From: Baekduia alba
GTDB lineage: Bacteria; Actinomycetota; Thermoleophilia; Solirubrobacterales; Solirubrobacteraceae
Direction of reading: 5' to 3'
DNA length: 64,000 bases
Assembly: GCF_028416635.1 (NCBI RefSeq)
Contig: NZ_CP114013.1
Location: 1,364,001 to 1,428,000, forward strand
The notes beneath the pieces are model-generated. The model did no database searches. It saw only the letters and a program-made list of their open reading frames with translations, and was not told where the DNA came from. Of the stretch, positions 1 through 64,000 are shown in pieces (the first letter of the stretch is position 1; each line of letters opens with the position of its first letter). The translations under genes and the position numbers were made by a program.

Positions 1-183
1 ATGACCGTGGACGTACGCGCCCGGTTCGAACGGCACGTCGACACCTGTGGGTGCTGCTCGCGCTACATGGTGCAGATGCGCGAGACGCTCGAGGTCGTGG
101 GCCACATCGATCCTGAAGGACTTGATCCACGCGTCGAGGCCGAGCTGCTCGACGCGTTCCGCGACTGGAAGGCCGGCGCGTGA
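1..183 (+). CDS. Anti-sigma factor zinc-finger protein, C-terminal part
   Basis: The reading frame enters from the left edge, so only the last 60 residues are visible. The H12-x3-C16-x2-C19 arrangement, preceded by an ARFERHV-like helix, is the zinc-binding anti-sigma (ZAS) signature. Such proteins hold an ECF sigma factor inactive in the cytoplasm, often in response to redox. The ATG at base 1 is probably internal, because ZAS proteins normally have about 10-20 residues before this motif. The stop overlaps the next start (GTGA), so the flavoprotein is translationally coupled. A redox link between the two is inference; the sigma factor gene would lie to the left. Confidence 0.7.
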   Translation: MTVDVRARFERHVDTCGCCSRYMVQMRETLEVVGHIDPEGLDPRVEAELLDAFRDWKAGA

Positions 184-1574
184 GCGAGATCCGCGAGGTC
201 GACGTGGTCGTGCTGGGCGCGGGCCCTTCCGGCGAGGTGATCGCCGGGCGCCTGGGCGGCCGCGACCTCGAGGTCGCGATCGTGGAGGACCGGCTCGTCG
301 GCGGCGAGTGCTCGTTCTGGGCGTGCATGCCGTCCAAGGCGCTGCTGCGCCCGGCCCAGGCGCTGGCCGAGGCGCGGCGCGTGCCGGGCGCGCGCGAGGC
401 GGTCACCGGCCCGCTGGACGTGGCCGCGGCGCTCGAGCGCCGGACCGAGGTCGTGCACGGCTGGGACGACAGCGCGCAGCTGCCGTGGCTCGAGGAGCGC
501 GGCGTGATGCTCGTGCGCGGCCACGGGCACATCGCGGGCAAGCAGGTCGTCCATGTCGGCGACGTCATCCTGCGGGCGCGCCGCGCGGTCGTCGTGTCGG
601 TCGGCACGGCGCCGCTGATCCCGCCGATCCCCGGCCTGGCCGAGGTCGATCCGTGGACCAACCGCGAGGCGTCGCAGGTCCGCGACGTGCCGGCGTCGCT
701 GATCGTGCTCGGCGGCGGCCCCGTCGGGTCCGAGCTGGCGCAGGCGTTCGCGACGCTCGGCGCGCGCGTGACGCTGCTGGAGCGCGAGGACCACCTGCTC
801 GGGCGCGACGAGCCGTTCGCGGCGGAGCTCGTGGCGGAGGGGTTGGTCAGGGCGGGCGTCGACGTCAAGTGCGGCGTGAGCGCGACCGCGGTGTCGCGCG
901 GTGCCGACGGGCGCGTGACGGTCGCGACGTCGGCGCACGGCGCGATCGAGGCCGACGAGATCCTGGTGGCCTCGGGCCGGCGGCATCTGACCGAGGACCT
1001 GGGGTTCGAGGCCGTCGACGTCGCGATCTCCGCCCACCCGCCCGGCTCGGTCGAGGTCGGCGACGACCTGCGCGTCGCGGGCCACGACTGGCTCTACGTC
1101 GTCGGCGACGCCAACGGCCGCGCGCTGCTCACCCACGAGGGCAAGCACCAGGCGCGCCTGGCCGCCGACCAGATCTGCGGCGACGCCGGCGCGCTTCTGC
1201 GGACCACGACCCCGCCCACCCCGCCGCCGCGCGTGACGTTCACCGAGCCCCAGGTCGCGGCCGTCGGGCACACCGAGGCCAGCGCGCGCGAGGCCGGGCT
1301 GCATGTGCGGGTGGTCGACGTGTCGACCGACGGCACCGCCGGCGCGTCGTTCCACGGCAAGGGCGGCGGCGGGACCTCGCGCATCGTCGTCGACGAGGAC
1401 CGGCGCGTGATCGTCGGCGCCACGTTCGTCGGCGTCGACGTCGCCGAGTGGCTGCACGCGGCGACGATCGCGATCGTCGGCCAGGTGTCGCTCGACGACC
1501 TCTGGCACGCCATCCCGGCGTTCCCGACGCGCAGCGAGGTGTGGTTGAACCTCTTGCAGGCATACGGGTTGTAG
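180..1574 (+). CDS. FAD/NAD(P)-dependent disulfide oxidoreductase (Lpd/mercuric reductase fold)
   Basis: 464 residues, the usual length of the class I pyridine nucleotide-disulfide oxidoreductases. An N-terminal FAD motif GAGPSG (13-18) is followed by the redox pair C44-SFWA-C49 in GGECSFWACMPSK. A second Rossmann motif GGGPVGSE (about 178) binds NAD(P)H and a C-terminal dimerisation domain follows. The canonical C-terminal His-Pro-Thr active-site motif (HPHPT in dihydrolipoamide dehydrogenase) reads PAFPTRSE here, so the catalytic His is not where expected and true lipoamide dehydrogenase activity is doubtful. GTG start, coupled to the anti-sigma gene. The substrate is unknown; a thiol or quinone reductase role is inference. 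Confidence 0.85.
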   Translation: MSEIREVDVVVLGAGPSGEVIAGRLGGRDLEVAIVEDRLVGGECSFWACMPSKALLRPAQALAEARRVPGAREAVTGPLDVAAALERRTEVVHGWDDSAQLPWLEERGVMLVRGHGHIAGKQVVHVGDVILRARRAVVVSVGTAPLIPPIPGLAEVDPWTNREASQVRDVPASLIVLGGGPVGSELAQAFATLGARVTLLEREDHLLGRDEPFAAELVAEGLVRAGVDVKCGVSATAVSRGADGRVTVATSAHGAIEADEILVASGRRHLTEDLGFEAVDVAISAHPPGSVEVGDDLRVAGHDWLYVVGDANGRALLTHEGKHQARLAADQICGDAGALLRTTTPPTPPPRVTFTEPQVAAVGHTEASAREAGLHVRVVDVSTDGTAGASFHGKGGGGTSRIVVDEDRRVIVGATFVGVDVAEWLHAATIAIVGQVSLDDLWHAIPAFPTRSEVWLNLLQAYGL

Positions 1575-1588
1575 GGGCCGGGAAGGGC

Positions 1589-1616
1589 GGAGGGCATGAG
1601 CACGCTCACGCCCTCC
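1589..1616 (+). terminator. Hairpin terminator after the flavoprotein gene
   Basis: GGAGGGC pairs with GCCCTCC, with an inner TGAG/CTCA stem and a 4-nt CACG loop, 15 bp after the stop codon. There is no T-tract, as is common in high-GC actinobacteria. Confidence 0.5.
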
Positions 1617-1757
1617 AGCGACCTCGTCTGCTGGGCGCGGTCGCCATCGGCGCGGAGGCGGCGCTGGTGTCGGTCGACGCGGCGCTGGCGCAGGAGAGCT
1701 TCCGCTCCTCGCCGCCGCGGCGGCGCGGGCGCCGCGGGTGAGCCAGCCGGCCGGCCC

Positions 1758-1786
1758 TTGAGCCCGCCGGAGCCGTCCGGTACCGT
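1758..1786 (+). promoter_or_regulatory. Promoter TTGAGC-17-TACCGT
   Basis: The -35 TTGAGC (1758-1763) and -10 TACCGT (1781-1786) are exactly 17 bp apart. The predicted start site falls at about 1793-1797, so the transcript would begin at or within a few bases of the ATG of the 13-codon leader ORF at 1797. Confidence 0.5.
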
Positions 1787-1796
1787 TGCCCGCCAC

Positions 1797-1838
1797 ATGC
1801 AGCACCTCCTTCGAGTAGCGATCACCAGCGCCCCTTAG
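1797..1838 (+). CDS. 13-codon leader peptide ORF, probably leaderless
   Basis: Encodes MQHLLRVAITSAP. No Shine-Dalgarno sequence precedes the ATG, but a TACCGT -10 box ends 10 bp upstream, so the mRNA probably starts at this ATG. Codons 3-8 lie over the 5' arm of a stem that hides the ribosome binding site of the gene at 1905. A ribosome on this ORF would therefore open the stem, as in translational-attenuation leaders. The peptide matches no leader I know, and its coding status is inferred from position only. Confidence 0.4.
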   Translation: MQHLLRVAITSAP

Positions 1839-1899
1839 CGGCCCGCGGAAGCGGGTCCGGCGACTGGCCGTTCTCGCTCCTACTCGAAACTCCGGAGGT
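1804..1899 (+). promoter_or_regulatory. Leader RNA whose stem sequesters the Shine-Dalgarno of the 1905 gene
   Basis: ACCTCC (1804-1809) can pair with the Shine-Dalgarno GGAGGT (1894-1899), and the adjoining TTCGAGTAG (1810-1818) pairs perfectly with CTACTCGAA (1880-1888). That gives 15 bp interrupted only by a 5-nt bulge. Inside lies a second hairpin, with 1840-1846 pairing to 1851-1857 around a GGAA loop. The closed form would block initiation at the ATG 5 nt downstream. The sequence matches no riboswitch class I know. Ligand sensing, ribosome-mediated opening or temperature sensing are all possible. Confidence 0.55.
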
Positions 1900-1904
1900 A
1901 CCTC

Positions 1905-2420
1905 ATGTCCATGTCGTTGTCCTACGCCAACGACCTGCGGGCGGCGCCGAACACGTTCCGCCCGTTCCGTCCCGACCCCGTCCAGCCGGCCGCGCTGAGC
2001 AACGCGCTGGAGCGCGCCCGGCTCGCCTCGTGGCGGCTGGTCACCGTCACCGATCCGGCCCTGCGGCGCGCGATCCGCGACGCGCACCTGCCGCACTGGC
2101 GCTCGCACCTCGCCGAGACCGGCGGCGCGCGGATCCTCGCCGCCGACGCGCCCGCCCGCCAGGCGCGGGACCTGCGCGTCGCCGACGCGTTCGCCCGCTC
2201 GCTGCACGAGGCGCCCGTCCACCTCGTCCTGCTCGGGCGGACCGGCGGGTCGCTGCGCACGACCGCGCTCGGCGACCTCGCCGCCGGGCTGCGCGCCGAG
2301 GGGATGGACGCCGCGCCGGTCCCGTGCGCGCGCCAGGCCGCCGAGGAGATCGCGCAGCTGCTGGACCTGGACGACCGCCTCGTCGTCTCCGGCGTCCTCG
2401 CGGCCCGGCCGGTGCGATGA
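1905..2420 (+). CDS. Nitroreductase-family protein, shortened
   Basis: 171 residues. The start FRPFRPDPVQPAAL and the later WRLVTVTDPALRRAI segment match the opening helix and first strand of nitroreductase-fold flavoproteins, and the C-terminal LLDLDDRLVVSGVLA resembles the end of that fold. The normal SGGNRQPW-type FMN-binding segment between them is missing: ALERARLAS runs straight into WRLV. FMN binding is therefore uncertain and the protein may be a non-catalytic or specialised relative. Strong GGAGGT ribosome site, which the upstream leader stem can hide. Confidence 0.6.
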   Translation: MSMSLSYANDLRAAPNTFRPFRPDPVQPAALSNALERARLASWRLVTVTDPALRRAIRDAHLPHWRSHLAETGGARILAADAPARQARDLRVADAFARSLHEAPVHLVLLGRTGGSLRTTALGDLAAGLRAEGMDAAPVPCARQAAEEIAQLLDLDDRLVVSGVLAARPVR

Positions 2421-2472
2421 CGGCTCGTCGCCGATCGTGCGCGGTGGGCGCCGCGCCGCGCGGAGGCAGGCG

Positions 2473-3687
2473 ATGAGCGGCCGGCAGATCTCCGCCGCGC
2501 CGCCCGCCGCCGCCGCGCGCCTGCGCGACGTCGCGAGCTCGCCCGTGCGCGAGATCCTGGCGTTGACGCAGCGCCCCGGCGTGATCTCGTTCGCCGGCGG
2601 CCTGCCGGCGCCCGAGCTGTTCGACGCGCCGGGGCTGCGCGCGGCGTTCGCCGCCGCGCTGGCCGACGACGCCTACGGGCGCACGCTCCAGTATTCGACG
2701 ACCGAGGGCGATCCGGAGCTGCGGCGCCTCGTCGCGGCGCGGCTCGGCACGCGCGGCCTGCCGACCGACGCCGACGACGTCCTCATCACGTCGGGCTCCC
2801 AGCAGGCGCTGACGCTCATCGCGGCGGTCCTGATCGAGCCGGGCGACACCGTCCTGGTCGAGGAGCCGTCCTACCTCGCGGCGCTGCAGTGCTTCCAGAT
2901 GGCGGGCGCGCGCGTCGTCCCGGTGCCGTGCGACGACGACGGCCTGGACCCCGAGGCGATCCCGGCGCTCGTGCGCCGCGAGCGGCCCAAGCTGCTGTAC
3001 ACGGTCCCGACGTTCCACAACCCGACCGGCCGGACGCTGCCGCTGGAGCGCCGCGCCGCGCTCGCGCGCGTCGCCGCGCGCGTGGGGCTGTGGATCGTCG
3101 AGGACGACCCGTACGGCGAGCTGCGCTACCGCGGCGCGCCGGTCGCGCCGGTCGCGTCGCTGCCCGGCGCCGAGGACCGGACGATCGCGCTGTCGACGTT
3201 GTCGAAGGTGTTGGTCCCGGGCCTGCGCATCGGGTGGCTGCGCACGCCGGCCGCGCTGCGCCGCGCGCTGGTCGTCGCCAAGCAGGCGGCGGACCTCCAC
3301 ACGTCCACGATCGACCAGGCCGCGGCCGCGCACTGGCTGGCCGCGAGCGACCTCGACGCGCACATCGCGGGCCTGCGCGCGGTCTACGCGCCGCGCTGCG
3401 ACGCGCTCCTCGGCGCGCTGGCCGGCACGCTGCCGGAGGGTTCGCGCTGGACGCGTCCGGACGGCGGCATGTTCGTCTGGGTCCGGCTGCCCGACGGCTG
3501 GGACGCCGACGACCTGCTGCAGGCGGCGCTCGAGCGCGAGGTCGCGTTCGTCCCGGGCTGGCCGTTCTTCCCAGGCCCGCCGGACCGCGCGACGCTGCGC
3601 CTCTCCTTCACCACGCACACCGAGGCCGAGATCGCCGAGGGGCTGACGCGGCTGCGGGCGGCCGTGGACAGCCGCCGCCGCGCCTGA
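2473..3687 (+). CDS. PLP-dependent aminotransferase, class I/II (2-aminoadipate/LysN type)
   Basis: 404 residues of aminotransferase fold type I. Visible landmarks are ISFAGGLPAPELF at the N-terminus, the SGSQQAL turn that grips PLP, the YTVPTFHNPTGR segment with its conserved Asn, DDPYGEL with the ring-nitrogen Asp, and STLSKVLVPGLRIGW with the Schiff-base Lys. This pattern is typical of the MocR-like/LysN branch, but no GntR DNA-binding domain is present. The start at 2473 is chosen because GGAGG lies 7 nt upstream; an upstream in-frame start at 2437 lacks one. The amino donor is probably an amino acid such as 2-aminoadipate or a branched-chain residue, which is inference. Confidence 0.87.
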   Translation: MSGRQISAAPPAAAARLRDVASSPVREILALTQRPGVISFAGGLPAPELFDAPGLRAAFAAALADDAYGRTLQYSTTEGDPELRRLVAARLGTRGLPTDADDVLITSGSQQALTLIAAVLIEPGDTVLVEEPSYLAALQCFQMAGARVVPVPCDDDGLDPEAIPALVRRERPKLLYTVPTFHNPTGRTLPLERRAALARVAARVGLWIVEDDPYGELRYRGAPVAPVASLPGAEDRTIALSTLSKVLVPGLRIGWLRTPAALRRALVVAKQAADLHTSTIDQAAAAHWLAASDLDAHIAGLRAVYAPRCDALLGALAGTLPEGSRWTRPDGGMFVWVRLPDGWDADDLLQAALEREVAFVPGWPFFPGPPDRATLRLSFTTHTEAEIAEGLTRLRAAVDSRRRA

Positions 3688-3705
3688 AAAGCTGAAGCGT
3701 CCCTG

Positions 3706-4131
3706 ATGGACGCCGTCGCCGAGCCGCACCCGCTGGAGGGCATCGCCGAAGCCGACGCGCACCTGGGCCGCGAGGTCCCGTTGCCGCGCGTCCCGCTGCC
3801 GTTGACGCGCTGGGTCGACGTGTACGCCTGCGGGCCGCAGGCCGTCGAGGTCGCCTGGAACCTCGACGACACGCGCCCGGACCGCCCCGGCCGCGTCTCG
3901 CTCTACGCCGGCACCGCGGCCCCGCCCGCGCGCGACCTGACCGCCGCGACGCCGCCCGCGTCGATCGCCGACGGTGTCGTCCACCGCGAGGCCCCGCTCG
4001 CCGAGGCGCAGCCCTCCCTGCGCCCGGTCCACGAGCTCTCCTGGCAGCTCGACGGCCTCCACCTGCGCCTGACCGCGCAGGGCCCATGGGCGCTCAGCGC
4101 GCTGGTCGCCATCGCGCAGAGCGTGGCCTGA
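3706..4131 (+). CDS. Conserved-looking protein of unknown function
   Basis: 141 residues with a balanced composition and high third-position GC. There is no signal peptide or membrane segment and no family is recognised. It contains conserved-looking aromatic stretches (RWVDVYACGPQ and HELSWQLDGLHLRL) that suggest a small beta-rich domain. It lies 18 bp after the aminotransferase gene on the same strand and before a separate promoter for glpX. No clear Shine-Dalgarno sequence is seen. Function unknown. Confidence 0.6.
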   Translation: MDAVAEPHPLEGIAEADAHLGREVPLPRVPLPLTRWVDVYACGPQAVEVAWNLDDTRPDRPGRVSLYAGTAAPPARDLTAATPPASIADGVVHREAPLAEAQPSLRPVHELSWQLDGLHLRLTAQGPWALSALVAIAQSVA

Positions 4132-4136
4132 ATCCA

Positions 4137-4142
4137 TAGGCT
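4137..4142 (+). promoter_or_regulatory. -10 box TAGGCT for leaderless glpX
   Basis: TAGGCT ends 8 nt before the glpX ATG, and no Shine-Dalgarno sequence is present. This fits the leaderless promoter pattern seen across the window. Confidence 0.5.
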
Positions 4143-4150
4143 CCGAGCCC

Positions 4151-5146
4151 ATGGCCCAGACCACCGGACCTGACCGCAACCTCGCGCTGGAGCTCGTGCG
4201 CACGACCGAGGCGGCCGCGCTCGCCGCCGCCCGCATGGTCGGCCGCGGCGACAAGATCGGCGCCGACCAGGCCGCCGTCGACGCGATGCGCCTCGTGCTC
4301 GGCACCGTCTCGATGGACGGCATCGTCGTCATCGGCGAGGGCGAGAAGGACGAGGCGCCGATGCTCTACAACGGCGAGCAGATCGGCGACGGCTCGCCGC
4401 CGCAGGTCGACATCGCGGTCGACCCGCTGGAGGGCACGACGCTCGCGGCCAAGGGCATGCCCAGCGCGCTCGCGGTGATCGCGCTCTCCGAGCGCGGGAC
4501 GATGTTCAACCCGGGCCCGATCGTCTACATGGAGAAGCTGGCCGGCGCCGACGACATCGCCGACCTGCTCGACCTCGACCGGCCGCTGACCAAGACCATC
4601 GAGTTGGTCGCCGAGCGCCGCGGGGTCGAGATCGGCGACATCATGATCGTGTCGCTGGAGCGCGACCGGCACACCGAGACGCTGCAGGCCGTCCGCGACA
4701 TCGGCGCCCGCGTCCGGCTCATCCAGCACGGCGACGTGTCGGCGTCGATGCTCGCGGTCTCCGACCGCTCGCCGGTCGACCTGCTGTGGGGCATCGGCGG
4801 CACGCCGGAGGGCGTCATCTCCGCGGCGGCGATCAAGTCGCTCGGCGGCGGCCTGGTCGGCAAGCTGTGGCCGCGCGACGACGAGGAGCGCAGCGCGGCG
4901 ATCGCCGCGGGCTACGACCTCGACCGCCAGCTCACCCAGGACGACCTCGTCAAGGGCGACGACTGCTTCTTCGCGGCGACCGGCGTCACCGACGGCGACG
5001 TGCTCCAGGGCGTCCGCTACCAGGGCGCGCGCAGCGCGACGACCGAGTCCCTGGTGATGCGCTCGCGCTCCGGCACGGTGCGCCGCATCTCCGCCCGCCA
5101 CGACCGCACCAAGCTGCGGGCGCTGGTCAGCGAGCGCTACGGCTAG
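4151..5146 (+). CDS. glpX: Fructose-1,6-bisphosphatase class II (GlpX)
   Basis: 331 residues, the normal GlpX length. The metal- and phosphate-binding motifs IGEGEKDEAPML (about 62-73) and VDPLEGTTLAAKG (about 97) are intact, as is the C-terminal GGTPEGVISAAAIKSLGG segment. The enzyme hydrolyses fructose 1,6-bisphosphate to fructose 6-phosphate, the committed cytosolic step of gluconeogenesis. In most actinobacteria it is the only FBPase. The gene has its own leaderless-type promoter and is followed by a convergent gene after about 115 bp. Confidence 0.96.
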   Translation: MAQTTGPDRNLALELVRTTEAAALAAARMVGRGDKIGADQAAVDAMRLVLGTVSMDGIVVIGEGEKDEAPMLYNGEQIGDGSPPQVDIAVDPLEGTTLAAKGMPSALAVIALSERGTMFNPGPIVYMEKLAGADDIADLLDLDRPLTKTIELVAERRGVEIGDIMIVSLERDRHTETLQAVRDIGARVRLIQHGDVSASMLAVSDRSPVDLLWGIGGTPEGVISAAAIKSLGGGLVGKLWPRDDEERSAAIAAGYDLDRQLTQDDLVKGDDCFFAATGVTDGDVLQGVRYQGARSATTESLVMRSRSGTVRRISARHDRTKLRALVSERYG

Positions 5147-5262
5147 GGCGATTCTCCGGGCCACCTCGCCGCGCCTGACGCCACCGACCGGCTTGATGGG
5201 CTGGCGCCCACCGGCGCTCGCCCGGCGACGTCAGCCACGACGATGCGGGCCGGCCAATCGGC

Positions 5263-5994
5263 CTAAGACGGTGAGGAGCGTTCTCGCTCCGGCTCGCCCG
5301 TCTCCTCGTGGGAGGACGGGCCGCGGAAGCGCCCGGCGATCGACTCGTCGAGCTCGCGGCGCGCCAGCCGGCGCAGGAAGCCGTGGGTCACGATGACGTG
5401 GATCCGCGACTGCGTGTTGGTGTACAGGAACCGCCCGAGCCGCGAGGCGATCTGCGGGTAGAAGTTCGCGACCTCGACCTCGACGTTGATGCGCTCCTTG
5501 CCCGGCTCGTCGCAGTCGAGCCGGCGCACGTCGATCTCCAGGTAGCCGTCGCCGCCGTGGCCCTGGGCGGCGACGAGCAGGCCCTGCTCGATCCGCCAGC
5601 GCACGATCCCGCGCTCGCTGTCGGTCTCGTACTCCGGCGCCTGGAACGTGAGCAGCTTGAAGGGCCGGAACAGGAGGCACACGTAGCGCTCCTCGTCGGT
5701 GTAGTAGACGCGGATGAGCCCAAGGGTCACGTAGGTCAGGTACGACCAGTACGTGCGCGCCAGGCGCTCCAGCGTCTCGACCGACCACAGCTCGCCGAAC
5801 AGCTTCTCGGGCAGGACGATGTCGGCGCCCTGGATCGAGCGCACCGCGCCGTCGCCGTCGATCGTCGTGTCGTCGGTGGGGTCGCGGACGATCACGCCGG
5901 CGATCTCGCGCGCCCCGCCGAGGCGGGTGACCAGCGAGTAGGCGATCCGGGCGGCGAGCGCGAGCGCGGCGAGGAAGACCAGCGGAAGGACCAT
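5263..5994 (-). CDS. Membrane-anchored protein of unknown function
   Basis: 243 residues starting with one hydrophobic helix (LPLVFLAALALAARIAYSLV), then a soluble domain rich in aromatic and charged residues. The tail (EETGEPERERSSPS) is disordered. No motif or family is recognised. It lies 13 bp downstream of the NmrA-like gene on the same strand and is probably co-transcribed with it. A role near the inner face of the membrane is the most that can be said. Confidence 0.6.
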   Translation of the reverse strand: MVLPLVFLAALALAARIAYSLVTRLGGAREIAGVIVRDPTDDTTIDGDGAVRSIQGADIVLPEKLFGELWSVETLERLARTYWSYLTYVTLGLIRVYYTDEERYVCLLFRPFKLLTFQAPEYETDSERGIVRWRIEQGLLVAAQGHGGDGYLEIDVRRLDCDEPGKERINVEVEVANFYPQIASRLGRFLYTNTQSRIHVIVTHGFLRRLARRELDESIAGRFRGPSSHEETGEPERERSSPS

Positions 5995-6007
5995 CTGGCC
6001 GCGGAAC

Positions 6008-6913
6008 CTATCTCGCGAGCGCGGAGCGCACCGCGTCGTCGAAGCTCAGCGGGGCGTCGTTGAGGCCTTCCGGCGGCTCCTCGCGCACCACGGTCTCCGA
6101 GCTGAGGCCCTCGACGAGCGGCTTGACCAGCCCGAGCTTGACCGGCGTCACGAGCGCGACCCAGTAGGACGACAGCCGCGGTGTGAAGAGCGGGACGCGG
6201 ATCAGCACCGGCTGGCGCCGGCCCTCGACGGCGGCGAAGCGGCGGAGCATCTCGCGGTAGGTCAGGACGTCGGCACCGCCGAGCTGGACCTCGGCCGGCG
6301 CGTCGTCGCGGATGGCGAGCGCCGCGAGCGTCTTGGTGACGTCGGCGATGGCGACGGGCTGGCTGCGCGTCTCCAGCCACTTGGGCGTGATCATCACCGG
6401 CAGGTGCTTGACCAACCCCTCGAGCATCTGGAACGAGGCGCTCTGGGCGCCGACGATCATCGCGGCGCGGACGTGGACGAGGTCGCCGTGGTCGCCGATC
6501 GCCTCCTGGAGGACGTGCGCGACCTCGTGGCGGCTGCGCAGGTGCTCGGAGCCCTCCTCGCCGCCGTCGCCCTCCAGGCCGCCGAGGTACACGGTGCGGG
6601 CGACGCCGTTGCGCGCCATCGCCGTCCCGAAGTGCTCGGCGGCTCGGCGGTCGCGGTCGGCGAAGTCGCCGTCGCCCATCGAGTGCACGAGGTAGTAGGC
6701 GACGTCCACGCCCGCGGCGGCCGCGTCCAGGCCCTCGCCGCTGACGACGTCGCCCTCGCAGATCTTGACTCGCTCTTCGTCGGGCAGCGTTCGCTGTGCG
6801 CGGGCGGCGTCGCGCACCAGGCAGCGGACCTCGTGTCCGGCTTCGAGGAGCTGAGGAAGGAGCTGGCCACCGACGTAGCCGGTGGCTCCGGTGAGGAGCA
6901 CGGTGGAGGTCAC
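6008..6913 (-). CDS. NAD(P)H-binding NmrA/atypical SDR family protein
   Basis: 301 residues from the chosen GTG. The Rossmann motif TGATGYVGGQLLPQLL is followed by RCLVRD, typical of atypical short-chain dehydrogenases that bind NAD(P) as sensors or reductases. VDVAYYLVHSMG and the MITPKWLETRSQPVAI segment match the YbjT/NmrA-like branch. A longer frame extends to 7033, but those extra residues are proline/arginine-rich and cross the intergenic operator, so GTG 6913 is preferred. Transcribed divergently from the MerR-DICT regulator, which may control it. Confidence 0.78.
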   Translation of the reverse strand: MTSTVLLTGATGYVGGQLLPQLLEAGHEVRCLVRDAARAQRTLPDEERVKICEGDVVSGEGLDAAAAGVDVAYYLVHSMGDGDFADRDRRAAEHFGTAMARNGVARTVYLGGLEGDGGEEGSEHLRSRHEVAHVLQEAIGDHGDLVHVRAAMIVGAQSASFQMLEGLVKHLPVMITPKWLETRSQPVAIADVTKTLAALAIRDDAPAEVQLGGADVLTYREMLRRFAAVEGRRQPVLIRVPLFTPRLSSYWVALVTPVKLGLVKPLVEGLSSETVVREEPPEGLNDAPLSFDDAVRSALAR

Positions 6914-6996
6914 GAAGGGGGGTACGTGCCGGATCGGCCTGGCCGATGAACCCGGATGGGCTCCACGACGTACCCCGTCCGGTGCGGGCGGAACAC

Positions 6997-7011
6997 TCAA
7001 CAGCCTGTTGA
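6997..7011. promoter_or_regulatory. Palindrome TCAACAG-C-CTGTTGA between divergent genes
   Basis: A perfect 7+1+7 inverted repeat lies 31 bp before the MerR-DICT start and in the region where the divergent NmrA-like gene would be expressed. MerR-family regulators bind such dyads, so this is the likely operator for the regulator at 7042. That assignment is inference. Confidence 0.45.
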
Positions 7012-7041
7012 ACGTCAGGAGCGTTCGACGCACAAGGGGAA

Positions 7042-7896
7042 ATGACCACCGATCTCGCCATCAAGGACGTCGCTGAGCGCACCGGCATCGCTGCCGGGAC
7101 GATCCGCATGTGGGAGCAGCGCTACGGCTTCCCGGTGCCAGGGCGCACCGCGTCCGGCTACCGCCGCTACACCGAGGACGACGTCGAGGCGCTGCGCAAA
7201 GTCCTCGCGCTGCGCCATCGCGGCCTGTCCGTGCCGGCCGCGATCTCGCGCGCCCAGGACACGGGCGGCCCGTCCGACCATCCGTCGATCTACGCCGCGG
7301 TCGCCGCCCAGGACGTGGGCGCGCGCCCGCAGGTGCTGAAGAAGTCGACGCTCATCGCGCTGTCCAAGGCGATCGAGCACGAGGCGCTCGCGCTGGCCGC
7401 CGCGCCGGTCGTCTTCGGCGCCTTCCAGGAGGAGCGCTTCTACCGGCGCGTCGAGCGGCGCTACCGCCGCCTGGCGCAGCACGCCGACGCGTCCGCGGTC
7501 TTCGCCGACTTCCCGGACGGCGTGCGCCATCCGGGCGGCGCGCCGGTCGAGATCCCGATCGGCTGCGACGACGTGCTCGGCAACGAGTGGGCGGTCGTGA
7601 TCGACGCGCCCGGCTACTCCGCGTGCCTGCTGGCGTGGGAGCAGCCGGGGCTCAACGAAGCCGGCGGGCCGGACGACCGCGACCGGCTGTTCGAGGCGAT
7701 CTGGACCATCGACGCCGAGGCGACGCGCCGCGCCGCCCAGGTCGCGGCGCGGCTGGCGGGCCGGGCGGATCCGGCGTTCGGCGAGCGGCTCGAGGAGCTG
7801 CTGGCCGACCGGCCGCTGGCGCTCGAGGAGCCGGCGCCGGCGCTCACCGCGCTGACGAACCGGATGGTCGCGTACCTCGAAGCGGCGTCGCGCTAG
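7042..7896 (+). CDS. MerR-family transcriptional regulator with DICT sensory domain
   Basis: 284 residues. The N-terminal winged helix (IKDVAERTGIAAGTIRMWEQRYGF then GYRRYTEDDVEALR) is the MerR HTH of the LitR/CarH-like branch. The remainder (KSTLIALSKAIEHEAL, FQEERFYRRVERRYRRLAQ, WAVVIDAPGYSACLLAWEQ) fits a DICT domain, a sensory module associated with diguanylate cyclases and light or two-component systems. An AAGGGGA ribosome site precedes the ATG. It probably controls itself and the divergent NmrA-like gene through the palindrome at 6997. The signal is unknown. The 3' end overlaps the convergent EamA gene by 53 bp. Confidence 0.83.
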   Translation: MTTDLAIKDVAERTGIAAGTIRMWEQRYGFPVPGRTASGYRRYTEDDVEALRKVLALRHRGLSVPAAISRAQDTGGPSDHPSIYAAVAAQDVGARPQVLKKSTLIALSKAIEHEALALAAAPVVFGAFQEERFYRRVERRYRRLAQHADASAVFADFPDGVRHPGGAPVEIPIGCDDVLGNEWAVVIDAPGYSACLLAWEQPGLNEAGGPDDRDRLFEAIWTIDAEATRRAAQVAARLAGRADPAFGERLEELLADRPLALEEPAPALTALTNRMVAYLEAASR

Positions 7897-8794
7897 GGCC
7901 CGCGGCGCCGGCGCCGGCGCCGGCGCTGGCCGCCGGCGCGGGGCGCGGCGCGGTCGTCGTCAGCGCCACGCCGGCAGCGGAGATCGCCAGCGCCAGGAGC
8001 ACCGGCGCGTCCAGATGCTGGTGCAGGACGACGGCCGCCATGAGCGCGGTGACCGGCGGGACGAGGTAGAGCATGCTCGTCGTCGCGGCCGCGCCGCCGC
8101 GGCGCATCAGCCAGATCAACAGCGACATCGCGCCGACGGAGTTGACGAGCGCCAGCCAGGCCAGCGCGCCGAGGGCGCCGGCCGACGTGGGCAGCGCGAG
8201 GCCGTCGTGCAACGCGGCGATGGGCGCGACGATCAGCGCGCCGGTCGCCAGCGAGATCGCGCCACCGGCGCGCAGGTCGGTCTCCGGCGCGAAGCGGCGC
8301 TGGTAGAGCGTCCCGCCCGCGAGGCCGACGGCCGCGAGCGTGGTCCAGCCGATCGCGGCCAGGCCGGTTCCGGAGAGGTCGTGCGCGACCGCGACGAGGA
8401 CGCCGCCGAGCCCGAGGCCGAGCCCGGCCCACGCCCGCCGGCTCAGCCGCTCGCCGAAGAGCGGGATCGCGGCGACGGCGACGACGAGCGGCGCGGCGCT
8501 GAAGATCAGCGAGGCGAGCGCGGCGTGGATGCCGGCGGCGAAGCCGAGGTAGCCGGCGCCGAACTGGAGCGCCTGGAGGAAGAAGCCGGCGACGGCGAGG
8601 TGGCCGATCGTGCGGGGATCGCGGGGGAAGGGGACGCGCGCGGCCTTGGCGAGCAGCGCGAGGACGGCCGCCGCGAGGAGGAAGCGGAAGGTCGTCAGCG
8701 GCAGGGCGGGGGCGTTGTCGGTGCCGATCGTGCCCGCGATGAAGCCGGTGCTCCAAAGCGGGACGAACCCGACGAGGGGGAGGTAACGGGTCAT
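7844..8794 (-). CDS. EamA/DMT-family transporter
   Basis: 316 residues with about ten hydrophobic helices in two EamA repeats (first near PLVGFVPLWSTGFIAG, second near GWTTLAAVGLAGGTLYQRRF). This is the drug/metabolite exporter superfamily of the inner membrane; the substrate is unknown. The C-terminal tail is an Ala/Gly/Pro stretch encoded partly by a GCCGGC hexamer run at about 7903-7927 and overlaps the 3' end of the MerR gene. It is divergent from a CGNR regulator across a 54-bp gap with an inverted repeat, a common regulator-transporter arrangement. Confidence 0.88.
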   Translation of the reverse strand: MTRYLPLVGFVPLWSTGFIAGTIGTDNAPALPLTTFRFLLAAAVLALLAKAARVPFPRDPRTIGHLAVAGFFLQALQFGAGYLGFAAGIHAALASLIFSAAPLVVAVAAIPLFGERLSRRAWAGLGLGLGGVLVAVAHDLSGTGLAAIGWTTLAAVGLAGGTLYQRRFAPETDLRAGGAISLATGALIVAPIAALHDGLALPTSAGALGALAWLALVNSVGAMSLLIWLMRRGGAAATTSMLYLVPPVTALMAAVVLHQHLDAPVLLALAISAAGVALTTTAPRPAPAASAGAGAGAAGPSATPLRGTRPSGSSAR

Positions 8795-8824
8795 GCATTA
8801 CATGAGTACCAGATCTCGTAATGC
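8795..8824. promoter_or_regulatory. Inverted repeat GCATTAC-N16-GTAATGC, putative CGNR operator
   Basis: Perfect 7-bp half sites flank a 16-bp spacer and directly abut the EamA start codon, inside the only gap between the transporter and its divergent CGNR regulator. It is an AT-rich island in otherwise very GC-rich DNA. Binding by the CGNR protein is inferred from position. Confidence 0.5.
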
Positions 8825-8833
8825 CTGTGGTGT

Positions 8834-8839
8834 TACATT
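8834..8839 (+). promoter_or_regulatory. -10 box TACATT for the CGNR regulator gene
   Basis: TACATT ends 9 nt before the ATG at 8849, consistent with a leaderless mRNA. Confidence 0.5.
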
Positions 8840-8848
8840 ATCCGTGCG

Positions 8849-9406
8849 ATGTCCGAACGCCTGACCCACACCGACCTGCGCTTCGACGGCGGCGCGCCGT
8901 GGCTCGACTTCCTCGCGACGCGCGGCTACCCGTTCAGCGACACGCCGGCCGAGCGGATGGGCGACGTCGCGCGCCTGGCGGAGTTCCTCGACCGCGTCGG
9001 GGCGGGGCCGGCCGCGCCGGTGAGCGACGCGGACGTCGCGGCCGCCCACGGGCTGCGCGAGTCCCTGCGCGCGGTCGCGCTCGCGGTCGTCGACGACCGC
9101 GCGGCGCCGGACGCCGAGGCGCTGAAGGCGGTCCAGGCGTGGGCCGACCGCGACGCGGCCCCGCTGGTCCTCGTGCGCACGCCGCGGCTCGCGCGCCGCC
9201 GTCCCGACGACGCCGCCGAGGCGCTGGCCCGGCTGGCGCGCGCCGCGCTCGTCGACCTCACCGGCCCGCGCGTCGACCAGCTCCACGCCTGCGCGGACCC
9301 GATCTGCCGCAAGCTGTTCGTCGACCCGGGCGGCCGACGCAAGTGGTGCTCGGCGCAGACGTGCGGCAACCGCGCGCGGGTCCGGGCGCACCGGTCGCGG
9401 GCTTAG
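8849..9406 (+). CDS. ABATE/CGNR zinc-finger transcriptional regulator
   Basis: 185 residues. The N-terminal two-thirds is the ABATE ligand-binding domain (GGAPWLDFLATRG start, LRESLRAVA helix). The C-terminus is the CGNR zinc finger: C-x4-C in HACADPICRKLFVD, then RRKWCSAQTCGNRARVRAHR. The family regulates stress or antibiotic-related transporters, and here the divergent EamA exporter is the obvious target. A leaderless-type -10 precedes the start. The stop overlaps the stop of the convergent moeA gene by 4 bp. Confidence 0.9.
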   Translation: MSERLTHTDLRFDGGAPWLDFLATRGYPFSDTPAERMGDVARLAEFLDRVGAGPAAPVSDADVAAAHGLRESLRAVALAVVDDRAAPDAEALKAVQAWADRDAAPLVLVRTPRLARRRPDDAAEALARLARAALVDLTGPRVDQLHACADPICRKLFVDPGGRRKWCSAQTCGNRARVRAHRSRA

Positions 9407-10596
9407 ACCGGTTCGAGCGTCACGTCGCTCCCGGCCGGGAGGTCGCCCTCGCCACGCGGGACGATCGCCAGCGCCTCGGCGCCGAGCAGCGACGAGAGCA
9501 CGTGCGATCCCTGCGGGCCGGTCGGCTCGACGCTGCCGTCCGCGCGGCGGCGGACGCGGACGCACTCGTCGCGGTCCGGGTGGCGGGGTACGGCGACCGC
9601 GAGCGTCGCGCGGGTCCGCGGCACGGTCGCGTCGGCGCCTTGGAGCGCGTTGAGCGCCGGGCGCGCGAAGAGCAGGAACGTCACGTACGCCGAGACCGGG
9701 TTGCCGGGCAGGCCGAAGACGAGCTGGTCGCCGCGGTGGCCGAGCCAGGTCGGCTTGCCGGGCCGCAGCGCGACGCGCCACAGCAGCTCCTCGACGCCGA
9801 GGTCGGTGAGCGCGGGCTTGACGTGGTCGTGCGGGCCGACCGAGACGCCGCCGGCGAGGACCAGGACGTCGGCGACGTCGAGCGCCTCGGCGATCACCGC
9901 GCGGGTGGCCTCCGGGTCGTCGACGGCGTGGCCGCGGCCGACGACCTCGGCGCCCGCGCGCGCGGCGAGGCCGGCGAGCGTCGGGCCGTTGGAGTCGTGG
10001 ATCTGCCCGGGCTGCAGCGGCGCGCCGGCCTCGACCAGCTCGTCGCCGGTGGTGACGATCGCGACGCGCGGGCGCGGCGCGGCGAGGACGCCCTGACGGC
10101 CGGCGCCGATCGCGACGCCCAGCTCGGCCGGGCCGATCCGCGTCCCGGCGCGCAGGACGACCGCGCCGGCGCGCAGGTCGGTGCCGGGGTCGCGGACGTT
10201 GCGGCCGGGCTCGACGGCCTCGGTCAGCGTGACGGCCTCGTCGCCGTCGAGCTCGACGAGCTCGATCTGGAGGACGCCGTCGGCGCCGGCCGGCAGCGCG
10301 GCGCCGGTGGAGATCCGGACGGCCTCGCCGTCGACGATCGTCTGGTCGTAGGGGGCGCCGGCGCGGGACTCGCCGGAGATGCGCAGGCGCTGGCCGGCCT
10401 GGCCGGCGCGGACCGCGAAGCCGTCCATCGCGGAGTTCGCGAACGCCGGCACGTCGTGGGCGGCGGAGACGTCCTCGGCGAGCACGAGCCCGAGGGCGTC
10501 GTTGACCGCGACGTTCGTGGGTTCGAGGGGCCGGACCACGGCGAGCAGGGTCGCGCGGGCCTCGTCGATCGACGGCAGTTGGGGCACGGAGGGCAT
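9403..10596 (-). CDS. moeA: Molybdopterin molybdenumtransferase MoeA
   Basis: 397 residues in the standard MoeA order: domain I/II with EARATLLAVVRPL and the FANSAMDGFAVRAGQ motif, the MoCF-like domain III with TGDELVE and ILAGGVSVGPHDHVKPAL-type loop around residue 240, FGLPGNPVSAYVTF, and a C-terminal domain IV. It inserts molybdate into adenylylated molybdopterin in the last step of Mo cofactor synthesis. No other moa/moe gene is in the window. Its start is divergent from the degenerate GGDEF gene. Confidence 0.95.
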   Translation of the reverse strand: MPSVPQLPSIDEARATLLAVVRPLEPTNVAVNDALGLVLAEDVSAAHDVPAFANSAMDGFAVRAGQAGQRLRISGESRAGAPYDQTIVDGEAVRISTGAALPAGADGVLQIELVELDGDEAVTLTEAVEPGRNVRDPGTDLRAGAVVLRAGTRIGPAELGVAIGAGRQGVLAAPRPRVAIVTTGDELVEAGAPLQPGQIHDSNGPTLAGLAARAGAEVVGRGHAVDDPEATRAVIAEALDVADVLVLAGGVSVGPHDHVKPALTDLGVEELLWRVALRPGKPTWLGHRGDQLVFGLPGNPVSAYVTFLLFARPALNALQGADATVPRTRATLAVAVPRHPDRDECVRVRRRADGSVEPTGPQGSHVLSSLLGAEALAIVPRGEGDLPAGSDVTLEPV

Positions 10597-10673
10597 TGTG
10601 CCCGTTCGTCGGTACAGGTTTTGACCCGGACCTTCATCAATTCGTCAGGTTGCGGTGCAAAGATGCACGCTCC

Positions 10674-12077
10674 ATGGATGGAGCCGTACTTCACGGTCGT
10701 CGGCCGCGACCGGTCGCCGATGCGCCGGCGGTCGACGCCGCGGTCGTCGCCAAGGGCTGGCTGCTCGCGCTCGTCGCCGACGCGCCGCTGGCCGCTGCCG
10801 GCGCGGTGCCCGCCGCCGAGCTGGCGCGCGGTGGGCCGGCGCTGTGCGGCGCGGTGCTCGCCGCGCTGGCGTCCGACGCCGCGCTGGAGCGGCTCGTCGT
10901 GGGGGACGGCCGCGCGCCGCTCGCCGCTTCGGCCGCACGGCTGACCGGGGCCCGGAGCGCGGCCGCGCTCGCCGCGGGCGTCGAGGCGCTGCGGGCGTCG
11001 CTGTGGCGCGCGCTGCGGGCCGAGCTGCGCGATCCGATGCCGGAGCTGGTGGCCGACCTGGCCGACCGCCTGGCCTACGTCTGCGCCCGCGTCGCCGAGG
11101 CGTCGCTGGCCGTCGGCGTCGGCGTCGGCAGCGACGCGCCCGGCCGGGCCGGCGGCCCGCTGGCCGAGGCGCTGGCGGCGTCCGCGCCGCCTCCTGCCCC
11201 GGCGCAGGGCATCCGCGCCTTCGCGCCGCAGCCGGGGGCGCAGCGGGCGGCGCCGAGCGGCGAGGACTTCACGGGTGCGGCGCCGACCGGGCGCGACGTC
11301 GCGGTCGACGATCCGTTCGGTGGTGACGACCCGCTGGCCGAGGCGGCGCGCCGCGCCGCGGCGCGCTTCGGCCAGGACCACGGTGGCAACGGCAACGGCA
11401 GCGGTGACGGCGCCGTCGAGCAGCCGATCGCGCCGCCGCCCAACGGCGTCAACGTCGTCGACCTCCCGCCGGTCCCCGAGCACGTCGATCCGCTGACGTC
11501 GCTGGCCGAGGAGCTCGCGGCCACGCCGCCCAGCGGCGTGGCGGGCGGGGTGGATGACGCGCTGTACGCCCCGGCGTGCGACGCGCCGACGGTCACGCGC
11601 CTGCGGCGCGTCGACACCACGTGGGATGACGCGCAGGACGCCGGCCCGCCGTGGCTGGCGGCGATCGCGCGCCGGCTCGAGCGTCGCGAGCAGGACGGCC
11701 GGCCGTTCGCCGTCTTCGTCGTCGAGGTCGACGACCTCGAGCGCCTGCTCGCCTCGCAGTCCGGCCGCGAGGTCGCGATCGCGCTGGAGACCGCCGAGCG
11801 CGGCCTGACCGCCGAGCTCGCACCCGCCGACCTCGTCATCCGCGAACGCCTCGGCCGCTGGTGGGTGACCAGCCCGGACCGCGAGCCGACAGCCGCCCGC
11901 GATCTCGGAAGCCGTGTCGCGACCGCGATCGCCGGCGCGGCCCTGGGCGGCGCGCCGCTGTCGGCCTCCATCGGGCTCGCGGCGTGCCCGAGCGACGGGG
12001 AGACGCTGGACGAGCTGGCGGGCCGGGCGGACGAAGGCATGTTCGCGGCGCGGGCCGCGGGCGTGCCGCTGGCTTAA
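10674..12077 (+). CDS. Protein with degenerate C-terminal GGDEF-like domain
   Basis: 467 residues. The N-terminal 170 residues are alanine-rich and helical, and a disordered Gly/Pro-rich linker with an NGNGSGDG stretch follows. The C-terminal about 150 residues resemble a GGDEF diguanylate cyclase fold (FAVFVVEVDDLERLLASQ at the start; SASIGLAACPSDGETLDELAGRADEGMFAARAAG at the end, matching the GVA..P.DG...LL..AD.AMY..K pattern). The GGDEF motif itself is absent and the region reads LVIRERLGRWWVTSPD, so no cyclase activity is expected. ATG 10674 is chosen over the upstream frame start at 10596, which overlaps the moeA start. Confidence 0.65.
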   Translation: MDGAVLHGRRPRPVADAPAVDAAVVAKGWLLALVADAPLAAAGAVPAAELARGGPALCGAVLAALASDAALERLVVGDGRAPLAASAARLTGARSAAALAAGVEALRASLWRALRAELRDPMPELVADLADRLAYVCARVAEASLAVGVGVGSDAPGRAGGPLAEALAASAPPPAPAQGIRAFAPQPGAQRAAPSGEDFTGAAPTGRDVAVDDPFGGDDPLAEAARRAAARFGQDHGGNGNGSGDGAVEQPIAPPPNGVNVVDLPPVPEHVDPLTSLAEELAATPPSGVAGGVDDALYAPACDAPTVTRLRRVDTTWDDAQDAGPPWLAAIARRLERREQDGRPFAVFVVEVDDLERLLASQSGREVAIALETAERGLTAELAPADLVIRERLGRWWVTSPDREPTAARDLGSRVATAIAGAALGGAPLSASIGLAACPSDGETLDELAGRADEGMFAARAAGVPLA

Positions 12078-12082
12078 GGGCG

Positions 12083-12478
12083 GGCGTTTGTGGCGCCCAG
12101 CGCGGGTTGCGTTGGGTGCTGCGCGGCGTGGTGCGTCCGCATCAAGGACGTGAAGGCGTTGGGGGCGGCGCGACCGCTGTCGGTGTGGCTCGCTTTTGGT
12201 CGTGCTCCGGGCGGACGGCTCGGGGCCGAAAGGACAGGTTCAGGGGCAATTCGGGGCCGAACCCTGGATCCATGTCGCCTGATGCCCCCATACGGGACAC
12301 CAGACGACACGGACCGAGACGAACCCGCGCTTCGGTCCCGAACCGCCCGCCTCGCGCTGCCACCAGGACGAGCCACACCGACCGCATGGAGCGCCGCCCC
12401 AACCTCGCACGCCCTCGATGGCGGACGAACCACGCCGCGCAGCACCCGCGCGAACGCGCTGAAGACCAACCCCGCTGG
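12083..12478. repeat. Mega-palindromic intergenic element, copy 1 (subfamily A)
   Basis: Fills the whole gap between the convergent GGDEF-like and RlpA-like genes. Two arms of about 170-190 bp are imperfect inverted repeats of each other; both carry the GGTGCTGCGCGGCGTGG and GTCGGTGTGGCTCG blocks and a CGGGGCCGAA-type block near the centre. The core is a hairpin at 12274-12308 (GTCG, CTGATG, CCC pairing with GGG, CACCAG, CGAC around an ATAC loop). The same element in opposite orientation is at 21.4 kb. Short frames inside it are not preserved as genes. Confidence 0.8.
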
Positions 12479-13273
12479 TTAACCCGCAGCCGGCGCGGCA
12501 GCCACAGGCGCAGCAACAGCCGGCGCCACCGACCGCACCGCGCCGATCGTCGCCGTCGCCGTCACGCCGATGGCCTGCGCCGTCGCCGCCGTGAGGTCGT
12601 AGCTCGTCCCGCGACGGAAGGGTCCGCGGTCGATCACCGGAACGGTGACGGTCTGCCCGTTGTTGTACAGGTCGACGAGGGTTCCGCAGGGCAGCGACTT
12701 GTTCGCCACGCCTAGGGTGGCCTTGCGCAGGCGCAGGCCGCAGGCCGTCTTGTGGCCGTAGAAGCCGGGGCCGTACCAGGTGACCTGCGCGCGGCGGTAG
12801 AGCGTCAGCGCCCGGCCTTCGATCGGCGCGCCGGAGGCGACGACGGCGCGGGTCGTGCTCGTGGCCGCCGAGGCGGACACGGCGCGCAGCGTGGTCTTCT
12901 CGGCGTGGTCGGCCTTCCAGCTCGCGCTGTAGGTCCCGTCGGGTCCGACGACCGCGGTCGCGATCGTCGCCCAGCCGACGGTCGGGTCGACGCGCTGGAC
13001 GGCCACCGCGTCGCCGGCCGCGGTCCCGGCGACGGTGCCGCTGACCGTGACGACGTCGCCGACCAGCTGCCCGAGCGGGGCGTTCAGCGTCGAGCCGTCG
13101 GTGAAGACCGTCGGCGCGTCGGGGTCGGCGAAGCTCAACCCGCCCGGCGAGGGCGCGGCAGGGGCCGGGTCCGCGGCGACGGCCGCGCACGGCAAGGCGA
13201 GTACGAGGGCAGCCAGCGCGGCGCCCGCAGCAAGAAGGTTCGTCTTCGGCAACTCTTGTAGGTCCTCATCCAA
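12479..13273 (-). CDS. Secreted RlpA-like double-psi beta-barrel protein
   Basis: 264 residues. A signal peptide (LLAAGAALAALVLALPCAAVAA) is followed by an Ig-like stretch (about 60-150) and a C-terminal RlpA/3D-type barrel: QVTWYGPGFYGHKTACG, GVANKSLPCGTLVDLYNNGQTVTVPVIDRGPF and YDLTAATAQAIGV. Such domains bind or cleave peptidoglycan in the envelope. The catalytic-type Asp of the VIDRGP motif is present. The frame opens with TTG at 13273 (a second TTG is at 13252); no ATG is available. Expression is probably set by the c-di-AMP riboswitch directly upstream, typical for actinobacterial cell-wall hydrolases. Confidence 0.85.
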   Translation of the reverse strand: MDEDLQELPKTNLLAAGAALAALVLALPCAAVAADPAPAAPSPGGLSFADPDAPTVFTDGSTLNAPLGQLVGDVVTVSGTVAGTAAGDAVAVQRVDPTVGWATIATAVVGPDGTYSASWKADHAEKTTLRAVSASAATSTTRAVVASGAPIEGRALTLYRRAQVTWYGPGFYGHKTACGLRLRKATLGVANKSLPCGTLVDLYNNGQTVTVPVIDRGPFRRGTSYDLTAATAQAIGVTATATIGAVRSVAPAVAAPVAAAPAAG

Positions 13274-13274
13274 C

Positions 13275-13430
13275 GGCCTACGGGGTTAGCTGGCGGGCTC
13301 GCGCCGGATGACGGCGCTACAAGCGAAGAGGCTCGATTCGCCCCGGTGACGCCGCCGCAACCGCTCGACGTCACAGGTGGTTCCCCCGCTCCGCGTACCC
13401 GAGGTGGCACGCGAACTCGGCTGACGGCGC
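13275..13430 (-). promoter_or_regulatory. ydaO/yuaA-type cyclic di-AMP riboswitch
   Basis: Read on the minus strand, the leader contains the family's hallmark blocks in order: GCGGGGGAACCA (about 13376-13388), GGGGCGAATC (13335-13344) and CAGCTAACCCCGTAGGC (about 13277-13293), with variable stems between them. It ends just before the start of the RlpA-like gene. In actinobacteria this riboswitch commonly turns off cell-wall remodelling genes when c-di-AMP is high. The motif match is seen directly; exact boundaries need a covariance model. Confidence 0.85.
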
Positions 13431-13433
13431 GGG

Positions 13434-13442
13434 AGCATAACA
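13434..13442 (-). promoter_or_regulatory. Extended -10 promoter TGTTATGCT for the riboswitch transcript
   Basis: On the minus strand TG-T-TATGCT lies just upstream of the riboswitch, giving a TGN-extended -10 box. No good -35 is seen. Confidence 0.5.
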
Positions 13443-13568
13443 ACGTCAGGCCCGCTCGGCGAGCCGCCATTCGCAGGAAACTCCGGTCGCGGCCCGAACC
13501 AGGGCCGTTGGCGAGGGTCGGCGATGCGGCCCGCGCGGTTCATCACTTAAACCGACTTCCGGAGAACC

Positions 13569-14903
13569 ATGATCAAGAGGGCAGGGATGGTGGCCGCGCT
13601 CGTGGCCACTCTGGCGCTGAGCGCCGTGCCGGCAGGGAGCGCCGACACCTACACCGTGCGCGGGTGCGCGGCCGGCTGGGAGGCGCACGCCGACACCGGC
13701 GCTGCCGCGACCGACGCGTGCTCGACCGGCGGCGGCCTGACCGCCCAGCTCGTGGGCTCCGGACCGTGGGACGGCGGCACGTTCGCGTTCCACCGCTTCA
13801 CCGCTCCCGCGGGCACGCGGATCGCGCGCGTCACGCTCGGCCGCTCGACGCAGGGCATGCCCGTCGGGTCGGTCCGCACGTTCTCCTACACCTTGAGCGC
13901 GGACGGCAAGACCATCGAGGCCTGCGCGCCCGGCCCGACCGACACGTGCACCGGCAACCTCGCCGGCCCGCTCGACGCGGTCGGCCTCGACGCGGCCTCC
14001 GTGCTGTTCTCGTTCGGCTGCGGCGCGGACGACCCGAACGTCTGCACGATGGTCAACGGCCAACCGCCGAGCGCCACGATCACCGACCCGCAGGTCGTGC
14101 TGCGGGACCCGGCCGCGCCGACGGTGACGGGCAAGACCGTGACCGACAACGGCGAGAAGACCGGCCGCGTGCGCCTGACCTACAACGCCGCCGACGTCGG
14201 CGGCGGCGTCTACCGCACGGTCGTGCGCGTCGACGGCAAGGTCGCGGCAGCCGATCCGGTCGGCGGCGCGTGCGCGGACACCAACCCCAGCGACGACGAC
14301 GCCTACGAGTTCGGCCAGCCGGCGCCGTGCCCGGCGACCGCGACGCGCGCCGTCGACTTCGACGTCCTCAAGCTTCCGCTCGCCGAGCACGCGGTCGAGG
14401 TCGACGTCGAGGACGCCGGCGGCAACGTGACGCCGGTCTACGGCCCGGTCGTCCTGCCCAAGGCCAACGGCGAGGTCGCCGGCGGCGGTCCGGGCAGCTC
14501 CGGCTCCGGCACGGGCGTCGGCGGCGCGAGCACGTCGCCCGCGAGCGGCAAGAACGCCCGGTTGAACGTCTGGTTCGACAAGAACCACCAGCGCGCGTTC
14601 AGCAACCAGTACGGCAAGCGCGTCGTGGTCCGCGGCACGCTCCGCACGAAGGCCAACAAGGCCGTCGGCGGCGCGCGCCTGGACATCTACCACGAGGTCG
14701 GCGGCAAGCTGCGCAAGCTCACCAAGACCGGCCTGAAGACGCGCCCCGACGGGCGGCTCACGCTGATCCTGCCGCTCAACCTCGACACGCGCCGCATCGT
14801 GGTCGCCTACCGCGCCTTCCGGCCCGGCCCGATCACGAGCCGCAACACGCTCAAGCTCACCGTCCGCGACAAGGCCGGCCAGCTCGTGCACCACGTGAAG
14901 TAG
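13569..14903 (+). CDS. Secreted Ser/Gly-linker protein with Ig-like C-terminal domain
   Basis: 444 residues. A cleavable signal peptide (MVAALVATLALSAVPAGSA) is followed by a Cys-containing beta-rich domain (about 28-180: FHRFTAPAGTRIARVTLGR), a second beta domain up to about 300, a GSSGSGTG linker and a C-terminal Ig-like domain (RVVVRGTLRTKANKAVGGARLDIY). No catalytic motif is seen. Paralogous architectures are typical of Solirubrobacterales extracellular proteins, and a cell-surface or adhesive role is inference. GGAG lies 5 nt before the ATG. Divergent from the riboswitch-controlled gene. Confidence 0.78.
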   Translation: MIKRAGMVAALVATLALSAVPAGSADTYTVRGCAAGWEAHADTGAAATDACSTGGGLTAQLVGSGPWDGGTFAFHRFTAPAGTRIARVTLGRSTQGMPVGSVRTFSYTLSADGKTIEACAPGPTDTCTGNLAGPLDAVGLDAASVLFSFGCGADDPNVCTMVNGQPPSATITDPQVVLRDPAAPTVTGKTVTDNGEKTGRVRLTYNAADVGGGVYRTVVRVDGKVAAADPVGGACADTNPSDDDAYEFGQPAPCPATATRAVDFDVLKLPLAEHAVEVDVEDAGGNVTPVYGPVVLPKANGEVAGGGPGSSGSGTGVGGASTSPASGKNARLNVWFDKNHQRAFSNQYGKRVVVRGTLRTKANKAVGGARLDIYHEVGGKLRKLTKTGLKTRPDGRLTLILPLNLDTRRIVVAYRAFRPGPITSRNTLKLTVRDKAGQLVHHVK

Positions 14904-14989
14904 CGCACATCGGGGGCTCTGTCGACGCGCGCGAGGGAGCCCCTGGCGGGCTCGCGCAATGAGACGCGAGCGCTACCAGGCGAGCGGTC

Positions 14990-15439
14990 TCACGGGCGCG
15001 GCAGGCGCGAGAGCGCCTGCCGCACGGCCTGGCCGCCGAACGTCAGGCCGATCTGGGCCAGCTCGCCGACGGCCTGGACCGCGGTGCCGATCAGGTCGCC
15101 GTCGCCCTGCGGCCGCTCCGGCTTCGGCGACGCCCAGCCCGACGGCGGCGGGGGCGGGGAGGACGGCGCGGCCGCGCGCGGGGCGGCCTTCGGCGCCGGG
15201 GCCGGCTTGACCGCCGGCTTCGCGCGCGCGGGCGCGTTCTTCGCCTTGGGCTTGGCCTTCGCGGTCGCCTTCTTGGCGGCCGGCGCCTTGGGCTTGGCGG
15301 GCGCCTTCGGCTTCGCGGCGGCCTTCGCCGGCGCCGCCGCGGGCTCTGCCGCCGCGTCGCGGCTCGGGCGCTTCGCGCTGCGTCGCGTCGGCCGCGCGTT
15401 GGGCAGGCTCGTGAGGACGTCGCGATCCGCGGGGCTCAT
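14990..15439 (-). CDS. Lys/Ala/Pro-rich basic protein (histone H1-like)
   Basis: 149 residues. Residues 15-85 are a low-complexity run of AKPKAPAKPKAPAAKKATAKAK-like repeats, very similar in composition to the H1-like tails of bacterial nucleoid proteins. It is followed by a Pro-rich stretch and a short helical C-terminus (IGTAVQAVGELAQIGLTFGGQAVRQAL). DNA or RNA binding through the basic tail is likely, but there is no folded DNA-binding domain. The start is supported by a -10 box 8 nt upstream. Convergent with the secreted protein gene and divergent from rpoD. Confidence 0.7.
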   Translation of the reverse strand: MSPADRDVLTSLPNARPTRRSAKRPSRDAAAEPAAAPAKAAAKPKAPAKPKAPAAKKATAKAKPKAKNAPARAKPAVKPAPAPKAAPRAAAPSSPPPPPSGWASPKPERPQGDGDLIGTAVQAVGELAQIGLTFGGQAVRQALSRLPRP

Positions 15440-15447
15440 ACCGCCAG

Positions 15448-15453
15448 ATCCTA
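15448..15453 (-). promoter_or_regulatory. -10 box TAGGAT for the H1-like gene
   Basis: TAGGAT on the minus strand ends 8 nt before the ATG at 15439, consistent with a leaderless mRNA. Confidence 0.5.
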
Positions 15454-15585
15454 TGCCCCGCGTACGTTTGAGATGCGGGTCCCGGGACTCCAGAACGCGT
15501 CACGCGGGGCCGATGGTCTGAGCAGAGAACCCACGAAACGAACCAGGACGGTCGGCGTAGTGGCTGACGGAAGGTCCGCATGAAG

Positions 15586-15601
15586 TGTGACGGCGGTCAC
15601 A
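15586..15601. promoter_or_regulatory. CRP/Cmr-like site TGTGA-N6-TCACA upstream of rpoD
   Basis: TGTGACGGCGGTCACA is a full match to the CRP consensus TGTGA-N6-TCACA, which actinobacterial cAMP receptor proteins also use. It ends 5 bp before the -35 box of the predicted rpoD promoter, a position compatible with activation. Confidence 0.55.
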
Positions 15602-15606
15602 GACCG

Positions 15607-15635
15607 TTGCTGCGACTGAGAACAGCGACTACCCT
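15607..15635 (+). promoter_or_regulatory. Predicted rpoD promoter TTGCTG-17-TACCCT
   Basis: The -35 TTGCTG (15607-15612) and -10 TACCCT (15630-15635) have ideal 17-bp spacing. Transcription would start near 15642, leaving an untranslated leader of about 115 nt before rpoD. A second TAGCGT hexamer at 15654 is a possible alternative. Confidence 0.5.
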
Positions 15636-15756
15636 GGAACTTACGCTCGGACAGTAGCGTCGCCATTGCTGACGCCCGGCTGCGTTCCGAACCGTCCTCC
15701 GTACCCCGATAACCCCCTGCCGGCCACGCCTCGCCGGCGAACTTGAACGGACGTCG

Positions 15757-16860
15757 ATGTCAGTAGTTGAACTTCAGGAACTCGAGGAGATCAAGGGCCT
15801 CCTGGCGCGTGGCCAGGTGACCGGCGTCTTGACGTTCGCGGAGATCGCCACCGCCGTCTCGGAGCTGGATCTCGACGAGTCGGACGTCGAAGACCTGCAC
15901 GGCTTCCTCGAGAAGAGCGAGATCGAGCTGGTGGAGGAGATCGACCCCGCGTCGACCGCCGCCAACGAGGTCGAGCGCGCGCCCGACAAGCGCACGCGCC
16001 GGAAGACGCAGAAGGCGCTGGACCTGCGCCCGGACATGACGACCGACTCCCTTCAGCTGTTCCTGAAGGACATCGGCAAGGTCCGGCTGCTCACGGCCCA
16101 GGAGGAGGTCGACCTCGCCAAGCGCATCGAGCGCGGCGACCTCGACGCCAAGCAGAAGATGGTCGAGTCCAACCTGCGCCTGGTCGTCTCGATCGCCAAG
16201 AACTACCGCAACCAGGGCCTGCCGTTCCTGGACCTGATCCAGGAGGGCACGCTCGGCCTGGTCCGCGCGGCGGAGAAGTTCGACTACCGCAAGGGCTTCA
16301 AGTTCTCCACGTACGCGACCTGGTGGATCCGCCAGGCGATCGCGCGCGCCCTGGCCGACAAGGCGCGGACGATCCGCATCCCGGTCCACGTCGTCGAGAA
16401 GCTCAACAAGATCGGCCGCGCCGAGCGCAAGCTGGTCACCGAGCTGGGCCGCGAGCCCACCGCGGAGGAGATCGCCGAGGTCACCGGCATCGACCCCGAA
16501 GAGGTCGACTCGATCAAGCGCTCCGCGCAGGCCCCGGTCTCGTTGGAGAAGCCGGTCGGCGACGAGGAGGAGTCGGAGTTCGGCCAGTTCATCGCCGACG
16601 AGCGCGCCGAGTCGCCCTACGAGCGCGCCGCCGAGATCCTGACCAAGGAAGCGCTGCGCGAGGCGCTGGAGAACCTCTCCTACCGCGAGCGCCGCGTCCT
16701 CGAGCTCCGCTACGGCCTCGGGGGGGAGCACCCCCGCACGCTGGACGAGGTGGGCCGCACGTTCAACGTGACGCGCGAGCGCATCCGCCAGATCGAGAAC
16801 CAGTCGCTGAAGAAGCTGCAGTCCCTCGCGGAGGCCCAGAAGCTGCGGGACGTGGCCTGA
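15757..16860 (+). CDS. rpoD: Principal RNA polymerase sigma factor (sigma-70, RpoD/SigA)
   Basis: 367 residues with all principal-sigma regions. There is a short acidic region 1.1, then region 1.2 ([19 protein letters not shown]), region 2 ([29 protein letters not shown] then [13 protein letters not shown]), region 3 ([20 protein letters not shown]) and region 4 ([15 protein letters not shown] and [17 protein letters not shown] with the -35-reading helix). This subunit directs housekeeping transcription and would read the TANNNT boxes seen through the window. Its own promoter region carries a CRP-like site. Confidence 0.97.
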
Positions 16861-16929
16861 TACACGGCCCAGAGGGCCGCGATCAGGTCGCGCGTGTTCG
16901 CCCAGGGGGCGAAACCCGCACCGCCTTTG

Positions 16930-16952
16930 GAAGGCCCGCTCCGGCGGCCTTC
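16930..16952 (+). terminator. Hairpin terminator after rpoD
   Basis: GAAGGCC (16930-16936) and GGCCTTC (16946-16952) form a 7-bp stem with a 9-nt loop, 70 bp after the rpoD stop. There is no clear T-tract. Confidence 0.45.
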
Positions 16953-17028
16953 TGCGTTCGCTCCGCGTTTCGTCCACCAGACGCGTTGCAGCGCTACACC
17001 CGACCGCGGCGCGTCCGATCACACGGAC

Positions 17029-18186
17029 GTGTCCTTCGATCTTCACCGTGCCCTGAGCAAGCTCATCGAGCTGCACGGCTCCGACCTGCACCTCAAGGTC
17101 CCGTCGCAGCCGCTCTGCCGCGTCGACGGCGATCTCGTCCCGATCCCCGGCGCGGAGCCGCTCGCCGCGGAGGACACCGACGGCGCCGTCCGCATGATGC
17201 TCGGCGACGACTCCGTCAAGCTCGCCGAGTTCGACAGCGACGGCGAGGTCGACTTCGCCTACGCCGTCGCCGGCCTGGCCCGCTTCCGCGTCAACGCGTT
17301 CCGCCAGCGCGGCTCGGTCTCGCTGGTCATGCGCGCGATTCCGTACGGCATCAAGACGATCGAGGAGCTCGACCTCCCGCCGGTCATCCGCGAGCTGGCC
17401 GAGGAGGAGCGCGGCATCGTCCTGCTCACCGGCACGACCGGCTCGGGCAAGTCGACGACGCTCGCGTCGATGATCGACCACATCAACTCGACCCGGGCGC
17501 GGCACGTCGTGACGATCGAGGACCCGATCGAGTTCCTGCACGTCGACAAGCGCTCGGTGATCAACCAGCGCGAGATCGGCATGGACACCCAGAACTTCAA
17601 GTCCGCCCTGCGCCGCGTCCTGCGCCAGGACCCGGACGTGATCCTCATCGGCGAGATGCGCGACGAGGAGACGGTCCAGACCGCGCTGAGCGCGGCGGAG
17701 ACCGGCCACCTCGTCTTCTCCACCGTCCACACCGTGGACGCCGCCGAGACCGTCAACCGCCTGATCGAGTTCTTCCCGCCGCACATGCACAACCAGGTGC
17801 GCGCGATGATCGCCGGCACGCTGAAGGGCGCGGTCTCCCAGCGCCTGGTCCCGACGTCCGACGGCAAGGGCCGCGTCGCCGTGTGCGAGGTGCTGCGCAT
17901 GACCGGCCGGGTCAAGGACATGATCATGGACCCGCAGCAGACCGGCAAGCTCCCCGAGGTCATCGCCGACGGCGGCTACTACGGGATGCAGACCTTCGAC
18001 CAGGCGTTGTTCCATCACCTGAAGGCCGGCCGGATCTCGATGGACGAGGCGATGCAGTTCGCGTCCTCGCCGCACGACTTCAAGCTGCTCGTCGCCGCCG
18101 ACGGCCGCAAGGGCACGACGATGGACGACCTCACCCAGGCCGAGGACCAGCGCGACACGCCGCAGCACGGCTCGGCGCTGCGCTAG
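17029..18186 (+). CDS. pilT: PilT-family twitching motility ATPase
   Basis: 385 residues from the chosen GTG. An N-terminal PAS-like domain (LSKLIELHGSDLHLKVPSQP) is followed by the RecA-like core: Walker A TGTTGSGKSTTLASMI, Asp box (HVVTIEDPIEFLH), Walker B DVILIGEMRDEET and the His box TGHLVFSTVHTVDA. These hexameric ATPases drive type IV pilus retraction. No other pil gene is in the window, so partners must lie elsewhere, or the protein serves a different type IV filament. The longer frame from 16894 is rejected because those residues are arginine/proline-rich and non-conserved in style. Confidence 0.93.
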   Translation: MSFDLHRALSKLIELHGSDLHLKVPSQPLCRVDGDLVPIPGAEPLAAEDTDGAVRMMLGDDSVKLAEFDSDGEVDFAYAVAGLARFRVNAFRQRGSVSLVMRAIPYGIKTIEELDLPPVIRELAEEERGIVLLTGTTGSGKSTTLASMIDHINSTRARHVVTIEDPIEFLHVDKRSVINQREIGMDTQNFKSALRRVLRQDPDVILIGEMRDEETVQTALSAAETGHLVFSTVHTVDAAETVNRLIEFFPPHMHNQVRAMIAGTLKGAVSQRLVPTSDGKGRVAVCEVLRMTGRVKDMIMDPQQTGKLPEVIADGGYYGMQTFDQALFHHLKAGRISMDEAMQFASSPHDFKLLVAADGRKGTTMDDLTQAEDQRDTPQHGSALR

Positions 18187-18267
18187 GCAAGTGATCGACC
18201 CCTAAGGGTCGGCGTACGGCTATCCGCCTTGCCGGTCCGGCGACGGTCCGGGAGGGTGGATGTCGAC

Positions 18268-18975
18268 ATGCAGACGACACTGGCGCAGTACAACGAGACG
18301 CAGTCGACCGACTCCTTCACGCTTCAGAACTCGAAGCTGCTGAAGGTCTCGCTCACCGGCAACACCATCCAGGCCAAGATCGGCTCGATGGTCGCCTACC
18401 AGGGCGACGCGAGCTTCGAGCACGCCGGCTCCGGCGGCATGAGCCGCATGCTCAAGAAGGCCGTCACCGGCGAGGGCCAGGACCTGATGAAGATCTCGGG
18501 CACCGGCGAGGTCTTCCTGGCCGACCAGGCCCAGGACGTCCACCTCGTCTACATCGAGGGCGAGAAGATCACGGTCAACGGCCCCAACCTGCTCGCTTTC
18601 GACGCGGACATCGACTGGGACATCGAGCGCGTCCAGGGCGCCAGCTCGATGATGGGCGGCGGCCTTTACAACACGTCGCTGAAGGGCACCGGCTGGGTCG
18701 CGATCCTGTCCGACGGCCCGCCCGTCCTGCTCAACGTCGCCAGCGCGGCGACCTACGCCGACGCGCAGGCCGCGATCACCTGGTCGGAGGGCGTGACGAC
18801 CGCGCTGCGGACCGACTTCAAGATGAAGAACCTGATCGGCAAGTCGTCGGGCGAGAGCGTGCAGATGGCGTTCCAGGGCACCGGCTGGGTGCTCGTGCAG
18901 CCGTCCGAGGGCCGCGTCTCGGCGGGTCCGACGAACGGCAGCGGCGGCGGCTTGGGCAACCTGCTGGGCGGCTGA
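18268..18975 (+). CDS. AIM24 family protein
   Basis: 235 residues matching the AIM24/TRAP-like beta-barrel family. Visible features are a short N-terminal strand followed by KVSLTGNTIQAKIGSMVAYQGDASF, the GTGEVFLADQAQDVHLVYIEGE turn, and the C-terminal NLIGKSSGESVQMAFQGTGWVLVQPSEGR. Function in bacteria is poorly defined. ATG 18268 is chosen; an in-frame GTG at 18256 is possible, but the GGGAGGG site fits the ATG better. It stands alone between pilT and the HxlR gene. Confidence 0.85.
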   Translation: MQTTLAQYNETQSTDSFTLQNSKLLKVSLTGNTIQAKIGSMVAYQGDASFEHAGSGGMSRMLKKAVTGEGQDLMKISGTGEVFLADQAQDVHLVYIEGEKITVNGPNLLAFDADIDWDIERVQGASSMMGGGLYNTSLKGTGWVAILSDGPPVLLNVASAATYADAQAAITWSEGVTTALRTDFKMKNLIGKSSGESVQMAFQGTGWVLVQPSEGRVSAGPTNGSGGGLGNLLGG

Positions 18976-19003
18976 GCCCAGCAGGGAGAGGCGCTTCAGT
19001 CGG

Positions 19004-19009
19004 TATAGT
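19004..19009 (+). promoter_or_regulatory. -10 box TATAGT for the HxlR gene
   Basis: TATAGT, the closest match to the consensus -10 in the window, ends 9 nt before the ATG at 19019. The transcript is probably leaderless. Confidence 0.55.
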
Positions 19010-19018
19010 CATGGGCGA

Positions 19019-19402
19019 ATGCCCGTAGATCCCACGTGTCCTGTCTGCCAGACGGCGGACATCATCTGCGGGAAGTGGACCCTCTTGCTGATCCGCGATC
19101 TCGCAGAGGGCCACTCCCGCTTCTGCGAGCTCGAGAGGTCGCTGAGCGGCATCTCGCCGCGGACCCTCTCGCTACGCCTCCGCGCGCTGGAGGAGGAGGG
19201 CATCGTCGAGCGGCACACGTTCGGCGAGGTCCCGCCGCGGGTCGAGTACTCGCTGACGCCGAAGGGCGTCGCGCTGCTGCCGATCATCGAGGACATGCGG
19301 TCCTACGGCTCGACGTGGCTGGGCGCCGAGTGCGCGTCCGAGCCGGCGCAGCACGAGCCGGCGCAGCACGAGCCGGCGCAGGTCGAGCCGGTCGCGGTCT
19401 AG
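19019..19402 (+). CDS. HxlR-family winged-helix transcriptional regulator
   Basis: 127 residues. CPVCQTADIICGKWTLLLIRDL, then FCELERSLSGISPRTLSLRLRALEEEGIVER and YSLTPKGVALLPIIEDM form the canonical HxlR winged helix with its N-terminal Cys, which in some members senses reactive electrophiles. The C-terminus is a degenerate five-residue repeat (EPAQH, EPAQH, EPAQV) encoded by a 15-bp tandem repeat at about 19340-19385, likely slippage-prone. The regulated gene is not obvious from the context. Confidence 0.9.
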   Translation: MPVDPTCPVCQTADIICGKWTLLLIRDLAEGHSRFCELERSLSGISPRTLSLRLRALEEEGIVERHTFGEVPPRVEYSLTPKGVALLPIIEDMRSYGSTWLGAECASEPAQHEPAQHEPAQVEPVAV

Positions 19403-19624
19403 CGCGGAGGGCGGGCGACGGGCTCCCGACCCGCCGCCGTCGCCTCGTCCAACCAGGCGTACCCCTACGTCCTGTCTCGGGAAGGTCGAAGGCTCCAACG
19501 GCGGTGCGTCCCGGAACTTGCGGTCGTCGTCGCAACCCCGCACCGCCGCTCGGGTTCCGGACTTCCGATGGCATGGAAGCGTGCACGCCTTGCGGCGCGG
19601 GAGGCCCCGGGTAGCCTGGGCCTG

Positions 19625-21346
19625 GTGGACGCCCCGCCGCTCACCCGGCGGCGTGCCCTCGCGCTGGGTGCTGCCGCCGGCCTGTCCTCCGTCGTCACGT
19701 CCGCGGTCCCCGCATGGGCCCGCGGCGCTCGGTCGTCCGTGCGCGGCTTCGGCCTGCGCGTGGGGCGCGACGCCTTCGCGGGCCGCGCCCGCACGACGGG
19801 CGTGCTGCAGGCGCCGGCGCGCTTCGACCTGCTCGGCGTGCTGGGCGCCGACCGCGGCGGCCTGGGCCTGGAGGTCCGGGTGCGCGCGCGGCACGGCACG
19901 TGGTCGCCGTGGGTGCCGCTGGGCGCCGGGCACCACCACCGGCCGGACACGGGGACCGGCGCGCACGCGTCCGATCCCGTCTGGGCGGGCGGCGCCGACG
20001 AGCTGCAGCTGCGCGCCGGGCGCCGGCCGTCGCGGGCGCTCGAGGTGCGCTTCGTCGCGGTGCCGGCGAGCGCGCGGCGCCTCGTGCGACCGGTCCGGGC
20101 GCATGCCGCGCAGGCCGGCGCCCCGCCGACGGTCATCCCGCGCGCCGCGTGGGGCGGCGACGCCGTCCCACCGCGCGCCGACCCGAGCTACGGCGACGTG
20201 CAGGTCGCGTTCGTCCACCACACGGTGTCGGCCAACGACTACGCGCCCGAGGACTCCGCCGGGATCGTGCTGTCGATGGCCAAGTACCACCGCGACACCA
20301 ACGGGTGGAACGACTTGGGCTACAACTTCGTCGTCGACAAGTACGGCCAGGTCTTCGAGGGGCGCGCGGGCGGGATCGACCAGGCGGTCATCGGCGCGCA
20401 GGCGCAGGGCTACAACTCGCACTCGACCGGCATCGCGAACATCGGGACGTTCACCGACGTCGGGCAGACCGACGCCGCGCTGGACGCGATGGCCAAGCTC
20501 ATCGCGTGGAAGCTGCCGCTGCACGGCGCGCCCGTCACGGGCCAGATCGTCCTGACCAGCGGCGGCGGCGAGCTCAACCGCTACAAGTCGGGCACGCCGG
20601 TGACGCTGGAGCGGATCTGCGGCCACCGCGACGGCGACGCGACCGAGTGCCCGGGCAACGCGCTGTACGCGCAGCTGCCGGACCTGCGGCGCCGCGCCCA
20701 GGGGATCGCGCCGGCGATCCCGGTCGCGAGCGTCGCGCTCGACATGTCCGCACCCGCCCAGTCGGTGGTCTACGGCGACGCGCTGGTCGTCAGCGGGACC
20801 TTGCGCCGCGGCGACGGCAGCGCGATCGCCGGTCAGCGCGTCCTGGTCCAGAAGCAGGGCAGGAGCGGCTGGGTCACGCTCGCGCGCGTGCCGTCCGGCG
20901 ACGACGGCGCCTGGAGCGCGAGCATCGCCTGGCGCGCCGCCGGCAAGGTCCGGGCGCGCGCGGCGGTGACGGGCGCGGCGGCCTCGGCGACCGACGGCGT
21001 CCAGGTCGGCTGCACGCCGCTGCTGACGGCCAAGGCGAAGACGACCCGCGTCAAGGCCGGCCGCTCGGTCCCGGTGTCCGGCATCGTCCGACCGCTCGCA
21101 CCGGTCGTCGTGACGATCGAGAAGCAGGGCAGCGACGGCAAGTGGCGCAAGGTCGGCACGACGACGGTCAAGCCACGCCGGACGCAGTTCAAGAGCTCCG
21201 TCGCGCTGAAGCACCCGGGGCTGTACCGGCTCACGCCGCGGACGGGGAGCGGGACCGCGAAGGCGGCGGCCGCGGCGCTGTACGTGCGGGCGGTGCGGAA
21301 GGCGTCCTCGGTGAAGACGGGGTCGTCGGGCGGGACGGCGGCTTAG
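19625..21346 (+). CDS. Secreted N-acetylmuramoyl-L-alanine amidase (PGRP/Amidase_2) with Ig-like domains
   Basis: 573 residues from the GTG at 19625; an upstream ATG at 19568 is in frame. A twin-arginine-type signal (TRRRALALGAAAGLSSVV ending in AWA) leads to a beta-rich domain. An amidase-2/PGRP domain follows, with the zinc His in VAFVHHTVS, the Tyr in LGYNFVVD and the second His in CGHRDGDATECPG. Two C-terminal Ig-like segments follow (about 400-560: VVYGDALVVSGTL and VPVSGIVRPLA). It cleaves the lactyl amide between MurNAc and the stem peptide outside the membrane. A mega-palindrome separates it from a convergent NlpC/P60-like gene. Confidence 0.87.
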   Translation: MDAPPLTRRRALALGAAAGLSSVVTSAVPAWARGARSSVRGFGLRVGRDAFAGRARTTGVLQAPARFDLLGVLGADRGGLGLEVRVRARHGTWSPWVPLGAGHHHRPDTGTGAHASDPVWAGGADELQLRAGRRPSRALEVRFVAVPASARRLVRPVRAHAAQAGAPPTVIPRAAWGGDAVPPRADPSYGDVQVAFVHHTVSANDYAPEDSAGIVLSMAKYHRDTNGWNDLGYNFVVDKYGQVFEGRAGGIDQAVIGAQAQGYNSHSTGIANIGTFTDVGQTDAALDAMAKLIAWKLPLHGAPVTGQIVLTSGGGELNRYKSGTPVTLERICGHRDGDATECPGNALYAQLPDLRRRAQGIAPAIPVASVALDMSAPAQSVVYGDALVVSGTLRRGDGSAIAGQRVLVQKQGRSGWVTLARVPSGDDGAWSASIAWRAAGKVRARAAVTGAAASATDGVQVGCTPLLTAKAKTTRVKAGRSVPVSGIVRPLAPVVVTIEKQGSDGKWRKVGTTTVKPRRTQFKSSVALKHPGLYRLTPRTGSGTAKAAAAALYVRAVRKASSVKTGSSGGTAA

Positions 21347-21349
21347 CGC

Positions 21350-21690
21350 GGGCGAGGTTGGTCTGCAGCGCGTTCGCGCGGGGCGCTGCGCGGCGTGGCT
21401 CGTCCTGGTGGCAGCGCGAGGCGGGCGGTTCGGGGCCGAAGCGTGGGTTCGTCTCGGTCTGTGTCGTCTGGTGTCCCGTATGGGGGCATCAGGCGACATG
21501 GATCCAAGGTTCGGCCCCGAATTGCCCCCTGAACCTGTCCGTTCGGCCCCGAGCCGTCCGCCCGGAGCACGACCAAAAGACGAGCCACACCGACAGCGGT
21601 CGCGCCGCCCCCAACGCCTCCACGCCCTTGATGACAGACGAACCACGCCGCGCAGCGCCAAGGGCGCCGCGCACTGGGCGCCACGAAGGC
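21350..21690. repeat. Mega-palindromic intergenic element, copy 2 (subfamily A, inverted)
   Basis: Fills the gap between the convergent amidase and NlpC/P60-like genes. It is copy 1 in reverse orientation: its right arm, reverse-complemented, follows copy 1's left arm through the GTCGGTGTGGCTCG, TTTTGGTCGTGCTCCGGG and GGACAGGTTCAGGGG blocks. The core hairpin is at 21463-21497 (GTCG, CTGGTG, CCC-GTAT-GGG, CATCAG, CGAC). The left arm has lost about 57 bp between two GTGG tetramers (junction near 21395) relative to copy 1. Confidence 0.8.
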
Positions 21691-21695
21691 CGGCG

Positions 21696-22319
21696 CTACA
21701 GCCCCGCCGGGTGCCGCACCCGGAACCCGCGGCTCGACCGCGCTGCCGCCTGCCAGCGCGTGTTCGCGATCCGCTGGCCGCTCGTGTCGAACCGGAGCCC
21801 CGCGACGATCAGGTACGCGTGCGTCTTGTTGGCGTACACCGAGATCCAGCGGCCGGCGCCGGTGCGGCCCCACAGGCTCAGGCCGGTGGAGTCGAGCGTC
21901 GTGTCCAGCAGCGCCGCCCCGTGCAGCGCGAAGGACACGGAGCCCGAGCAGTCGTAGGCGGTGTCGGCGAAGTCCTTGTGGCCGCCGCCGTACTTGTAGG
22001 GCAACGAGGCGATCTGGTTGCCGGCGGCGATGAGCGTCGCGACCTGCGGCGGCGCGCCGGCGGGGGCGACGGCCTGGCCGTCGGGGCCGACGGTCGCGGC
22101 TGGCAGCGGCGTGGTCGTCGTGCCCGGGACGGTGGTGCTCGCCGGCGCGGTCGCGGTCGGCGCAGACGTCCCTTGGGACGCCTGCGCCTGTGCCGCGGTG
22201 CCGCCGTGTGGAGAGCTCGTGTAGGTGGTGCCGCCCGTCGGGCTGGACGCGCCGGCGCGTGCCGGAAGCACCACGAAGAGCGTGGCGAGGAGGAACGCGA
22301 CAGCGGAGCGACGGGACAT
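21696..22319 (-). CDS. Secreted NlpC/P60-like peptidase
   Basis: 207 residues. A signal peptide (SAVAFLLATLFVVLPARAGA) and a Thr/Ala/Pro-rich linker (about 30-95) precede an NlpC/P60-type domain: LPYKYGGGH, then the catalytic Cys in AYDCSGSVSFAL and the catalytic His in NKTHAYLIVAGLRFDTS. The family cleaves peptide bonds in peptidoglycan stem peptides outside the cell. The domain is compact, and the third polar residue cannot be assigned with confidence. The gene is convergent with the amidase across the palindromic element. Confidence 0.82.
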   Translation of the reverse strand: MSRRSAVAFLLATLFVVLPARAGASSPTGGTTYTSSPHGGTAAQAQASQGTSAPTATAPASTTVPGTTTTPLPAATVGPDGQAVAPAGAPPQVATLIAAGNQIASLPYKYGGGHKDFADTAYDCSGSVSFALHGAALLDTTLDSTGLSLWGRTGAGRWISVYANKTHAYLIVAGLRFDTSGQRIANTRWQAAARSSRGFRVRHPAGL

Positions 22320-22487
22320 CGGCTTGGACCGGTGTTCGGCGCGGCCCCTGCGCGTTCCTCACTTGGGCGCGGCCATGCACGGGCTCGCCACCACAAAGCT
22401 CCAAGTGCGCTGCAAAGCGGGCGGATGGCTTGCAACGGATCGTGCGCGGAAGAGGGAAAGCGGGGTGCGGAGACGAACCGACCCGGC

Positions 22488-23747
22488 ATGCGCAACCGCA
22501 CGCTGCACGCGGCGCTCGCGGCCTTCGCCGAGGAGGCCGCCTTCCAACTCGCGTCCGACGCCGCCGACGGCGCCGAGATCCCGTTCGAGGTCGTCGAGCT
22601 CGGCGGCAGCCGCCGCGAGGCCCCGCTGTACTGCTACCGCCCGCTGACCGCGAGCTTCATCGACGAGCGCCTGTCGATCCTCGGGCGGCTCGCGTCGTTC
22701 GCCCCGGCCGTCCACGCGCTGGCGGCGTGCGGCGGGCTGGACACCTACCTCGTCGCGCGCGGCGAGGCCAACTTCCCGGCCCAGCCGCGGGCGCGCGCCG
22801 AGCAGGCGCTGCGCCACTTCCTGACGCGCGTCTTCGAGGACAGCGGCGACTTCGAGCTGGCGCCCGAGCGGATGGCCCGTGCCTACGACGAGCTCGAGGG
22901 CATGGTCATGGAAGGCCGCGCGCTGACCGAGGTCGTCGCGCCGATCATGGGCCTGGCGCTGAGCTCGCCGGAGATCCCGCTCGGCGAGGGCCTGTCGCTG
23001 GTGCGCGCCGACGCGTGCGACGACGCGCCCGCCGACGCCCGCCGCGAGCGCGAGGACGGCCATCAGGTGGTGCTCGCCCGGCTGACCTGGGAGGCCGCGC
23101 CGGGTGACGAGGCGCCGCTGCGCCACGCGCAGGTCCGCCTGCGCCGGCTGTTGACCGGGCTGCGGCTCTACGACGCGACCGGCTTCGTGCTCGCCCGCAC
23201 CGCCTGGACCCGGACGGGCGGCGGCGCCTGGCAGCCGTTCGCGATCAGCGGCGGCGCGCGCCCGCGCGGCGTCTGCGTCGTGCCGGCGCAGCAGGAGGAC
23301 GAGCTGCGCGCGTTCCTGTCGCTCATCGGCCGGCGCACCCCGCGCTCCGGCGAGTTGGCATGGGCATTGGGTCGCTTCGAGCTGGCGACCGATCGCGCCC
23401 GCCCGTCCGAGGCGTTGACCGACATCCTGCTCGCGCTGCGCGCGCTGCTGGAGCCGGAGGGTCCGCAGACTGGGAGGCTTGCGGGCCGCGTCGCGGCGAT
23501 CTGCGCGCTGCCGGAGTCGCGCGCGACGGTGACCGAGCGCATCGCGCACCTCGTGGCGCTCGAGCGCTCCGTGGTCGCCGGCGTCGCGCCGGAGGACGCG
23601 GCGCTGGAGGATCTCGTCGAGGAGCTGACCGGCTGGCTGCGCGCGCTCCTGCGCGACGTGCTGTGCGGCCACCTGGACTCCGACCTGCGCGCGGTCGCCG
23701 ACGAGATGCTCGCCGAAGAGGACGCGCGCCAGCGGACGATCGTCTAG
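22488..23747 (+). CDS. Large soluble protein of unknown function
   Basis: 419 residues with no signal peptide or membrane helix. It is mixed alpha/beta with a helical C-terminal third (LTDILLALRALLEPEG, then TERIAHLVALERSVVAG and LVEELTGWLRALLRDVLCGHLDSDL) that faintly resembles HEPN/Apea-like helical bundles; this is weak. ATG 22488 is the first start that fits the protein-like part; the open frame upstream runs through the palindromic element and the NlpC gene. The stop overlaps the convergent arginase-fold gene by 4 bp. Function not recognised. Confidence 0.65.
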   Translation: MRNRTLHAALAAFAEEAAFQLASDAADGAEIPFEVVELGGSRREAPLYCYRPLTASFIDERLSILGRLASFAPAVHALAACGGLDTYLVARGEANFPAQPRARAEQALRHFLTRVFEDSGDFELAPERMARAYDELEGMVMEGRALTEVVAPIMGLALSSPEIPLGEGLSLVRADACDDAPADARREREDGHQVVLARLTWEAAPGDEAPLRHAQVRLRRLLTGLRLYDATGFVLARTAWTRTGGGAWQPFAISGGARPRGVCVVPAQQEDELRAFLSLIGRRTPRSGELAWALGRFELATDRARPSEALTDILLALRALLEPEGPQTGRLAGRVAAICALPESRATVTERIAHLVALERSVVAGVAPEDAALEDLVEELTGWLRALLRDVLCGHLDSDLRAVADEMLAEEDARQRTIV

Positions 23748-24598
23748 CGCTGCTCGAGCGCGCGCTTGGCGATGAGCGTCGCGATGGCGTGCGCGGCGGC
23801 GCGGATCGCCCCGGAGCGGTCGCTGCGCGGCTCGTAGGCGGTGAGGGCCGCGGCGATCACCGTGGCGTGGTCGAAGGTCGCGTCGATCGTCGCGAGCACC
23901 CCGTCCAGCGACGGGCCGCCGGCGCACGCGTAGCGGTTGGCGACGCCGATCTCGGTGCCGAGGACGTCGAGGTCGACGTGCAGGTAGACCCGCGTGGGCA
24001 GGGTGGCGAGCGCCGCGGCGTCGAACGTCCGGATGGCGCTGCGCTCGAGGCGTAGGCGTTGGTGGTCGGCGAGGTCGCGGACGCCGACGGCGAGCACGTC
24101 CTCCTCGCGCACCGGCGCGAACCACGGGATCGCGCGGGCGGCCGCCTGCCACGCGCTGCCGGTGAGGATCGAGAGCGCCTGGACGTCCATCGAGCCCGAC
24201 AGGTTGTCCTCGGGCGTGTCGAGGTCGGCGTGCGCGTCGAACCACACGGCGCCGGTCGCCTGCCCGTCGACCGCGGCGCCCGCGACCGTCGCCGCGGCGC
24301 TGATGCAGCCGCCCGACAGGACCAGCGGGAACGCGCCGCGGCGCACCGCGGCGCGGACCGCGCCGGCGTGCGCGCGCAGGAGGTCGAAGATCCTGGTGAC
24401 CTCGCCGCCGGACGGGTCGGCGGCCGGGATGCGCTCCAGCGTGGGCGTCCAGCCGGCGGCCGCCAGGTCGTCGTGCAGCTCCTTGTCGCCGGCCAGCAGC
24501 GAGGCGCCTATGCCCATGCCGAGGTCCGGCGTCCCGAACTCGAACGGCCACGAGATCAGCGCCAGCGGCGGCCAGCGGAACGCGTCGCGGGCGCTCAA
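23744..24598 (-). CDS. Arginase/agmatinase-fold protein with altered metal site
   Basis: 284 residues of the ureohydrolase fold. Metal motifs DAHADLDT and HVDLDVL are intact. The first motif, normally GGDHS, reads SGGCISAA, so the usual His ligand of one manganese is absent, although a Cys is present. Hydrolysis of arginine, agmatine or a formimino compound cannot be assumed. It overlaps the preceding ArsA-like gene by 4 bp (ATGA), so it belongs to a three-gene operon with the two ATPases. What links them is unknown. Confidence 0.75.
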   Translation of the reverse strand: MSARDAFRWPPLALISWPFEFGTPDLGMGIGASLLAGDKELHDDLAAAGWTPTLERIPAADPSGGEVTRIFDLLRAHAGAVRAAVRRGAFPLVLSGGCISAAATVAGAAVDGQATGAVWFDAHADLDTPEDNLSGSMDVQALSILTGSAWQAAARAIPWFAPVREEDVLAVGVRDLADHQRLRLERSAIRTFDAAALATLPTRVYLHVDLDVLGTEIGVANRYACAGGPSLDGVLATIDATFDHATVIAAALTAYEPRSDRSGAIRAAAHAIATLIAKRALEQR

Positions 24599-25749
24599 AA
24601 CGCCGCCTCGCTCAGCAGTTCCTCGCGCTCGGCGCCCGCGGCGAACAGGTGCCGGTGGACCAGGACCAGGCCGTCGACGTCGTGCACGTCGCCATCGAGG
24701 TGGGGGACGACGATCGGGTCGTCGTCGCCCACCTCGCGCTTGAGCCGCACGAGCGCGCCGGCGTCGCGGCGGGCGAGCACGCGGAACTCGTCCAGCGTCC
24801 GGACGACCTTGCGCGCGAGCGCGGCGTCGCCGCCGAGCTCGGCCGCGACGTCCTCCGCGCTGACGTCGTGGTCGTCGGCGGCCAGCGGATGCAGGCGGTT
24901 GACGACCAGCCCGCCGAACGGCATCGCGGCCTCGCGCAGCTTGCCGCGGAAGAAGATCGCCTCCTCGACCGGCTCGCGCTCGGGCGACGTGACGATCAGG
25001 AACGTCGTCGCGTCGTCGGCCAGCAGCGCCTTGACGCCGGCCGCGCGCTCGCGGAAGCCGTCGAGCACGCCGCTCAGGGCGCCGAAGAACACGCTCAGGT
25101 CGTCCATCAGGTCGACGCCAGTCACGCGCCGCAGCACGCCGAAGACCACGCCCGTGCCGCGGCCGACGACCTTCGCGGCCAGCCCCGACGGGGCGAGGAA
25201 CAGCCGCAGCGCGCGGCCCTCCAGGAAGCCGGTCAGCCGGTCCGGCGCGTCGAGGAAGTCCAGCGCGTTGCGCGACGGCGGCGTGTCGAGCACGATCACG
25301 TCGAACTGCCCGGACCGGTCCAGGTCATACAACTTGGCCACGGCCGTGAACTCCTGCGAGCCCGCGACCGCGCTGGACAGCTCACGGTAGATCCGGTTGT
25401 CGAGGATGTCGTCGCGCGCCTTGTCGTCGGGCGCGAGCTTGGCGATCAGCTCGTCGAAGGTCCGCTTGGGGTCGAGCATCATGGCCCACAGCTCGCCGCC
25501 CTCGCCGATCACGATGCCGTGGCCGGCGAAGCGCTCGTCATCGACGCGCCGGGGCTCGGAGCCGAGCTGCTCGATGCCCAGCGCGTCGGCCAGCCGCCGG
25601 GCCGGGTCGATCGTCACGACGCATACGCGCTCGCCGCGCGCCGCGAGGCCCATGGCGATCGCCGCGGACGTCGTCGTCTTCCCGACGCCGCCCGAGCCCG
25701 CGCACACGACGACGCGCTTGCCGGCGAGGCGCTCGACGAGGTCGCTCAT
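24595..25749 (-). CDS. ArsA/Get3-family ATPase, second of a pair
   Basis: 384 residues. Walker A in GSGGVGKTTTSAAIAMGLAARG with the deviant signature Lys, switch I-like TIDPARRLADALG and switch II-like VIVLDTPPSRNALDFLDAP mark the anion-pump/Get3 branch of SIMIBI ATPases. Actinobacteria carry these as adjacent non-identical pairs (for example Rv3679-Rv3680 of M. tuberculosis), thought to act together. No arsenite pump partner is present, so arsenite export is not implied. It overlaps both neighbours by 4 bp. Confidence 0.88.
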   Translation of the reverse strand: MSDLVERLAGKRVVVCAGSGGVGKTTTSAAIAMGLAARGERVCVVTIDPARRLADALGIEQLGSEPRRVDDERFAGHGIVIGEGGELWAMMLDPKRTFDELIAKLAPDDKARDDILDNRIYRELSSAVAGSQEFTAVAKLYDLDRSGQFDVIVLDTPPSRNALDFLDAPDRLTGFLEGRALRLFLAPSGLAAKVVGRGTGVVFGVLRRVTGVDLMDDLSVFFGALSGVLDGFRERAAGVKALLADDATTFLIVTSPEREPVEEAIFFRGKLREAAMPFGGLVVNRLHPLAADDHDVSAEDVAAELGGDAALARKVVRTLDEFRVLARRDAGALVRLKREVGDDDPIVVPHLDGDVHDVDGLVLVHRHLFAAGAEREELLSEAAF

Positions 25750-26693
25750 CGCACCAGCTCCTCGCCGAGGCGCGCGAGCTCGTCGGCCGCGAGGCCGTCG
25801 TGCTCGAAGAGGTAGGGGAGCGTCCGGACCTCGATGCCGCGGCCGAGCCCGCGCCGCAGCCGGGCGACCTGCGCGCGGTGGGCCTTGGCTCGCGCGACCT
25901 CGGCGCGCGCGGCGCGGACCGCGCGCGCCCCGCCGACTCCGACCCCGCTCCGACTCGCCGCCGCCGTCTCCAGCGCCGCCGCCTCCGCGCCGCGGAAGCG
26001 CGCCGGCAGCACGCCGTTGACGACCGCGGCGGCGAAGTCCTGGCCCAGCTCGTCGCGCAGCGCGGCGCGCAGCGTCAGCGTCTCGTTGACCGGCATCTCC
26101 TCGGCCGTCGCGACGGCCACGATCGCGGTCTGCTCCGGGTCGGCGAGCATCTGGTGGATCTTGCCGCCTTGGCGCGCGACGGGTCCCATCCGGGCGGCGG
26201 TGGCGAAGGTCCCCGGGGCGGTCAGCACGGCAACACCGTGTCCGGTCGCCGGCGCGTCGAGGATCACGAGGTCGTACGGATGCGCGCCCGGCGTCCGGCG
26301 ATCGGGCTGCGCGAGCTCCCAGACCTTGCCGACCGTCAGCAGCTCCCGCAGCCCCGGCGTCGCGGCCACGAGGTAGGCGAACAGGCGCGACGAGGCCAGG
26401 AGGTCGGAGACGCCGCGCGGCAGCTGGTCCTTGACGTACTCCTCCAGCGCCGACTCCGGGTCGATCGAGATGTGGTGCAGCCCCTCGCCGAGGTCGCGCT
26501 CCACGAACGTCGGCACCGCGCCCTCGGCGCCCGCCAGCGCGCGCGAGATGTCGTCGCGCGCCGCGACCTCGGCGACGATCGTGCGCCGGCCGCGCGCGGC
26601 CGCGGCCATGCCCAGGGCGGCCGCCACGGTCGACTTCCCGACGCCGCCCTTCCCGGTCACGACGAGCAGTGGCTTGTCGAGGAGCGCCTGCAT
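25746..26693 (-). CDS. ArsA/Get3-family ATPase, first of a pair
   Basis: 315 residues from ATG 26693; an in-frame GTG at 26726 is possible. P-loop VTGKGGVGKSTVAAALGMAAAARG is followed by IVAEVAARDDISRALAG, and LVILDAPATGHG is the switch II-like motif. The C-terminal third is rich in Arg and Ala and forms helices (ARAVRAARAEVARAKAHRAQVARLRR). It probably forms a heterodimer with the following ATPase, by analogy with actinobacterial pairs. A TAGGGT box 13 nt upstream supports the ATG and a very short leader. Confidence 0.87.
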   Translation of the reverse strand: MQALLDKPLLVVTGKGGVGKSTVAAALGMAAAARGRRTIVAEVAARDDISRALAGAEGAVPTFVERDLGEGLHHISIDPESALEEYVKDQLPRGVSDLLASSRLFAYLVAATPGLRELLTVGKVWELAQPDRRTPGAHPYDLVILDAPATGHGVAVLTAPGTFATAARMGPVARQGGKIHQMLADPEQTAIVAVATAEEMPVNETLTLRAALRDELGQDFAAAVVNGVLPARFRGAEAAALETAAASRSGVGVGGARAVRAARAEVARAKAHRAQVARLRRGLGRGIEVRTLPYLFEHDGLAADELARLGEELVR

Positions 26694-26706
26694 GAGCAGA
26701 CGCAAG

Positions 26707-26712
26707 ACCCTA
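26707..26712 (-). promoter_or_regulatory. -10 box TAGGGT for the ArsA-pair operon
   Basis: TAGGGT on the minus strand lies 13 nt before the ATG at 26693 and would give a leader of only a few bases for the three-gene ArsA-ArsA-arginase operon. Confidence 0.4.
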
Positions 26713-26786
26713 TCGGCGTCGATCACCTGTCCAGAACACGGTGCAGAACTGGCGCTCGGTGCCGAAAGGCCGATGGCGCTTTGACC

Positions 26787-27026
26787 ATGTCACTTTCGCC
26801 CGGCTTCCCGCATGGAGCACCGACGCTGGCCGAAGTCCTGCTTCAGCGGACCTTCGCCAAGCCGCCCCGGCCGTTCGTCGACGGTGAGTTCCTCGAGGCG
26901 CTCGAGCGCTCCGACGACGCACCGCCGGCCAATGCCCCGGTGGCCAAGTCGCAGCCGGCCGAGGACCGCTCTCCCGGGTCGTCGACCGCCGCGACCCCGG
27001 GCAGGACCATCGACGTCCGCGTGTAG
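26787..27026 (+). CDS. Possible 79-residue protein (doubtful)
   Basis: An open frame from ATG with 86 percent GC at third positions. Residues 12-42 could form an amphipathic helix (LAEVLLQRTFAKPP, FLEALERSDD); the rest is Pro/Ala/Ser-rich. There is no Shine-Dalgarno sequence or -10 box at a usual distance. It overlaps an antisense frame (26843-27091) with at least as good coding statistics, and only one of the two is likely to be real. Function unknown. Confidence 0.3.
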   Translation: MSLSPGFPHGAPTLAEVLLQRTFAKPPRPFVDGEFLEALERSDDAPPANAPVAKSQPAEDRSPGSSTAATPGRTIDVRV

Positions 27027-27091
27027 ACCTCCTCCTCGCCGTCCCAGGAGTCGACGGGCTCCAGGCGGCCGATGACGCCGACGCCGCACAA
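26843..27091 (-). CDS. Possible 82-residue protein, antisense alternative (doubtful)
   Basis: The frame has about 95 percent GC at third positions and protein-like sequence at its start (CGVGVIGRLEPVDSWDGEEEVYTRTSMVLPG), with protein-like codons continuing upstream to about 27110. The C-terminal half is low-complexity Ser/Gly. Only TTG is available as a start. If real, it would be the first gene before the ArsA-pair operon. It conflicts with the plus-strand frame at 26787. Confidence 0.3.
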   Translation of the reverse strand: MCGVGVIGRLEPVDSWDGEEEVYTRTSMVLPGVAAVDDPGERSSAGCDLATGALAGGASSERSSASRNSPSTNGRGGLAKVR

Positions 27092-27249
27092 GCAGACCTT
27101 GCCCGAGTCGGGGTAGGAGGCGAGGCTTCTGGCGGGCGATGCTGCGCATGCGTCCGGGAGGAATCGGCAACCCCGGTCCGAATACCGCTCGCGATGGGTC
27201 CCGAACCGACCACGACGGAGCCTTCCGTGAAGAGGGAGACAGCATCCCG

Positions 27250-28005
27250 ATGAAGGTCATCGCCTTCGCCAACCAGAAGGGCGGCGTCGCCAAGACGACG
27301 ACGACCCTCAACCTCGCCGTCGCGTTCGCCGAACGAGGCAACCGCGTGCTGTGCATCGACATGGACCCTCAGGGCAACCTGACCATGTCCCAGGGGATCG
27401 ACCCGGACACGGTCGAGAACTCGATGTACGACGTGCTCGTTCACCATCACCCGATCCGTGACGTCATCCGCAAGCGCGAGATCGACATCGCGTGCGCCTC
27501 GATCGACCTCGCCGGCGCCGAGATCGCGATGTCCGCGCAGATCGGCCGCGAGCGCTCGCTCGAGAAGGCGTTGAAGGTGGTCGAGGACGACTACGACTTC
27601 GTCTGCATCGACACCCCGCCGAGCCTCGGGCTGCTCACGATCAACGCCCTGACGGCGGCCGACAAGGTGATCGTCCCCGTGCAGTGCGAGTATCTGTCCA
27701 TGCGGGGCCTGATCCAGCTGCAGAACACCCTCCAGATGATCCGGGAGAACCTGAACCCGGACGTCCAGATCGAGGGGATCCTGCCCACGTTGATGGACAC
27801 CCGCACGGTTCATGCCAAGGAGGCCATCGAGATCCTGGAGGAGAACTTCGGCGACCGAGTGTTCGCGTCGCGGATCAAGAAGACGATCCGTTTCGCGGAG
27901 GCGCCCGTGAAGGGCATGTCGGTGCTGAAGTACGATCCAGACGGGATGGCCGCCCAGTCCTATCGCGATCTCGCGACGGAGGTTCTCGCCAATGGCAAGC
28001 GGTAA
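27250..28005 (+). CDS. ParA/Soj-family ATPase
   Basis: 251 residues. The deviant Walker A NQKGGVAKTTTTLNLA (about 8-23), A' motif VLCIDMDPQGNLT and Walker B FVCIDTPPSLGLLTINAL define a dimerising ParA ATPase of the chromosome-partition type. No parB or parS-like gene follows. Instead the stop codon lies 11 codons inside nothing but the start of ftsZ, with a 14-bp overlap. ATG 27250 is chosen because the protein begins at the canonical MKVIAFANQKGG. A role positioning FtsZ or another cargo rather than a chromosome origin is inferred from the operon. Confidence 0.88.
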   Translation: MKVIAFANQKGGVAKTTTTLNLAVAFAERGNRVLCIDMDPQGNLTMSQGIDPDTVENSMYDVLVHHHPIRDVIRKREIDIACASIDLAGAEIAMSAQIGRERSLEKALKVVEDDYDFVCIDTPPSLGLLTINALTAADKVIVPVQCEYLSMRGLIQLQNTLQMIRENLNPDVQIEGILPTLMDTRTVHAKEAIEILEENFGDRVFASRIKKTIRFAEAPVKGMSVLKYDPDGMAAQSYRDLATEVLANGKR

Positions 28006-29677
28006 GCGCGCGAGCATGCGGGAGGGCCCCCTGGCGGCGCTCTTCCGTCGCACCGACGAAGACGCGCCCGAAGAGGGCGCCGAGAAGACGACGCCGGACG
28101 CCGGCGCGCCGGAGGCCCCTGCGCAGCCGCGGGCCGCGGCGCCCGCGCCGCCGCCGGCTCCGCCCGTCCCCGAGGCTCCGCGCGCCGAGGCGCCGCAGCC
28201 CCCGGTGCCGGCCGACACCGCGGCGATCCCGCCGGCGACGCCCGCCGCGGCCCGCCGTCGCGAGCCCGATCCGCTGATCGACTCCGGCCCGGCCGCCGAG
28301 CCGCCGCCGCATCCGCGCGAGACCGGCTACCCGCACCCGTCGCTCAACGCCGACGCGCCGCGCCCGTCGGCGCAGGAGCGCCTGCGCAACGCGTTCAGCA
28401 GCGAGTTGCCGGACGACATCCTGGCCCCGCCCGCGCCGGAGCGCGCAGCCGAGCCGGAGCCCGCTCCGGCCCCGGCGGCGCCCGCCCCGCAGGCGTCGGC
28501 GCCCGCCCCTGCGCACGACCCGTACGCCCGCTCCGCCTCGTCGTTCGACGAGTCGCCGTGGGGCGCGAAGGTCGCCGGCTCGCCGGTGATCCGCGTCGTC
28601 GGCGTCGGCGGCGCCGGCGTCAACGCGGTCAACCGCATGGTCGAGGCGGAGGTCCAGGGCGTCGAGTTCCTGGCCATCAACACCGACCTGCAGTCGCTGC
28701 AGCAGTCCACCGCGGACATCACGCTGCACATCGGCCCGCAGGTCACCCGCGGCCTCGGCGCCGGCTCCAACCCGGACCTGGGTCGCCAGGCCGCGATGGA
28801 GGAGTACGACCGCATCAAGTCGCTCATGAAGGGCAGCGACATGGTGTTCATCGCCGCCGGCTCCGGCGGCGGCACGGGCACGGGCGCGGCGCCGATCGTC
28901 GCGCGCATCGCCCGCGAGATCGGCGCGCTGACCGTCGGCATCGTCACGAAGCCGTTCGGCTTCGAGGGCTCCCGCCGCGCGCAGCAGGCGACGGTCGGCA
29001 TCGAGGCGCTGCACGCCGAGGTCGACACGCTCATCGTCGTGCCGAACAACCGCCTGCTCAGCGTGCTGGACAAGCACACGTCGATGGTCGACGCGTTCCG
29101 CGTCGCTGACGACGTCCTGCGCCAGGGCGTGCAGGGTGTGTCGGACCTGGTGACGCTCCCGGGCATCATCAACCTCGACTTCGCCGACGTGCGGACGATC
29201 ATGGCCGAGGCCGGCGCCGCCCTGCTGGGCATCGGCATGGGCGTCGGGGACAAGCGCGCGCTGGAGGCGGCCGAGCAGGCCGTTTCGTCGCCGCTGCTGG
29301 AGACGAGCATGGACGGCGCACGGTCGATCCTGCTGTCGATCACCGGCGGGCGCGACCTGTCGCTGTGGGAGGTCAACGAGGCGGCCAAGGCCGTCGCGGC
29401 CGCCGCCCATCCGGACGCGAACATCATCTTCGGCGCGATGGTCGACGAGAAGCTCGAGGACCAGGTCTGGGTGACGGTCGTGGCCACGCGCTACGGCGAC
29501 GCGCCCCGCCGCCGTCGCGAGCCCGTCGAGGAGCCGGCCGGCGAGCCGCGCGTCGAGCGCCGCACGCCGTCGTCGCGTGAGAGCGCGCCGCAGCGCGAGC
29601 GCATCACCGCCAGCCGCGGTGGCGGCAGCGGCGTCGTCTCCGACCTCGACGTGCCGGAGTTCCTGCCGCGCCGCTAG
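27992..29677 (+). CDS. ftsZ: FtsZ with long disordered N-terminal extension
   Basis: 561 residues. Residues 1-190 are a Pro/Ala/Glu-rich unstructured region not found in typical FtsZ. The tubulin-like GTPase follows with VVGVGGAGVNAVNRM, NTDLQSL, the signature GSGGGTGTGAAP (about 289-300), NNRLLSVLD and the synergy-loop NLDFADVRTIM, all intact for GTP binding and hydrolysis. A variable linker ends in DLDVPEFLPRR, the conserved C-terminal peptide that binds membrane tethers. No dcw-cluster gene (ftsQ, mur, ftsW) is nearby. GGAGG lies inside the parA end, so the two are coupled. Confidence 0.93.
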   Translation: MASGKRASMREGPLAALFRRTDEDAPEEGAEKTTPDAGAPEAPAQPRAAAPAPPPAPPVPEAPRAEAPQPPVPADTAAIPPATPAAARRREPDPLIDSGPAAEPPPHPRETGYPHPSLNADAPRPSAQERLRNAFSSELPDDILAPPAPERAAEPEPAPAPAAPAPQASAPAPAHDPYARSASSFDESPWGAKVAGSPVIRVVGVGGAGVNAVNRMVEAEVQGVEFLAINTDLQSLQQSTADITLHIGPQVTRGLGAGSNPDLGRQAAMEEYDRIKSLMKGSDMVFIAAGSGGGTGTGAAPIVARIAREIGALTVGIVTKPFGFEGSRRAQQATVGIEALHAEVDTLIVVPNNRLLSVLDKHTSMVDAFRVADDVLRQGVQGVSDLVTLPGIINLDFADVRTIMAEAGAALLGIGMGVGDKRALEAAEQAVSSPLLETSMDGARSILLSITGGRDLSLWEVNEAAKAVAAAAHPDANIIFGAMVDEKLEDQVWVTVVATRYGDAPRRRREPVEEPAGEPRVERRTPSSRESAPQRERITASRGGGSGVVSDLDVPEFLPRR

Positions 29678-29708
29678 CGGACGACACGTCCCCTACGCCA
29701 AGCACCTT

Positions 29709-29737
29709 CGAGGGCCCGCGCCGATCGCGGGCCCTCG
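29709..29737 (+). terminator. Strong hairpin terminator after ftsZ
   Basis: A perfect 12-bp stem, CGAGGGCCCGCG (29709-29720) with CGCGGGCCCTCG (29726-29737) around CCGAT, 32 bp after the ftsZ stop. Only a weak TCATT follows. Confidence 0.7.
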
Positions 29738-29754
29738 GTCATTGGGGGCCGTTC

Positions 29755-30687
29755 GTGCTGCTGGCGCCGTGGGCGGCGTGGGCGGTCGTCCGGACGTTCG
29801 GGTGGGAGCGGGGGCCGCTCGTCGCGTGGATGACGTTCACCCCGTACATGGGGTTGTTGTCGTTGTTGCCGCTGGTGGTGGCCTTGGGCCTGCGGCGCTG
29901 GACGGCGGTCGCGGCGGCGGCCACGGTGACGGCGCTGTTCGCGCTCGCCCTGGTCCCGCGCGCGCTCACCGACTCGCAGCCGGCCGTGCGCGACGGCGTC
30001 ACGGTCAAGGTGATGGCCTCGAACCTGTTCGTCGGCCGCGGCGACGCGCGCGCCGTCGTCGACCTCGTCGTCCGTGAGCACGTCGACGTGCTCACGCTCG
30101 AGGAGCTGACCGCCGACGAGCTCGCGCGCCTGGATCGCGCCGGCCTGGCCCGGGCGCTGCCCCACCGCCAGTTCGACCCCGCCCGGGGCGGTGGGTCGGG
30201 CTCCGGGCTGTTCACGCGCTGGCCGATGCGGCCGCTGCCGCCGGTCAACCCGCATCCGACACAGGGCGAGCCGCGCGGGCTGATCACGGTCGCCGGCGCA
30301 CGGCCGATCGACCTCCAGGTCATCCACCCGCTGCCGCCGATCACCAGCGCGTGGCGCCCGCAGTGGGCCGCCATCCTCGACGCGCTGCCCAAGGCCGCGA
30401 CCGAGGCCAACACCTTGCGCGTGTACGCCGGTGACTTCAACGCGACGCTCGACCACGCCAAGCTGCGGCGGCTCCTGAGCGGCGACGACGGCTACGTCGA
30501 CGCCGCCGACGCCGTGGGCGAGGGCTACGCGACGACGTGGCCGGCGGGCCGCCACTTCCCGCCGGAGATCGCCATCGACCACGTGCTCGTAGACCCGCGG
30601 GTGCGGGTGGAGGGGTTCGCGGTGCACGCGGTGGCGGGAAGCGATCACCGGGCGGTGGTGGGGACGCTGAGGGTGCCGGCGGGGTAG
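29755..30687 (+). CDS. Membrane-anchored endonuclease/exonuclease/phosphatase family protein
   Basis: 310 residues. Three N-terminal hydrophobic helices (to about residue 65) are followed by an EEP-fold domain: KVMASNLFVGRGDARAVVDLV, DVLTLEELTAD, YAGDFNATLDH and the C-terminal GSDHRAVVGTL. The metal-binding Glu, Asp-Phe-Asn and terminal Asp-His signatures are present. The family hydrolyses phosphodiester or phosphomonoester bonds; with this membrane anchor the domain is probably exposed outside. GTG start just after the ftsZ terminator. Substrate unknown. Confidence 0.83.
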   Translation: MLLAPWAAWAVVRTFGWERGPLVAWMTFTPYMGLLSLLPLVVALGLRRWTAVAAAATVTALFALALVPRALTDSQPAVRDGVTVKVMASNLFVGRGDARAVVDLVVREHVDVLTLEELTADELARLDRAGLARALPHRQFDPARGGGSGSGLFTRWPMRPLPPVNPHPTQGEPRGLITVAGARPIDLQVIHPLPPITSAWRPQWAAILDALPKAATEANTLRVYAGDFNATLDHAKLRRLLSGDDGYVDAADAVGEGYATTWPAGRHFPPEIAIDHVLVDPRVRVEGFAVHAVAGSDHRAVVGTLRVPAG

Positions 30688-30698
30688 GGCGGTGCGGC

Positions 30699-31102
30699 GT
30701 TGGCGTTGGTTGGTCACCAGTGCGTTTGCGTGGGGTGCTGCGGTGCGTCGTTCGTTCGTCATCAACGGCGTGCGAGTGTGGTGGCGGCGCTCCTTGTGGT
30801 CGGTGTGGCTCGTCCTCGTGGCAGCGCGGGGGGCGGGTTCGGGGCCGAACCGCCGGGTCGTTCGCGATGGATCGCGTGAAGTCCGCGGTATAGGCGGACT
30901 TGACGCGAGCGAGCGCGCTTCGGGCCCGAATCGCCGGGAAGGTCGACGATTCAGCCCCGAACCGCCCGCCCCGAAGCACGACCGTCGACGAGCCACACCG
31001 ACCCCGGTCGCGCCGCCCCAACGCCTTCACGCCCTTGATGACGGACGCACCACGCCCCGCACCACCACCAGCGCACCGCACTGGTGACCAACCAATGCCA
31101 GC
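30699..31102. repeat. Mega-palindromic intergenic element, copy 3 (subfamily B, complete)
   Basis: The most complete copy, 404 bp, between the convergent EEP and GGDEF-EAL genes. The outermost 26 bp (30699-30724 and 31077-31102) are inverted repeats differing at two positions and include GGTTGGTCACCAGTGCG. The arms then repeat in inverted order the GTCGGTGTGGCTCGTC and GGTTCGGGGC blocks down to a central hairpin (AAGTCCGC at 30879, loop GGTATAG, GCGGACTT at 30894). No transposase or target-site duplication is recognised. Confidence 0.85.
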
Positions 31103-31118
31103 GCGAGCCGCCGTCCCC

Positions 31119-32507
31119 CTACAACACCGCCCGATCCACGTGCTCGTCCAGCCACGCGTCGAACCCCTCGGCCGCCATCGGCCGGCCGAGGTGGAACCCC
31201 TGCGCGACGTCGCACCCGGCGTCCCGCGCCGCGAACCACGCGCGCTGGGTCGCGACGCCCTCGGCGACGACCTCGAGGTCGAGCGCGTGCGCCAGCGCGA
31301 CGATCGAGCGCACGATCGCGGCGTCCTCGTGGGAGTCGGCCATGTCGCGCACGAAGGACCGGTCGATCTTCAGCGCGTCGACGGCCAGGTGCTTCAGGTA
31401 GGCCATCGACGAGTAGCCGGTCCCGAAGTCGTCGAGCGAGAGGCGGACGCCGAGCTCCTTGAGCTCGTGCAGCACGCCGATCGGGCCGACGGCATCGGCC
31501 ATCACGACGTCCTCGGTGATCTCCAGCTCCAGGTGACGCGGCGCCAGCCCCGCCTCGCTCAGCAGCGCCGCGATCTCGGCGGGCAGGTCCGGGTCCATCA
31601 GGTTGGTGACCGACAGGTTCACGGCGATCGTGAAGTCGTGGCCGGCGGCGCGCCACCGCGCGCAGCGGACGACCGCCTGCTCGAGCACGAGCAGCGCGAG
31701 CGGGCCCATGATCCCGGCGCGCTCGGCGAGCGGCATGAACGCGGCCGGCGGCATCAGGCCGTGCTCGGGATGGCGCCAGCGCACGAGCGCCTCGACGCCG
31801 CGGACGGCGCCGGTGCGCACGTCGGCCTGCGGCTGGTAATGCACTTCGAGCTGGCCGGCCTCGATCGCGCCGTGCAGCTCAGCGGTCAGCGCCAGGCGCG
31901 CGGGGGAGTGGCGGTCGCGCTCCGGCGAGTAGACCTCGATGCTCGTGCGGTGCGTCTTGGCCAGGTGCATCGCGACGTCGGCGCGCCGCGCCAGGCCCGT
32001 CGCGTCGTTGGCGTGCCGCGGGGCGAGCGCGATCCCGATGTTGCTGCCGAGGCGCAGGCCGAGGCCCTCGACCTCCAGCGGCGCCTCGAGCAGGCCGCGC
32101 AGACGGCGGCCGAGGGCGGAGGCGTCGTCGGCCTCGTCGCCGGTGAGCAGGACGGCGAACTCGTCGCCGCCGACGCGGGCCAGCAGGTCGGCTTCCAGCG
32201 CGACGTGCTCGAGGCGGCGGGCGACCTGGCGCAGGACGAGGTCGCCGGCGTCGTGGCCGAGCGTGTCGTTGACGTCCTTGAACGCGTCGACGTCGAGCAG
32301 CAGCAGCGCGGCGCGCGCGTCCGGCTCGGCGAGTGCCTCCTCGAGGCGGCGGTGCAGCGCGCGGCGGTTGGCGAGACCGGTCAGCTGGTCGACGAGCGCC
32401 TCGTGGCCGGCGAGGTCGATCTCGCGCAGGGCTGGGGCGGGCCGGACGGGGGAGGAGGGTGCGCGGCGGCCGGGGAGACGCCAGCCACGCGGTCGGAGGG
32501 AGGGCAT
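31119..32507 (-). CDS. GGDEF-EAL cyclic di-GMP turnover protein
   Basis: 462 residues, soluble. The GGDEF domain has DQLTGLANRRALHRRL, LLDVDAFKDVNDTLGHDAGD and an intact RVGGDEFAVLL active loop. The EAL domain has the EALVRWRHP signature, the DDFGTGYSS loop and VVAEGVATQ with catalytic acidic residues retained. Both synthesis and breakdown of c-di-GMP are therefore chemically possible. There is no sensory domain beyond a short basic N-terminus. It lies next to a histidine kinase operon on the same strand, 95 bp downstream. Confidence 0.93.
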   Translation of the reverse strand: MPSLRPRGWRLPGRRAPSSPVRPAPALREIDLAGHEALVDQLTGLANRRALHRRLEEALAEPDARAALLLLDVDAFKDVNDTLGHDAGDLVLRQVARRLEHVALEADLLARVGGDEFAVLLTGDEADDASALGRRLRGLLEAPLEVEGLGLRLGSNIGIALAPRHANDATGLARRADVAMHLAKTHRTSIEVYSPERDRHSPARLALTAELHGAIEAGQLEVHYQPQADVRTGAVRGVEALVRWRHPEHGLMPPAAFMPLAERAGIMGPLALLVLEQAVVRCARWRAAGHDFTIAVNLSVTNLMDPDLPAEIAALLSEAGLAPRHLELEITEDVVMADAVGPIGVLHELKELGVRLSLDDFGTGYSSMAYLKHLAVDALKIDRSFVRDMADSHEDAAIVRSIVALAHALDLEVVAEGVATQRAWFAARDAGCDVAQGFHLGRPMAAEGFDAWLDEHVDRAVL

Positions 32508-32602
32508 GGAACGAGGCTCTCACCGCGTGCTGGTCTAGACCATCGGAGGGTCAGCGGGTTCGACGCCGCACATCGCCTCCACCGATCGGACGAGGCTGGG
32601 GG

Positions 32603-34861
32603 TCAACCGATCGGCAGGCGAGCCAGGACGGTCGTCCCTCGTCCGCCCGGCGCGCCGCGCAGGTCCAGCGTCCCGCCGACGGCCTCGACGCGCTGGGTCA
32701 GCGACGCCAGCCCGATGTGCCCGTGCATCGGCGCCGCGGCGACCGCGTCGGGGTCCAGGCCGAGCCCGTCGTCGGCCACCTCGAGCAGGACCGAGCCGTC
32801 CTGGCGGGCGACCGTCACCTGCACGACGTCGGCCTGGGCGTGCTTGGCGGCGTTGTTGAGCAGCTCGCGCGCCAGCGACAGGACGAGCTCGTCGCGCAGG
32901 CCGGCCGCCGCCGGGTCGACGCGGACCTCGGCGCGGAACGAGCCCTGGCGCGCCGCCTGGTCGGCCGCGGCCTGCATCGCCGCCTCCAGCCCGCCGTGCT
33001 GGAGCACGACCGGGTGCAGCGCGTGGACGGCCTCGCGCAGGAGCTTGACCGCGCGCTCGACGCCCTCGCGGGCGTAGCCGAGCATCTCGTTGCGCGTGGC
33101 CGCGTCGCCGGTGGTGGCGGCGGCCTCGACGAGGTCTTGGCGCGCGGCGAGCAGGTCCTGCAGCGCGCCGTCGTGCAGCTGCTCGGAGATCCGCTGGCGC
33201 ACGCGCTCCTCGGCCTCCAGGTTCTCGGCGACCAGGCGCCCGCGCAGCGTCGCGAGCGCCGCGATCTCGGCCTCGTGGCGCAGCCGCTCGATCGCGGTGG
33301 CCAGGAACGACGCGAGCGCGGCGAGGAACGCGAGGTTCTGCCCCGCGTCGGTGACGCCCGGCTCGCTCGCGTGGGTCGTGAGGATCCCGAACGGGCCGTC
33401 GCGGCCGCGGATCGGCAGGATCGCCGAGCATCGCACGCCGCGCTCGCGCAGCTCCTTGGCGTAGGGCAGGTTCCGCGCCTCGGGCGCCTCCCAGTCCGGG
33501 ATGACCACCGGCCGGTCGCTGTCGAGCACGTCGCGGGCGGTCGACGGCACGCCCGGCGGGATCGCCGTGCCGGTGGGGTCGCCGGGGTAGTTGATCGACG
33601 TGGCGAACGCGAAGCTGCCGTCGCCCTGCAGCGCCAGGATCGACGCCATGTCGGTGCCCAGCAGGTCGATCGTGACGCGGCAGACCTCGTCGAAGAGCTC
33701 CTTGAGGTCGGTCCCGGCGAGCGCGAGCTGGCCGAGCCGCGCGATCGCCCGCTGCTGCTCGGCGACGCGGCGCTGCGTCGAGATGTCCTGCATCGTGCCG
33801 CGCACGTGCGTCCCGTCGTGGGCCTCGTAGGCCTCGCCCCGGACCGACACGACGCGCCGGCCGCGGCCGGCCGGGCTGGGGAAGCTGAACTCGAGCTCCC
33901 ACGGCGTCCCGGTCGCCGTGACGGCGAGCACCTCCCGCCAGCGCGCGACCTCCTCGGGCAGCGCCATGGGGATCATCTCGTGCTGGGTCAGCGCCGGCAG
34001 CGACGGGTCGCGGCCGAAGAGGCGGTATGTGCCCTCCGACCACATGACCGCGCCGTCGGAGACGCGCCAGTCGAAGCTGCCGATGTCGGCGAGGCGTTCG
34101 GCCTCGGCGAGGCGGCGCTCGTTGACGCGCAGCTCGGTGACGTCCTGCGTCGTGCCGCGCAGGAGGAACACCTCGCCGTCGTCGTCGCGGACCGCCTCCA
34201 TCGTCGTCCGGATCCAGCGCTCGCGCGGCCGCGTCTGGCGGTACTCGACCTCGACCGGGCCGGCCTGCTCGTACATGCGCGTGCGGGCGTCGAGGATCCG
34301 CTCGCGGTGCGCGGGGTCGACGCGGGCGAGCAGGTCGTCCATGCTCCACGGCTTGCCGCGGTCCGGGTCCTGGCCCTGGATCGCGAACATCTCGCGGGTG
34401 TAGTGGCGCTCGCCGGTGCGCAGGTTCCACTCCCAGCTGCCGACGTGCGCGACGTGCTGGGCGTCCTCCATGCGCCGGATGGCCGCCTGGGCCTCGACGA
34501 TCGTGCGGCGCTCGTCGGTGATGTCGCGGGCGGCGCCGTAGATCAGGCCGGTCGCGGGGTCGATCGCTACGCTCCAGCGCAGCCACACCCAGTGGCCGTC
34601 GGCGTGGCGGTAGCGGTTCTCGAACAGGCCGAGCGGCGAGCCATCGACGACCAGCCGGAGGCGGTCGCGGGTACGCGCGAGGTCGTCCGGGTGGTGCAGG
34701 TCGCCGATCTGGACCCCGACCAGGTCGTCCGGGCGGTAGCCCAGCACGCGCTCCCAGCTCGGGTTGACCTTGACGATCCGCGAGTCGGCGTCGGCCACGA
34801 CCAGCAGGTCGAGGCTCAGCTCGAACAGCTGCCCGGCCCACGCCGCCGGCAGGTCGCTCAC
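32603..34861 (-). CDS. Multi-PAS/GAF sensor histidine kinase (NarL-system type)
   Basis: 752 residues without membrane segments. Three PAS domains (about 10-125, 130-250, 255-385; for example NPSWERVLGYRPDDLVG and GSWEWNLRTGERHYT) are followed by a GAF domain (about 390-540), a HisKA_3 dimerisation helix with the phospho-acceptor His in RISEQLHDGALQDLL and a HATPase domain (ARELLNNAAKHAQAD, then VADDGLGLD). It presumably phosphorylates the LuxR-type regulator that overlaps it by 4 bp. The cytosolic signal, perhaps redox, light or a small ligand, is unknown. Confidence 0.92.
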   Translation of the reverse strand: MSDLPAAWAGQLFELSLDLLVVADADSRIVKVNPSWERVLGYRPDDLVGVQIGDLHHPDDLARTRDRLRLVVDGSPLGLFENRYRHADGHWVWLRWSVAIDPATGLIYGAARDITDERRTIVEAQAAIRRMEDAQHVAHVGSWEWNLRTGERHYTREMFAIQGQDPDRGKPWSMDDLLARVDPAHRERILDARTRMYEQAGPVEVEYRQTRPRERWIRTTMEAVRDDDGEVFLLRGTTQDVTELRVNERRLAEAERLADIGSFDWRVSDGAVMWSEGTYRLFGRDPSLPALTQHEMIPMALPEEVARWREVLAVTATGTPWELEFSFPSPAGRGRRVVSVRGEAYEAHDGTHVRGTMQDISTQRRVAEQQRAIARLGQLALAGTDLKELFDEVCRVTIDLLGTDMASILALQGDGSFAFATSINYPGDPTGTAIPPGVPSTARDVLDSDRPVVIPDWEAPEARNLPYAKELRERGVRCSAILPIRGRDGPFGILTTHASEPGVTDAGQNLAFLAALASFLATAIERLRHEAEIAALATLRGRLVAENLEAEERVRQRISEQLHDGALQDLLAARQDLVEAAATTGDAATRNEMLGYAREGVERAVKLLREAVHALHPVVLQHGGLEAAMQAAADQAARQGSFRAEVRVDPAAAGLRDELVLSLARELLNNAAKHAQADVVQVTVARQDGSVLLEVADDGLGLDPDAVAAAPMHGHIGLASLTQRVEAVGGTLDLRGAPGGRGTTVLARLPIG

Positions 34862-35493
34862 TCCAGCAGCCCCGCCCGCATGGCCGAGGCGACCGCCGCG
34901 GCGCGGTCGGACACTCCCAGCTTCTCGTACAGCGACTGCAGGTGGGTCTTGACCGTCGACGGGCTGAGGTGCAGCTGGCGCGCGATCTCCGGCGCCGAGC
35001 CGCCCTCGGCGATGAGGCGCAGGACCTCCTGCTCGCGCGGGCTGAGGACCGGCCGGCTCTCGGTCTCGCGCAGCTGGATCTGCGCGGCGAGGCCGGACTG
35101 GATCTCGGGCGAGAGGACGGTCTGGCCGCGGGCGACGGCGACGACCGCGTCGAAGATGGTCGCGCGGTCGGCCTCCTTGGACAGGTAAGCGGCGGCGCCG
35201 AGCGCCACCGCGCGGTAGACCAGCTCGGAGTCGACGTGGGCGGAGAGGAAGACGACGCGCGTGGCGATGCGCTCGCGGGCGATGGCGTTGAGCACCTCGG
35301 TCCCGGTCAGGCCGGGCATGCGCACGTCGAGGACGGCGACGTCCGGCGTGAGGCGCCGGATCTCGGGCAGCGCGGTGCGACCGTCGGCGGACTCGCCGAC
35401 GAGCTCGAGGTCCGGGCGCTCCTTGATCGCCCGCACCAGACCCTCCCGGTACATCGGGTGGTCGTCGGCGACGAACACCCGTACGCGGCTCAT
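34858..35493 (-). CDS. NarL/LuxR-family response regulator
   Basis: 211 residues. A receiver domain with the acidic pair in FVADDHPMYREGL, the phospho-acceptor Asp in VAVLDVRMPGLTG, the Ser in VVFLSAHVD and Lys in YLSKEADR is followed by a LuxR-type HTH (LSPREQEVLRLIAEGGSAPEIARQLHLSPSTVKTHLQSLYEKLG). It is the likely partner of the overlapping kinase gene. The DNA targets are not evident. Confidence 0.94.
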   Translation of the reverse strand: MSRVRVFVADDHPMYREGLVRAIKERPDLELVGESADGRTALPEIRRLTPDVAVLDVRMPGLTGTEVLNAIARERIATRVVFLSAHVDSELVYRAVALGAAAYLSKEADRATIFDAVVAVARGQTVLSPEIQSGLAAQIQLRETESRPVLSPREQEVLRLIAEGGSAPEIARQLHLSPSTVKTHLQSLYEKLGVSDRAAAVASAMRAGLLE

Positions 35494-35509
35494 GCCGCCT
35501 TATAACTGC

Positions 35510-35863
35510 TCAACGCAGAGCGAGCAAGCGGCGGCAGATGTCGTCGCGCGCCATGTCCTTGCTGAGCAGGACCGCGACGCCGGCCGCCTCGGCGGCGTGC
35601 TCGAGCTCCTCGGTGGAGCTGCCGGTGAGCAGGACGACGGTGGTGCCGCCGAGCTCGCGCAGGCGCCGTGCGACCTCGAGGCCGTCGAGGCCGGGCATGC
35701 GCACGTCGAGCAGGGCGACGTCCGGCGAGGCCTCGCGGATGACCTGCAGCGCCTCGGTGCCGTCCGCGGCCTCGCCGACGAGATCGAGCGTGCCGAAGCG
35801 CCGGATGGCTCGGGCCAGCCCCCGGCGATAGGTCTCGTGGTCGTCGGCGATCACGATGCGCAT
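35510..35863 (-). CDS. Stand-alone receiver-domain response regulator
   Basis: 117 residues comprising only a receiver domain: DDHETYRRGL, phospho-acceptor Asp in VALLDVRMPGLDG, VLLTGSST and the Lys in LLSKDMARDD. There is no output domain. It lies 16 bp upstream of the LuxR-type regulator and kinase genes and is probably co-transcribed, acting as a phosphate sink or as a second input for the kinase. ATG 35863 is preferred over a longer frame to 35965 because the family begins MRIVIADDH. Confidence 0.88.
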   Translation of the reverse strand: MRIVIADDHETYRRGLARAIRRFGTLDLVGEAADGTEALQVIREASPDVALLDVRMPGLDGLEVARRLRELGGTTVVLLTGSSTEELEHAAEAAGVAVLLSKDMARDDICRRLLALR

Positions 35864-36015
35864 GGTCTCGCGGGCGGCCCGGTGACCGCCCCCATCCAGC
35901 GCGGCCACAGCGGGATACAGCATCAAGAGGTATTTCGCCCCTACCAGGTAGGAAAGGCCATCCACCGATCGGACGGTCCAGCGGTGGAGGCGGCGCGCAT
36001 GGCAGGATCGGGGGC

Positions 36016-37434
36016 ATGGGAGGGATCGTCGCCGCCGGGCACCCGGTGTCCGCCGAGGCGGGCGCCGCCGTGCTGCGCGCGGGCGGCAACGCGGTCGACG
36101 CCGCGGTGGCGGCGTGCCTGGCGTCCTGGGTCGCCGAGCCGCTGCTGACCGGGCCGGGCGCGGGCGGCTACCTCCTGGTCGGCGGCGCCGGCGTGGAGCC
36201 CGGGCTGCTGGACTTCTTCGTGAGCGCGCCGTCGGATGGCGCGCGCGCGTCGCTGGTCCCGATCGACGTGTCGTTCGGCGATGCGAACCAGGTCTTCCAC
36301 GTCGGTGCAGCGTCCTGCGGCGCGCCGGGCGTGACGAGCGGGCTGGAGGAGGCGGTGCGGCGTTGGGGGTCGCTGCCGCTGGCCGACCTCGCGGCGCCGG
36401 CCGCCGCGCTGGCGCGCTCGGGGGTGGCGCTGACGCCGGTCCAGGCGTACCTGTTCGAGATCCTCGAGGGGATCGTGCTGACGACGCCCGAGGCGGCCGC
36501 GCTGTTCGCGCCGGGCGGGCGCGCGCTGCGGGAGGGGGAGAGGTTCGCGTCGGTCGAGCTGGCCGACACGATCGAGCGGTTCGGCCGCGAGGGTGCCGCG
36601 CCGTTCGTGTCGGGCGACCTGGCGGCCGCGATGGTCGACTGGGTGGGGCGGCACGGCGGGACGCTGTCGGGCGAGGACGTGGCCGGGTACGCGGTGGCGG
36701 CGCGCGAGCCGATCCGGGTCGCCTACCGCGGCAGGACGGTGTTGACGAACCCGCCGCCGTCGGCCGGCGGGTCGCTGCTCGCGCTGGCCTTGGCGCGACT
36801 CGACGAGCTGGGCGAGTCCGGCCCGGGCGAGCTGTTGGACGCCATGGCGGTCGCGCAGGCGGCGCGGACGCCGGAGTTCGTGTCGCGGCTGGGGTCGACG
36901 ACGCACGTCTCGGTGGTCGACGGCGACGGCCGCGCGTGCGCCGTGACCTGCACCAACGGCGAGGGCAGCGGGCTGGTCGTGCCCGGCACGGGCATCCACA
37001 TCAACAACATCATGGGCGAGGAGGACCTGAGCCCGCTGGGCTGGTTCCGGGCCGCGCCCGGCCAGCGCATGCCGTCGATGATGGCGCCGACGCTCATGCT
37101 CGACGCCGAGGGCGCGGTCCAGCTCGCCCTGGGCAGCGCCGGGTCCAACCGGATCCGCTCCGCGATCCTGCAGCTGATCGTCAACGTCGCCGACCACGGC
37201 ATGGACGCGCGCTCCGCCGTCGAGGCGCCGCGGCTGCACCTGGAGAACGACACCGTCTACACCGAGCCCGGGATCGACCTGTCCGGCATCAGCCTCTCCG
37301 GCCTGACCCACGCACCCTTCCGCGCGCCCAACCTCTTCTTCGGCGGAGCCCAGGCCGTCGAACGCGACCCCGCCACCGGCACGCTCACCGGAGCCGGGGA
37401 CCCTCGCCGCGGCGGGGCCGCCGTGAGCGCCTGA
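36016..37434 (+). CDS. Gamma-glutamyltransferase family protein
   Basis: 472 residues, shorter than typical GGT (about 550) and with no signal peptide. GHPVSAEAGAAVLRAGGNAVDAAVAA and GPGAGGYLLVGG mark the large subunit. The small subunit begins at the nucleophile Thr in GSTTHVSVVDGDG (about residue 296), followed by NNIMGEEDLSP and MMAPTLML. The enzyme would self-cleave and transfer or hydrolyse gamma-glutamyl groups. Lack of a secretion signal suggests a cytosolic acylase-like role, which is inference. A CAGGAT box lies 7 nt before the ATG. Confidence 0.88.
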   Translation: MGGIVAAGHPVSAEAGAAVLRAGGNAVDAAVAACLASWVAEPLLTGPGAGGYLLVGGAGVEPGLLDFFVSAPSDGARASLVPIDVSFGDANQVFHVGAASCGAPGVTSGLEEAVRRWGSLPLADLAAPAAALARSGVALTPVQAYLFEILEGIVLTTPEAAALFAPGGRALREGERFASVELADTIERFGREGAAPFVSGDLAAAMVDWVGRHGGTLSGEDVAGYAVAAREPIRVAYRGRTVLTNPPPSAGGSLLALALARLDELGESGPGELLDAMAVAQAARTPEFVSRLGSTTHVSVVDGDGRACAVTCTNGEGSGLVVPGTGIHINNIMGEEDLSPLGWFRAAPGQRMPSMMAPTLMLDAEGAVQLALGSAGSNRIRSAILQLIVNVADHGMDARSAVEAPRLHLENDTVYTEPGIDLSGISLSGLTHAPFRAPNLFFGGAQAVERDPATGTLTGAGDPRRGGAAVSA

Positions 37435-37486
37435 CGCGCCCGCGGATGGGGCTCTACGCGCCGAGCTTGGTCCTGATGCAGGTCGG

Positions 37487-38320
37487 GTGGACGTCGTGAC
37501 CCTCGTTGCCTTCGGGCTCGCCCTCGGTGCCGCCGTCCTCCACGCCCTGTGGAACCTGCTGCTCGCCCGGGCGGACGATCCGCGGGCGGCGACGGCGGCG
37601 GCGTTGTGCGTCGCCGTGGTCGTGTTCGCGCCGATCGCCGCGGTGGCGGGGCATGTCGAGGCGGGTGTGTGGCCGTACGTCGGCGTCTCCGCCCTGCTCG
37701 AGACCGCGTACTTCCTGCTGCTCTCGGCGGCGTATGCGCGTGGGGAGCTGAGTGCGGTCTATCCGGTGGCGCGTGGGACGGCGCCGGTGCTGGTCCTGGT
37801 CGCCGGGCTGGCCGGGATCGGCGGCGCGGTCGCCGCGATCCAGGTCGTCGGGATCGCGGTCGCGGGTGCCGGCATCGTCGCGGTGCAGCGCGCCGGCGCC
37901 GCGCCGGACCGGCGAGCGCTCGTGCTCGCGATCGGCACGGCGGCGATGATCGCGGCCTACACCCTGGTCGATCGCGAGGGCCTGCGCCATGCCGATCCGC
38001 TGCCGTACCTCTGGCTCGTCCTCGCGCCGAGCGCGGCGTTGACGATCGCGGTGACCGTCCGCGAGCAGGGGACGCCGGCGGTGCACCGCGCCCTGAACGC
38101 GCAGACCTTCGCCGCCGGGCTCGCGACGTTCGGCGCCTACGGCCTGGTCCTCGCGGCCCTCGAACGCGCGCCCGCCGCGCCGGTCGCGGCGGTCCGCGAG
38201 ACGTCGATCGTCCTGGCCGTCGCCGCCGGGGCGCTGATCCTCCACGAGCCCGTCAGCCGCGGCCGCTGGCTCGGGGCGGTCGCCGTCACGGTGGGCGTGT
38301 GCCTCGTCGCGCTGGGGTGA
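37487..38320 (+). CDS. EamA/DMT-family transporter
   Basis: 277 residues with about ten hydrophobic helices in two EamA halves. The first half begins LVAFGLALGAAVLHALWNLLLARADDP (the HALWN motif is typical) and ends with LSAVYPVARGTAPVLVL; the second begins near LVLAIGTAAMIAAYTLVDREG. It is an inner-membrane carrier, substrate unknown. GTG start. It lies 52 bp after the gamma-glutamyltransferase gene on the same strand, so a joint role in glutamyl-peptide metabolism is conceivable but unproven. Confidence 0.88.
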   Translation: MDVVTLVAFGLALGAAVLHALWNLLLARADDPRAATAAALCVAVVVFAPIAAVAGHVEAGVWPYVGVSALLETAYFLLLSAAYARGELSAVYPVARGTAPVLVLVAGLAGIGGAVAAIQVVGIAVAGAGIVAVQRAGAAPDRRALVLAIGTAAMIAAYTLVDREGLRHADPLPYLWLVLAPSAALTIAVTVREQGTPAVHRALNAQTFAAGLATFGAYGLVLAALERAPAAPVAAVRETSIVLAVAAGALILHEPVSRGRWLGAVAVTVGVCLVALG

Positions 38321-38340
38321 TGCGACAGGATGCGCGCTGC

Positions 38341-38790
38341 ATGCCCCGCCGCCGCGCCCCCGTCCTGACCGCCGCCACCGTCCTCGCTGCCGCCGTCGTC
38401 GCCGCGGGCTGCGATGGCCCGACGCCGGCCGACCTGTTCCTCGTCCAGCGCGACGGCGACGTCCCCGGCGCCAAGCTGACGCTGCGCCTCACCGACGACG
38501 GCGGCGCCTACTGCAACGAGACCAAGCGCTACGAGCTGACCTCGGCCCAGCTGATCACCGCGCGCGAGATCCGGGGCGAGCTCGACGGCCGCAAGGACGA
38601 GGACGTCGGCCTCGCCGAGAAGCACATCACCCTGAAGCCCGGCTCGATCAGCACCTACAACTACAAAGTGCGCAGCGAGAACGGCAGCGTCGCGTTCGCC
38701 GACACCTCGCCGCACCAGCCGCAGACCTTCTACCGCCTGGCGCAGCTCACCCGCGAGGTGGCGACGCAGAACTGCCACCTGGCGCGCTGA
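38341..38790 (+). CDS. Small lipoprotein of unknown function
   Basis: 149 residues. The signal ends in the lipobox VVAAGC (Cys about 22), so the mature protein is lipid-anchored on the outer face of the membrane. The rest is a compact beta-rich domain with two further Cys (AYCNETKRYEL and TQNCHLAR) that could form a disulfide. A CAGGAT box lies 9 nt upstream of the ATG. The last 44 bp overlap the convergent methyltransferase gene. Confidence 0.75.
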   Translation: MPRRRAPVLTAATVLAAAVVAAGCDGPTPADLFLVQRDGDVPGAKLTLRLTDDGGAYCNETKRYELTSAQLITAREIRGELDGRKDEDVGLAEKHITLKPGSISTYNYKVRSENGSVAFADTSPHQPQTFYRLAQLTREVATQNCHLAR

Positions 38791-39493
38791 GCACGGCGAA
38801 CAGGAACCACGGCCGCGTCGTCAGCCGCTCCCACGCCACCGGGTTCGCCTCCCGGCAGGCCGGCAGCGGCGCCGGCTCGACCAGCGCCTCGACCACGAGC
38901 CCGGCCGCCGCGAACGCCGCCTCCATCCGCCACAGCGGCCGCCGGTAGAAGCGCACGTCGTAGCTCCCGCCGCGCTTGTCCCACGTGTCGTGCAGCAGCT
39001 CGACCGCGTCGCGGTCGCCGTCCGGCCACTCGCGGTCGGTCATCGCGGGGTGGTGGGTCGACAGCACGATCCGCCCGCCCGGCACGAGCACCCGCGCGAA
39101 GGCACGCAGCACCGGCTCCCAGTCGCGCAGGTAGTGCACCATCAAGCTCGCGGCCACGAGGTCGAACACGCCGTCGCCGAACGCGTCCAGCGCGCCGCCG
39201 CCCTCCAGGTCGCCGACCGCGAACGTCGCGCGCTCCAGCCCGCGCGCCCGCGCCGCCTCGACCATCCGCGGGCTCAGGTCCAGCCCGGTGACGCACGCGC
39301 CTCGCGCGACGAGCTCCGCCGCCAGCGCGCCCGCGCCGCAGCCGGCGTCGAGCGCCCGCCGGCCGGCCACGTCGCCGAGCAGCCGCACCATCGCCGGCCG
39401 CTCGTACAGCGAGTTATAGGCATTGTCTTCATCCGCGACGTGCGCGGCGGCCATCGCCTCGTAGGCCCCCAGCGCGTCGACCTCGCCCGTCAT
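38747..39493 (-). CDS. Class I SAM-dependent methyltransferase
   Basis: 248 residues. Motif I is ALDAGCGAGALAAELVARG, motif II/III is TFAVGDLEGGG and LVAASLMVHYLRDW, and the substrate-side STHHPAMTD is typical of UbiE/Methyltransf_11 proteins. The acceptor is unknown. ATG 39493 is preferred because a TAGCGT box ends 7 nt upstream; longer frames run into the palindrome at 39509. The 3' end overlaps the convergent lipoprotein gene. Confidence 0.88.
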   Translation of the reverse strand: MTGEVDALGAYEAMAAAHVADEDNAYNSLYERPAMVRLLGDVAGRRALDAGCGAGALAAELVARGACVTGLDLSPRMVEAARARGLERATFAVGDLEGGGALDAFGDGVFDLVAASLMVHYLRDWEPVLRAFARVLVPGGRIVLSTHHPAMTDREWPDGDRDAVELLHDTWDKRGGSYDVRFYRRPLWRMEAAFAAAGLVVEALVEPAPLPACREANPVAWERLTTRPWFLFAVLSAPGGSSASPPRG

Positions 39494-39500
39494 GCGCCAC

Positions 39501-39506
39501 ACGCTA
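39501..39506 (-). promoter_or_regulatory. -10 box TAGCGT for the 38747 methyltransferase gene
   Basis: TAGCGT on the minus strand ends 7 nt before the ATG at 39493, giving a leaderless transcript. Confidence 0.5.
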
Positions 39507-39508
39507 TC

Positions 39509-39525
39509 CATCAGGAACCCTGATG
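39509..39525. promoter_or_regulatory. Perfect palindrome CATCAGG-AAC-CCTGATG
   Basis: A 7+3+7 inverted repeat immediately upstream of the methyltransferase -10 box, in the 90-bp gap to the divergent EamA gene. It is a likely repressor or activator site. The binding protein is not evident, since neither neighbour is a regulator. Confidence 0.45.
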
Positions 39526-39582
39526 GCTGCGACAAGACATCATCATCAGCCCTCACACCTCGACCTGGGACACTGACCCGCG

Positions 39583-40509
39583 ATGTCCGCGCGCGCCTGG
39601 CTGTTCCTCTCCGTCACCGCGGCGCTGTGGGGCGCGTCCTACATGTTCATCAAGGTCGCGCTCGACGGCGGCCTGTCCGAGGGCTTCATCATCTGCGCCC
39701 GGACGCTCCTCGGCGCCGCGATCCTGGTCCCGATGGCGGTCAAGGCCGACGCCATCCGCCCGATCCTCGACCGCAAGGGCTGGGCGCTCGCTCTCGCGGC
39801 CGCGCAGGTCATCGTCCCGTTCGGCCTCATCACCTTCGGCGAGAACCACGTCCCGAGCGCGCTGGCCGGGATCCTGGTCGCGACCGCGCCGCTGTTCATC
39901 ACGCTGCTGGCGATCAAGGTCGACCCGGACGAGCGCTCGCACGGCTGGGGCCTGGTCGGCGTCGTGCTCGGGATGGTCGGCGTCGTCCTGCTGTTCGGCC
40001 TCGACCTGTCCGGCGACACCGAGACGCTCCTCGGCGGACTGATGATCGTCGGCTCCGGCCTCTGCTATGCGATCGCCGTCCTGATCGCCAAGCGAGGCTT
40101 CACGGGCGTCCCGCCGGTCGGCGTCGCGGCCTCCAACCTCGCCATCAGCGCGGTCGTCTGGCTGCCGTTCGCGCTGGCGACCCTGCCGACCCACTCGCCC
40201 GGCGCCAACGCCATCCTGTCGATGCTCGCGCTCGGCGCGGGCGGTACCGGCCTCGCGTTCCTGTTCTTCTACACCTCGATCGCCGAGGTCGGCCCGGCGC
40301 GCGCGTCGATCGTGTCCTACGTCGCGCCCGCGTTCTCGGTGGTCTACGGCGTCCTGCTGCTCGACGAGGACCTGACGGTCGGCACCATCGCCGGGCTCGG
40401 CCTGATCCTCGCGGGCTCGTGGCTGGCGGCGAGCGGCCACGCGCCCGGGCCGCTCAGCCGAAGCGCACCTTCCCGTTCGAGCGCGCCCGAGCCTGCGCGC
40501 GCTCGATGA
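39583..40509 (+). CDS. EamA/DMT-family transporter
   Basis: 308 residues with ten predicted helices. The first EamA repeat starts LFLSVTAALWGASYMFIKVALDGG and runs to the ENHVPSALAGILVATAPLFITLL motif; the second repeat contains GGTGLAFLFFYTSIAEVGPARASIVSYVAPAFSVVYG, the classic RhaT/YdcZ-like end. Inner-membrane exporter, substrate unknown. The last 56 bp overlap the convergent LON-domain gene, which may be an annotation-scale overlap of the disordered tail (SRSAPSRSSAPEPARAR). Confidence 0.92.
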   Translation: MSARAWLFLSVTAALWGASYMFIKVALDGGLSEGFIICARTLLGAAILVPMAVKADAIRPILDRKGWALALAAAQVIVPFGLITFGENHVPSALAGILVATAPLFITLLAIKVDPDERSHGWGLVGVVLGMVGVVLLFGLDLSGDTETLLGGLMIVGSGLCYAIAVLIAKRGFTGVPPVGVAASNLAISAVVWLPFALATLPTHSPGANAILSMLALGAGGTGLAFLFFYTSIAEVGPARASIVSYVAPAFSVVYGVLLLDEDLTVGTIAGLGLILAGSWLAASGHAPGPLSRSAPSRSSAPEPARAR

Positions 40510-41077
40510 AGTCCAGCCGCTTGACAGCGGCGTTGAACAGCCGCGTCAGCAGCCGCATGCGCGCGTTCTCGGAGCGCAGGTCCAGCAGCCCCTGCTTGGC
40601 GTCGGGGCCGAAGTCGACGGTCGCCGCCATCTCGTAGGCGGTCAGCGGCTCGAGGACGTCGGGCTCCAGGATCTTGTCGGTCGCCTCCTCGACCAGCGAC
40701 GAGTACGCGGCGTGCGCGGCGTCGATCGTGGTCGGGTCGACCGGCTCCTCCTTGTCGTCGAGGAACTCGATCTCGCCCGCCGGGTAGACGTGGTCGAAGT
40801 GCTCCTCGACGACCCGGAAGGGGCGCGTGCCGCGGGTGAGGATGTCCATGCGGCCGTCCTCGTGCTGCTCGAGGACCTCGGTGACCTGCATCGCGCAGCC
40901 GTTGAGCTTCGGGCCGTCGTCGGACGCCCAGATGATCCCGAACTCCCGTCCGTCGGACAGGCAGTCGCCGATCATCGCCTTGTAGCGCTCCTCGAAGATG
41001 TGCAGCGGCACGACCTCGTGCGGGACGGCGGCCATGCCGAGCGGGAAGAGCGGGAAGTCGGTTCGATGCTCGCCCAT
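40454..41077 (-). CDS. LON substrate-binding-domain protein
   Basis: 207 residues. FPLFPLGMAAVPHEVVPLHIFEERYKAMIGDCLSDGREFGII is the opening of the Lon N-terminal/PUA-like domain, followed by TRGTRPFRV. The rest is helical. There is no ATPase or protease domain, so it is one of the stand-alone LON-domain proteins thought to bind unfolded peptides; its precise function is unknown. ATG 41077 is preferred because a TACAAT box lies 6 nt upstream. It overlaps the convergent EamA gene. Confidence 0.88.
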   Translation of the reverse strand: MGEHRTDFPLFPLGMAAVPHEVVPLHIFEERYKAMIGDCLSDGREFGIIWASDDGPKLNGCAMQVTEVLEQHEDGRMDILTRGTRPFRVVEEHFDHVYPAGEIEFLDDKEEPVDPTTIDAAHAAYSSLVEEATDKILEPDVLEPLTAYEMAATVDFGPDAKQGLLDLRSENARMRLLTRLFNAAVKRLDFIERAQARARSNGKVRFG

Positions 41078-41083
41078 CGTGCG

Positions 41084-41089
41084 ATTGTA
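41084..41089 (-). promoter_or_regulatory. -10 box TACAAT for the LON-domain gene
   Basis: TACAAT on the minus strand ends 6 nt before the ATG at 41077. It is one of the best -10 matches in the window. Confidence 0.5.
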
Positions 41090-41126
41090 GGTTGAGCCGG
41101 GCGCGCGATGGCGCCGTAACCGAGAC

Positions 41127-42548
41127 GTGAGCAGCACCACCGCCGCCATCGTCTGGTTCCGCCGCGACCTCCGCGTGCACGACCACCCCGCGCTGATCGC
41201 CGCGCGGACCGACTTCGCCCGCGTGATCCCGCTGTTCGTGCTCGACGACCGGCTGATCCGCGGGCGCTACGCGAGCCCCGCGCGGGCCCGGTTCATGCTC
41301 GGCTGCCTGCGCGCGCTCGACGCGGCGCTGCGCGAGCGCGGCTCCGGGCTCGTCGTCCGGCACGGCGACCCGGTCGACGAGGTGGTCGGGCTGGCGCGGG
41401 ACGTCGACGCGGGCGCCGTGCTGTGGACGGGCGACGTCGCGCCTTACGCGCGCCGGCGCGACACCGCCGTGACCGACGCGCTGCGCGCCGCCGGCGTCGA
41501 GCCGCGGCCGCACGGCGGCGGCTACCTCGTCGACCCGTCCAAGCCGCGGACGCAGGGCGGCAAGCCCTACACGGTGTTCTCGCCGTTTCATCGCGCGATC
41601 GGCGGCGTGGAGCGCCGGCCGGTGCACCGCGCGCCGGACGCCCTCCCGGCGCTGCCGTCGGCGCTGCGCAAGGGGCGGATCCCCGGCGCCGCGGCGCTGG
41701 ACATCGCCGACGACGACGTCCCGGAGCCCATCGTCGCGCCCGGCGAGCCGGCCGCGCGCGCCGCGCTGGAACGGTGGCTCGACGGCGGCCTGGCGGACTA
41801 CGAGGAGCGCCACGACGCCCTCGCCGGCGGCACCTCCGTGCTGTCGCCCTACCTGCGCTGGGGCTGCCTGAGCGCGCGCGAGTGCGAGGAGCGCGCGAAC
41901 CGCGGCGGTGGCGCCGGCGCCGCCGCGTTCACGCGCCAGCTCGCGTGGCGCGACTTCTACGCCCATCAGCTGCTCATGCACCCCAACAACGTCCGCGAGG
42001 AGTTCCAGGAGCGCTATCGCCGCACGCTGCGCTGGGCCGACGACGCCGAGGCGCTGCAGGCGTGGAAGGACGGCCAGACCGGCTATCCGCTCGTCGACGC
42101 CGGGATGCGCCAGCTCGCCGCCACCGGCTGGATGCACAACCGCGCGCGGCTGGTCGTCGGCTCGTTCCTGACCAAGGACCTGCACATCGACTGGCGCGAG
42201 GGCGAGCGCCACTTCGCACGGCTGCTGCTCGACGGCGAGCCCGCGCAGAACAACGGCAACTGGCAGTGGATCGCGTCGACCGGCGCCGACCCCGCGCCCT
42301 ACTTCCGGCGCCTGTTCAACCCGATGACCCAGCAGCGCAAGTTCGACCCCGACGGCACCTACGTCCGCCGCTGGGTGCCCGAGCTGCGCGACGTCCCGGT
42401 CGCCAGGCTCGTCGAGCCGTGGACGATGAGCGACGCGGAGCAGCGCGCGGCAGGCTGCGCGATCGGCGCCGACTACCCGGCGCCGATCGTCGACCACGCC
42501 CACGAGCGCGAGGTCGCCAAGGCGCGCTACGGGGCGGCGAGCGGCTAG
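41127..42548 (+). CDS. phrB: Deoxyribodipyrimidine photolyase
   Basis: 473 residues. The N-terminal antenna domain (AAIVWFRRDLRVHDHPALIAA) leads to the FAD domain, with SVLSPYLRWGCLSARE, RQLAWRDFYAHQL, GYPLVDAGMRQLAATGWMHNRARL and NNGNWQWIASTGADPAPYFRRLFNP. These match CPD class I photolyases, which split UV-induced pyrimidine dimers with blue light. GTG start. No MerR/LitR-type regulator is adjacent, although a MerR-DICT gene is elsewhere in the window. Confidence 0.94.
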   Translation: MSSTTAAIVWFRRDLRVHDHPALIAARTDFARVIPLFVLDDRLIRGRYASPARARFMLGCLRALDAALRERGSGLVVRHGDPVDEVVGLARDVDAGAVLWTGDVAPYARRRDTAVTDALRAAGVEPRPHGGGYLVDPSKPRTQGGKPYTVFSPFHRAIGGVERRPVHRAPDALPALPSALRKGRIPGAAALDIADDDVPEPIVAPGEPAARAALERWLDGGLADYEERHDALAGGTSVLSPYLRWGCLSARECEERANRGGGAGAAAFTRQLAWRDFYAHQLLMHPNNVREEFQERYRRTLRWADDAEALQAWKDGQTGYPLVDAGMRQLAATGWMHNRARLVVGSFLTKDLHIDWREGERHFARLLLDGEPAQNNGNWQWIASTGADPAPYFRRLFNPMTQQRKFDPDGTYVRRWVPELRDVPVARLVEPWTMSDAEQRAAGCAIGADYPAPIVDHAHEREVAKARYGAASG

Positions 42549-42551
42549 CGT
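42546..42551 (+). promoter_or_regulatory. -10 box TAGCGT built on the phrB stop codon
   Basis: The TAG stop of phrB (42546-42548) is the first half of TAGCGT, which ends 8 nt before the ATG of the next gene. The downstream gene may thus have its own leaderless transcript despite the tight spacing. Confidence 0.45.
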
Positions 42552-42559
42552 GCGCCGAC

Positions 42560-43624
42560 ATGGACGAGCTGGCGGCCTACGAGCGGCGGTTCCGCCGCGC
42601 CGGGCTGCCGCTCCTGATCGAGGACTACAGCGCGAGCGAGGACATCTTCACGCGCGTCGCGCCGCTGCTGGCGTTCATCGCCTTCCTGGAGGTCTTCGGC
42701 GCGGTCGACCTGTCGTGGCCGTGGTGGGCCAACGTCGCGACCGTGCTCGGCGCGCTCGCGGTCCTGCTCGGTGCGCTGGCGCTGCGCAACCATGCTCGAG
42801 GACGCCCAGCGTTCGCGATCCCCGAGCGAGTCGGCCCGGTCGAGCTGGCGATCTTCGTGCTCGTGCCCGCGCTGCTGCCGGTGGTCTTCAACCAGCAGGT
42901 CACGAGCGCGCTGGTCACCGCGGCGGGCAACGTGCTGATCCTGCTCGTGGCGTGGGGCGTCGTCGGCTTCGGCCTGCTGTCGATCGTCCGTTGGGCCGGC
43001 GCGCGCCTGGTCACGCAGCTCGCTGCGTCGATCCCGCTCGTCGCGCGCGCCGTGCCGTTGTTGATGCTCTTCGCGGTCGTCCTGTTCCTGACGACCGAGA
43101 TGTGGCAGGTCTTCGCGGAGATGGAGCTCGCGTCGCTGATCGCGATCGTCGCGCTGCTGATGGTGATCGGCTCGCTGTTCGTGGTCGGCCGGATCCCGCG
43201 CGAGGTCGGCGCGCTGGCCGAGCAGGCGGCGCACGGCGTCCCGCCGCTGCGCCGCGCGCAGCGCGTCAACGTCGGGATGGTGCTGTTCGTCAGCCAGGCG
43301 CTGCAGGTGCTGGTGGTCGCGCTGGCCGTCGGCGTGTTCTTCGTGGTCTTCGGCCTGCTCGCGATCGACGACGGCGTCCTGGACGCGTGGCTCGGGCACG
43401 CCGGCCACGCGATCGTCGACTGGTCGGTCTTCGGCGTCCGGATCCGGCCCACGCAGGAGCTGCTGCGCGTCGCGACCGCGATCGCCGCGCTGTCCGGGCT
43501 CTACTACGCGATCGCGGTCCTGACCGACGCGACCTACCGCGAGGAGTTCCTCGACGAGGTCACCGGCGACATGCGGGAGACGTTCGCCGACCGCGGCCGG
43601 TACCTCGCCCTGCGGGCGGGGTAG
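42560..43624 (+). CDS. Multi-pass membrane protein of unknown function
   Basis: 354 residues with about eight hydrophobic segments (for example VAPLLAFIAFLEVFG, VELAIFVLVPALLPVVF, LIAIVALLMVIGSLFVVG and VLVVALAVGVFFVVFGLLAI) and a soluble N-terminal 30 residues. It ends in a cytoplasmic helix (EFLDEVTGDMRETFADR). No transporter signature is recognised. It follows phrB by 11 bp. Function unknown. Confidence 0.75.
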   Translation: MDELAAYERRFRRAGLPLLIEDYSASEDIFTRVAPLLAFIAFLEVFGAVDLSWPWWANVATVLGALAVLLGALALRNHARGRPAFAIPERVGPVELAIFVLVPALLPVVFNQQVTSALVTAAGNVLILLVAWGVVGFGLLSIVRWAGARLVTQLAASIPLVARAVPLLMLFAVVLFLTTEMWQVFAEMELASLIAIVALLMVIGSLFVVGRIPREVGALAEQAAHGVPPLRRAQRVNVGMVLFVSQALQVLVVALAVGVFFVVFGLLAIDDGVLDAWLGHAGHAIVDWSVFGVRIRPTQELLRVATAIAALSGLYYAIAVLTDATYREEFLDEVTGDMRETFADRGRYLALRAG

Positions 43625-43635
43625 CGCGCGCTTGC

Positions 43636-43792
43636 ACGTCAACCTTCCTGGGGACCGGGATCATGGGCGCGCCGAGGGCGCGCCACCTCGCCGACGCGGG
43701 CGATGACGTCACGGTCTGGAACCGGACGACCGGCAAGGCGCAGGTGCTCGCGGAGGCCGGCGCGCGCGTCGCGGCCGACCATACACCCGCGT
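43636..43792 (+). pseudogene. Truncated N-terminus of a 3-hydroxyisobutyrate dehydrogenase-like gene
   Basis: The frame encodes TFLGTGIMGAPRARHLADAG, then VTVWNRTTGKAQVLAEAGARVAAD, the NAD-binding start of the beta-hydroxyacid dehydrogenase family. No start codon precedes it and the remaining about 240 residues are gone. The frame runs straight into the end of the convergent methyltransferase gene. This is a gene relic, presumably left by a deletion that joined the neighbouring genes. Confidence 0.75.
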
Positions 43793-44700
43793 TACTTCGT
43801 CGCGGTGACCATCAAGTTGTAGAACACGGCCGGCGGCAGGCGCGTCTCCAGCAGCGCCTGGTCGACCTTCTGGAGGCCGACGTATCCGCGGAAGGCGTAC
43901 ATCTTCCACGCCCATGGCACGGTCTCCGGGTCCGCGGTCGCCTCCAGCGCGCGGTTGGCCCAGCCGAACCAGTTGGCCAGCAGCTCCTCGCCGCGGACGC
44001 GGACGTCGGCGAAGCCCGCGGCGCGCGGGCCGGAGCTGAGCTGGTCGGGCGTGAAGGCGTGGACGTCGACCATCGACTCCAGCTGGTGGTTGGCGGCGCC
44101 GCCGTCCATGTTGCCCTCGGGCGCGGGCTGGGCGCGCATGAGCGCGCGCCACGCGGGCGCCACGCGCGAGGCCGCGCGCTTGGGGACGTTGGCGATGCGG
44201 TCGCCGTAGTGCGACGGCTCGCCGGCGAAGATCGCCACGCCGTCGGGCGCGAGCACGCGGTGGATCTCGCGCCAGGCCTGGTCGAGGTCCGGGAGGTGGT
44301 GCAGGACCGCGTGGCCGAAGACGAGGTCGAACGACGCGTCGGCGAACGGCAGCGCCTCCGCGTCGGCGACGCGGGCCTCGATCTCCAGGTCCAGCGCGGC
44401 GGCGTTGCGCGCCAGCGCGTCGACCATGCCCTGGGAGATGTCCGTGCACGTCGCCTCGCTGATGAGACCCGCCTGCAACAGGTTCAGCGAGAAGTAGCCG
44501 GTGCCGGCCCCGAGCTCCAGCCCGCGGTCGAACGAGCGCAGCTCGCCGTCGAGCGCCTTGCGCAGCTTGCCCAGCACCTGCGAGCGGCCGATCTCGCCGA
44601 AGTCGATGCCCCACTTGGCGTCGTAGTCGGCGGCCGCGCCGTCGTGGTACCGGGTGTTGACGTCGCGGATCTCCTCCGCGGTGGACGGGGCGGGGCTCAT
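43792..44700 (-). CDS. Class I SAM-dependent methyltransferase (Rv3037c-like, putative polysaccharide methylation)
   Basis: 302 residues. The N-terminus NTRYHDGAAADYDAKWGIDFGE is distinctive, followed by motif I LELGAGTGYFSLNLLQAG, DISQGMVDAL, ADAEALPFADASFDLVFGHAVLHHL and GEPSHYGDR. This resembles the actinobacterial methyltransferase group that includes M. tuberculosis Rv3037c, from the methylglucose lipopolysaccharide region; the match is by eye. It is divergent from a second methyltransferase-GH57 operon, supporting a role in glycan methylation. ATG 44700 is supported by a TAGCAT box 10 nt upstream. Confidence 0.85.
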   Translation of the reverse strand: MSPAPSTAEEIRDVNTRYHDGAAADYDAKWGIDFGEIGRSQVLGKLRKALDGELRSFDRGLELGAGTGYFSLNLLQAGLISEATCTDISQGMVDALARNAAALDLEIEARVADAEALPFADASFDLVFGHAVLHHLPDLDQAWREIHRVLAPDGVAIFAGEPSHYGDRIANVPKRAASRVAPAWRALMRAQPAPEGNMDGGAANHQLESMVDVHAFTPDQLSSGPRAAGFADVRVRGEELLANWFGWANRALEATADPETVPWAWKMYAFRGYVGLQKVDQALLETRLPPAVFYNLMVTATK

Positions 44701-44710
44701 GAGGCGCGGC

Positions 44711-44716
44711 ATGCTA
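44711..44716 (-). promoter_or_regulatory. -10 box TAGCAT for the 43792 methyltransferase gene
   Basis: TAGCAT on the minus strand ends 10 nt before the ATG at 44700. An alternative ATG at 44712 lies within this box, which argues against that start. Confidence 0.45.
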
Positions 44717-44732
44717 ACGACCCGCGCCGGTC

Positions 44733-44751
44733 GGGCACGTGTAGCGTGCCC
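44733..44751. promoter_or_regulatory. Palindrome GGGCACG-TGTAG-CGTGCCC overlapping a -10 box
   Basis: A perfect 7+5+7 inverted repeat in the gap between the two divergent methyltransferase genes. It contains TAGCGT (44742-44747), a -10 box 11 nt before the ATG at 44759, so a bound protein would block transcription of the methyltransferase-GH57 operon. Confidence 0.45.
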
Positions 44752-44758
44752 GCCTCGC

Positions 44759-45547
44759 ATGTCCGAGCCCGCCGAGCAGCCGCTGTACCTCCAACGCGAC
44801 CAGCCCCAGGGCGTCCCGCCGCTGGCGCTGACCGGGGAGCGCACGCTGCCCGACGTCCCGGAGGAGAACTACTGGTACCGCCGCCACCTGGTGGTCTACG
44901 AGTGGATCCGCGAGCGGGTCGGTGGCCTGAAGGTCATCGACATGGCCTGCGGCGAGGGCTACGGCAGCTCGGTGCTGGGCGCCGCGGCCGGCGAGGTCGT
45001 CGGCGTCGACGCCAACCCGGAGGCCCACGAGCACGCGCGGCTGCGGTACACGACCGGCAACGTCCGCTTCGCGCGCGACCTCGTCGAGACGTTCGGCGAG
45101 CCCGCCGACGCGGTGGTGTTCCTCCAGACGATCGAGCACGTCCGCAACCCTGACGAGGTGCTCGAGCACTTCAAGGCCATCATCTCGGAATCGGCCTCGC
45201 CGCTGGTGGTCGTCTCGACGCCGAACCTGCTGACGCTCGCGCCCGAGGGCGCCGAGAAGTCCGAGAACCCCTGGCACATCAAGGAGTACCGGCCGGAGGA
45301 GTTCCGGGCGCTGTGCGCGGCGCACTTCGCGTCGGTGGAGGTCTACGGGCTGTTCCACGCGCGCAAGCTCGCCGTCCACGAGCTCGCCATCAAGAAGCTC
45401 GGGTGGGACGCGATCCACAAGCGGCTCGGGATCACCAAGCGGTTCTACGACCGGTTCACGCCGGCGATCTCGGCCAAGGACTTCATCTTGACCACGGAGC
45501 GGCCGCTGGAGGGGGCGCTGGACTTCGTGGCCGTCTGCCGGCCGTGA
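44759..45547 (+). CDS. SAM-dependent methyltransferase (Rv3030-like)
   Basis: 262 residues. LALTGERTLPDVPEENYWYRRH near the N-terminus, motif I IDMACGEGYGSSVLG, VFLQTIEHVRNPDEVL and VVVSTPNLLTLAPEG followed by NPWHIKEY are characteristic of the actinobacterial Rv3030 group. In M. tuberculosis Rv3030 sits with the GH57 protein Rv3031 in the region proposed to make methylglucose lipopolysaccharide. Here the stop overlaps the GH57 start (GTGA), the same pairing. The substrate is therefore probably an alpha-glucan oligosaccharide, which is inference. Confidence 0.85.
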   Translation: MSEPAEQPLYLQRDQPQGVPPLALTGERTLPDVPEENYWYRRHLVVYEWIRERVGGLKVIDMACGEGYGSSVLGAAAGEVVGVDANPEAHEHARLRYTTGNVRFARDLVETFGEPADAVVFLQTIEHVRNPDEVLEHFKAIISESASPLVVVSTPNLLTLAPEGAEKSENPWHIKEYRPEEFRALCAAHFASVEVYGLFHARKLAVHELAIKKLGWDAIHKRLGITKRFYDRFTPAISAKDFILTTERPLEGALDFVAVCRP

Positions 45548-46953
45548 ACGTGGCCCCGTCCGCCCGCGCCGACGGTCGCCTGGCGATCGTCCTGCACTCG
45601 CACATGCCCTACGTCGAGGGCTTCGGGACGTGGCCCTTCGGCGAGGAGTGGCTGTTCGAGGCGGCGGCGACGGTGTACGTCCCGTTGTTGGAGGTGTTGG
45701 ACGGTCCGGGCGGCGACGGTGTCACGCTGTCGGTCACACCGGTGCTCGCCGACCAGCTCGGCGCGCCCGGCGTCCACGAGCGGCTGCTGGCGTTCCTGCG
45801 CGAGATGCGAGCGACGACGCACGCGCTGGACGCCGCCGGCTGCCGCGAGAGCGGGGAGCCGGCGCTGGGCGACGAGGTCGAGCGCGCGGGCGGCGACTAC
45901 GCGCGCGCCGCCGCCGCGCTCGACGCGCTGGGCGACGGCGGCCTGGCCCGCGCGCTGCTGGCGCACGGGGCCTGGACGTCGTCGGCCACGCACGCCGTGC
46001 TGCCGCTCGTCGCGACCGACGCCGGCGTGCGCCTGCAGCTGCGGGCCGGGATCGCGGCGCATCGCGCGCGGCGGGAGACCGAGTGGGGCGGTGGCTTCTG
46101 GCTGCCGGAGTGCGCGCACGCGCCGTGGCTGCATCCGCTGCTCGAGGAGGCCGGCGTGCACGCGACGTGCGTCGACCTCACCGACGTCCTGCCGAACGCG
46201 CGCACGCCGCTGGCCACGAGCGACGGGCCGCTGCTGGTGCCGATCGACCGTCCGGTCATCGAGCTCGTGTGGAGCGAGGGCGGCTACCCGGCGGGCGCCG
46301 CCTACCGGGACTCGCACCGCAAGACCGTCCACCATCACAACCCGTGGGCCAACGACGGCGCGGTGTACGACCGCGACCGGGCGCGCGAGCAGGCGGTGGC
46401 CGACGCCCGGGACTTCGTGGCGCGCGTCCGCGAGCGCGTCGCGGGCGGCGGGCTGAGCGTCTGCGCGCTGGACACCGAGCTGCTCGGCCACCACTGGTAC
46501 GAGGGCCTGTACTGGCTGCGCGCGGTCCTCGACGAGGCCCCCCGCGCCGGGCTGGAGATCGTCGGGCTCGACGCCGCGCTGCGCGATCAGCGGGTCGTGG
46601 CGGCGCCGGACGACCTGCCGGCGACGAGCTGGGGAACGCCGCGCACGCTGTGGACGTGGGACGGGCCACAGGTGGCCGACCTGGCCTTCGCGGCACGCGA
46701 CGCCGAGCTGCGCGCGGTCGCGGCGGGCGTCCGCGGCGCGCTCGACGCGCGCGCCGTCCGGGAGCTGCTCGCGCTGCAGTCGTCGGACTGGGCGTTCCTG
46801 GCGACCCGCGACATCGCCGGGCCGTATCCGCGGGAGCGGGCGGGTGGCCATCTGGCGGGGCTGGAGGCGGCGCTGAAGGCGCCGGGCGTGGAGGATCCGG
46901 CGGTTCGGGCGCTGGCGCCGTTTGGTGATCCGGGGATGTTGTTGGTGGCGTAG
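45544..46953 (+). CDS. Glycoside hydrolase family 57 protein (branching-enzyme/Rv3031 type)
   Basis: 469 residues. The GH57 conserved regions are visible: LAIVLHSHMPYVEGFGTWPFGEEW (region 1, His), GGGFWLPECAHAPW (region 3 with the catalytic Glu nucleophile), and VCALDTELLGHHWYEG (region 4 with the catalytic Asp). The C-terminus (WTWDGPQVADLAFAARDAEL) matches the branching-enzyme helical domain. It would cleave and transfer alpha-1,4-glucan chains. Translationally coupled to the methyltransferase before it. A mega-palindrome follows. Confidence 0.9.
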   Translation: MNVAPSARADGRLAIVLHSHMPYVEGFGTWPFGEEWLFEAAATVYVPLLEVLDGPGGDGVTLSVTPVLADQLGAPGVHERLLAFLREMRATTHALDAAGCRESGEPALGDEVERAGGDYARAAAALDALGDGGLARALLAHGAWTSSATHAVLPLVATDAGVRLQLRAGIAAHRARRETEWGGGFWLPECAHAPWLHPLLEEAGVHATCVDLTDVLPNARTPLATSDGPLLVPIDRPVIELVWSEGGYPAGAAYRDSHRKTVHHHNPWANDGAVYDRDRAREQAVADARDFVARVRERVAGGGLSVCALDTELLGHHWYEGLYWLRAVLDEAPRAGLEIVGLDAALRDQRVVAAPDDLPATSWGTPRTLWTWDGPQVADLAFAARDAELRAVAAGVRGALDARAVRELLALQSSDWAFLATRDIAGPYPRERAGGHLAGLEAALKAPGVEDPAVRALAPFGDPGMLLVA

Positions 46954-46963
46954 GCGGGTGCGC

Positions 46964-47212
46964 GCCGGCGTTGGTTGGTCACCAGTACGGCGCGCTTGGT
47001 GGCGCTGCGGCGCGTGGTTCGTCCGTCATCGAGGGCGTGAGAGCGGGAAGGCGGCGCGACCGGGGCTGGTGTGGCTCGTCCTGGTGGCAGCGCGGGGGGC
47101 GGGGTTCGGGGCCGAATTGCCGGGTCGTTCGCCATGGATCGCGTGAAGTCCGCGGCATAGGCGGACTTGACGCGATCGAGCACGCTTCGGCCCCGAACCG
47201 CCCGCCCCGGCG
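46964..47212. repeat. Mega-palindromic intergenic element, copy 4 (subfamily B, right arm truncated)
   Basis: Lies between the convergent GH57 and acyltransferase genes. The left arm is complete and begins with the same terminal block as copy 3 (GGCGTTGGTTGGTCACCAG). The core is a near-perfect hairpin: GATCGCGT (47137), AAGTCCGC, loop GGCATAG, GCGGACTT, ACGCGATC (to 47177). GTTCGGGGCCGAA left of it pairs with TTCGGCCCCGAAC right of it. The right arm stops after CCGCCCGCCCC, where the acyltransferase gene ends. Confidence 0.85.
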
Positions 47213-47219
47213 CGTCGCC

Positions 47220-47909
47220 TCAAGCCCACCGCAGCGACACCGGCTCGTCCCGCATCCGCAGCAGCCTCGCCGGCGCTCCCGCGATCACCGCGTTGGCCGG
47301 GACGTCCTTCGTCACCACCGAGTTCGTCCCGACGACGCAGTTGTCGCCGACGGTCGCGCCGCGCAGGAAGCAGGCGCCGTAGCCGACCCACACGTTGTGG
47401 CCGACGCGGACGTCGCGCTTGTAGATGCCCTGGTCGCGGATCGGGCGCTCGACCTCGACGACGCCGTGGTCGAAGTCGATCAGCATCACGCGGTCGGCGA
47501 GGATGCACTCGCGGCCGATCGACACGTTCTGGAAGGCGGAGATCGTGCACTCCTGGCCCATCACGGTCTTCGCGCCGACCTCGCAGTGGCCCTCGTGCAC
47601 GCGGATCTTGCAGCCGTGCCCGATCCAGGACCAGCGGCCGAGGCGCAGCGTCGCGCCCTTGCCGATCTCCAGCACGACGTCCGGGCCGATGAATGCCGGG
47701 CCGTCGAGCTGGAGCCGGCTGCGGTGCTTGAGCTTGTAGTACGCCAGACGCACCATCAGCCGGGCGTACTTGCGGTTGAGCATGCCGTTGCGCCTGGCGA
47801 AGCGCAGCAGGGCGATCGCGCCGCCGGACAGGGGCGGCGGGTCGCCGCGCAGGTGCAGCGGCGGGGCGGGTGGGGACGCGATCGACGACGGGGACAGGAC
47901 CGGTTCCAC
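47220..47909 (-). CDS. Hexapeptide-repeat (left-handed beta-helix) acyltransferase
   Basis: 229 residues. From about residue 65 it has LbH hexapeptide repeats (FIGPDVVLEIGKGATLRLGR, IGHGCKIRV, VGHNVWVGYGACFLRGATVGDNCVVGTNSVVTKDVP), ending with the typical AGAPARLLR. Such trimeric enzymes acetylate or acylate sugars using acyl-CoA or ACP; the central FDHG contains the probable catalytic His. An acyltransferase of this kind also lies in the mycobacterial methylglucose lipopolysaccharide region, so glycan acylation is plausible. GTG start, supported by a TAGCCT box 8 nt upstream. Confidence 0.88.
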   Translation of the reverse strand: MEPVLSPSSIASPPAPPLHLRGDPPPLSGGAIALLRFARRNGMLNRKYARLMVRLAYYKLKHRSRLQLDGPAFIGPDVVLEIGKGATLRLGRWSWIGHGCKIRVHEGHCEVGAKTVMGQECTISAFQNVSIGRECILADRVMLIDFDHGVVEVERPIRDQGIYKRDVRVGHNVWVGYGACFLRGATVGDNCVVGTNSVVTKDVPANAVIAGAPARLLRMRDEPVSLRWA

Positions 47910-47917
47910 GCCTATGG

Positions 47918-47923
47918 AGGCTA
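47918..47923 (-). promoter_or_regulatory. -10 box TAGCCT for the acyltransferase gene
   Basis: TAGCCT on the minus strand ends 8 nt before the GTG at 47909, consistent with a leaderless GTG-initiated mRNA. Confidence 0.45.
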
Positions 47924-47934
47924 GCTGAGGGACG

Positions 47935-48603
47935 CTACGCGGGGAGGGCCGCCGCGAACCGCTCCAGCGCGTCGGGGTCGCGGTGCGGCTGGCCGTGGCC
48001 GAAGACCATGAGCTTCGGGCGCAGCGCGGCGACGCGGCGGATCGACGCGCGGTTGCGGGCGACGTCGAGCGTGAAGCGCTCCGGCGGCTCGTGCAGGCCG
48101 GGCCGGCCCGTGATCGGATGGCGGCCGAAGAGGACGTCGCCGGCGATCAGCGTCCGGTCCTCCTCGCGCCAGTAGGACAGGTGGCCGGGGGAGTGGCCCG
48201 GGGTCTCCAGGACGACGAAGCCGGCGTCGAGCGCGTCGCCCTCGCGCAGCTCGCGGTCGACCTCGACGGCCGGCCCCATCCAGTGCTTGCGCTGCCAGCG
48301 CGTGATCACGTTGTCGTGGCTCAGCGCGGTGTTGTCGCCCGCGCGCAGCGCGTCGGCCTCGGCGGCGGGCGCCCAGAACGGCACGCCGAGCGCGTCGACC
48401 AGCGCGGCGCTGGAGCCCTGGTGGTCGGAGTGGCCGTGCGTGACGGCGTGCGCGGTGATCTTGGTGTCCTTGACCGCGCGCAGGATCCGCGTGGCGGCGT
48501 GGCGGGTGGCGGCGTCGACGATCGTCCCGCCCGCCAAGTGGACGTTGAACGCGTGGGCGGGGCGGCTGGGGAGGGTGGCGAGGCCGGGTGCGAGCTGGAG
48601 CAT
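47935..48603 (-). CDS. Metallo-beta-lactamase-fold hydrolase
   Basis: 222 residues. The zinc motif THGHSDHQGSS (HxHxDH), the bridging Asp in AGDVLFGRHP and a final His in VFGHGQPH, with LETPGHSPGHLSYWREEDRTLIAGD, give the MBL fold of the glyoxalase II/lactonase kind. Substrate unknown. ATG 48603 is preferred: TTGACA (48642-48637 on the minus strand) and CACCGT (48618-48613), 18 bp apart, place the transcript start at this ATG. The divergent TetR gene and its two operators strongly suggest TetR control. Confidence 0.87.
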   Translation of the reverse strand: MLQLAPGLATLPSRPAHAFNVHLAGGTIVDAATRHAATRILRAVKDTKITAHAVTHGHSDHQGSSAALVDALGVPFWAPAAEADALRAGDNTALSHDNVITRWQRKHWMGPAVEVDRELREGDALDAGFVVLETPGHSPGHLSYWREEDRTLIAGDVLFGRHPITGRPGLHEPPERFTLDVARNRASIRRVAALRPKLMVFGHGQPHRDPDALERFAAALPA

Positions 48604-48610
48604 GATGGCC

Positions 48611-48656
48611 ATACGGTGGCGTATGGAGATCGCCTTGTCAATACGGTGCCGTATGG
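48611..48656. promoter_or_regulatory. Two TetR operators: ATACGGTGGCGTATGG and ATACGGTGCCGTATGG
   Basis: Two 16-bp dyads (48611-48626 and 48641-48656) differ at one base and are exactly 30 bp apart, about three helical turns. The first covers the -10 region of the MBL gene and the second covers the TATGGT box of the TetR gene. The arrangement fits autorepression plus repression of the divergent gene. Confidence 0.75.
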
Positions 48657-48657
48657 T
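48652..48657 (+). promoter_or_regulatory. -10 box TATGGT for the TetR gene
   Basis: TATGGT ends 10 nt before the ATG at 48668 and lies inside the second TetR operator. Confidence 0.45.
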
Positions 48658-48667
48658 TGCGGCACGC

Positions 48668-49219
48668 ATGACGCCCAAGGACGACAGCAGCCTGGACCGC
48701 GAGCGCTGGGAGGCGGCGGCGCTCGACGCGCTGGAGCGCGGCGGGCTCGGCGCGCTCGCCGTCGAGCCGCTGGCGCGGACGCTCGGCGTGACCAAGGGCT
48801 CGTTCTACTGGCACTTCAAGACCCGCCAGGACCTGATCGCGGCGACGGTCGCGCGCTGGGAGCGGCTGCACGTCGACGGGCCGCTGGAGCGGCTCGCGCA
48901 GGTCGAGGACCCACGCGAGCGCCTGCTCGCCCTGCTGGCCGCGGCGAGCGGCAAGCCGCCGTCGATCTTCATCCGGATGCTCGACGCCGTCGACGAGCCG
49001 GTCGTCGCGGCGGCGGTCGCGCGGGCCGCGGAGCAGCGCGTCGCCTTCGCGGCCAAGGCCTTCCGTGAGCTCGGCCTGAGCCGCGCCCGAGCCCGCCGCC
49101 AAGCGCTGCTGGTCTACAGCGCCTACGTCGGCCGCGCCCACCTCAGCCGCGACGCACCCGAGCTCCTCGGCGACCAGCAGGCGCTCGCCAAGCACATCGC
49201 CGAGCAGTTGATTCCCTGA
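48668..49219 (+). CDS. TetR-family transcriptional regulator
   Basis: 183 residues. The N-terminal HTH is ALDALERGGLGALAVEPLARTLGVTKGSFYWHFKTRQDLIAATV, the standard TetR DNA-binding domain; the helical C-terminal domain binds an unknown ligand. It sits divergently from an MBL hydrolase with two matching dyads in the gap, so it very likely represses that gene and itself. An ATG at 48653 is also in frame but lies inside the operator, and the TATGGT box supports 48668. Confidence 0.92.
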   Translation: MTPKDDSSLDRERWEAAALDALERGGLGALAVEPLARTLGVTKGSFYWHFKTRQDLIAATVARWERLHVDGPLERLAQVEDPRERLLALLAAASGKPPSIFIRMLDAVDEPVVAAAVARAAEQRVAFAAKAFRELGLSRARARRQALLVYSAYVGRAHLSRDAPELLGDQQALAKHIAEQLIP

Positions 49220-49240
49220 GTTCGGCATCATGCGGCGCTC

Positions 49241-50221
49241 ATGTCGCAGGCTCAGCAGACCCTCGCCCAACGGTTGCTCGACGGGGACAAGCGTGCGTTG
49301 GCGCGCGCGATCACGCTCGTCGAGAGCGATGATCCCGCGGGCTGGAAGCTCGTGCGCGAGGTCTTCCCGCACACTGGTCATGCCGCGATCGTCGGGCTGA
49401 CCGGCGCGCCCGGCGCGGGCAAGTCGACGCTGATCGGCGCGCTGACCAAGGCGCGGCGCGCGCAGGAGCGCGAGGTCGCCGTGCTGTCGATCGACCCGTC
49501 GTCGCCGTTCACGCAGGGCGCGCTGCTCGGCGACCGCATCCGGCTCACCGACCACTTCCTCGACCCGGGCGTCTTCATCCGCTCGATGGCCAACCGCGGC
49601 GCGCTGGGCGGCCTGAGCGAGGCCGCGCTGCAGGCCGCGCTGCTGATGGACGCCGCCGGCAAGGACGACGTGTTCCTCGAGACCGTCGGCGTCGGCCAGG
49701 CCGAGGTCGACATCATCGACCACGCCGACACCATCGTGTTGGTCCTGATGCCCGGATCCGGCGACAGCATCCAGGCGCTGAAGGCCGGCGTAATGGAGAT
49801 CCCGGACATCATCGTCGTCAACAAGGCCGACCACCCGCTGACCGACACGATGGTCCGCGAGATCCGCGGCGTGCTGTCGCTGGCGCCGCAGCGCGGCTGG
49901 CGCGTCCCGATCATCAAGACCGAGGCGCACAAGGGCACCGGCGTCGACGAGCTGATCGCCAAGCTCGACGAGCACCGCGCGTTCATCGAGGCCGAGGGGA
50001 CGCTGAGCGAGCGGCGGCGGCGCAACCTGCGCAGCGAGGTCGTCGCGATCTGCACGTTCCGCCTGCGCCGCCGGCTGGAGGAGCAGCTCGACGCGGACAC
50101 GACGTTCGCGGAGCTGCTGGAGGAGGTCGTCGCGCGCAAGCTCGACCCGGCGACCGCCGCGACCCGCATCCTCGAGCGCCTGGACGCGGCGGCGGCGTCG
50201 CGCGAGCGGGCTGAGGGCTAG
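49241..50221 (+). CDS. meaB: Methylmalonyl-CoA mutase-associated GTPase MeaB (ArgK family)
   Basis: 326 residues, the family length. P-loop GLTGAPGAGKSTLIGAL, VLSIDPSSPFTQGALLGDRIRL, switch-type ETVGVGQAEVDI and the base motif VVNKADHPL identify the G3E GTPase MeaB. It loads adenosylcobalamin into methylmalonyl-CoA mutase and protects it from inactivation. The mutase genes are not in the window. The stop overlaps the convergent cyclodeaminase-like pseudogene by 4 bp. Confidence 0.94.
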   Translation: MSQAQQTLAQRLLDGDKRALARAITLVESDDPAGWKLVREVFPHTGHAAIVGLTGAPGAGKSTLIGALTKARRAQEREVAVLSIDPSSPFTQGALLGDRIRLTDHFLDPGVFIRSMANRGALGGLSEAALQAALLMDAAGKDDVFLETVGVGQAEVDIIDHADTIVLVLMPGSGDSIQALKAGVMEIPDIIVVNKADHPLTDTMVREIRGVLSLAPQRGWRVPIIKTEAHKGTGVDELIAKLDEHRAFIEAEGTLSERRRRNLRSEVVAICTFRLRRRLEEQLDADTTFAELLEEVVARKLDPATAATRILERLDAAAASRERAEG

Positions 50222-51080
50222 ATGGGTTCTTCCGCGGGCCCGGACCGTCTCGCGGAACGACCCATCTGACGGACCAGGGCGGCCGCGACCACCGCGTCCT
50301 CCCAGGCCATCCCGGTGGACTTGAAGACGCGGGGCCGTGTGAGGTCGGGTGGGGCGGCTTCGGCGAGCGTGGTGACGTCGGTCGCGCCAAGGCCGGCGCG
50401 CAGGACGTCGCCTGCCTCGCGCAGCGCCGACGCGCGCGCTTCGACGACAACTTGAGCCCGGCGCATGAGCCCCGTGTCGAGCTCGCGCGCATCCGGTTCG
50501 TGCGAGCCGATCGCGACGACGAGGGCGTGATCGGCGACATGCGCGCCGTCGAACAGCGGCGCCCGGGCGGTGGTGGCGCAGACGATGACGTCGGCCGCGG
50601 CGACGTCCGGCGGCCCGCTGTCGCGACCGACGACCTCAACATCGTCGATCGTCGGCGCGACCTCCTGGATGGCCGCGACGTGCGCGCGCCCCTGCGGGCC
50701 GCGCCCGAAGACGAGCAGCCGCCGCGGGTCCGGTGCCGCGAGCCGGCGGACCGCCAGCGCGCTGACCGCGGCGGTCGCAGGTTCGTCAAGGCAATGCCAT
50801 CGACAACCGCGACCGGCGCCAGCGTGTCCGGGTCGAAGACCACGCAGACGCCCTGGATCCGCGGGTCCCCGCCGACCGTGACGAGCTTGACCGCCGCCGC
50901 CCCGCCCGCCGCCGAGGGCATCACCAACAACTCGCCCGCACCGACGGCGATCGCGCTGCGAGGCGGGTCGGTCTCCGGATCGAAGCCGGCGCGCAACGCC
51001 GCCTCCAGGGCGTCGGCCGCCGCGGCGTAGCCGAGCGCGGCGACGTCGTCGGCCGACAGGTACGGGAGGGAGGACGCCAT
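50218..51080 (-). pseudogene. Ornithine cyclodeaminase/mu-crystallin family gene with a frameshift
   Basis: The N-terminal 100 residues (SADDVAALGYAAAADALEAAL, LVMPSAAGGAAAVKLVTVGGDP, VVDGIALTNLR) run in one frame. The continuation (TAAVSALAVRRLAAPDPRRLLVFGRGPQGRAHV to the stop at 50218) is in another. The join at about 50774-50778 needs one extra base after the LTNLR codons, where the family reads LRTAAVSALA. Both halves are otherwise intact, with the substrate Lys and the NAD-binding motif. It may be a recent pseudogene or a base-calling error; intact, it would be a cyclodeaminase, imine reductase or alanine dehydrogenase. Confidence 0.85.
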
Positions 51081-51110
51081 CGCGCGCAGTCTCGCGCAAC
51101 CGCGCCCCGC

Positions 51111-52319
51111 TCAGAGGTGCGTCGCCACCAGGGCGACGCTCGCGCCGACGGTGAGCGCGGCCAGCACGACGCCGCTGCGCGGCGCGAAGCGCCAGCCCCA
51201 CGCGCTGAGCGCGGCGAGCGGCGGCAGCGCGGGCAGCATGTGGCGGACGTGCATCCAGGAGCGGCCGCCGCCGTCCAGCGACGGCGCGGCGAAGGTCGCG
51301 GTGAGGGCGACGGCGAGCGCGATCAGCGCGAGGAAGGTCGCCGTCACCTCGACGTCGACCTGCCCGGACACCGCGACCGCGAGCCGCTCGCGGCGGGAGC
51401 GCCAGAGCCGCCACAGCGCCACGAAGGCCAGCAGCAGGAACGGCGACCACACCAACAAGCCCTCGTCGCCGATCCACACGCCGACCAGCCGCGGCGCGCG
51501 CTCGAGGTGCTCGGCGAGGCCGGAGGCGCCGGTCGCGCCGTCGCGCGCCACGTCGTGCGGGGTCAGCCCGCCGTAGAGCCGGTCGCTCACGGTGATGTAG
51601 ACCACGGCCGACGTCAGCGCGACCTCCAGCGCGATGAAGCCCGACAGCCCGCGCTGGCGGCGACGCAGCCAGCGCGACATGGCGACGGCGATCACGACGG
51701 CGGGCGCGACGAGCTCGGTCGCCAGCCACGGCAGCGCCGCCACCAGCGCGGCGCCCCAGAACGCCAATGCCCGCCCTGGCGCCGCCCGCACGCGCAGCGC
51801 CAGCAGCGCGGCGCCCGCGAGCACCGTCGCCCCGACCAGCGCCGGCGCGACCGCCGTCGCCGCGCCCACCGCCGGCGGCGACAGCCCGACGACCAGCGCC
51901 GCGCGCGTCGCCCACGGCTCGGGCACCAGCGCACGCCCCAGCGCCGCCGCCAGGCAGAACCCGAGGGCGGCGATCATCATCAAGAACACGCGCACGCCGT
52001 CCGGCCCGGCCACCCGGTAGGCCGGCGCGATCACGAGCGTGAAGCCAAGGCCTACAGGTTCGACGAGCCGCCCCTCGGTCGGCGCGGCCGCCGGCGTCAA
52101 CGTGCCGGCGTACCAGTCCCGGTAGGCGCGCGTGGCGTACTCGTCGCGCAGGTCGACGTCGCCGTCGCTGACCAGCGACTCGGCCGCCAGCAGCCGGTGC
52201 GCCTCGGGCGCGCTGAACCGCCCGTGCCCGGTCGGCCCGCCGGGCACGGCGAGCGTGACCGCGTACGCGGCGACGAGCACGAGCCACAGCGGCAGGGCTC
52301 GCCGGAGGGCGGACAGCAT
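51111..52319 (-). CDS. Multi-pass membrane protein, GT39/PMT-like glycosyltransferase fold
   Basis: 402 residues with about nine hydrophobic helices. The first luminal loop after helix 1 carries acidic residues (SDGDVDLRDEYATRAYRDWY), as in lipid-linked-sugar glycosyltransferases of the GT-C fold. SRWLRRRQRG and YGGLTPHDVARDG are loops. GT-C membership is a fold-level guess without a clear family signature. A TAGGGT box lies 6 nt before the start, back-to-back with phoA. Confidence 0.7.
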   Translation of the reverse strand: MLSALRRALPLWLVLVAAYAVTLAVPGGPTGHGRFSAPEAHRLLAAESLVSDGDVDLRDEYATRAYRDWYAGTLTPAAAPTEGRLVEPVGLGFTLVIAPAYRVAGPDGVRVFLMMIAALGFCLAAALGRALVPEPWATRAALVVGLSPPAVGAATAVAPALVGATVLAGAALLALRVRAAPGRALAFWGAALVAALPWLATELVAPAVVIAVAMSRWLRRRQRGLSGFIALEVALTSAVVYITVSDRLYGGLTPHDVARDGATGASGLAEHLERAPRLVGVWIGDEGLLVWSPFLLLAFVALWRLWRSRRERLAVAVSGQVDVEVTATFLALIALAVALTATFAAPSLDGGGRSWMHVRHMLPALPPLAALSAWGWRFAPRSGVVLAALTVGASVALVATHL

Positions 52320-52325
52320 GGGCGG

Positions 52326-52331
52326 ACCCTA
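52326..52331 (-). promoter_or_regulatory. -10 box TAGGGT for the membrane protein gene
   Basis: TAGGGT on the minus strand ends 6 nt before the start codon at 52319, in the divergent promoter region shared with phoA. Confidence 0.4.
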
Positions 52332-52356
52332 CGTCAAGCCCGTCGCCCGGCCGACG

Positions 52357-52378
52357 GTTCACAGCGCGTTCACCACGC
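52357..52378 (+). promoter_or_regulatory. PHO-box-like direct repeat upstream of phoA
   Basis: GTTCACAGCGC (52357) and GTTCACCACGC (52368) are tandem 11-bp units with the GTTCA core, the arrangement recognised by actinobacterial PhoP. They end 17 bp before the TTAGGT -10 box, covering the -35 position of phoA. Confidence 0.6.
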
Positions 52379-52394
52379 GCGCGTCTCGATCGGC

Positions 52395-52400
52395 TTAGGT
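52395..52400 (+). promoter_or_regulatory. -10 box TTAGGT for phoA
   Basis: TTAGGT ends 7 nt before the phoA ATG and follows the PHO-box-like repeat, so phoA is probably PhoP-activated and leaderless. Confidence 0.4.
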
Positions 52401-52407
52401 CCGCCGC

Positions 52408-54198
52408 ATGAGAAGACCATCCCGCCTCCCGCTCACCCTCGGTGGGCTCGGGGCCATCGTCGTGCTCGGCGCCGGCGCCTCCTTCGCGGTCGGCGGCACG
52501 AGCAACCCGACCAACGACGTTCGCGCCCAGCTCAACGGCGCCAAGCCCAAGAACGTCATCTTCCTGCTGGGTGACGGCATGGGGACCCAGGAGATCACGG
52601 CCGCCCGGTACTACCAGGGCGCCGCGAACAAGCTGAACGTCGACCGGATGCCGTTCACCGGGTTCGACACCAACTACACCTACAAGTTCGGTGCCGTCGC
52701 GCCGTACCAGGTCGACTACGACCCGGACTCGGCCTCCACCGGCACGCAGTGGGCGACCGGCAAGAAGACGGTGGACGAGCGCATCTCGCAAGGGCCGTCG
52801 ACCGCGCTCAACGTCCCGGGCGAGGACTACAAGACGATCCTCGAGTACGCGCAGGACGCGGGCAAGAAGGTCGGCGACGTGACGACGGCCGACCTCACCG
52901 ACGCGACGCCCGCCGTGCTCGCCTCGCACATCAACAACCGCAACTGCGGCGGTCCGAACGACCTCCCGGCGGTCCACTGCGAGTACGCGGCCAAGTCCGC
53001 GGGCGGCAAGGGCTCGATCGCCGAGCAGGAGGTCGACCACAAGGTGGATGTCCTCCTCGGCGGCGGGCGCGACCGCTTCTCGGCCACCAATCCCTCCCAT
53101 GGCGCGAACCTCATCTCCGGTGGCCCCGACGACGGCAAGTCCGTGATCGAGTCCGCGCAGCGCCAGGGCTACCAGTACGTCACCGACGCCGCCGGCCTGG
53201 CGGGCGTCACCGACAAGAGCAAGCCGGTGCTCGGGCTGTTCCACCCCTCCAACATGACCGTGGAGTGGAGCGGCCCTGCCGCCAGCCTCGGCAAGGGCAA
53301 CGCGCCCGCCGCGTGCGCGGAGACCAACCGCCCCGCCAACGAGCCGAGCCTCGCGGACATGACGACCAAGGCCTTGTCCCTGCTCGAGAACGACAAGGGG
53401 TTCCTGCTCCAGGTCGAGGGCGCGTCGATCGACAAGCAGGACCACGCCACCAACGCGTGCGGCCAGCTCGGCGAGACCGTGGCCTTCGACAAGGCGATCG
53501 GCGTCGCGCTGGACTACCAGAAGACCCATCCCGACACGCTCGTCGTCGTCACCGCCGACCACTCGCACACGAGCCAGATCGTGTCCGAGGACGCCTCGAG
53601 CACCGGACTGCCGACCGGCTACTCGACCAACGTCACCACCAAGGACGGCCAGACGCTGTCGCTGACCTACGGCACCGCCGGCTACGGCGGGTCGGGCAGC
53701 GCCCCGCTCGCGAGCCCGCCCAGCCAGCAGCACACCGGCGCCGTCGTCCCCGTCTGGGCCATCGGGCCGCAGGGCTCCGCGGTCCTCGGCACCAATGACC
53801 ACACCGACCTGTTCGACCTGCTCCGTGGGGCCAAGGACGCGCAGTCGGCGCCGTCGACCACCACCACGGTGACGAACACGACGACGGTCACGGGCCCGAC
53901 CAAGACGGTCCCCGTCCCGGCCAGGGTCGGCAAGCCGCGCGTGGGCCTGGCGGTCGGCGCCGGCGCGACGCGCGCCGGCGGCGTCGCGGTCTCGGTCGTG
54001 GCGGTCGACGCCAAGACCGTGACGGTCACGCTCAAGCAGGGCGCGAAGACCATCACCACCAAGAAGCTCCGGCCCTCCGGCGGCAGCGCCCGCCTGCGGG
54101 CGGTCAAGGCCAAGCCGGGCGTGGTGCGCATCACGGTCACCGCGAAGGGCACCGGCGGCACGACGACCAAGTCGTCGTCGATCCGCCTCAAGAAGTAG
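52408..54198 (+). CDS. phoA: Secreted alkaline phosphatase (PhoA family)
   Basis: 596 residues. The signal peptide LTLGGLGAIVVLGAGASFAVGG is followed by the PhoA core: KNVIFLLGDGMGTQEITAARYY (metal Asp), nucleophile Ser in DPDSASTGTQWATGKKT, the metal-binding VEGASIDKQDHATNACG, VVTADHSHTSQI and the final His in QQHTGAVVPVWAIG. After residue about 460 come a Thr-rich linker and a C-terminal Ig-like domain ending in basic residues. It releases phosphate from organic esters outside the cell. Probable control by phosphate starvation through the upstream repeat. Confidence 0.94.
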   Translation: MRRPSRLPLTLGGLGAIVVLGAGASFAVGGTSNPTNDVRAQLNGAKPKNVIFLLGDGMGTQEITAARYYQGAANKLNVDRMPFTGFDTNYTYKFGAVAPYQVDYDPDSASTGTQWATGKKTVDERISQGPSTALNVPGEDYKTILEYAQDAGKKVGDVTTADLTDATPAVLASHINNRNCGGPNDLPAVHCEYAAKSAGGKGSIAEQEVDHKVDVLLGGGRDRFSATNPSHGANLISGGPDDGKSVIESAQRQGYQYVTDAAGLAGVTDKSKPVLGLFHPSNMTVEWSGPAASLGKGNAPAACAETNRPANEPSLADMTTKALSLLENDKGFLLQVEGASIDKQDHATNACGQLGETVAFDKAIGVALDYQKTHPDTLVVVTADHSHTSQIVSEDASSTGLPTGYSTNVTTKDGQTLSLTYGTAGYGGSGSAPLASPPSQQHTGAVVPVWAIGPQGSAVLGTNDHTDLFDLLRGAKDAQSAPSTTTTVTNTTTVTGPTKTVPVPARVGKPRVGLAVGAGATRAGGVAVSVVAVDAKTVTVTLKQGAKTITTKKLRPSGGSARLRAVKAKPGVVRITVTAKGTGGTTTKSSSIRLKK

Positions 54199-54210
54199 GC
54201 CTCGGGTGCG

Positions 54211-55053
54211 TCAGCCCCGGTCGACGAGCGCGGCGATCCGCGTGGCGTCGGCCGAGGCGGCCCGGAAGGCCACGAGCTTCTGCTCGGGCGCGTCGGCGAC
54301 GTTGAGCACGGTGTGCCGGAGCTCGAGCTCGCCGAGCGCGGGATGGCGCAGTCGCTTGCGTCCGCCGCCCAGCGGGGCGATCGCGTGCCGCGGCCACCAC
54401 GCGCGCATCTCCGGGCTCGACGCGTGCAGCCGGGCGATCAGCTCGGCGAACGTCGGGTCGTCGGCGTGCCGCGCCGCGGCGGCGCGGAAGCGCGCGAGCT
54501 GCGCGCCGGCCTCGGCCTCCCAGTCGACGAAGACCTCACGGGCCTGCGGGTCGCACAGCATGAACCACACCATGTTGCGCTCCTGCGGCGCGCGCGCCGG
54601 CCAGTCGGTCCACAGCGCCCGCGCCGCGCGGTTGGCCGCGAGGACGTCCCAGCGCCGACCGGTGACGTAGGCGGGGTGCGGGTCGAGGCGCGCGACGAGC
54701 GCGACGACCTCGTCATCGACCTGCTCGCCGGCCTCGGAGTCCGTCGTCGACGGCGGCGCGTCGTGCACCAGCGCGTGGAGGTGCGCGCGCTCGGCCTCGT
54801 CGAGGCGCAACGCGGTGGCCAGCGCGTCGAGCACCTGCCGCGACGGGCGCATGTCGCGGCCCTGCTCCAGGAACGTGTAGTAGGTCGGCGAGATCGCCGC
54901 GAGCCGCGCGACCTCCTCGCGCCGCAGGCCGGTCGTCCGCCGGCGCGGCGCGCCGTCGGGCAGCCCGACGTCCGCGGGCTGCAGCGCGCCGCGGCGGGCG
55001 CGGAGCAGGTCGCCGAGCTCACGGGCCCGCGCGTTGATGGTGGCGTCGCTCAT
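54211..55053 (-). CDS. XRE-family regulator with MmyB-like C-terminal domain
   Basis: 280 residues. The N-terminal HTH (LGDLLRARRGALQPADVGL, RTTGLRREEVARLAAISPTYYTFLEQGRDMRPSRQVLDALATAL) is followed by the MmyB-like ligand domain (PAYVTGRRWDVLAANRAARAL, NMVWFMLCDPQAREVFVDWE). These regulators usually sit next to an oxidoreductase or hydrolase gene that they repress; here the divergent dienelactone hydrolase is the likely target. The start at 55053 is chosen over the longer frame, whose extra residues are in the divergent promoter. Confidence 0.92.
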   Translation of the reverse strand: MSDATINARARELGDLLRARRGALQPADVGLPDGAPRRRTTGLRREEVARLAAISPTYYTFLEQGRDMRPSRQVLDALATALRLDEAERAHLHALVHDAPPSTTDSEAGEQVDDEVVALVARLDPHPAYVTGRRWDVLAANRAARALWTDWPARAPQERNMVWFMLCDPQAREVFVDWEAEAGAQLARFRAAAARHADDPTFAELIARLHASSPEMRAWWPRHAIAPLGGGRKRLRHPALGELELRHTVLNVADAPEQKLVAFRAASADATRIAALVDRG

Positions 55054-55109
55054 CCTGGCACCGCCAATACCAGCAAGAACGTGCCCCGGATGCGAGCGCC
55101 GCCCGCGCC

Positions 55110-55115
55110 TAGCCT
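55110..55115 (+). promoter_or_regulatory. -10 box TAGCCT for the dienelactone hydrolase gene
   Basis: TAGCCT ends 8 nt before the ATG at 55124, consistent with a leaderless mRNA. Confidence 0.45.
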
Positions 55116-55123
55116 CGGTGGCG

Positions 55124-55855
55124 ATGCTCGGTCCGGCCCAGATCCTCACCGAACGCGACCCGGAGATCGACGCCTACGTGGCCCGACCGGCGGCGCCCGG
55201 CGTGGCGCGCACCGCCGGCGTCGTCGTCTTCCACGAGCTCTTCGGGCTCACCACCCACGTGCGCGCCGTGACCGACCGGCTCGCCGCGACCGGCCGCATC
55301 GCCATCGCCCCCAACCTGCACCATCGCACCGACCCGGCGCTGGAGCTGGCCCACGACGACGCCGGCCGCACACGTGGCTTCGCGCTCCTGGACGACCTGA
55401 CCCGCGACGGGGTGCTCGCCGACGCCGACCGAGCGATCGCCCACCTGCGCGCGCTCGGCTGCGAGCGGATCGCGCTCCTCGGCCTCAGCATGGGCGGCCA
55501 CGTCGCCTACCTCACCGCGACCCAGCGCGACGACCTGGCCGCGGTCGTCGTCGCCTACGGCGGCTGGATCCCGACGACCGACATCCCGCTCAGCCGCCCC
55601 GAGCCGACCGTGACGCTCACGCCGTCGATCACGGCCCGGATGCTGCTGCTCGTCGCCGGCGCCGACCACGCGGTCGACCCGGCGCAGTCCGCGGCGGTCG
55701 AGCAAGCCCTACAGGAACACGGGATCGACCACGCGGCAGTCACGTACCCGACCGCGCAGCACGGCTTCCTGTGCGAGCAGCGCGCGACCTACGACCCCGA
55801 TGCGGCGCGCGACGCGTGGTCCCGCATCGACGCGCTGCTGGCGAGCGAGTTGTAG
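55124..55855 (+). CDS. Dienelactone hydrolase-family alpha/beta hydrolase
   Basis: 243 residues. GVVVFHELFGLTTHVRAVTDRLA is the family opening, the nucleophile elbow reads LLGLSMGGHVAYL, and the catalytic His is in YPTAQHGFLCEQRATYD with the Asp in VAGADHAVDP. Classical dienelactone hydrolases use Cys (GxCxG) at the elbow; here it is Ser, so esterase-type chemistry is more likely. Divergent from an MmyB-type regulator that may control it. Confidence 0.9.
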   Translation: MLGPAQILTERDPEIDAYVARPAAPGVARTAGVVVFHELFGLTTHVRAVTDRLAATGRIAIAPNLHHRTDPALELAHDDAGRTRGFALLDDLTRDGVLADADRAIAHLRALGCERIALLGLSMGGHVAYLTATQRDDLAAVVVAYGGWIPTTDIPLSRPEPTVTLTPSITARMLLLVAGADHAVDPAQSAAVEQALQEHGIDHAAVTYPTAQHGFLCEQRATYDPDAARDAWSRIDALLASEL

Positions 55856-55862
55856 GACTCGC

Positions 55863-57353
55863 TCAGTCCACGTTCGCCGGCTCGGGCGCCGCGGCCGCCG
55901 CCGCCGTGCGCTCCGCCAGCGCGACGAGCGTCCGGACCATCACGCCCGTGCCGCCCTTCGGCGCATAGGCGCGGCCGCCGTCCCAGCCGGTCCCGCAGAT
56001 GTCGAGGTGCGCCCACGGCACGCCGCCGGTGAAGCGATGCAGGAACTCCGCGGCCGTGCAGGACGCGCCGGTGCGCGCCGGCGACAGGTTGGCGACGTCG
56101 GCCGTCGAGCCCTTCACCAGCTCGGCGTAGCGCTCGTGCAGCGGCATGCGCCAGATCAGCTCGCCGGCATCTTCGGCCGCGCCGGCGAGGTCGGCGGCCC
56201 ACGCCTCGTCGTCGGCCCAGTAGCCCGAGTAGATCCGGCCGAGCGTCGACATGATCGCCCCGGTCAACGTCGCCACGTCGACCAGCCGCTCGGCGCCGAG
56301 CGCGCGCGCGTGGTGCAGGCAGTCGGCCAGGACCAGGCGGCCCTCGGCGTCGGTGTTGTCGACCTGGACGGTCAGCCCTTCGGCGGTCGTGAACACGTCG
56401 CCGGGCTTCATCGCCGCGGGCCCGAGCAGGTTCTCGGTCGCGCCGACCACGCCGACCACGCGGACCGGCAGCCCGAGCTCCGCGATCGCGCCGAGCGACT
56501 CGATGACGGCGGCCGCGCCCGTCATGTCGAACTTCATGTCCGCCATGCCGCTCGCGGGCTTGATCGAGATCCCGCCGGCGTCGAAGGTGACGCCCTTGCC
56601 GACGTAGCCGAGCAGGGGCGTGTCGGCGGCGACGTCGTCGGTCGGCTCGTAGCGCAGCGTGATCAGCGCCGGCTCCTCGTCGCTGCCCGCCGCCACGGCG
56701 GCGAACGCGCCCATGCCGCGCGCCACGATCTCCTCGCGGCCGACGACCTCGCAGGTCAGCGCGTCGTGCGCCACGGCCAGCGCCTGCGCGCGCTCGCCCA
56801 GCGCGGTCGGCGTCAGGTGGTTGGCCGGCGTGTTCTGGAGGTCGCGCGCCGCGTTGACCGCGCGCGTCACGACCTCGGCTCGCGCCACCGCCGCGGACGG
56901 GTCGGCGTGGTCGGAGACGATCAGCTCCTCGATACCGCCGCCGTCCTCGTCCTTGCTCGTCGACTTGAACGCGGTGAACGCGTAGGCCGCCATCAGCGTG
57001 CCCTCGACGACCGCCCGCGCCGGATCGTGCTCGCGCGCCTTGTGCGGCAGCTCCCAGCACAGCACCCGCGCGCCGACGTCTTTGGCGCGCCCGTGCGCGG
57101 CCGCCGCCGCGAGCCGCAGCCCCTCGGCGTCCAGCGTGGCCCGCGCCCCGAGCCCGACCAGGATCCAGCGCTTGCCGGCCGCGTGGGCGACGGCCAGCGA
57201 CCGCGGCGCCGCCTTGGCCTCGCCGGACTCCACGAGCGCGCCCAACGCGCCGTCCTCGACGTCGTGCGGAACCCCCTCGCCCTCGACGAGCCCGACGACG
57301 ATCGTGTCGGCCGCGGTCGACGCCGCGGCCTCGGTGGTGGCGGTCACGCGCAT
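55863..57353 (-). CDS. pepA: Leucyl aminopeptidase (M17 family)
   Basis: 496 residues. The N-terminal macro-like domain is followed by the M17 catalytic domain: VGKGVTFDAGGISIKPASGMADMKFDM with the metal-binding Lys and Asp residues, the signature NTDAEGRLVLAD, and VDVATLTGAI. It removes N-terminal residues from peptides in the cytosol using two metal ions. A TAGCGT box 8 nt upstream supports the ATG. Divergent from the thiolase gene. Confidence 0.95.
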   Translation of the reverse strand: MRVTATTEAAASTAADTIVVGLVEGEGVPHDVEDGALGALVESGEAKAAPRSLAVAHAAGKRWILVGLGARATLDAEGLRLAAAAAHGRAKDVGARVLCWELPHKAREHDPARAVVEGTLMAAYAFTAFKSTSKDEDGGGIEELIVSDHADPSAAVARAEVVTRAVNAARDLQNTPANHLTPTALGERAQALAVAHDALTCEVVGREEIVARGMGAFAAVAAGSDEEPALITLRYEPTDDVAADTPLLGYVGKGVTFDAGGISIKPASGMADMKFDMTGAAAVIESLGAIAELGLPVRVVGVVGATENLLGPAAMKPGDVFTTAEGLTVQVDNTDAEGRLVLADCLHHARALGAERLVDVATLTGAIMSTLGRIYSGYWADDEAWAADLAGAAEDAGELIWRMPLHERYAELVKGSTADVANLSPARTGASCTAAEFLHRFTGGVPWAHLDICGTGWDGGRAYAPKGGTGVMVRTLVALAERTAAAAAAPEPANVD

Positions 57354-57361
57354 GGCCGGGC

Positions 57362-57367
57362 ACGCTA
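57362..57367 (-). promoter_or_regulatory. -10 box TAGCGT for pepA
   Basis: TAGCGT on the minus strand ends 8 nt before the pepA ATG at 57353, giving a leaderless mRNA. Confidence 0.5.
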
Positions 57368-57459
57368 GAGGATCGACGCGGGATCCCCGCGTCGACCCTC
57401 ACTCGTTACCGTTCCGACTCCATCTGTCCTGACCAGACCGAGAAAGACCGAGAAACCGC

Positions 57460-58650
57460 ATGCCCAAGACCGTCATCCTCGGCGCCGCGCGCACCCCGAT
57501 CGGGAAGCTCGGCGGCGGCCTGTCCTCCGTCGACGCGACCGACCTCGGCGCGACCGCCATCACCGCCGCGCTGGAGCGCGCGGACGTCGCGCCCGACCAG
57601 GTCGATCATGTCGTGATGGGCCAGGTCATCCAGGCCGGCCAGGGCCAGGTGCCCTCGCGCCAGGCCCAGATCAAGGCCGGCATCCCGAAGGGCGTCTCGT
57701 CCGAGACCGTCAACAAGGTCTGCGCCTCCGGCCTGCGCGCCACCGTGATCCTCGACCAGGCGATCCGCGCCGGGGACGTCACCGTCGGCGTCGGCGGCGG
57801 CATGGAGTCGATGTCCGGCGCGCCGTACCTGCTGCCGCAGGCCCGCTTCGGCTACCGGATGGGCGACGCCAAGGCGCTGGACTCGATGGTCCACGACGGC
57901 CTCACCAACCCCTTCAGCGGCAAGCAGATGTTCGTCGAGGCGACCGAGGTCGGCGACGAGCTCGAGCTCACGCGCCCCGACCTCGACCGCTGGGCGCTGC
58001 GCAGCCACGAGCTGGCGCTCCAGGCAATCGACGAGGGCCGCATGGCCGACGAGATCGTCCCCGTGACGATCACGTCGCGCAAGGGCGAGACGGTCGTGGA
58101 GGTCGACGAGGGCCCGCGCCGCGGCTCGTCGCTGGAGGCGCTGTCCAAGCTCCCGGGCCTGGTCGGCAAGGAGGGCTCGCACACCGCCGGCAACTCGCCG
58201 GGCGTCAACGACGGCGGCGGCGCGATCGTCCTCAGCTCCGACGAGTGGGCCGAGGCGAACGGCAAGACCGTCCTCGCCGAGGTCGTCGGCCATGCGCAGT
58301 TCGCCAACGACTTCGCCTACCTCGCCACGACGCCCGCCGGCGCCGCCAAGAAGGCGCTCGACAAGGCCGGGCTGCAGCCCGGCGACATCGACCTGTGGGA
58401 GATCAACGAGGCCTTCGCCTCCGTGACGCTGCAGTCGATCCGCGAGCTCGGCATCGAGGAGGACCGCGTCAACGTCAACGGCGGCGCGGTCGCGCTCGGC
58501 CATCCGATCGGCGCCAGCGGCGCCCGCATCCTCGGCGTGCTCGTCCACGAGCTGCGCCGGCGCGGCGGCGGCCTCGGCGTGGCGGCGATCTGCTCGGGCG
58601 GAGGCCAGGGCGACGCCGTCATCCTCCGTGTCCATGGCAACGGGAAGTAA
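57460..58650 (+). CDS. Acetyl-CoA acetyltransferase (thiolase)
   Basis: 396 residues with all three thiolase active-site motifs: Cys about 88 in NKVCASGLRATVILDQAI, His about 348 in GHPIGASGARI and Cys about 378 in CSGGGQGDAVIL. VGGGMESMSGAPYLLPQAR supports a biosynthetic acetoacetyl-CoA or broad-range thiolase. It acts in fatty-acid degradation or in acetoacetyl-CoA formation. It is the first gene of a tight cluster with a HAD phosphatase and an acyl-CoA dehydrogenase. The 3' end overlaps the HAD gene. Confidence 0.94.
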   Translation: MPKTVILGAARTPIGKLGGGLSSVDATDLGATAITAALERADVAPDQVDHVVMGQVIQAGQGQVPSRQAQIKAGIPKGVSSETVNKVCASGLRATVILDQAIRAGDVTVGVGGGMESMSGAPYLLPQARFGYRMGDAKALDSMVHDGLTNPFSGKQMFVEATEVGDELELTRPDLDRWALRSHELALQAIDEGRMADEIVPVTITSRKGETVVEVDEGPRRGSSLEALSKLPGLVGKEGSHTAGNSPGVNDGGGAIVLSSDEWAEANGKTVLAEVVGHAQFANDFAYLATTPAGAAKKALDKAGLQPGDIDLWEINEAFASVTLQSIRELGIEEDRVNVNGGAVALGHPIGASGARILGVLVHELRRRGGGLGVAAICSGGGQGDAVILRVHGNGK

Positions 58651-59488
58651 GGACGGCGAGCAGCCTCGCCAAGGGCGCGCGAACGAGCCCCTGGGCGAGT
58701 TCGCGCCGCCGACCTCGCCCCCTGGGCGAGCGTCGGCCGCCTTCTTCGACTTGGATCGGACCCTGATGTCGGGGTCCTCCGGGTTCTTCTGGGCCCGGGC
58801 CGCCGCGCGGGCAGGGATGATCTCGCGGCGGCGCCTGGCGCTGGACGGGTGGGAGAACGTGAAGTTCCGCCTGCGCGGCTCCACCGACGCGTCGACCGAC
58901 CGCGTGATGCTGCGCGTCGGCGCGATGCTCGAGGGCCGCCGCGCGCTGGAGTTCCAGCGGCTCGGGCCGCAGGTGCTCGCCGGCGTGCTCCCGCGGCTGT
59001 ACCCGCAGATGCTCGAGATCGCGTGGCGCCATCAGGACGAGGGCCGGCCGGTCTACATCGTCACGGCGGCCACGCAGGACACCGCGTCGATGATCGCCCA
59101 CGTGCTGGGCTTCGACGGCGGCCTCGGCACGCCGTTGGAGACCGACGCCGAGGGTCTCTACACGGGCCGGCTCTCCGGGCCGTTCGCCTACCGGGAGGGC
59201 AAGCCGACGGTGATGCGCGCGCTGGCCGAGGAGGCGGGGATCGACCTGGGCGAGTCCTATGCCTACTCGGATTCCGAGAGCGACCTGCCGATGCTGCGCG
59301 CGGTCGGGCATCCGGTCGCGGTCAACCCGGACGGGCCGCTGCTGCGGGTCGCCCGCGAGGAGGGCTGGGACGTGCTGCGCTTCGATCGGTTGAGCGGGCG
59401 GCTGAAGATGGTGGGTGGGTTGGTCGGCGCCGGGCTGCTGGGCGCGGCCGGCTCCGCGGCGCGACGCAAGGTGGTGCGGTCGAAGTGA
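58634..59488 (+). CDS. HAD-IB subfamily hydrolase (SerB-like)
   Basis: 284 residues. Motif I FFDLDRTLMSGSSGF with the nucleophile Asp, motif II VTAATQ, the Lys in REGKPTVMRA and motif III YAYSDSESDLPMLRAVGHPVAVNPD mark the HAD-IB group, which contains phosphoserine-phosphatase-like proteins often found near lipid genes. Substrate unknown. ATG 58634 lies inside the thiolase 3' end. The stop overlaps a 17-codon ORF start (GTGA), which in turn overlaps the acyl-CoA dehydrogenase start. Confidence 0.88.
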   Translation: MATGSKDGEQPRQGRANEPLGEFAPPTSPPGRASAAFFDLDRTLMSGSSGFFWARAAARAGMISRRRLALDGWENVKFRLRGSTDASTDRVMLRVGAMLEGRRALEFQRLGPQVLAGVLPRLYPQMLEIAWRHQDEGRPVYIVTAATQDTASMIAHVLGFDGGLGTPLETDAEGLYTGRLSGPFAYREGKPTVMRALAEEAGIDLGESYAYSDSESDLPMLRAVGHPVAVNPDGPLLRVAREEGWDVLRFDRLSGRLKMVGGLVGAGLLGAAGSAARRKVVRSK

Positions 59489-59534
59489 GCCTTCACGAGT
59501 TGAGCGACTCGGGCTCATCGAGGGGGATGCAGCC

Positions 59535-59538
<4 letters not shown>
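59485..59538 (+). CDS. 17-codon relay ORF duplicating the acyl-CoA dehydrogenase N-terminus
   Basis: Begins with GTG overlapping the HAD stop (GTGA) and ends with TGA overlapping the dehydrogenase start (ATGA). Its first eight residues, VSLHELSD, equal the dehydrogenase N-terminus MSLHELSD, with different codons in the last four (for example TTGAGCGAC against CTGTCCGAT). It looks like a diverged tandem duplication of the gene start that now couples translation of the flanking genes. Whether a peptide accumulates is unknown. Confidence 0.5.
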
Positions 59539-60662
<1,124 letters not shown>

Positions 60663-60663
60663 C

Positions 60664-60862
60664 GCGCCCGCGGCCAGCCCGCGCTTCTCCAGCGTCCGCA
60701 CGACCTGGCTGGTCATCCATCACGTCGACATCAGCAGGACGAGCTGCGCGTGGGTGAGGTCGAGCGGGCGCAGCGCGGCGACGATCGCGCGCTGCCAGCG
60801 CTGCGTCACACGCCAAGCAGGAAGCCCGGGGCCTCGCCGGCGTCGCCGATCGGATCGCTCAC
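60664..60862 (-). pseudogene. MarR-family regulator pseudogene
   Basis: From GTG 60862 the frame reads SDPIGDAGEAPGFLL, then one missing base, then WRVTQRWQRAIVAALRPLDL and THAQLVLLMST, a TGA where Trp is expected, and finally MTSQVVRTLEKRGL. This is the MarR order, but the segment between the STWW helix and the recognition helix (about 20 codons) and the whole C-terminal half are gone. It carries a frameshift, a nonsense codon and deletions, so it is clearly dead. The remnant abuts the acyl-CoA dehydrogenase stop. Confidence 0.8.
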
Positions 60863-60921
60863 GTCCGGGACTCTGCCACCCGCGCCAGCGACCCTCGGCC
60901 TGCGCGACGACCTCGCCGCGC

Positions 60922-61581
60922 TCACGGCTCGACCAGGCCGCGCCTGATCGCGTAGCGCGTCAGCTCGACGCGGTCGCGCATCCCGAGCTTGTTGAGGATG
61001 TTCTCGCGGTGGCGCTCGACCGTGCGGGGAGAGATCACCAGCAGCTCGGCGATCTGCTCGGTCGTGTAGGCCTCGGCCACGAGCTTCACGACCTCCTGCT
61101 CGCGGGGCGTCAGGACCTCGCCGCTGGTCTCCTCGCCCGCGGCCGCCGCGTCGAGGTGCTCGCGGATGATCGTGCGCACGGCCGGCGGGTAGAGGAACGG
61201 CTCGCCGCGCAGCGCCGCGCGGCACGCCTCCAGCAGGTCGCGGTCGGCCGCGGACTTGAGCACGTAGCCGGCGGCGCCGGCGTTGAGCGCCTCGAAGAAG
61301 TACTGGTCGACGTCGTGCATCGACAGCATCAGGATCTTCAGGCCGGGCCGCCGCGCGCTGAGCTCGCGCGCCGCCGCCAGCCCGGTGCGGCGCGGCATCG
61401 CGACGTCGAGGATCGCCAGGTCGACGTCGTCGCGCACGCCCAGCCGCACCGCCTCGATGCCGTCGCCCGCCTCGGCGACCACGTGCAGGTCGGGCGCGGC
61501 GTCCAGGACGTGGCGCAGCCCGCGCCGGACCATCGCGTGGTCGTCGGCGATCAGGACGCCGGCCTTCAGCGGCACGCTCAC
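60922..61581 (-). CDS. NarL/LuxR-family response regulator
   Basis: 219 residues. The receiver domain has the acidic pair in LIADDHAMVRRGL, the phospho-acceptor Asp in LAILDVAMPRRTG, MLSMHDVD and the Lys in YVLKSAADR. The LuxR HTH follows: LTPREQEVVKLVAEAYTTEQIAELLVISPRTVERHRENILNKLG. It overlaps the kinase gene by 4 bp (GTGA) and is its cognate partner by position. Confidence 0.94.
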   Translation of the reverse strand: MSVPLKAGVLIADDHAMVRRGLRHVLDAAPDLHVVAEAGDGIEAVRLGVRDDVDLAILDVAMPRRTGLAAARELSARRPGLKILMLSMHDVDQYFFEALNAGAAGYVLKSAADRDLLEACRAALRGEPFLYPPAVRTIIREHLDAAAAGEETSGEVLTPREQEVVKLVAEAYTTEQIAELLVISPRTVERHRENILNKLGMRDRVELTRYAIRRGLVEP

Positions 61582-62522
61582 GCCAGCGGCACCGCGAGCC
61601 GGACGCGCGTGCCGCCGCCCGCGTCGTCGTCGATCGTCAGCGTCCCGCCGGCCAGCAGCGCGCGCTCGCGCATCCCCTGCACGCCCGTGCCGGGCGGGGC
61701 GCCGCCCAGCCCGGCGCCGTCGTCGGCGACGACCAACACCATCGTGTCGCCCGCGACCGCGACGCTCAGCACGACCTCCCGCGCCTGCGCGTGGCGCGCC
61801 ACGTTGGTCAGCGCCTCCTGCGCGACGCGGTAGACCACCAACTCGGTCTCGGCGGGCAGCGCCGGCAGCCCCGGCGGCAGCTCGCGCCGGACGCGCAGCC
61901 GGGCGCGGTCGGCGAGGGTCGAGGCCAGCGCGACGAGCGCGCCGCGCAGCCCGAAGTCCTCCAGCGGCTCGGGCCGCAGGCCGTGCGTGATCTCGCGGAC
62001 GCCGTCCGACGCCGACCGCAGCGCCTCGCGCGCCGCGTCCAGCCGCTCGTCGCGCGCCGCGCCGGCCAGCGCCTCGACGCCCTGCAGCTCCAGCGCGACG
62101 CCGGTCAGCGCCTGGCCGACCTCGTCGTGCAGCTCGCGCCCGATCCGCGCCCGCTCCGCCTCCTGCGCGGCGATCGCCCGCCGCGCGCTGGCCGACCGCT
62201 CGGCGATCAACCGCACCAACATCGCGTCGAACGCGCGACCGAGCGCCGCGACCTCCGCGACGCCCGCGCGCGGTCCGTGCGGCGCCGCCGGCGCCAGCAG
62301 GTCGACCGCCGCCATCTCGCCCGCCAGCGCACGCAGCGGCGCGAGCGCCCGGCGCATCAGCACCACGTTGGCGACCAGCGCGAGCACGGCGCCGCCCGCC
62401 AGCAGCGCGGCCTCACCGCCGGTGATCCGCGGGCTGATCGTCGCGGGGGAGAGCGCGAGGATCAGCGCGCCCACGAACACGACGAGGGCGTTGCCGGCGA
62501 CCACGCGCTGCAGCAGCGTCAT
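61578..62522 (-). CDS. Sensor histidine kinase (HisKA_3 type)
   Basis: 314 residues. Two N-terminal membrane helices (VVAGNALVVFVGALILALS and AALLAGGAVLALVANVVLM) with a very short loop lead to a HAMP-like segment. The HisKA_3 helix has the phospho-acceptor His in EAERARIGRELHDEVGQAL, and a HATPase domain follows (VYRVAQEALTNVARHA, VVADDGAGLG). With almost no extracellular loop it probably senses a membrane or internal cue. It precedes and overlaps its response regulator gene. The longer frame to 62879 is not used. Confidence 0.93.
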   Translation of the reverse strand: MTLLQRVVAGNALVVFVGALILALSPATISPRITGGEAALLAGGAVLALVANVVLMRRALAPLRALAGEMAAVDLLAPAAPHGPRAGVAEVAALGRAFDAMLVRLIAERSASARRAIAAQEAERARIGRELHDEVGQALTGVALELQGVEALAGAARDERLDAAREALRSASDGVREITHGLRPEPLEDFGLRGALVALASTLADRARLRVRRELPPGLPALPAETELVVYRVAQEALTNVARHAQAREVVLSVAVAGDTMVLVVADDGAGLGGAPPGTGVQGMRERALLAGGTLTIDDDAGGGTRVRLAVPLA

Positions 62523-62609
62523 GCCCCCATGGTGCCGCGCGCGGCGACGGCGCGGGATGGGGAGCGCTCCCCATGGTCCGCGGGCCCGCGGTCGCCGACC
62601 ATCGACACC

Positions 62610-62756
62610 ATGACCACCGAGCGCCCCGAGATCGACACCCCCACCGACGACGACGCGGCCGCCGCCAAGCGCGAGGAGCGCCAGGGCTGGCTGCTGCTGA
62701 CCGGGATCTTCGTCGTCGGCGGCCTGCTCGTCGTCCTCGCGGCGATGGTCACCTGA
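62610..62756 (+). CDS. Small single-helix membrane protein
   Basis: 48 residues: an acidic/charged N-terminal half (TTERPEIDTPTDDDAAAAKREERQ) and one transmembrane helix (GWLLLTGIFVVGGLLVVLAAMV). The stop is 4 bp before the start of the antiporter gene, so the two are probably co-translated. It may be an accessory subunit of the antiporter, which is inference. No family is recognised. Confidence 0.6.
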   Translation: MTTERPEIDTPTDDDAAAAKREERQGWLLLTGIFVVGGLLVVLAAMVT

Positions 62757-62760
62757 CCCG

Positions 62761-63954
62761 ATGGGCGACGGCACGCTCCTGCTCGTCGTCGGCGCCCTGC
62801 TGGCCGGCGGCATCGCGGTCTCCCAGGTCGGCGACCGGCTGCGCGTCCCCGGCCTCGTGCTCGTCATCGGGCTCGGCATGGCGCTGGGCTCCGACGGCCT
62901 GGGCTGGATGCACTTCGACGACTACGAGCTGGCCAAGACGATCGGCGTGATCGCGCTCGCCGCGATCCTGTTCGAGGGCGGGCTGGCCGCCGGCTTCCCG
63001 GAGATCCGGCCCGTCCTGCGCCCGGCGCTGGCGCTCGCCCTGCTCGGCACCACGCTCACCGCCGTCCTCACCGGCCTGGCCGCCTCCTGGCTGCTGGACC
63101 TCAGCCTGCTCGAAGGGCTGCTGCTCGGCTCGATCCTCGCCGCCACCGACGGCGCCGCGATCTTCGCGATCCTGCGCGGCTCGACGCTGCGCCGCCGCGT
63201 CGCCCGGACGCTCGAAGGCGAGGCCGGCCTCAACGACCCCGTGGCGGTCCTGCTCGTCTTCGGCTTCAGCGCCTGGATCACGACCGAGGGCTACGGGATC
63301 GCGGACATGGCCTCGGCCTTCGTCCTCGAGCTCGGCGTCGGCGCGGTCGCGGGCCTGGCCGTCGGCACCGCCGGCGTCGCGCTGCTGCGCCGGCTCCCGC
63401 TGACGACCGCCGGGCTGTACCCGGTCGCGTCGATGGCGCTGGCGGCGATCGCGTTCGGCGTCGGCGACGCGCTGCACGGCTCCGGCTTCCTCGCGATCTA
63501 CCTCTCCGGCCTGGTGCTCGGCAGCGCGCCGCTGGTCGAGCGCGAGGCGATGCAGACCTTCCACGACGGCCTCGCCTGGGTCGCGCAGCTCGTGATGTTC
63601 CTGACGCTCGGCCTGCTCGTCTTCCCCGACGCGCTGGGGCCGGTCGCCGTCCAGGGCACCGTGCTCGCCCTGATCGCCGCGGTCGTCGCGCGGCCGCTGG
63701 CGGCGCTGGTGGCGACGACGGGCGCCGGCTTCGACCTGCGCGAGCGCGCCGTCCTCGGCTGGGCCGGGCTGCGCGGCGCGGTGCCGGTCGTGCTCGCGAC
63801 GTTCCCGGTCCTGGAGGGGGTGCCGCGCAGCGAGGAGTTCTTCGCGATCGCGTTCTTCGCCGTGCTCGTCTCGACGGTCCTGCAGGGAACGACCTTCGAG
63901 GGCCTGGCGCGCCGGCTGGGGGTGACCACCGGCGAGGCCGCGCTGCCGAAGTAG
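62761..63954 (+). CDS. CPA1-family cation:proton antiporter (NhaP2-like)
   Basis: 397 residues with about 12-13 hydrophobic helices. Helix 5/6 motifs ILAATDGAAIFAILRG and LEGEAGLNDPVAVLLVF carry the ion-binding Asp and the EGEAGLNDP signature of CPA1 exchangers. FLAIYLSGLVLGS and RAVLGWAGLRGAVPVVLATFPV complete the pattern of the potassium/proton NhaP2 branch. No C-terminal RCK/TrkA domain is present, so regulation by nucleotides is not evident. It follows a small membrane protein gene by 4 bp. Confidence 0.93.
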   Translation: MGDGTLLLVVGALLAGGIAVSQVGDRLRVPGLVLVIGLGMALGSDGLGWMHFDDYELAKTIGVIALAAILFEGGLAAGFPEIRPVLRPALALALLGTTLTAVLTGLAASWLLDLSLLEGLLLGSILAATDGAAIFAILRGSTLRRRVARTLEGEAGLNDPVAVLLVFGFSAWITTEGYGIADMASAFVLELGVGAVAGLAVGTAGVALLRRLPLTTAGLYPVASMALAAIAFGVGDALHGSGFLAIYLSGLVLGSAPLVEREAMQTFHDGLAWVAQLVMFLTLGLLVFPDALGPVAVQGTVLALIAAVVARPLAALVATTGAGFDLRERAVLGWAGLRGAVPVVLATFPVLEGVPRSEEFFAIAFFAVLVSTVLQGTTFEGLARRLGVTTGEAALPK

Positions 63955-63957
63955 CCT
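63952..63957 (+). promoter_or_regulatory. -10 box TAGCCT built on the antiporter stop codon
   Basis: The antiporter's TAG stop (63952-63954) forms the first half of TAGCCT, which ends 9 nt before the ATG of the gene leaving the window. Confidence 0.4.
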
Positions 63958-63966
63958 TGCCTGCTC

Positions 63967-64000
63967 ATGGCGCCCTTGCGCATCGATCCCGTCGCCGAGG
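63967..64000 (+). CDS. Start of a gene running off the right edge
   Basis: Only MAPLRIDPVAE is visible. The start is inferred from the leaderless -10 box at 63952. Family not recognisable. Confidence 0.4.
   Translation, partial: MAPLRIDPVAE

What the first reader, a model, noticed from the sequence alone, without database searches (positions are those of the whole stretch)
15586..15635. CRP-type site next to the principal sigma factor promoter
A full TGTGA-N6-TCACA match ends 5 bp before the -35 of a TTGCTG-17-TACCCT promoter for rpoD. Direct control of the housekeeping sigma gene by a cAMP-receptor homologue would be a global switch.
Basis: partly seen in the sequence, partly recalled or inferred. 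Interest (0 to 1): 0.5.

Follow-up and report, generated by a model that had tools for sequence, protein, structure and literature searches.

The report
CRP site before RpoD-type sigma gene
In one genus of actinobacteria a DNA switch site of the cAMP-receptor type sits, strongly conserved, just upstream of a gene for an RpoD-type (perhaps the housekeeping) RNA-polymerase sigma factor, while many relatives carry a different, unrelated switch site at the same promoter.

Summary
TGTGACGGCGGTCACA lies at 15586-15601, 5 bp before TTGCTG-17-TACCCT, ahead of a sigma-70 gene (15757-16860). It is the only exact match in the window (0.01 expected) and one of 4 in the genome (reversed control 0). All 5 same-genus genomes whose gene start could be read keep it (10/10 in four, 9/10 in one): 14 of 16 site columns are invariant against 53 of 224 elsewhere. 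The genome has a Crp homologue with cAMP-domain and DNA-reading residues, and cyclase domains. So the site is very probably real. 'Global switch' is only partly supported: the site is genus-specific, its centre (about -48.5) is not the class II place, the gene is one of two RpoD-type paralogues, and the sign of regulation is unknown (I favour activation). Unexpectedly, many relatives carry at the same promoter a palindrome (TTGACTTCA-N5-TRAAGY) like the one before a linked HxlR-family regulator gene: a pattern search of 232 genomes gave 24 matches, 22 of them at this sigma gene. The sigma promoter thus seems rewired from HxlR-type to CRP-type control in this genus.

The parts
15586..15601 (+). 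CRP-type palindrome TGTGACGGCGGTCACA
   Evidence: kept in 5 of 5 readable same-genus genomes
15607..15612 (+). weak -35-like hexamer TTGCTG
   Evidence: sequence; TTGCTG/TTGCCG/TTGCTG/TGGACG/GTGGCA in the genus, picked by eye
15630..15635 (+). -10-like hexamer TACCCT
   Evidence: TA-N3-T at 28, 28, 28, 29, 29 nt after the site in the 5 genomes
15757..16860 (+). RpoD/SigA-type sigma-70 gene (A-type paralogue), regions 1.1, 1.2, 2, 3, 4
   Evidence: Pfam; NCBIfam RpoD models matched below their cut-offs; PDB matches
14990..15439 (-). divergent Ala/Pro/Lys-rich gene; possible alternative target
   Evidence: matched in all 5 genomes, but the site-to-start distance varies 147-212 nt
19019..19402 (+). 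HxlR-family regulator gene linked to the sigma gene
   Evidence: Pfam HxlR 8.4e-28; matches in 55 of 61 genomes, own included
18993..19009 (+). degenerate palindrome GCTTCAGTCGGTATAGT before the HxlR gene
   Evidence: 2 mismatches to ACTTCA-N5-TRAAGT, 0.47 such matches expected by chance in the window

Best explanation
The palindrome is a functional binding site for the genome's Crp/GlxR-type regulator (gene at G000:C1:5593811-5594521) and controls the sigma gene's promoter. SHOWN: sequence, conservation, near-constant distance to the sigma start, a candidate regulator, order-wide enrichment of the motif. INFERRED: binding, cAMP as effector, and the sign. Most likely the bound regulator activates a promoter with a weak -35 from a non-canonical place (-48.5/-49.5), so expression of an RpoD-type sigma follows the cyclic-nucleotide state. 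In this genus that site replaced an older arrangement in which a linked HxlR-family regulator covers the -35.
For: Footprint: 14/16 site columns invariant vs 53/224 elsewhere; G005 and G000 are 45% identical outside, 15/16 inside. Distance to the sigma start 169-175 nt in 5 genomes, to the divergent start 147-212. Crp homologue: cNMP_binding and HTH_Crp_2 over cut-off, GEL...RSA and SSRESASR in the sequence, the best 8 solved relatives are Crp/Fnr-type or named transcription regulators, and E. coli-type catabolite gene activator chains follow further down; 5 Guanylate_cyc (cyclase) domains. Motif 138 forward vs 5 control matches in 61 genomes (hand sum); zero-site genomes 4 of 6 without vs 7 of 55 with the Crp homologue, p=0.008. 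A second exact copy of TGTGACGGCGGTCACA in G005 (L197) lies 20 nt before a TA-N3-T hexamer. Weak -35 in the 5 genomes (by eye). In M. tuberculosis CRP sites cluster at -60 to -40 and upstream sites go with activation (PMC4117774, abstract and passages).
Against: The gap from site to -10 is 28-29 nt here against 19-23 nt at the 8 other exact sites of the genus that have a TA-N3-T within 45 nt (11 of the 19 other exact sites have none), i.e. not class II. In E. coli CRP activates sigma-70 promoters only very weakly near -50, though -49.5 is optimal at a sigma-28 promoter (PMC2859248, abstract and passages). The best solved relative, 4ev0, is, as I recall, a CRP-family protein that works without cAMP, and position T127 of the cAMP pocket appears to be Ala here (my alignment by eye). 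Two other CRP/FNR-type proteins of the genome also have an RE-x3-R helix. No expression or binding data.
Confidence: 0.58

Rival explanations
1. Same site and regulator, but the effect is repression or fine tuning: a dimer at about -56 to -41 abuts the -35 and excludes the alpha C-terminal domains or RNA polymerase.
For: The position is off the canonical activating places; in many relatives the palindrome at this promoter covers the -35, an arrangement typical of repression.
Against: The -35 is weak, which suits activation better; in M. tuberculosis upstream sites go with activation and sites close to the start with repression.
Confidence: 0.25
2. The site is bound by another CRP/FNR-family protein of the genome that does not sense cAMP (loci L075, L077).
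For: Both have a V-R-E-V-V-x-R recognition helix and lack the GEL...RS cassette (by eye).
Against: Zero-site genomes are commoner among those lacking the Crp homologue L076; the same test was not made for L075/L077.
Confidence: 0.12
3. The site serves the divergent Ala/Pro/Lys-rich gene, not the sigma gene.
For: The divergent gene is matched in all 5 genomes.
Against: Its distance to the site varies by 65 nt while the distance to the sigma start varies by 6; no TA-N3-T hexamer within 45 nt on that side in the three genomes examined for it (G000, G001, G006).
Confidence: 0.04
4. Chance palindrome kept by recent common ancestry.
For: Only 5 genomes, one genus.
Against: G005 and G000 are 45% identical outside the site and 15/16 inside; 0.01 exact matches expected in the window.
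Confidence: 0.02

Closest known systems
CRP/GlxR sites of Actinobacteria (CRP of M. tuberculosis, GlxR of C. glutamicum)
   Same: TGTGA-N6-TCACA site, CRP-family protein, cyclases, position within the -60 to -40 cluster seen in M. tuberculosis (PMC4117774, passages)
   Different: Target is an RpoD-type sigma gene; genus-specific. No such target appeared in the passages I saw of PMC8303971, PMC7923171 and PMC3917453; their regulon tables were not seen
E. coli class II CRP promoters
   Same: single CRP site immediately upstream, weak -35
   Different: centre about 7-8 bp further upstream (-48.5/-49.5 against -41.5), so the site does not overlap the -35
E. coli aer promoter (CRP at -49.5, sigma-28; PMC2859248)
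   Same: almost the same CRP position
   Different: aer is read by sigma-28; here the hexamers are sigma-70-like with 17 nt spacing
HxlR-family regulators with a palindrome before their own gene (relatives' arrangement)
   Same: palindrome upstream of the HxlR gene and in another promoter
   Different: here the second target is an RpoD-type sigma gene; in the window's genus that copy is gone

Membership tests
CRP binding site / CRP regulon member | match to TGTGA-N6-TCACA above chance | tested here: met
CRP binding site / CRP regulon member | conserved at the orthologous promoter | tested here: met
   within the genus 5 of 5 readable; outside it no 10/10 match in 63 upstreams read
CRP binding site / CRP regulon member | cognate CRP-family protein with cNMP domain and RE-x3-R recognition helix in the genome | tested here: met
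   (helix and pocket residues by eye)
CRP binding site / CRP regulon member | binding shown, cAMP-dependent | not testable with these tools
   needs gel shift, footprint or ChIP
Class II CRP-dependent promoter | site centred near -41.5, overlapping the -35 | tested here: not met
   28-29 nt from site to -10 against 20 nt at the G000 DPBB-domain gene; the start site itself is predicted
Group 1 (principal) sigma factor gene | the RpoD-type sigma of the cell; passes RpoD equivalog models | tested here: inconclusive
   RpoD_Cterm 344.3 under cut-off 354; paralogue 352.7, also under; two sister paralogues; A-type the only match at E<=1e-100 in G029, G045, G085, but not found in G079, G083 (assemblies 91-93% complete)
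HxlR-type operator at the sigma promoter (relatives) | same palindrome before the HxlR gene and at the sigma promoter | tested here: met
   28 of 30 HxlR upstreams fit a pattern I wrote after reading them; 21 of 63 other-genus sigma upstreams score above the null maximum of 8.3, 0 of 5 in the window's genus; 22 of 24 matches of a fixed pattern in 232 genomes lie at the sigma gene. Binding by HxlR was not testable

The most novel reading that the evidence does not exclude
The promoter of an RpoD-type sigma gene has switched masters: across the order it is ancestrally under a linked, autoregulated HxlR-family (possibly redox-sensing) regulator whose operator covers the -35, and in one genus that operator was lost and replaced by a cAMP-receptor site acting from a non-canonical -49 position, which couples the sigma level, and so global transcription, to a second messenger.
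Probability: 0.4. Interest if true: 0.65.

Novelty: new variant of a known kind. Interest (0 to 1): 0.5.

Why it matters
Primary sigma genes are usually treated as constitutive (hrdB serves as the constant control even in a crp-overexpressing Streptomyces; PMC10033298, passages). A conserved CRP site, and in relatives a conserved HxlR-type operator, at an RpoD-type sigma promoter would show that this gene is regulated in this order of actinobacteria and that its regulator can be exchanged. It offers a natural comparison for asking how rewiring near the top of a network is tolerated, and a natural case of CRP near -49 at a sigma-70-type promoter.

Tried and rejected
Rfam on 15400-16000 gave 4 hits, all far under their gathering scores; folding of the leader was no better than shuffles (z 0.81). 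A BldD-type reading of the palindrome was rejected because the spacing differs (recalled motif). The paralogous (B-type) sigma genes, 18 upstreams of 600 nt counted from the aligned start: best CRP match 9/10 at -240 (L282), 8/10 at -195 (L275), the rest 7 or less; one HxlR-operator score above the null maximum (L275, 13.8, at -593). CRP-like matches upstream of other genera's A-type genes: 9/10 at -361 (L059), 8/10 at -203 (L039) and -376 (L068), the rest 7 or less; I read these as chance. Four other-genus rows had under 500 nt (L005 169, L029 420, L034 463, L042 343), so in L005 (G009) a site at -170 would just be missed. The named-genome scan kept 80 records, the best 94% identical (L100, a Solirubrobacterales MAG; best CRP match in 500 nt 6/10), so it named no same-genus organism. 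Four more distant records (L101, L102, L103, L177) show neither site in the 400 nt upstream. Nine paper searches: the listings, often the first 8-12 of many (e.g. 8 of 925), showed me no report of CRP at an rpoD/sigA/hrdB promoter or of HxlR at rpoD; only open-licence PMC papers are held, so this is weak negative evidence. Rows dropped: L069 (4 nt of upstream) and the same-genus genomes G003 and G004, which have no full-length A-type gene in their assemblies.

Full report
WHAT IS THERE. Window position 15586-15601 reads TGTGACGGCGGTCACA; 5 nt later stand TTGCTG, 17 nt, TACCCT (15630-15635); the ATG of a sigma-70 gene is at 15757. If the -10 hexamer is -12 to -7, +1 is about 15642 and the palindrome is centred at -48.5 (inference). 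The exact pattern occurs once in the window, 0.01 expected, and at 4 places in the 5.86 Mb genome, control 0.

CONSERVATION. A search with the sigma protein matched in 101 of 101 genomes (own included) at E<=0.001, though some matches are only paralogues or fragments. I read the upstream DNA of 68 genes (5 same genus, 42 other genera of the same family including a second copy in G007, and 8 and 13 from two other families); one further row with 4 nt was dropped. The five same-genus rows all have the site: 10/10 consensus letters in G000, G001, G005, G006 and 9/10 in G002; two more same-genus genomes (G003, G004) have no full-length gene in their assemblies. In the alignment 14 of 16 site columns are invariant against 53 of 224 others; only the region just before the start codon is as well kept. 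G005 and G000 are 45% identical outside and 15/16 inside. The five letters CGGCG of the spacer are kept too. Among 146 genomes of the family the pattern TGTGACGGCGNNCACA, taken from these sites, has 15 matches; 5 lie 169-175 nt before this sigma gene, all in the window's genus, and the other 10 do not lie at it; other spellings of a CRP site would escape that search. Within the limits of these genomes the site is genus-specific and looks selected.

WHICH GENE. The distance from the site to the sigma start is 169-175 nt, but to the divergent gene's start 147-212 nt, so the sigma gene is the likelier target. The sigma is RpoD/SigA-like but not alone: a paralogue at G000:C1:5100894-5102159 is 58% identical. 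In a quick tree of 57 rows, with several weak forks and long branches, the two types are sister groups each with members from several families, so the duplication looks old. The paralogue scores higher against solved primary sigmas (best SigA chain 7ckq_F 383.7 against 342.0 bits). The window's type is better conserved (e.g. G005 94% against 86%) and is the only match at E<=1e-100 in three 1.7 Mb genomes (G029, G045, G085; for the first two inferred from the single match counted), though it was not the best match in G079 and G083. 'Principal' is possible but not shown.

WHO BINDS. Of the CRP/FNR-type proteins found, one, L076, has a cyclic-nucleotide domain and Crp HTH over cut-off, the sequence GEL...RSA and the recognition helix SSRESASR (residue roles recalled). 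Its best solved relatives are Crp/Fnr-family chains (the table gives no organisms, I recall 3i54/3d0s as mycobacterial and 3r6s/4byy as corynebacterial, and 4ev0, the best, as a Thermus protein). Matches at E<=1e-30 occur in 55 of 61 genomes, own included. TGTGA-N6-TCACA occurs 138 times against 5 for the reversed control in those 61 genomes (hand sum). Genomes without the homologue have no site in 4 of 6 cases, those with it in 7 of 55 (Fisher p 0.008; two of the four are one genus; one of the 55, G020, is only 34% identical; the 4 sites of G010, which lacks it, lie within about 1 kb; G003, which lacks it, is 68% complete and has 1 site). Five cyclase domains are present.

HOW IT MAY WORK. 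Of the 19 other exact sites in the genus, 8 have a TA-N3-T hexamer within 45 nt, at gaps of 19-23 nt, the class II arrangement (20 nt at a DPBB-domain gene in G000, whose flanks resemble those in G002 and G003); 11 have none. At the sigma gene the gap is 28, 28, 28, 29, 29. In E. coli CRP near -50 activates sigma-70 promoters only weakly, while -49.5 is the optimum at a sigma-28 promoter (PMC2859248, abstract and passages). In M. tuberculosis sites cluster from -60 to -40 and upstream binding goes with activation (PMC4117774, abstract and passages). With the weak -35 in the five genomes I favour activation at roughly two to one over repression.

WHAT REPLACED WHAT. In a third of the other-genus rows the same promoter reads TTGACTTCA-N5-T(A/G)AAG(C/T) or close to it: a full -35 fused to a palindrome. 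A like palindrome stands just before an HxlR-family gene downstream of the sigma gene (window 19019-19402; 28 of 30 upstreams fit a pattern written after reading them). A matrix made only from those 28 HxlR-gene sites finds it at the sigma promoter in 10 of 42 other rows of the family, 2 of 8 and 9 of 13 rows of two other families (scores 11.7-30.6; maximum of 340 single-letter shuffles 8.3) and in 0 of 5 rows of the window's genus (7.2 or less). G085, read apart, has TTGACTTTACTTAGTGAAGT, its palindrome 294 nt before the aligned start. A search of 232 genomes of the order for TTGACTTCA-N5-TRAAGY gave 24 matches (2 in the control); 22 lie 135-218 nt before a match to this sigma; of the other two, one is within about 90 nt of a contig end and one has no sigma match in its locus. 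In the two genomes of a fourth family that I read, the palindrome stands 42-70 nt before the HxlR gene but not in the 600 nt before the sigma gene. The HxlR gene of the window keeps a degenerate copy (GCTTCAGTCGGTATAGT, 18993-19009). Hence the HxlR-type operator at the sigma gene is probably old in the order and was lost in this genus, where the CRP site appears. Two thirds of the other-genus rows have neither, so loss of the palindrome is not peculiar to this genus.

VERDICT. Observation confirmed; interpretation partly supported. A real, genus-conserved CRP-type site at an RpoD-type sigma gene; sign, effector and rank of the sigma remain open.

Noticed in passing
window 18993-19402; sigma promoters in other genera (L301-L316, L318-L322, L324): HxlR-family gene linked to the sigma gene with an upstream palindrome that also overlaps the -35 of the sigma gene in many relatives; the protein has CPVC near its N-terminus, as redox-sensing HxlR proteins do (recalled).
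   Followed up: partly
window 12243-12380 and 21391-21528: 138-nt inverted repeat, 96% complementary, 9 kb apart, one arm on each side of the sigma gene region; perhaps an interspersed element.
   Followed up: no
L072 (G000:C1:2703185), L205, L208, L197: A possible second conserved CRP-type target: a DPBB-domain (lytic transglycosylase-like) gene in G000 with the site 20 nt before TAGCCT, and similar promoters in G002, G003 and perhaps G005 (downstream genes of these three not checked); the window holds another DPBB gene at 12482-13273 (-).
   Followed up: partly
window 15715-15757: Inverted repeat just before the sigma start codon (GCCGGC...GCCGGC) that differs on both sides in G002 (GCCGGT...ACCGGC), perhaps a kept hairpin; whole-leader folding is not unusual.
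   Followed up: no
G010:C10:74805-75828: Four copies of TGTGACAAAGATCACA within about 1 kb in a genome without the Crp homologue; looks like a repeat cluster.
   Followed up: no
window 30828-30935 and 47095-47202: 108-nt direct repeat, 91% identical, 16 kb apart.
   Followed up: no
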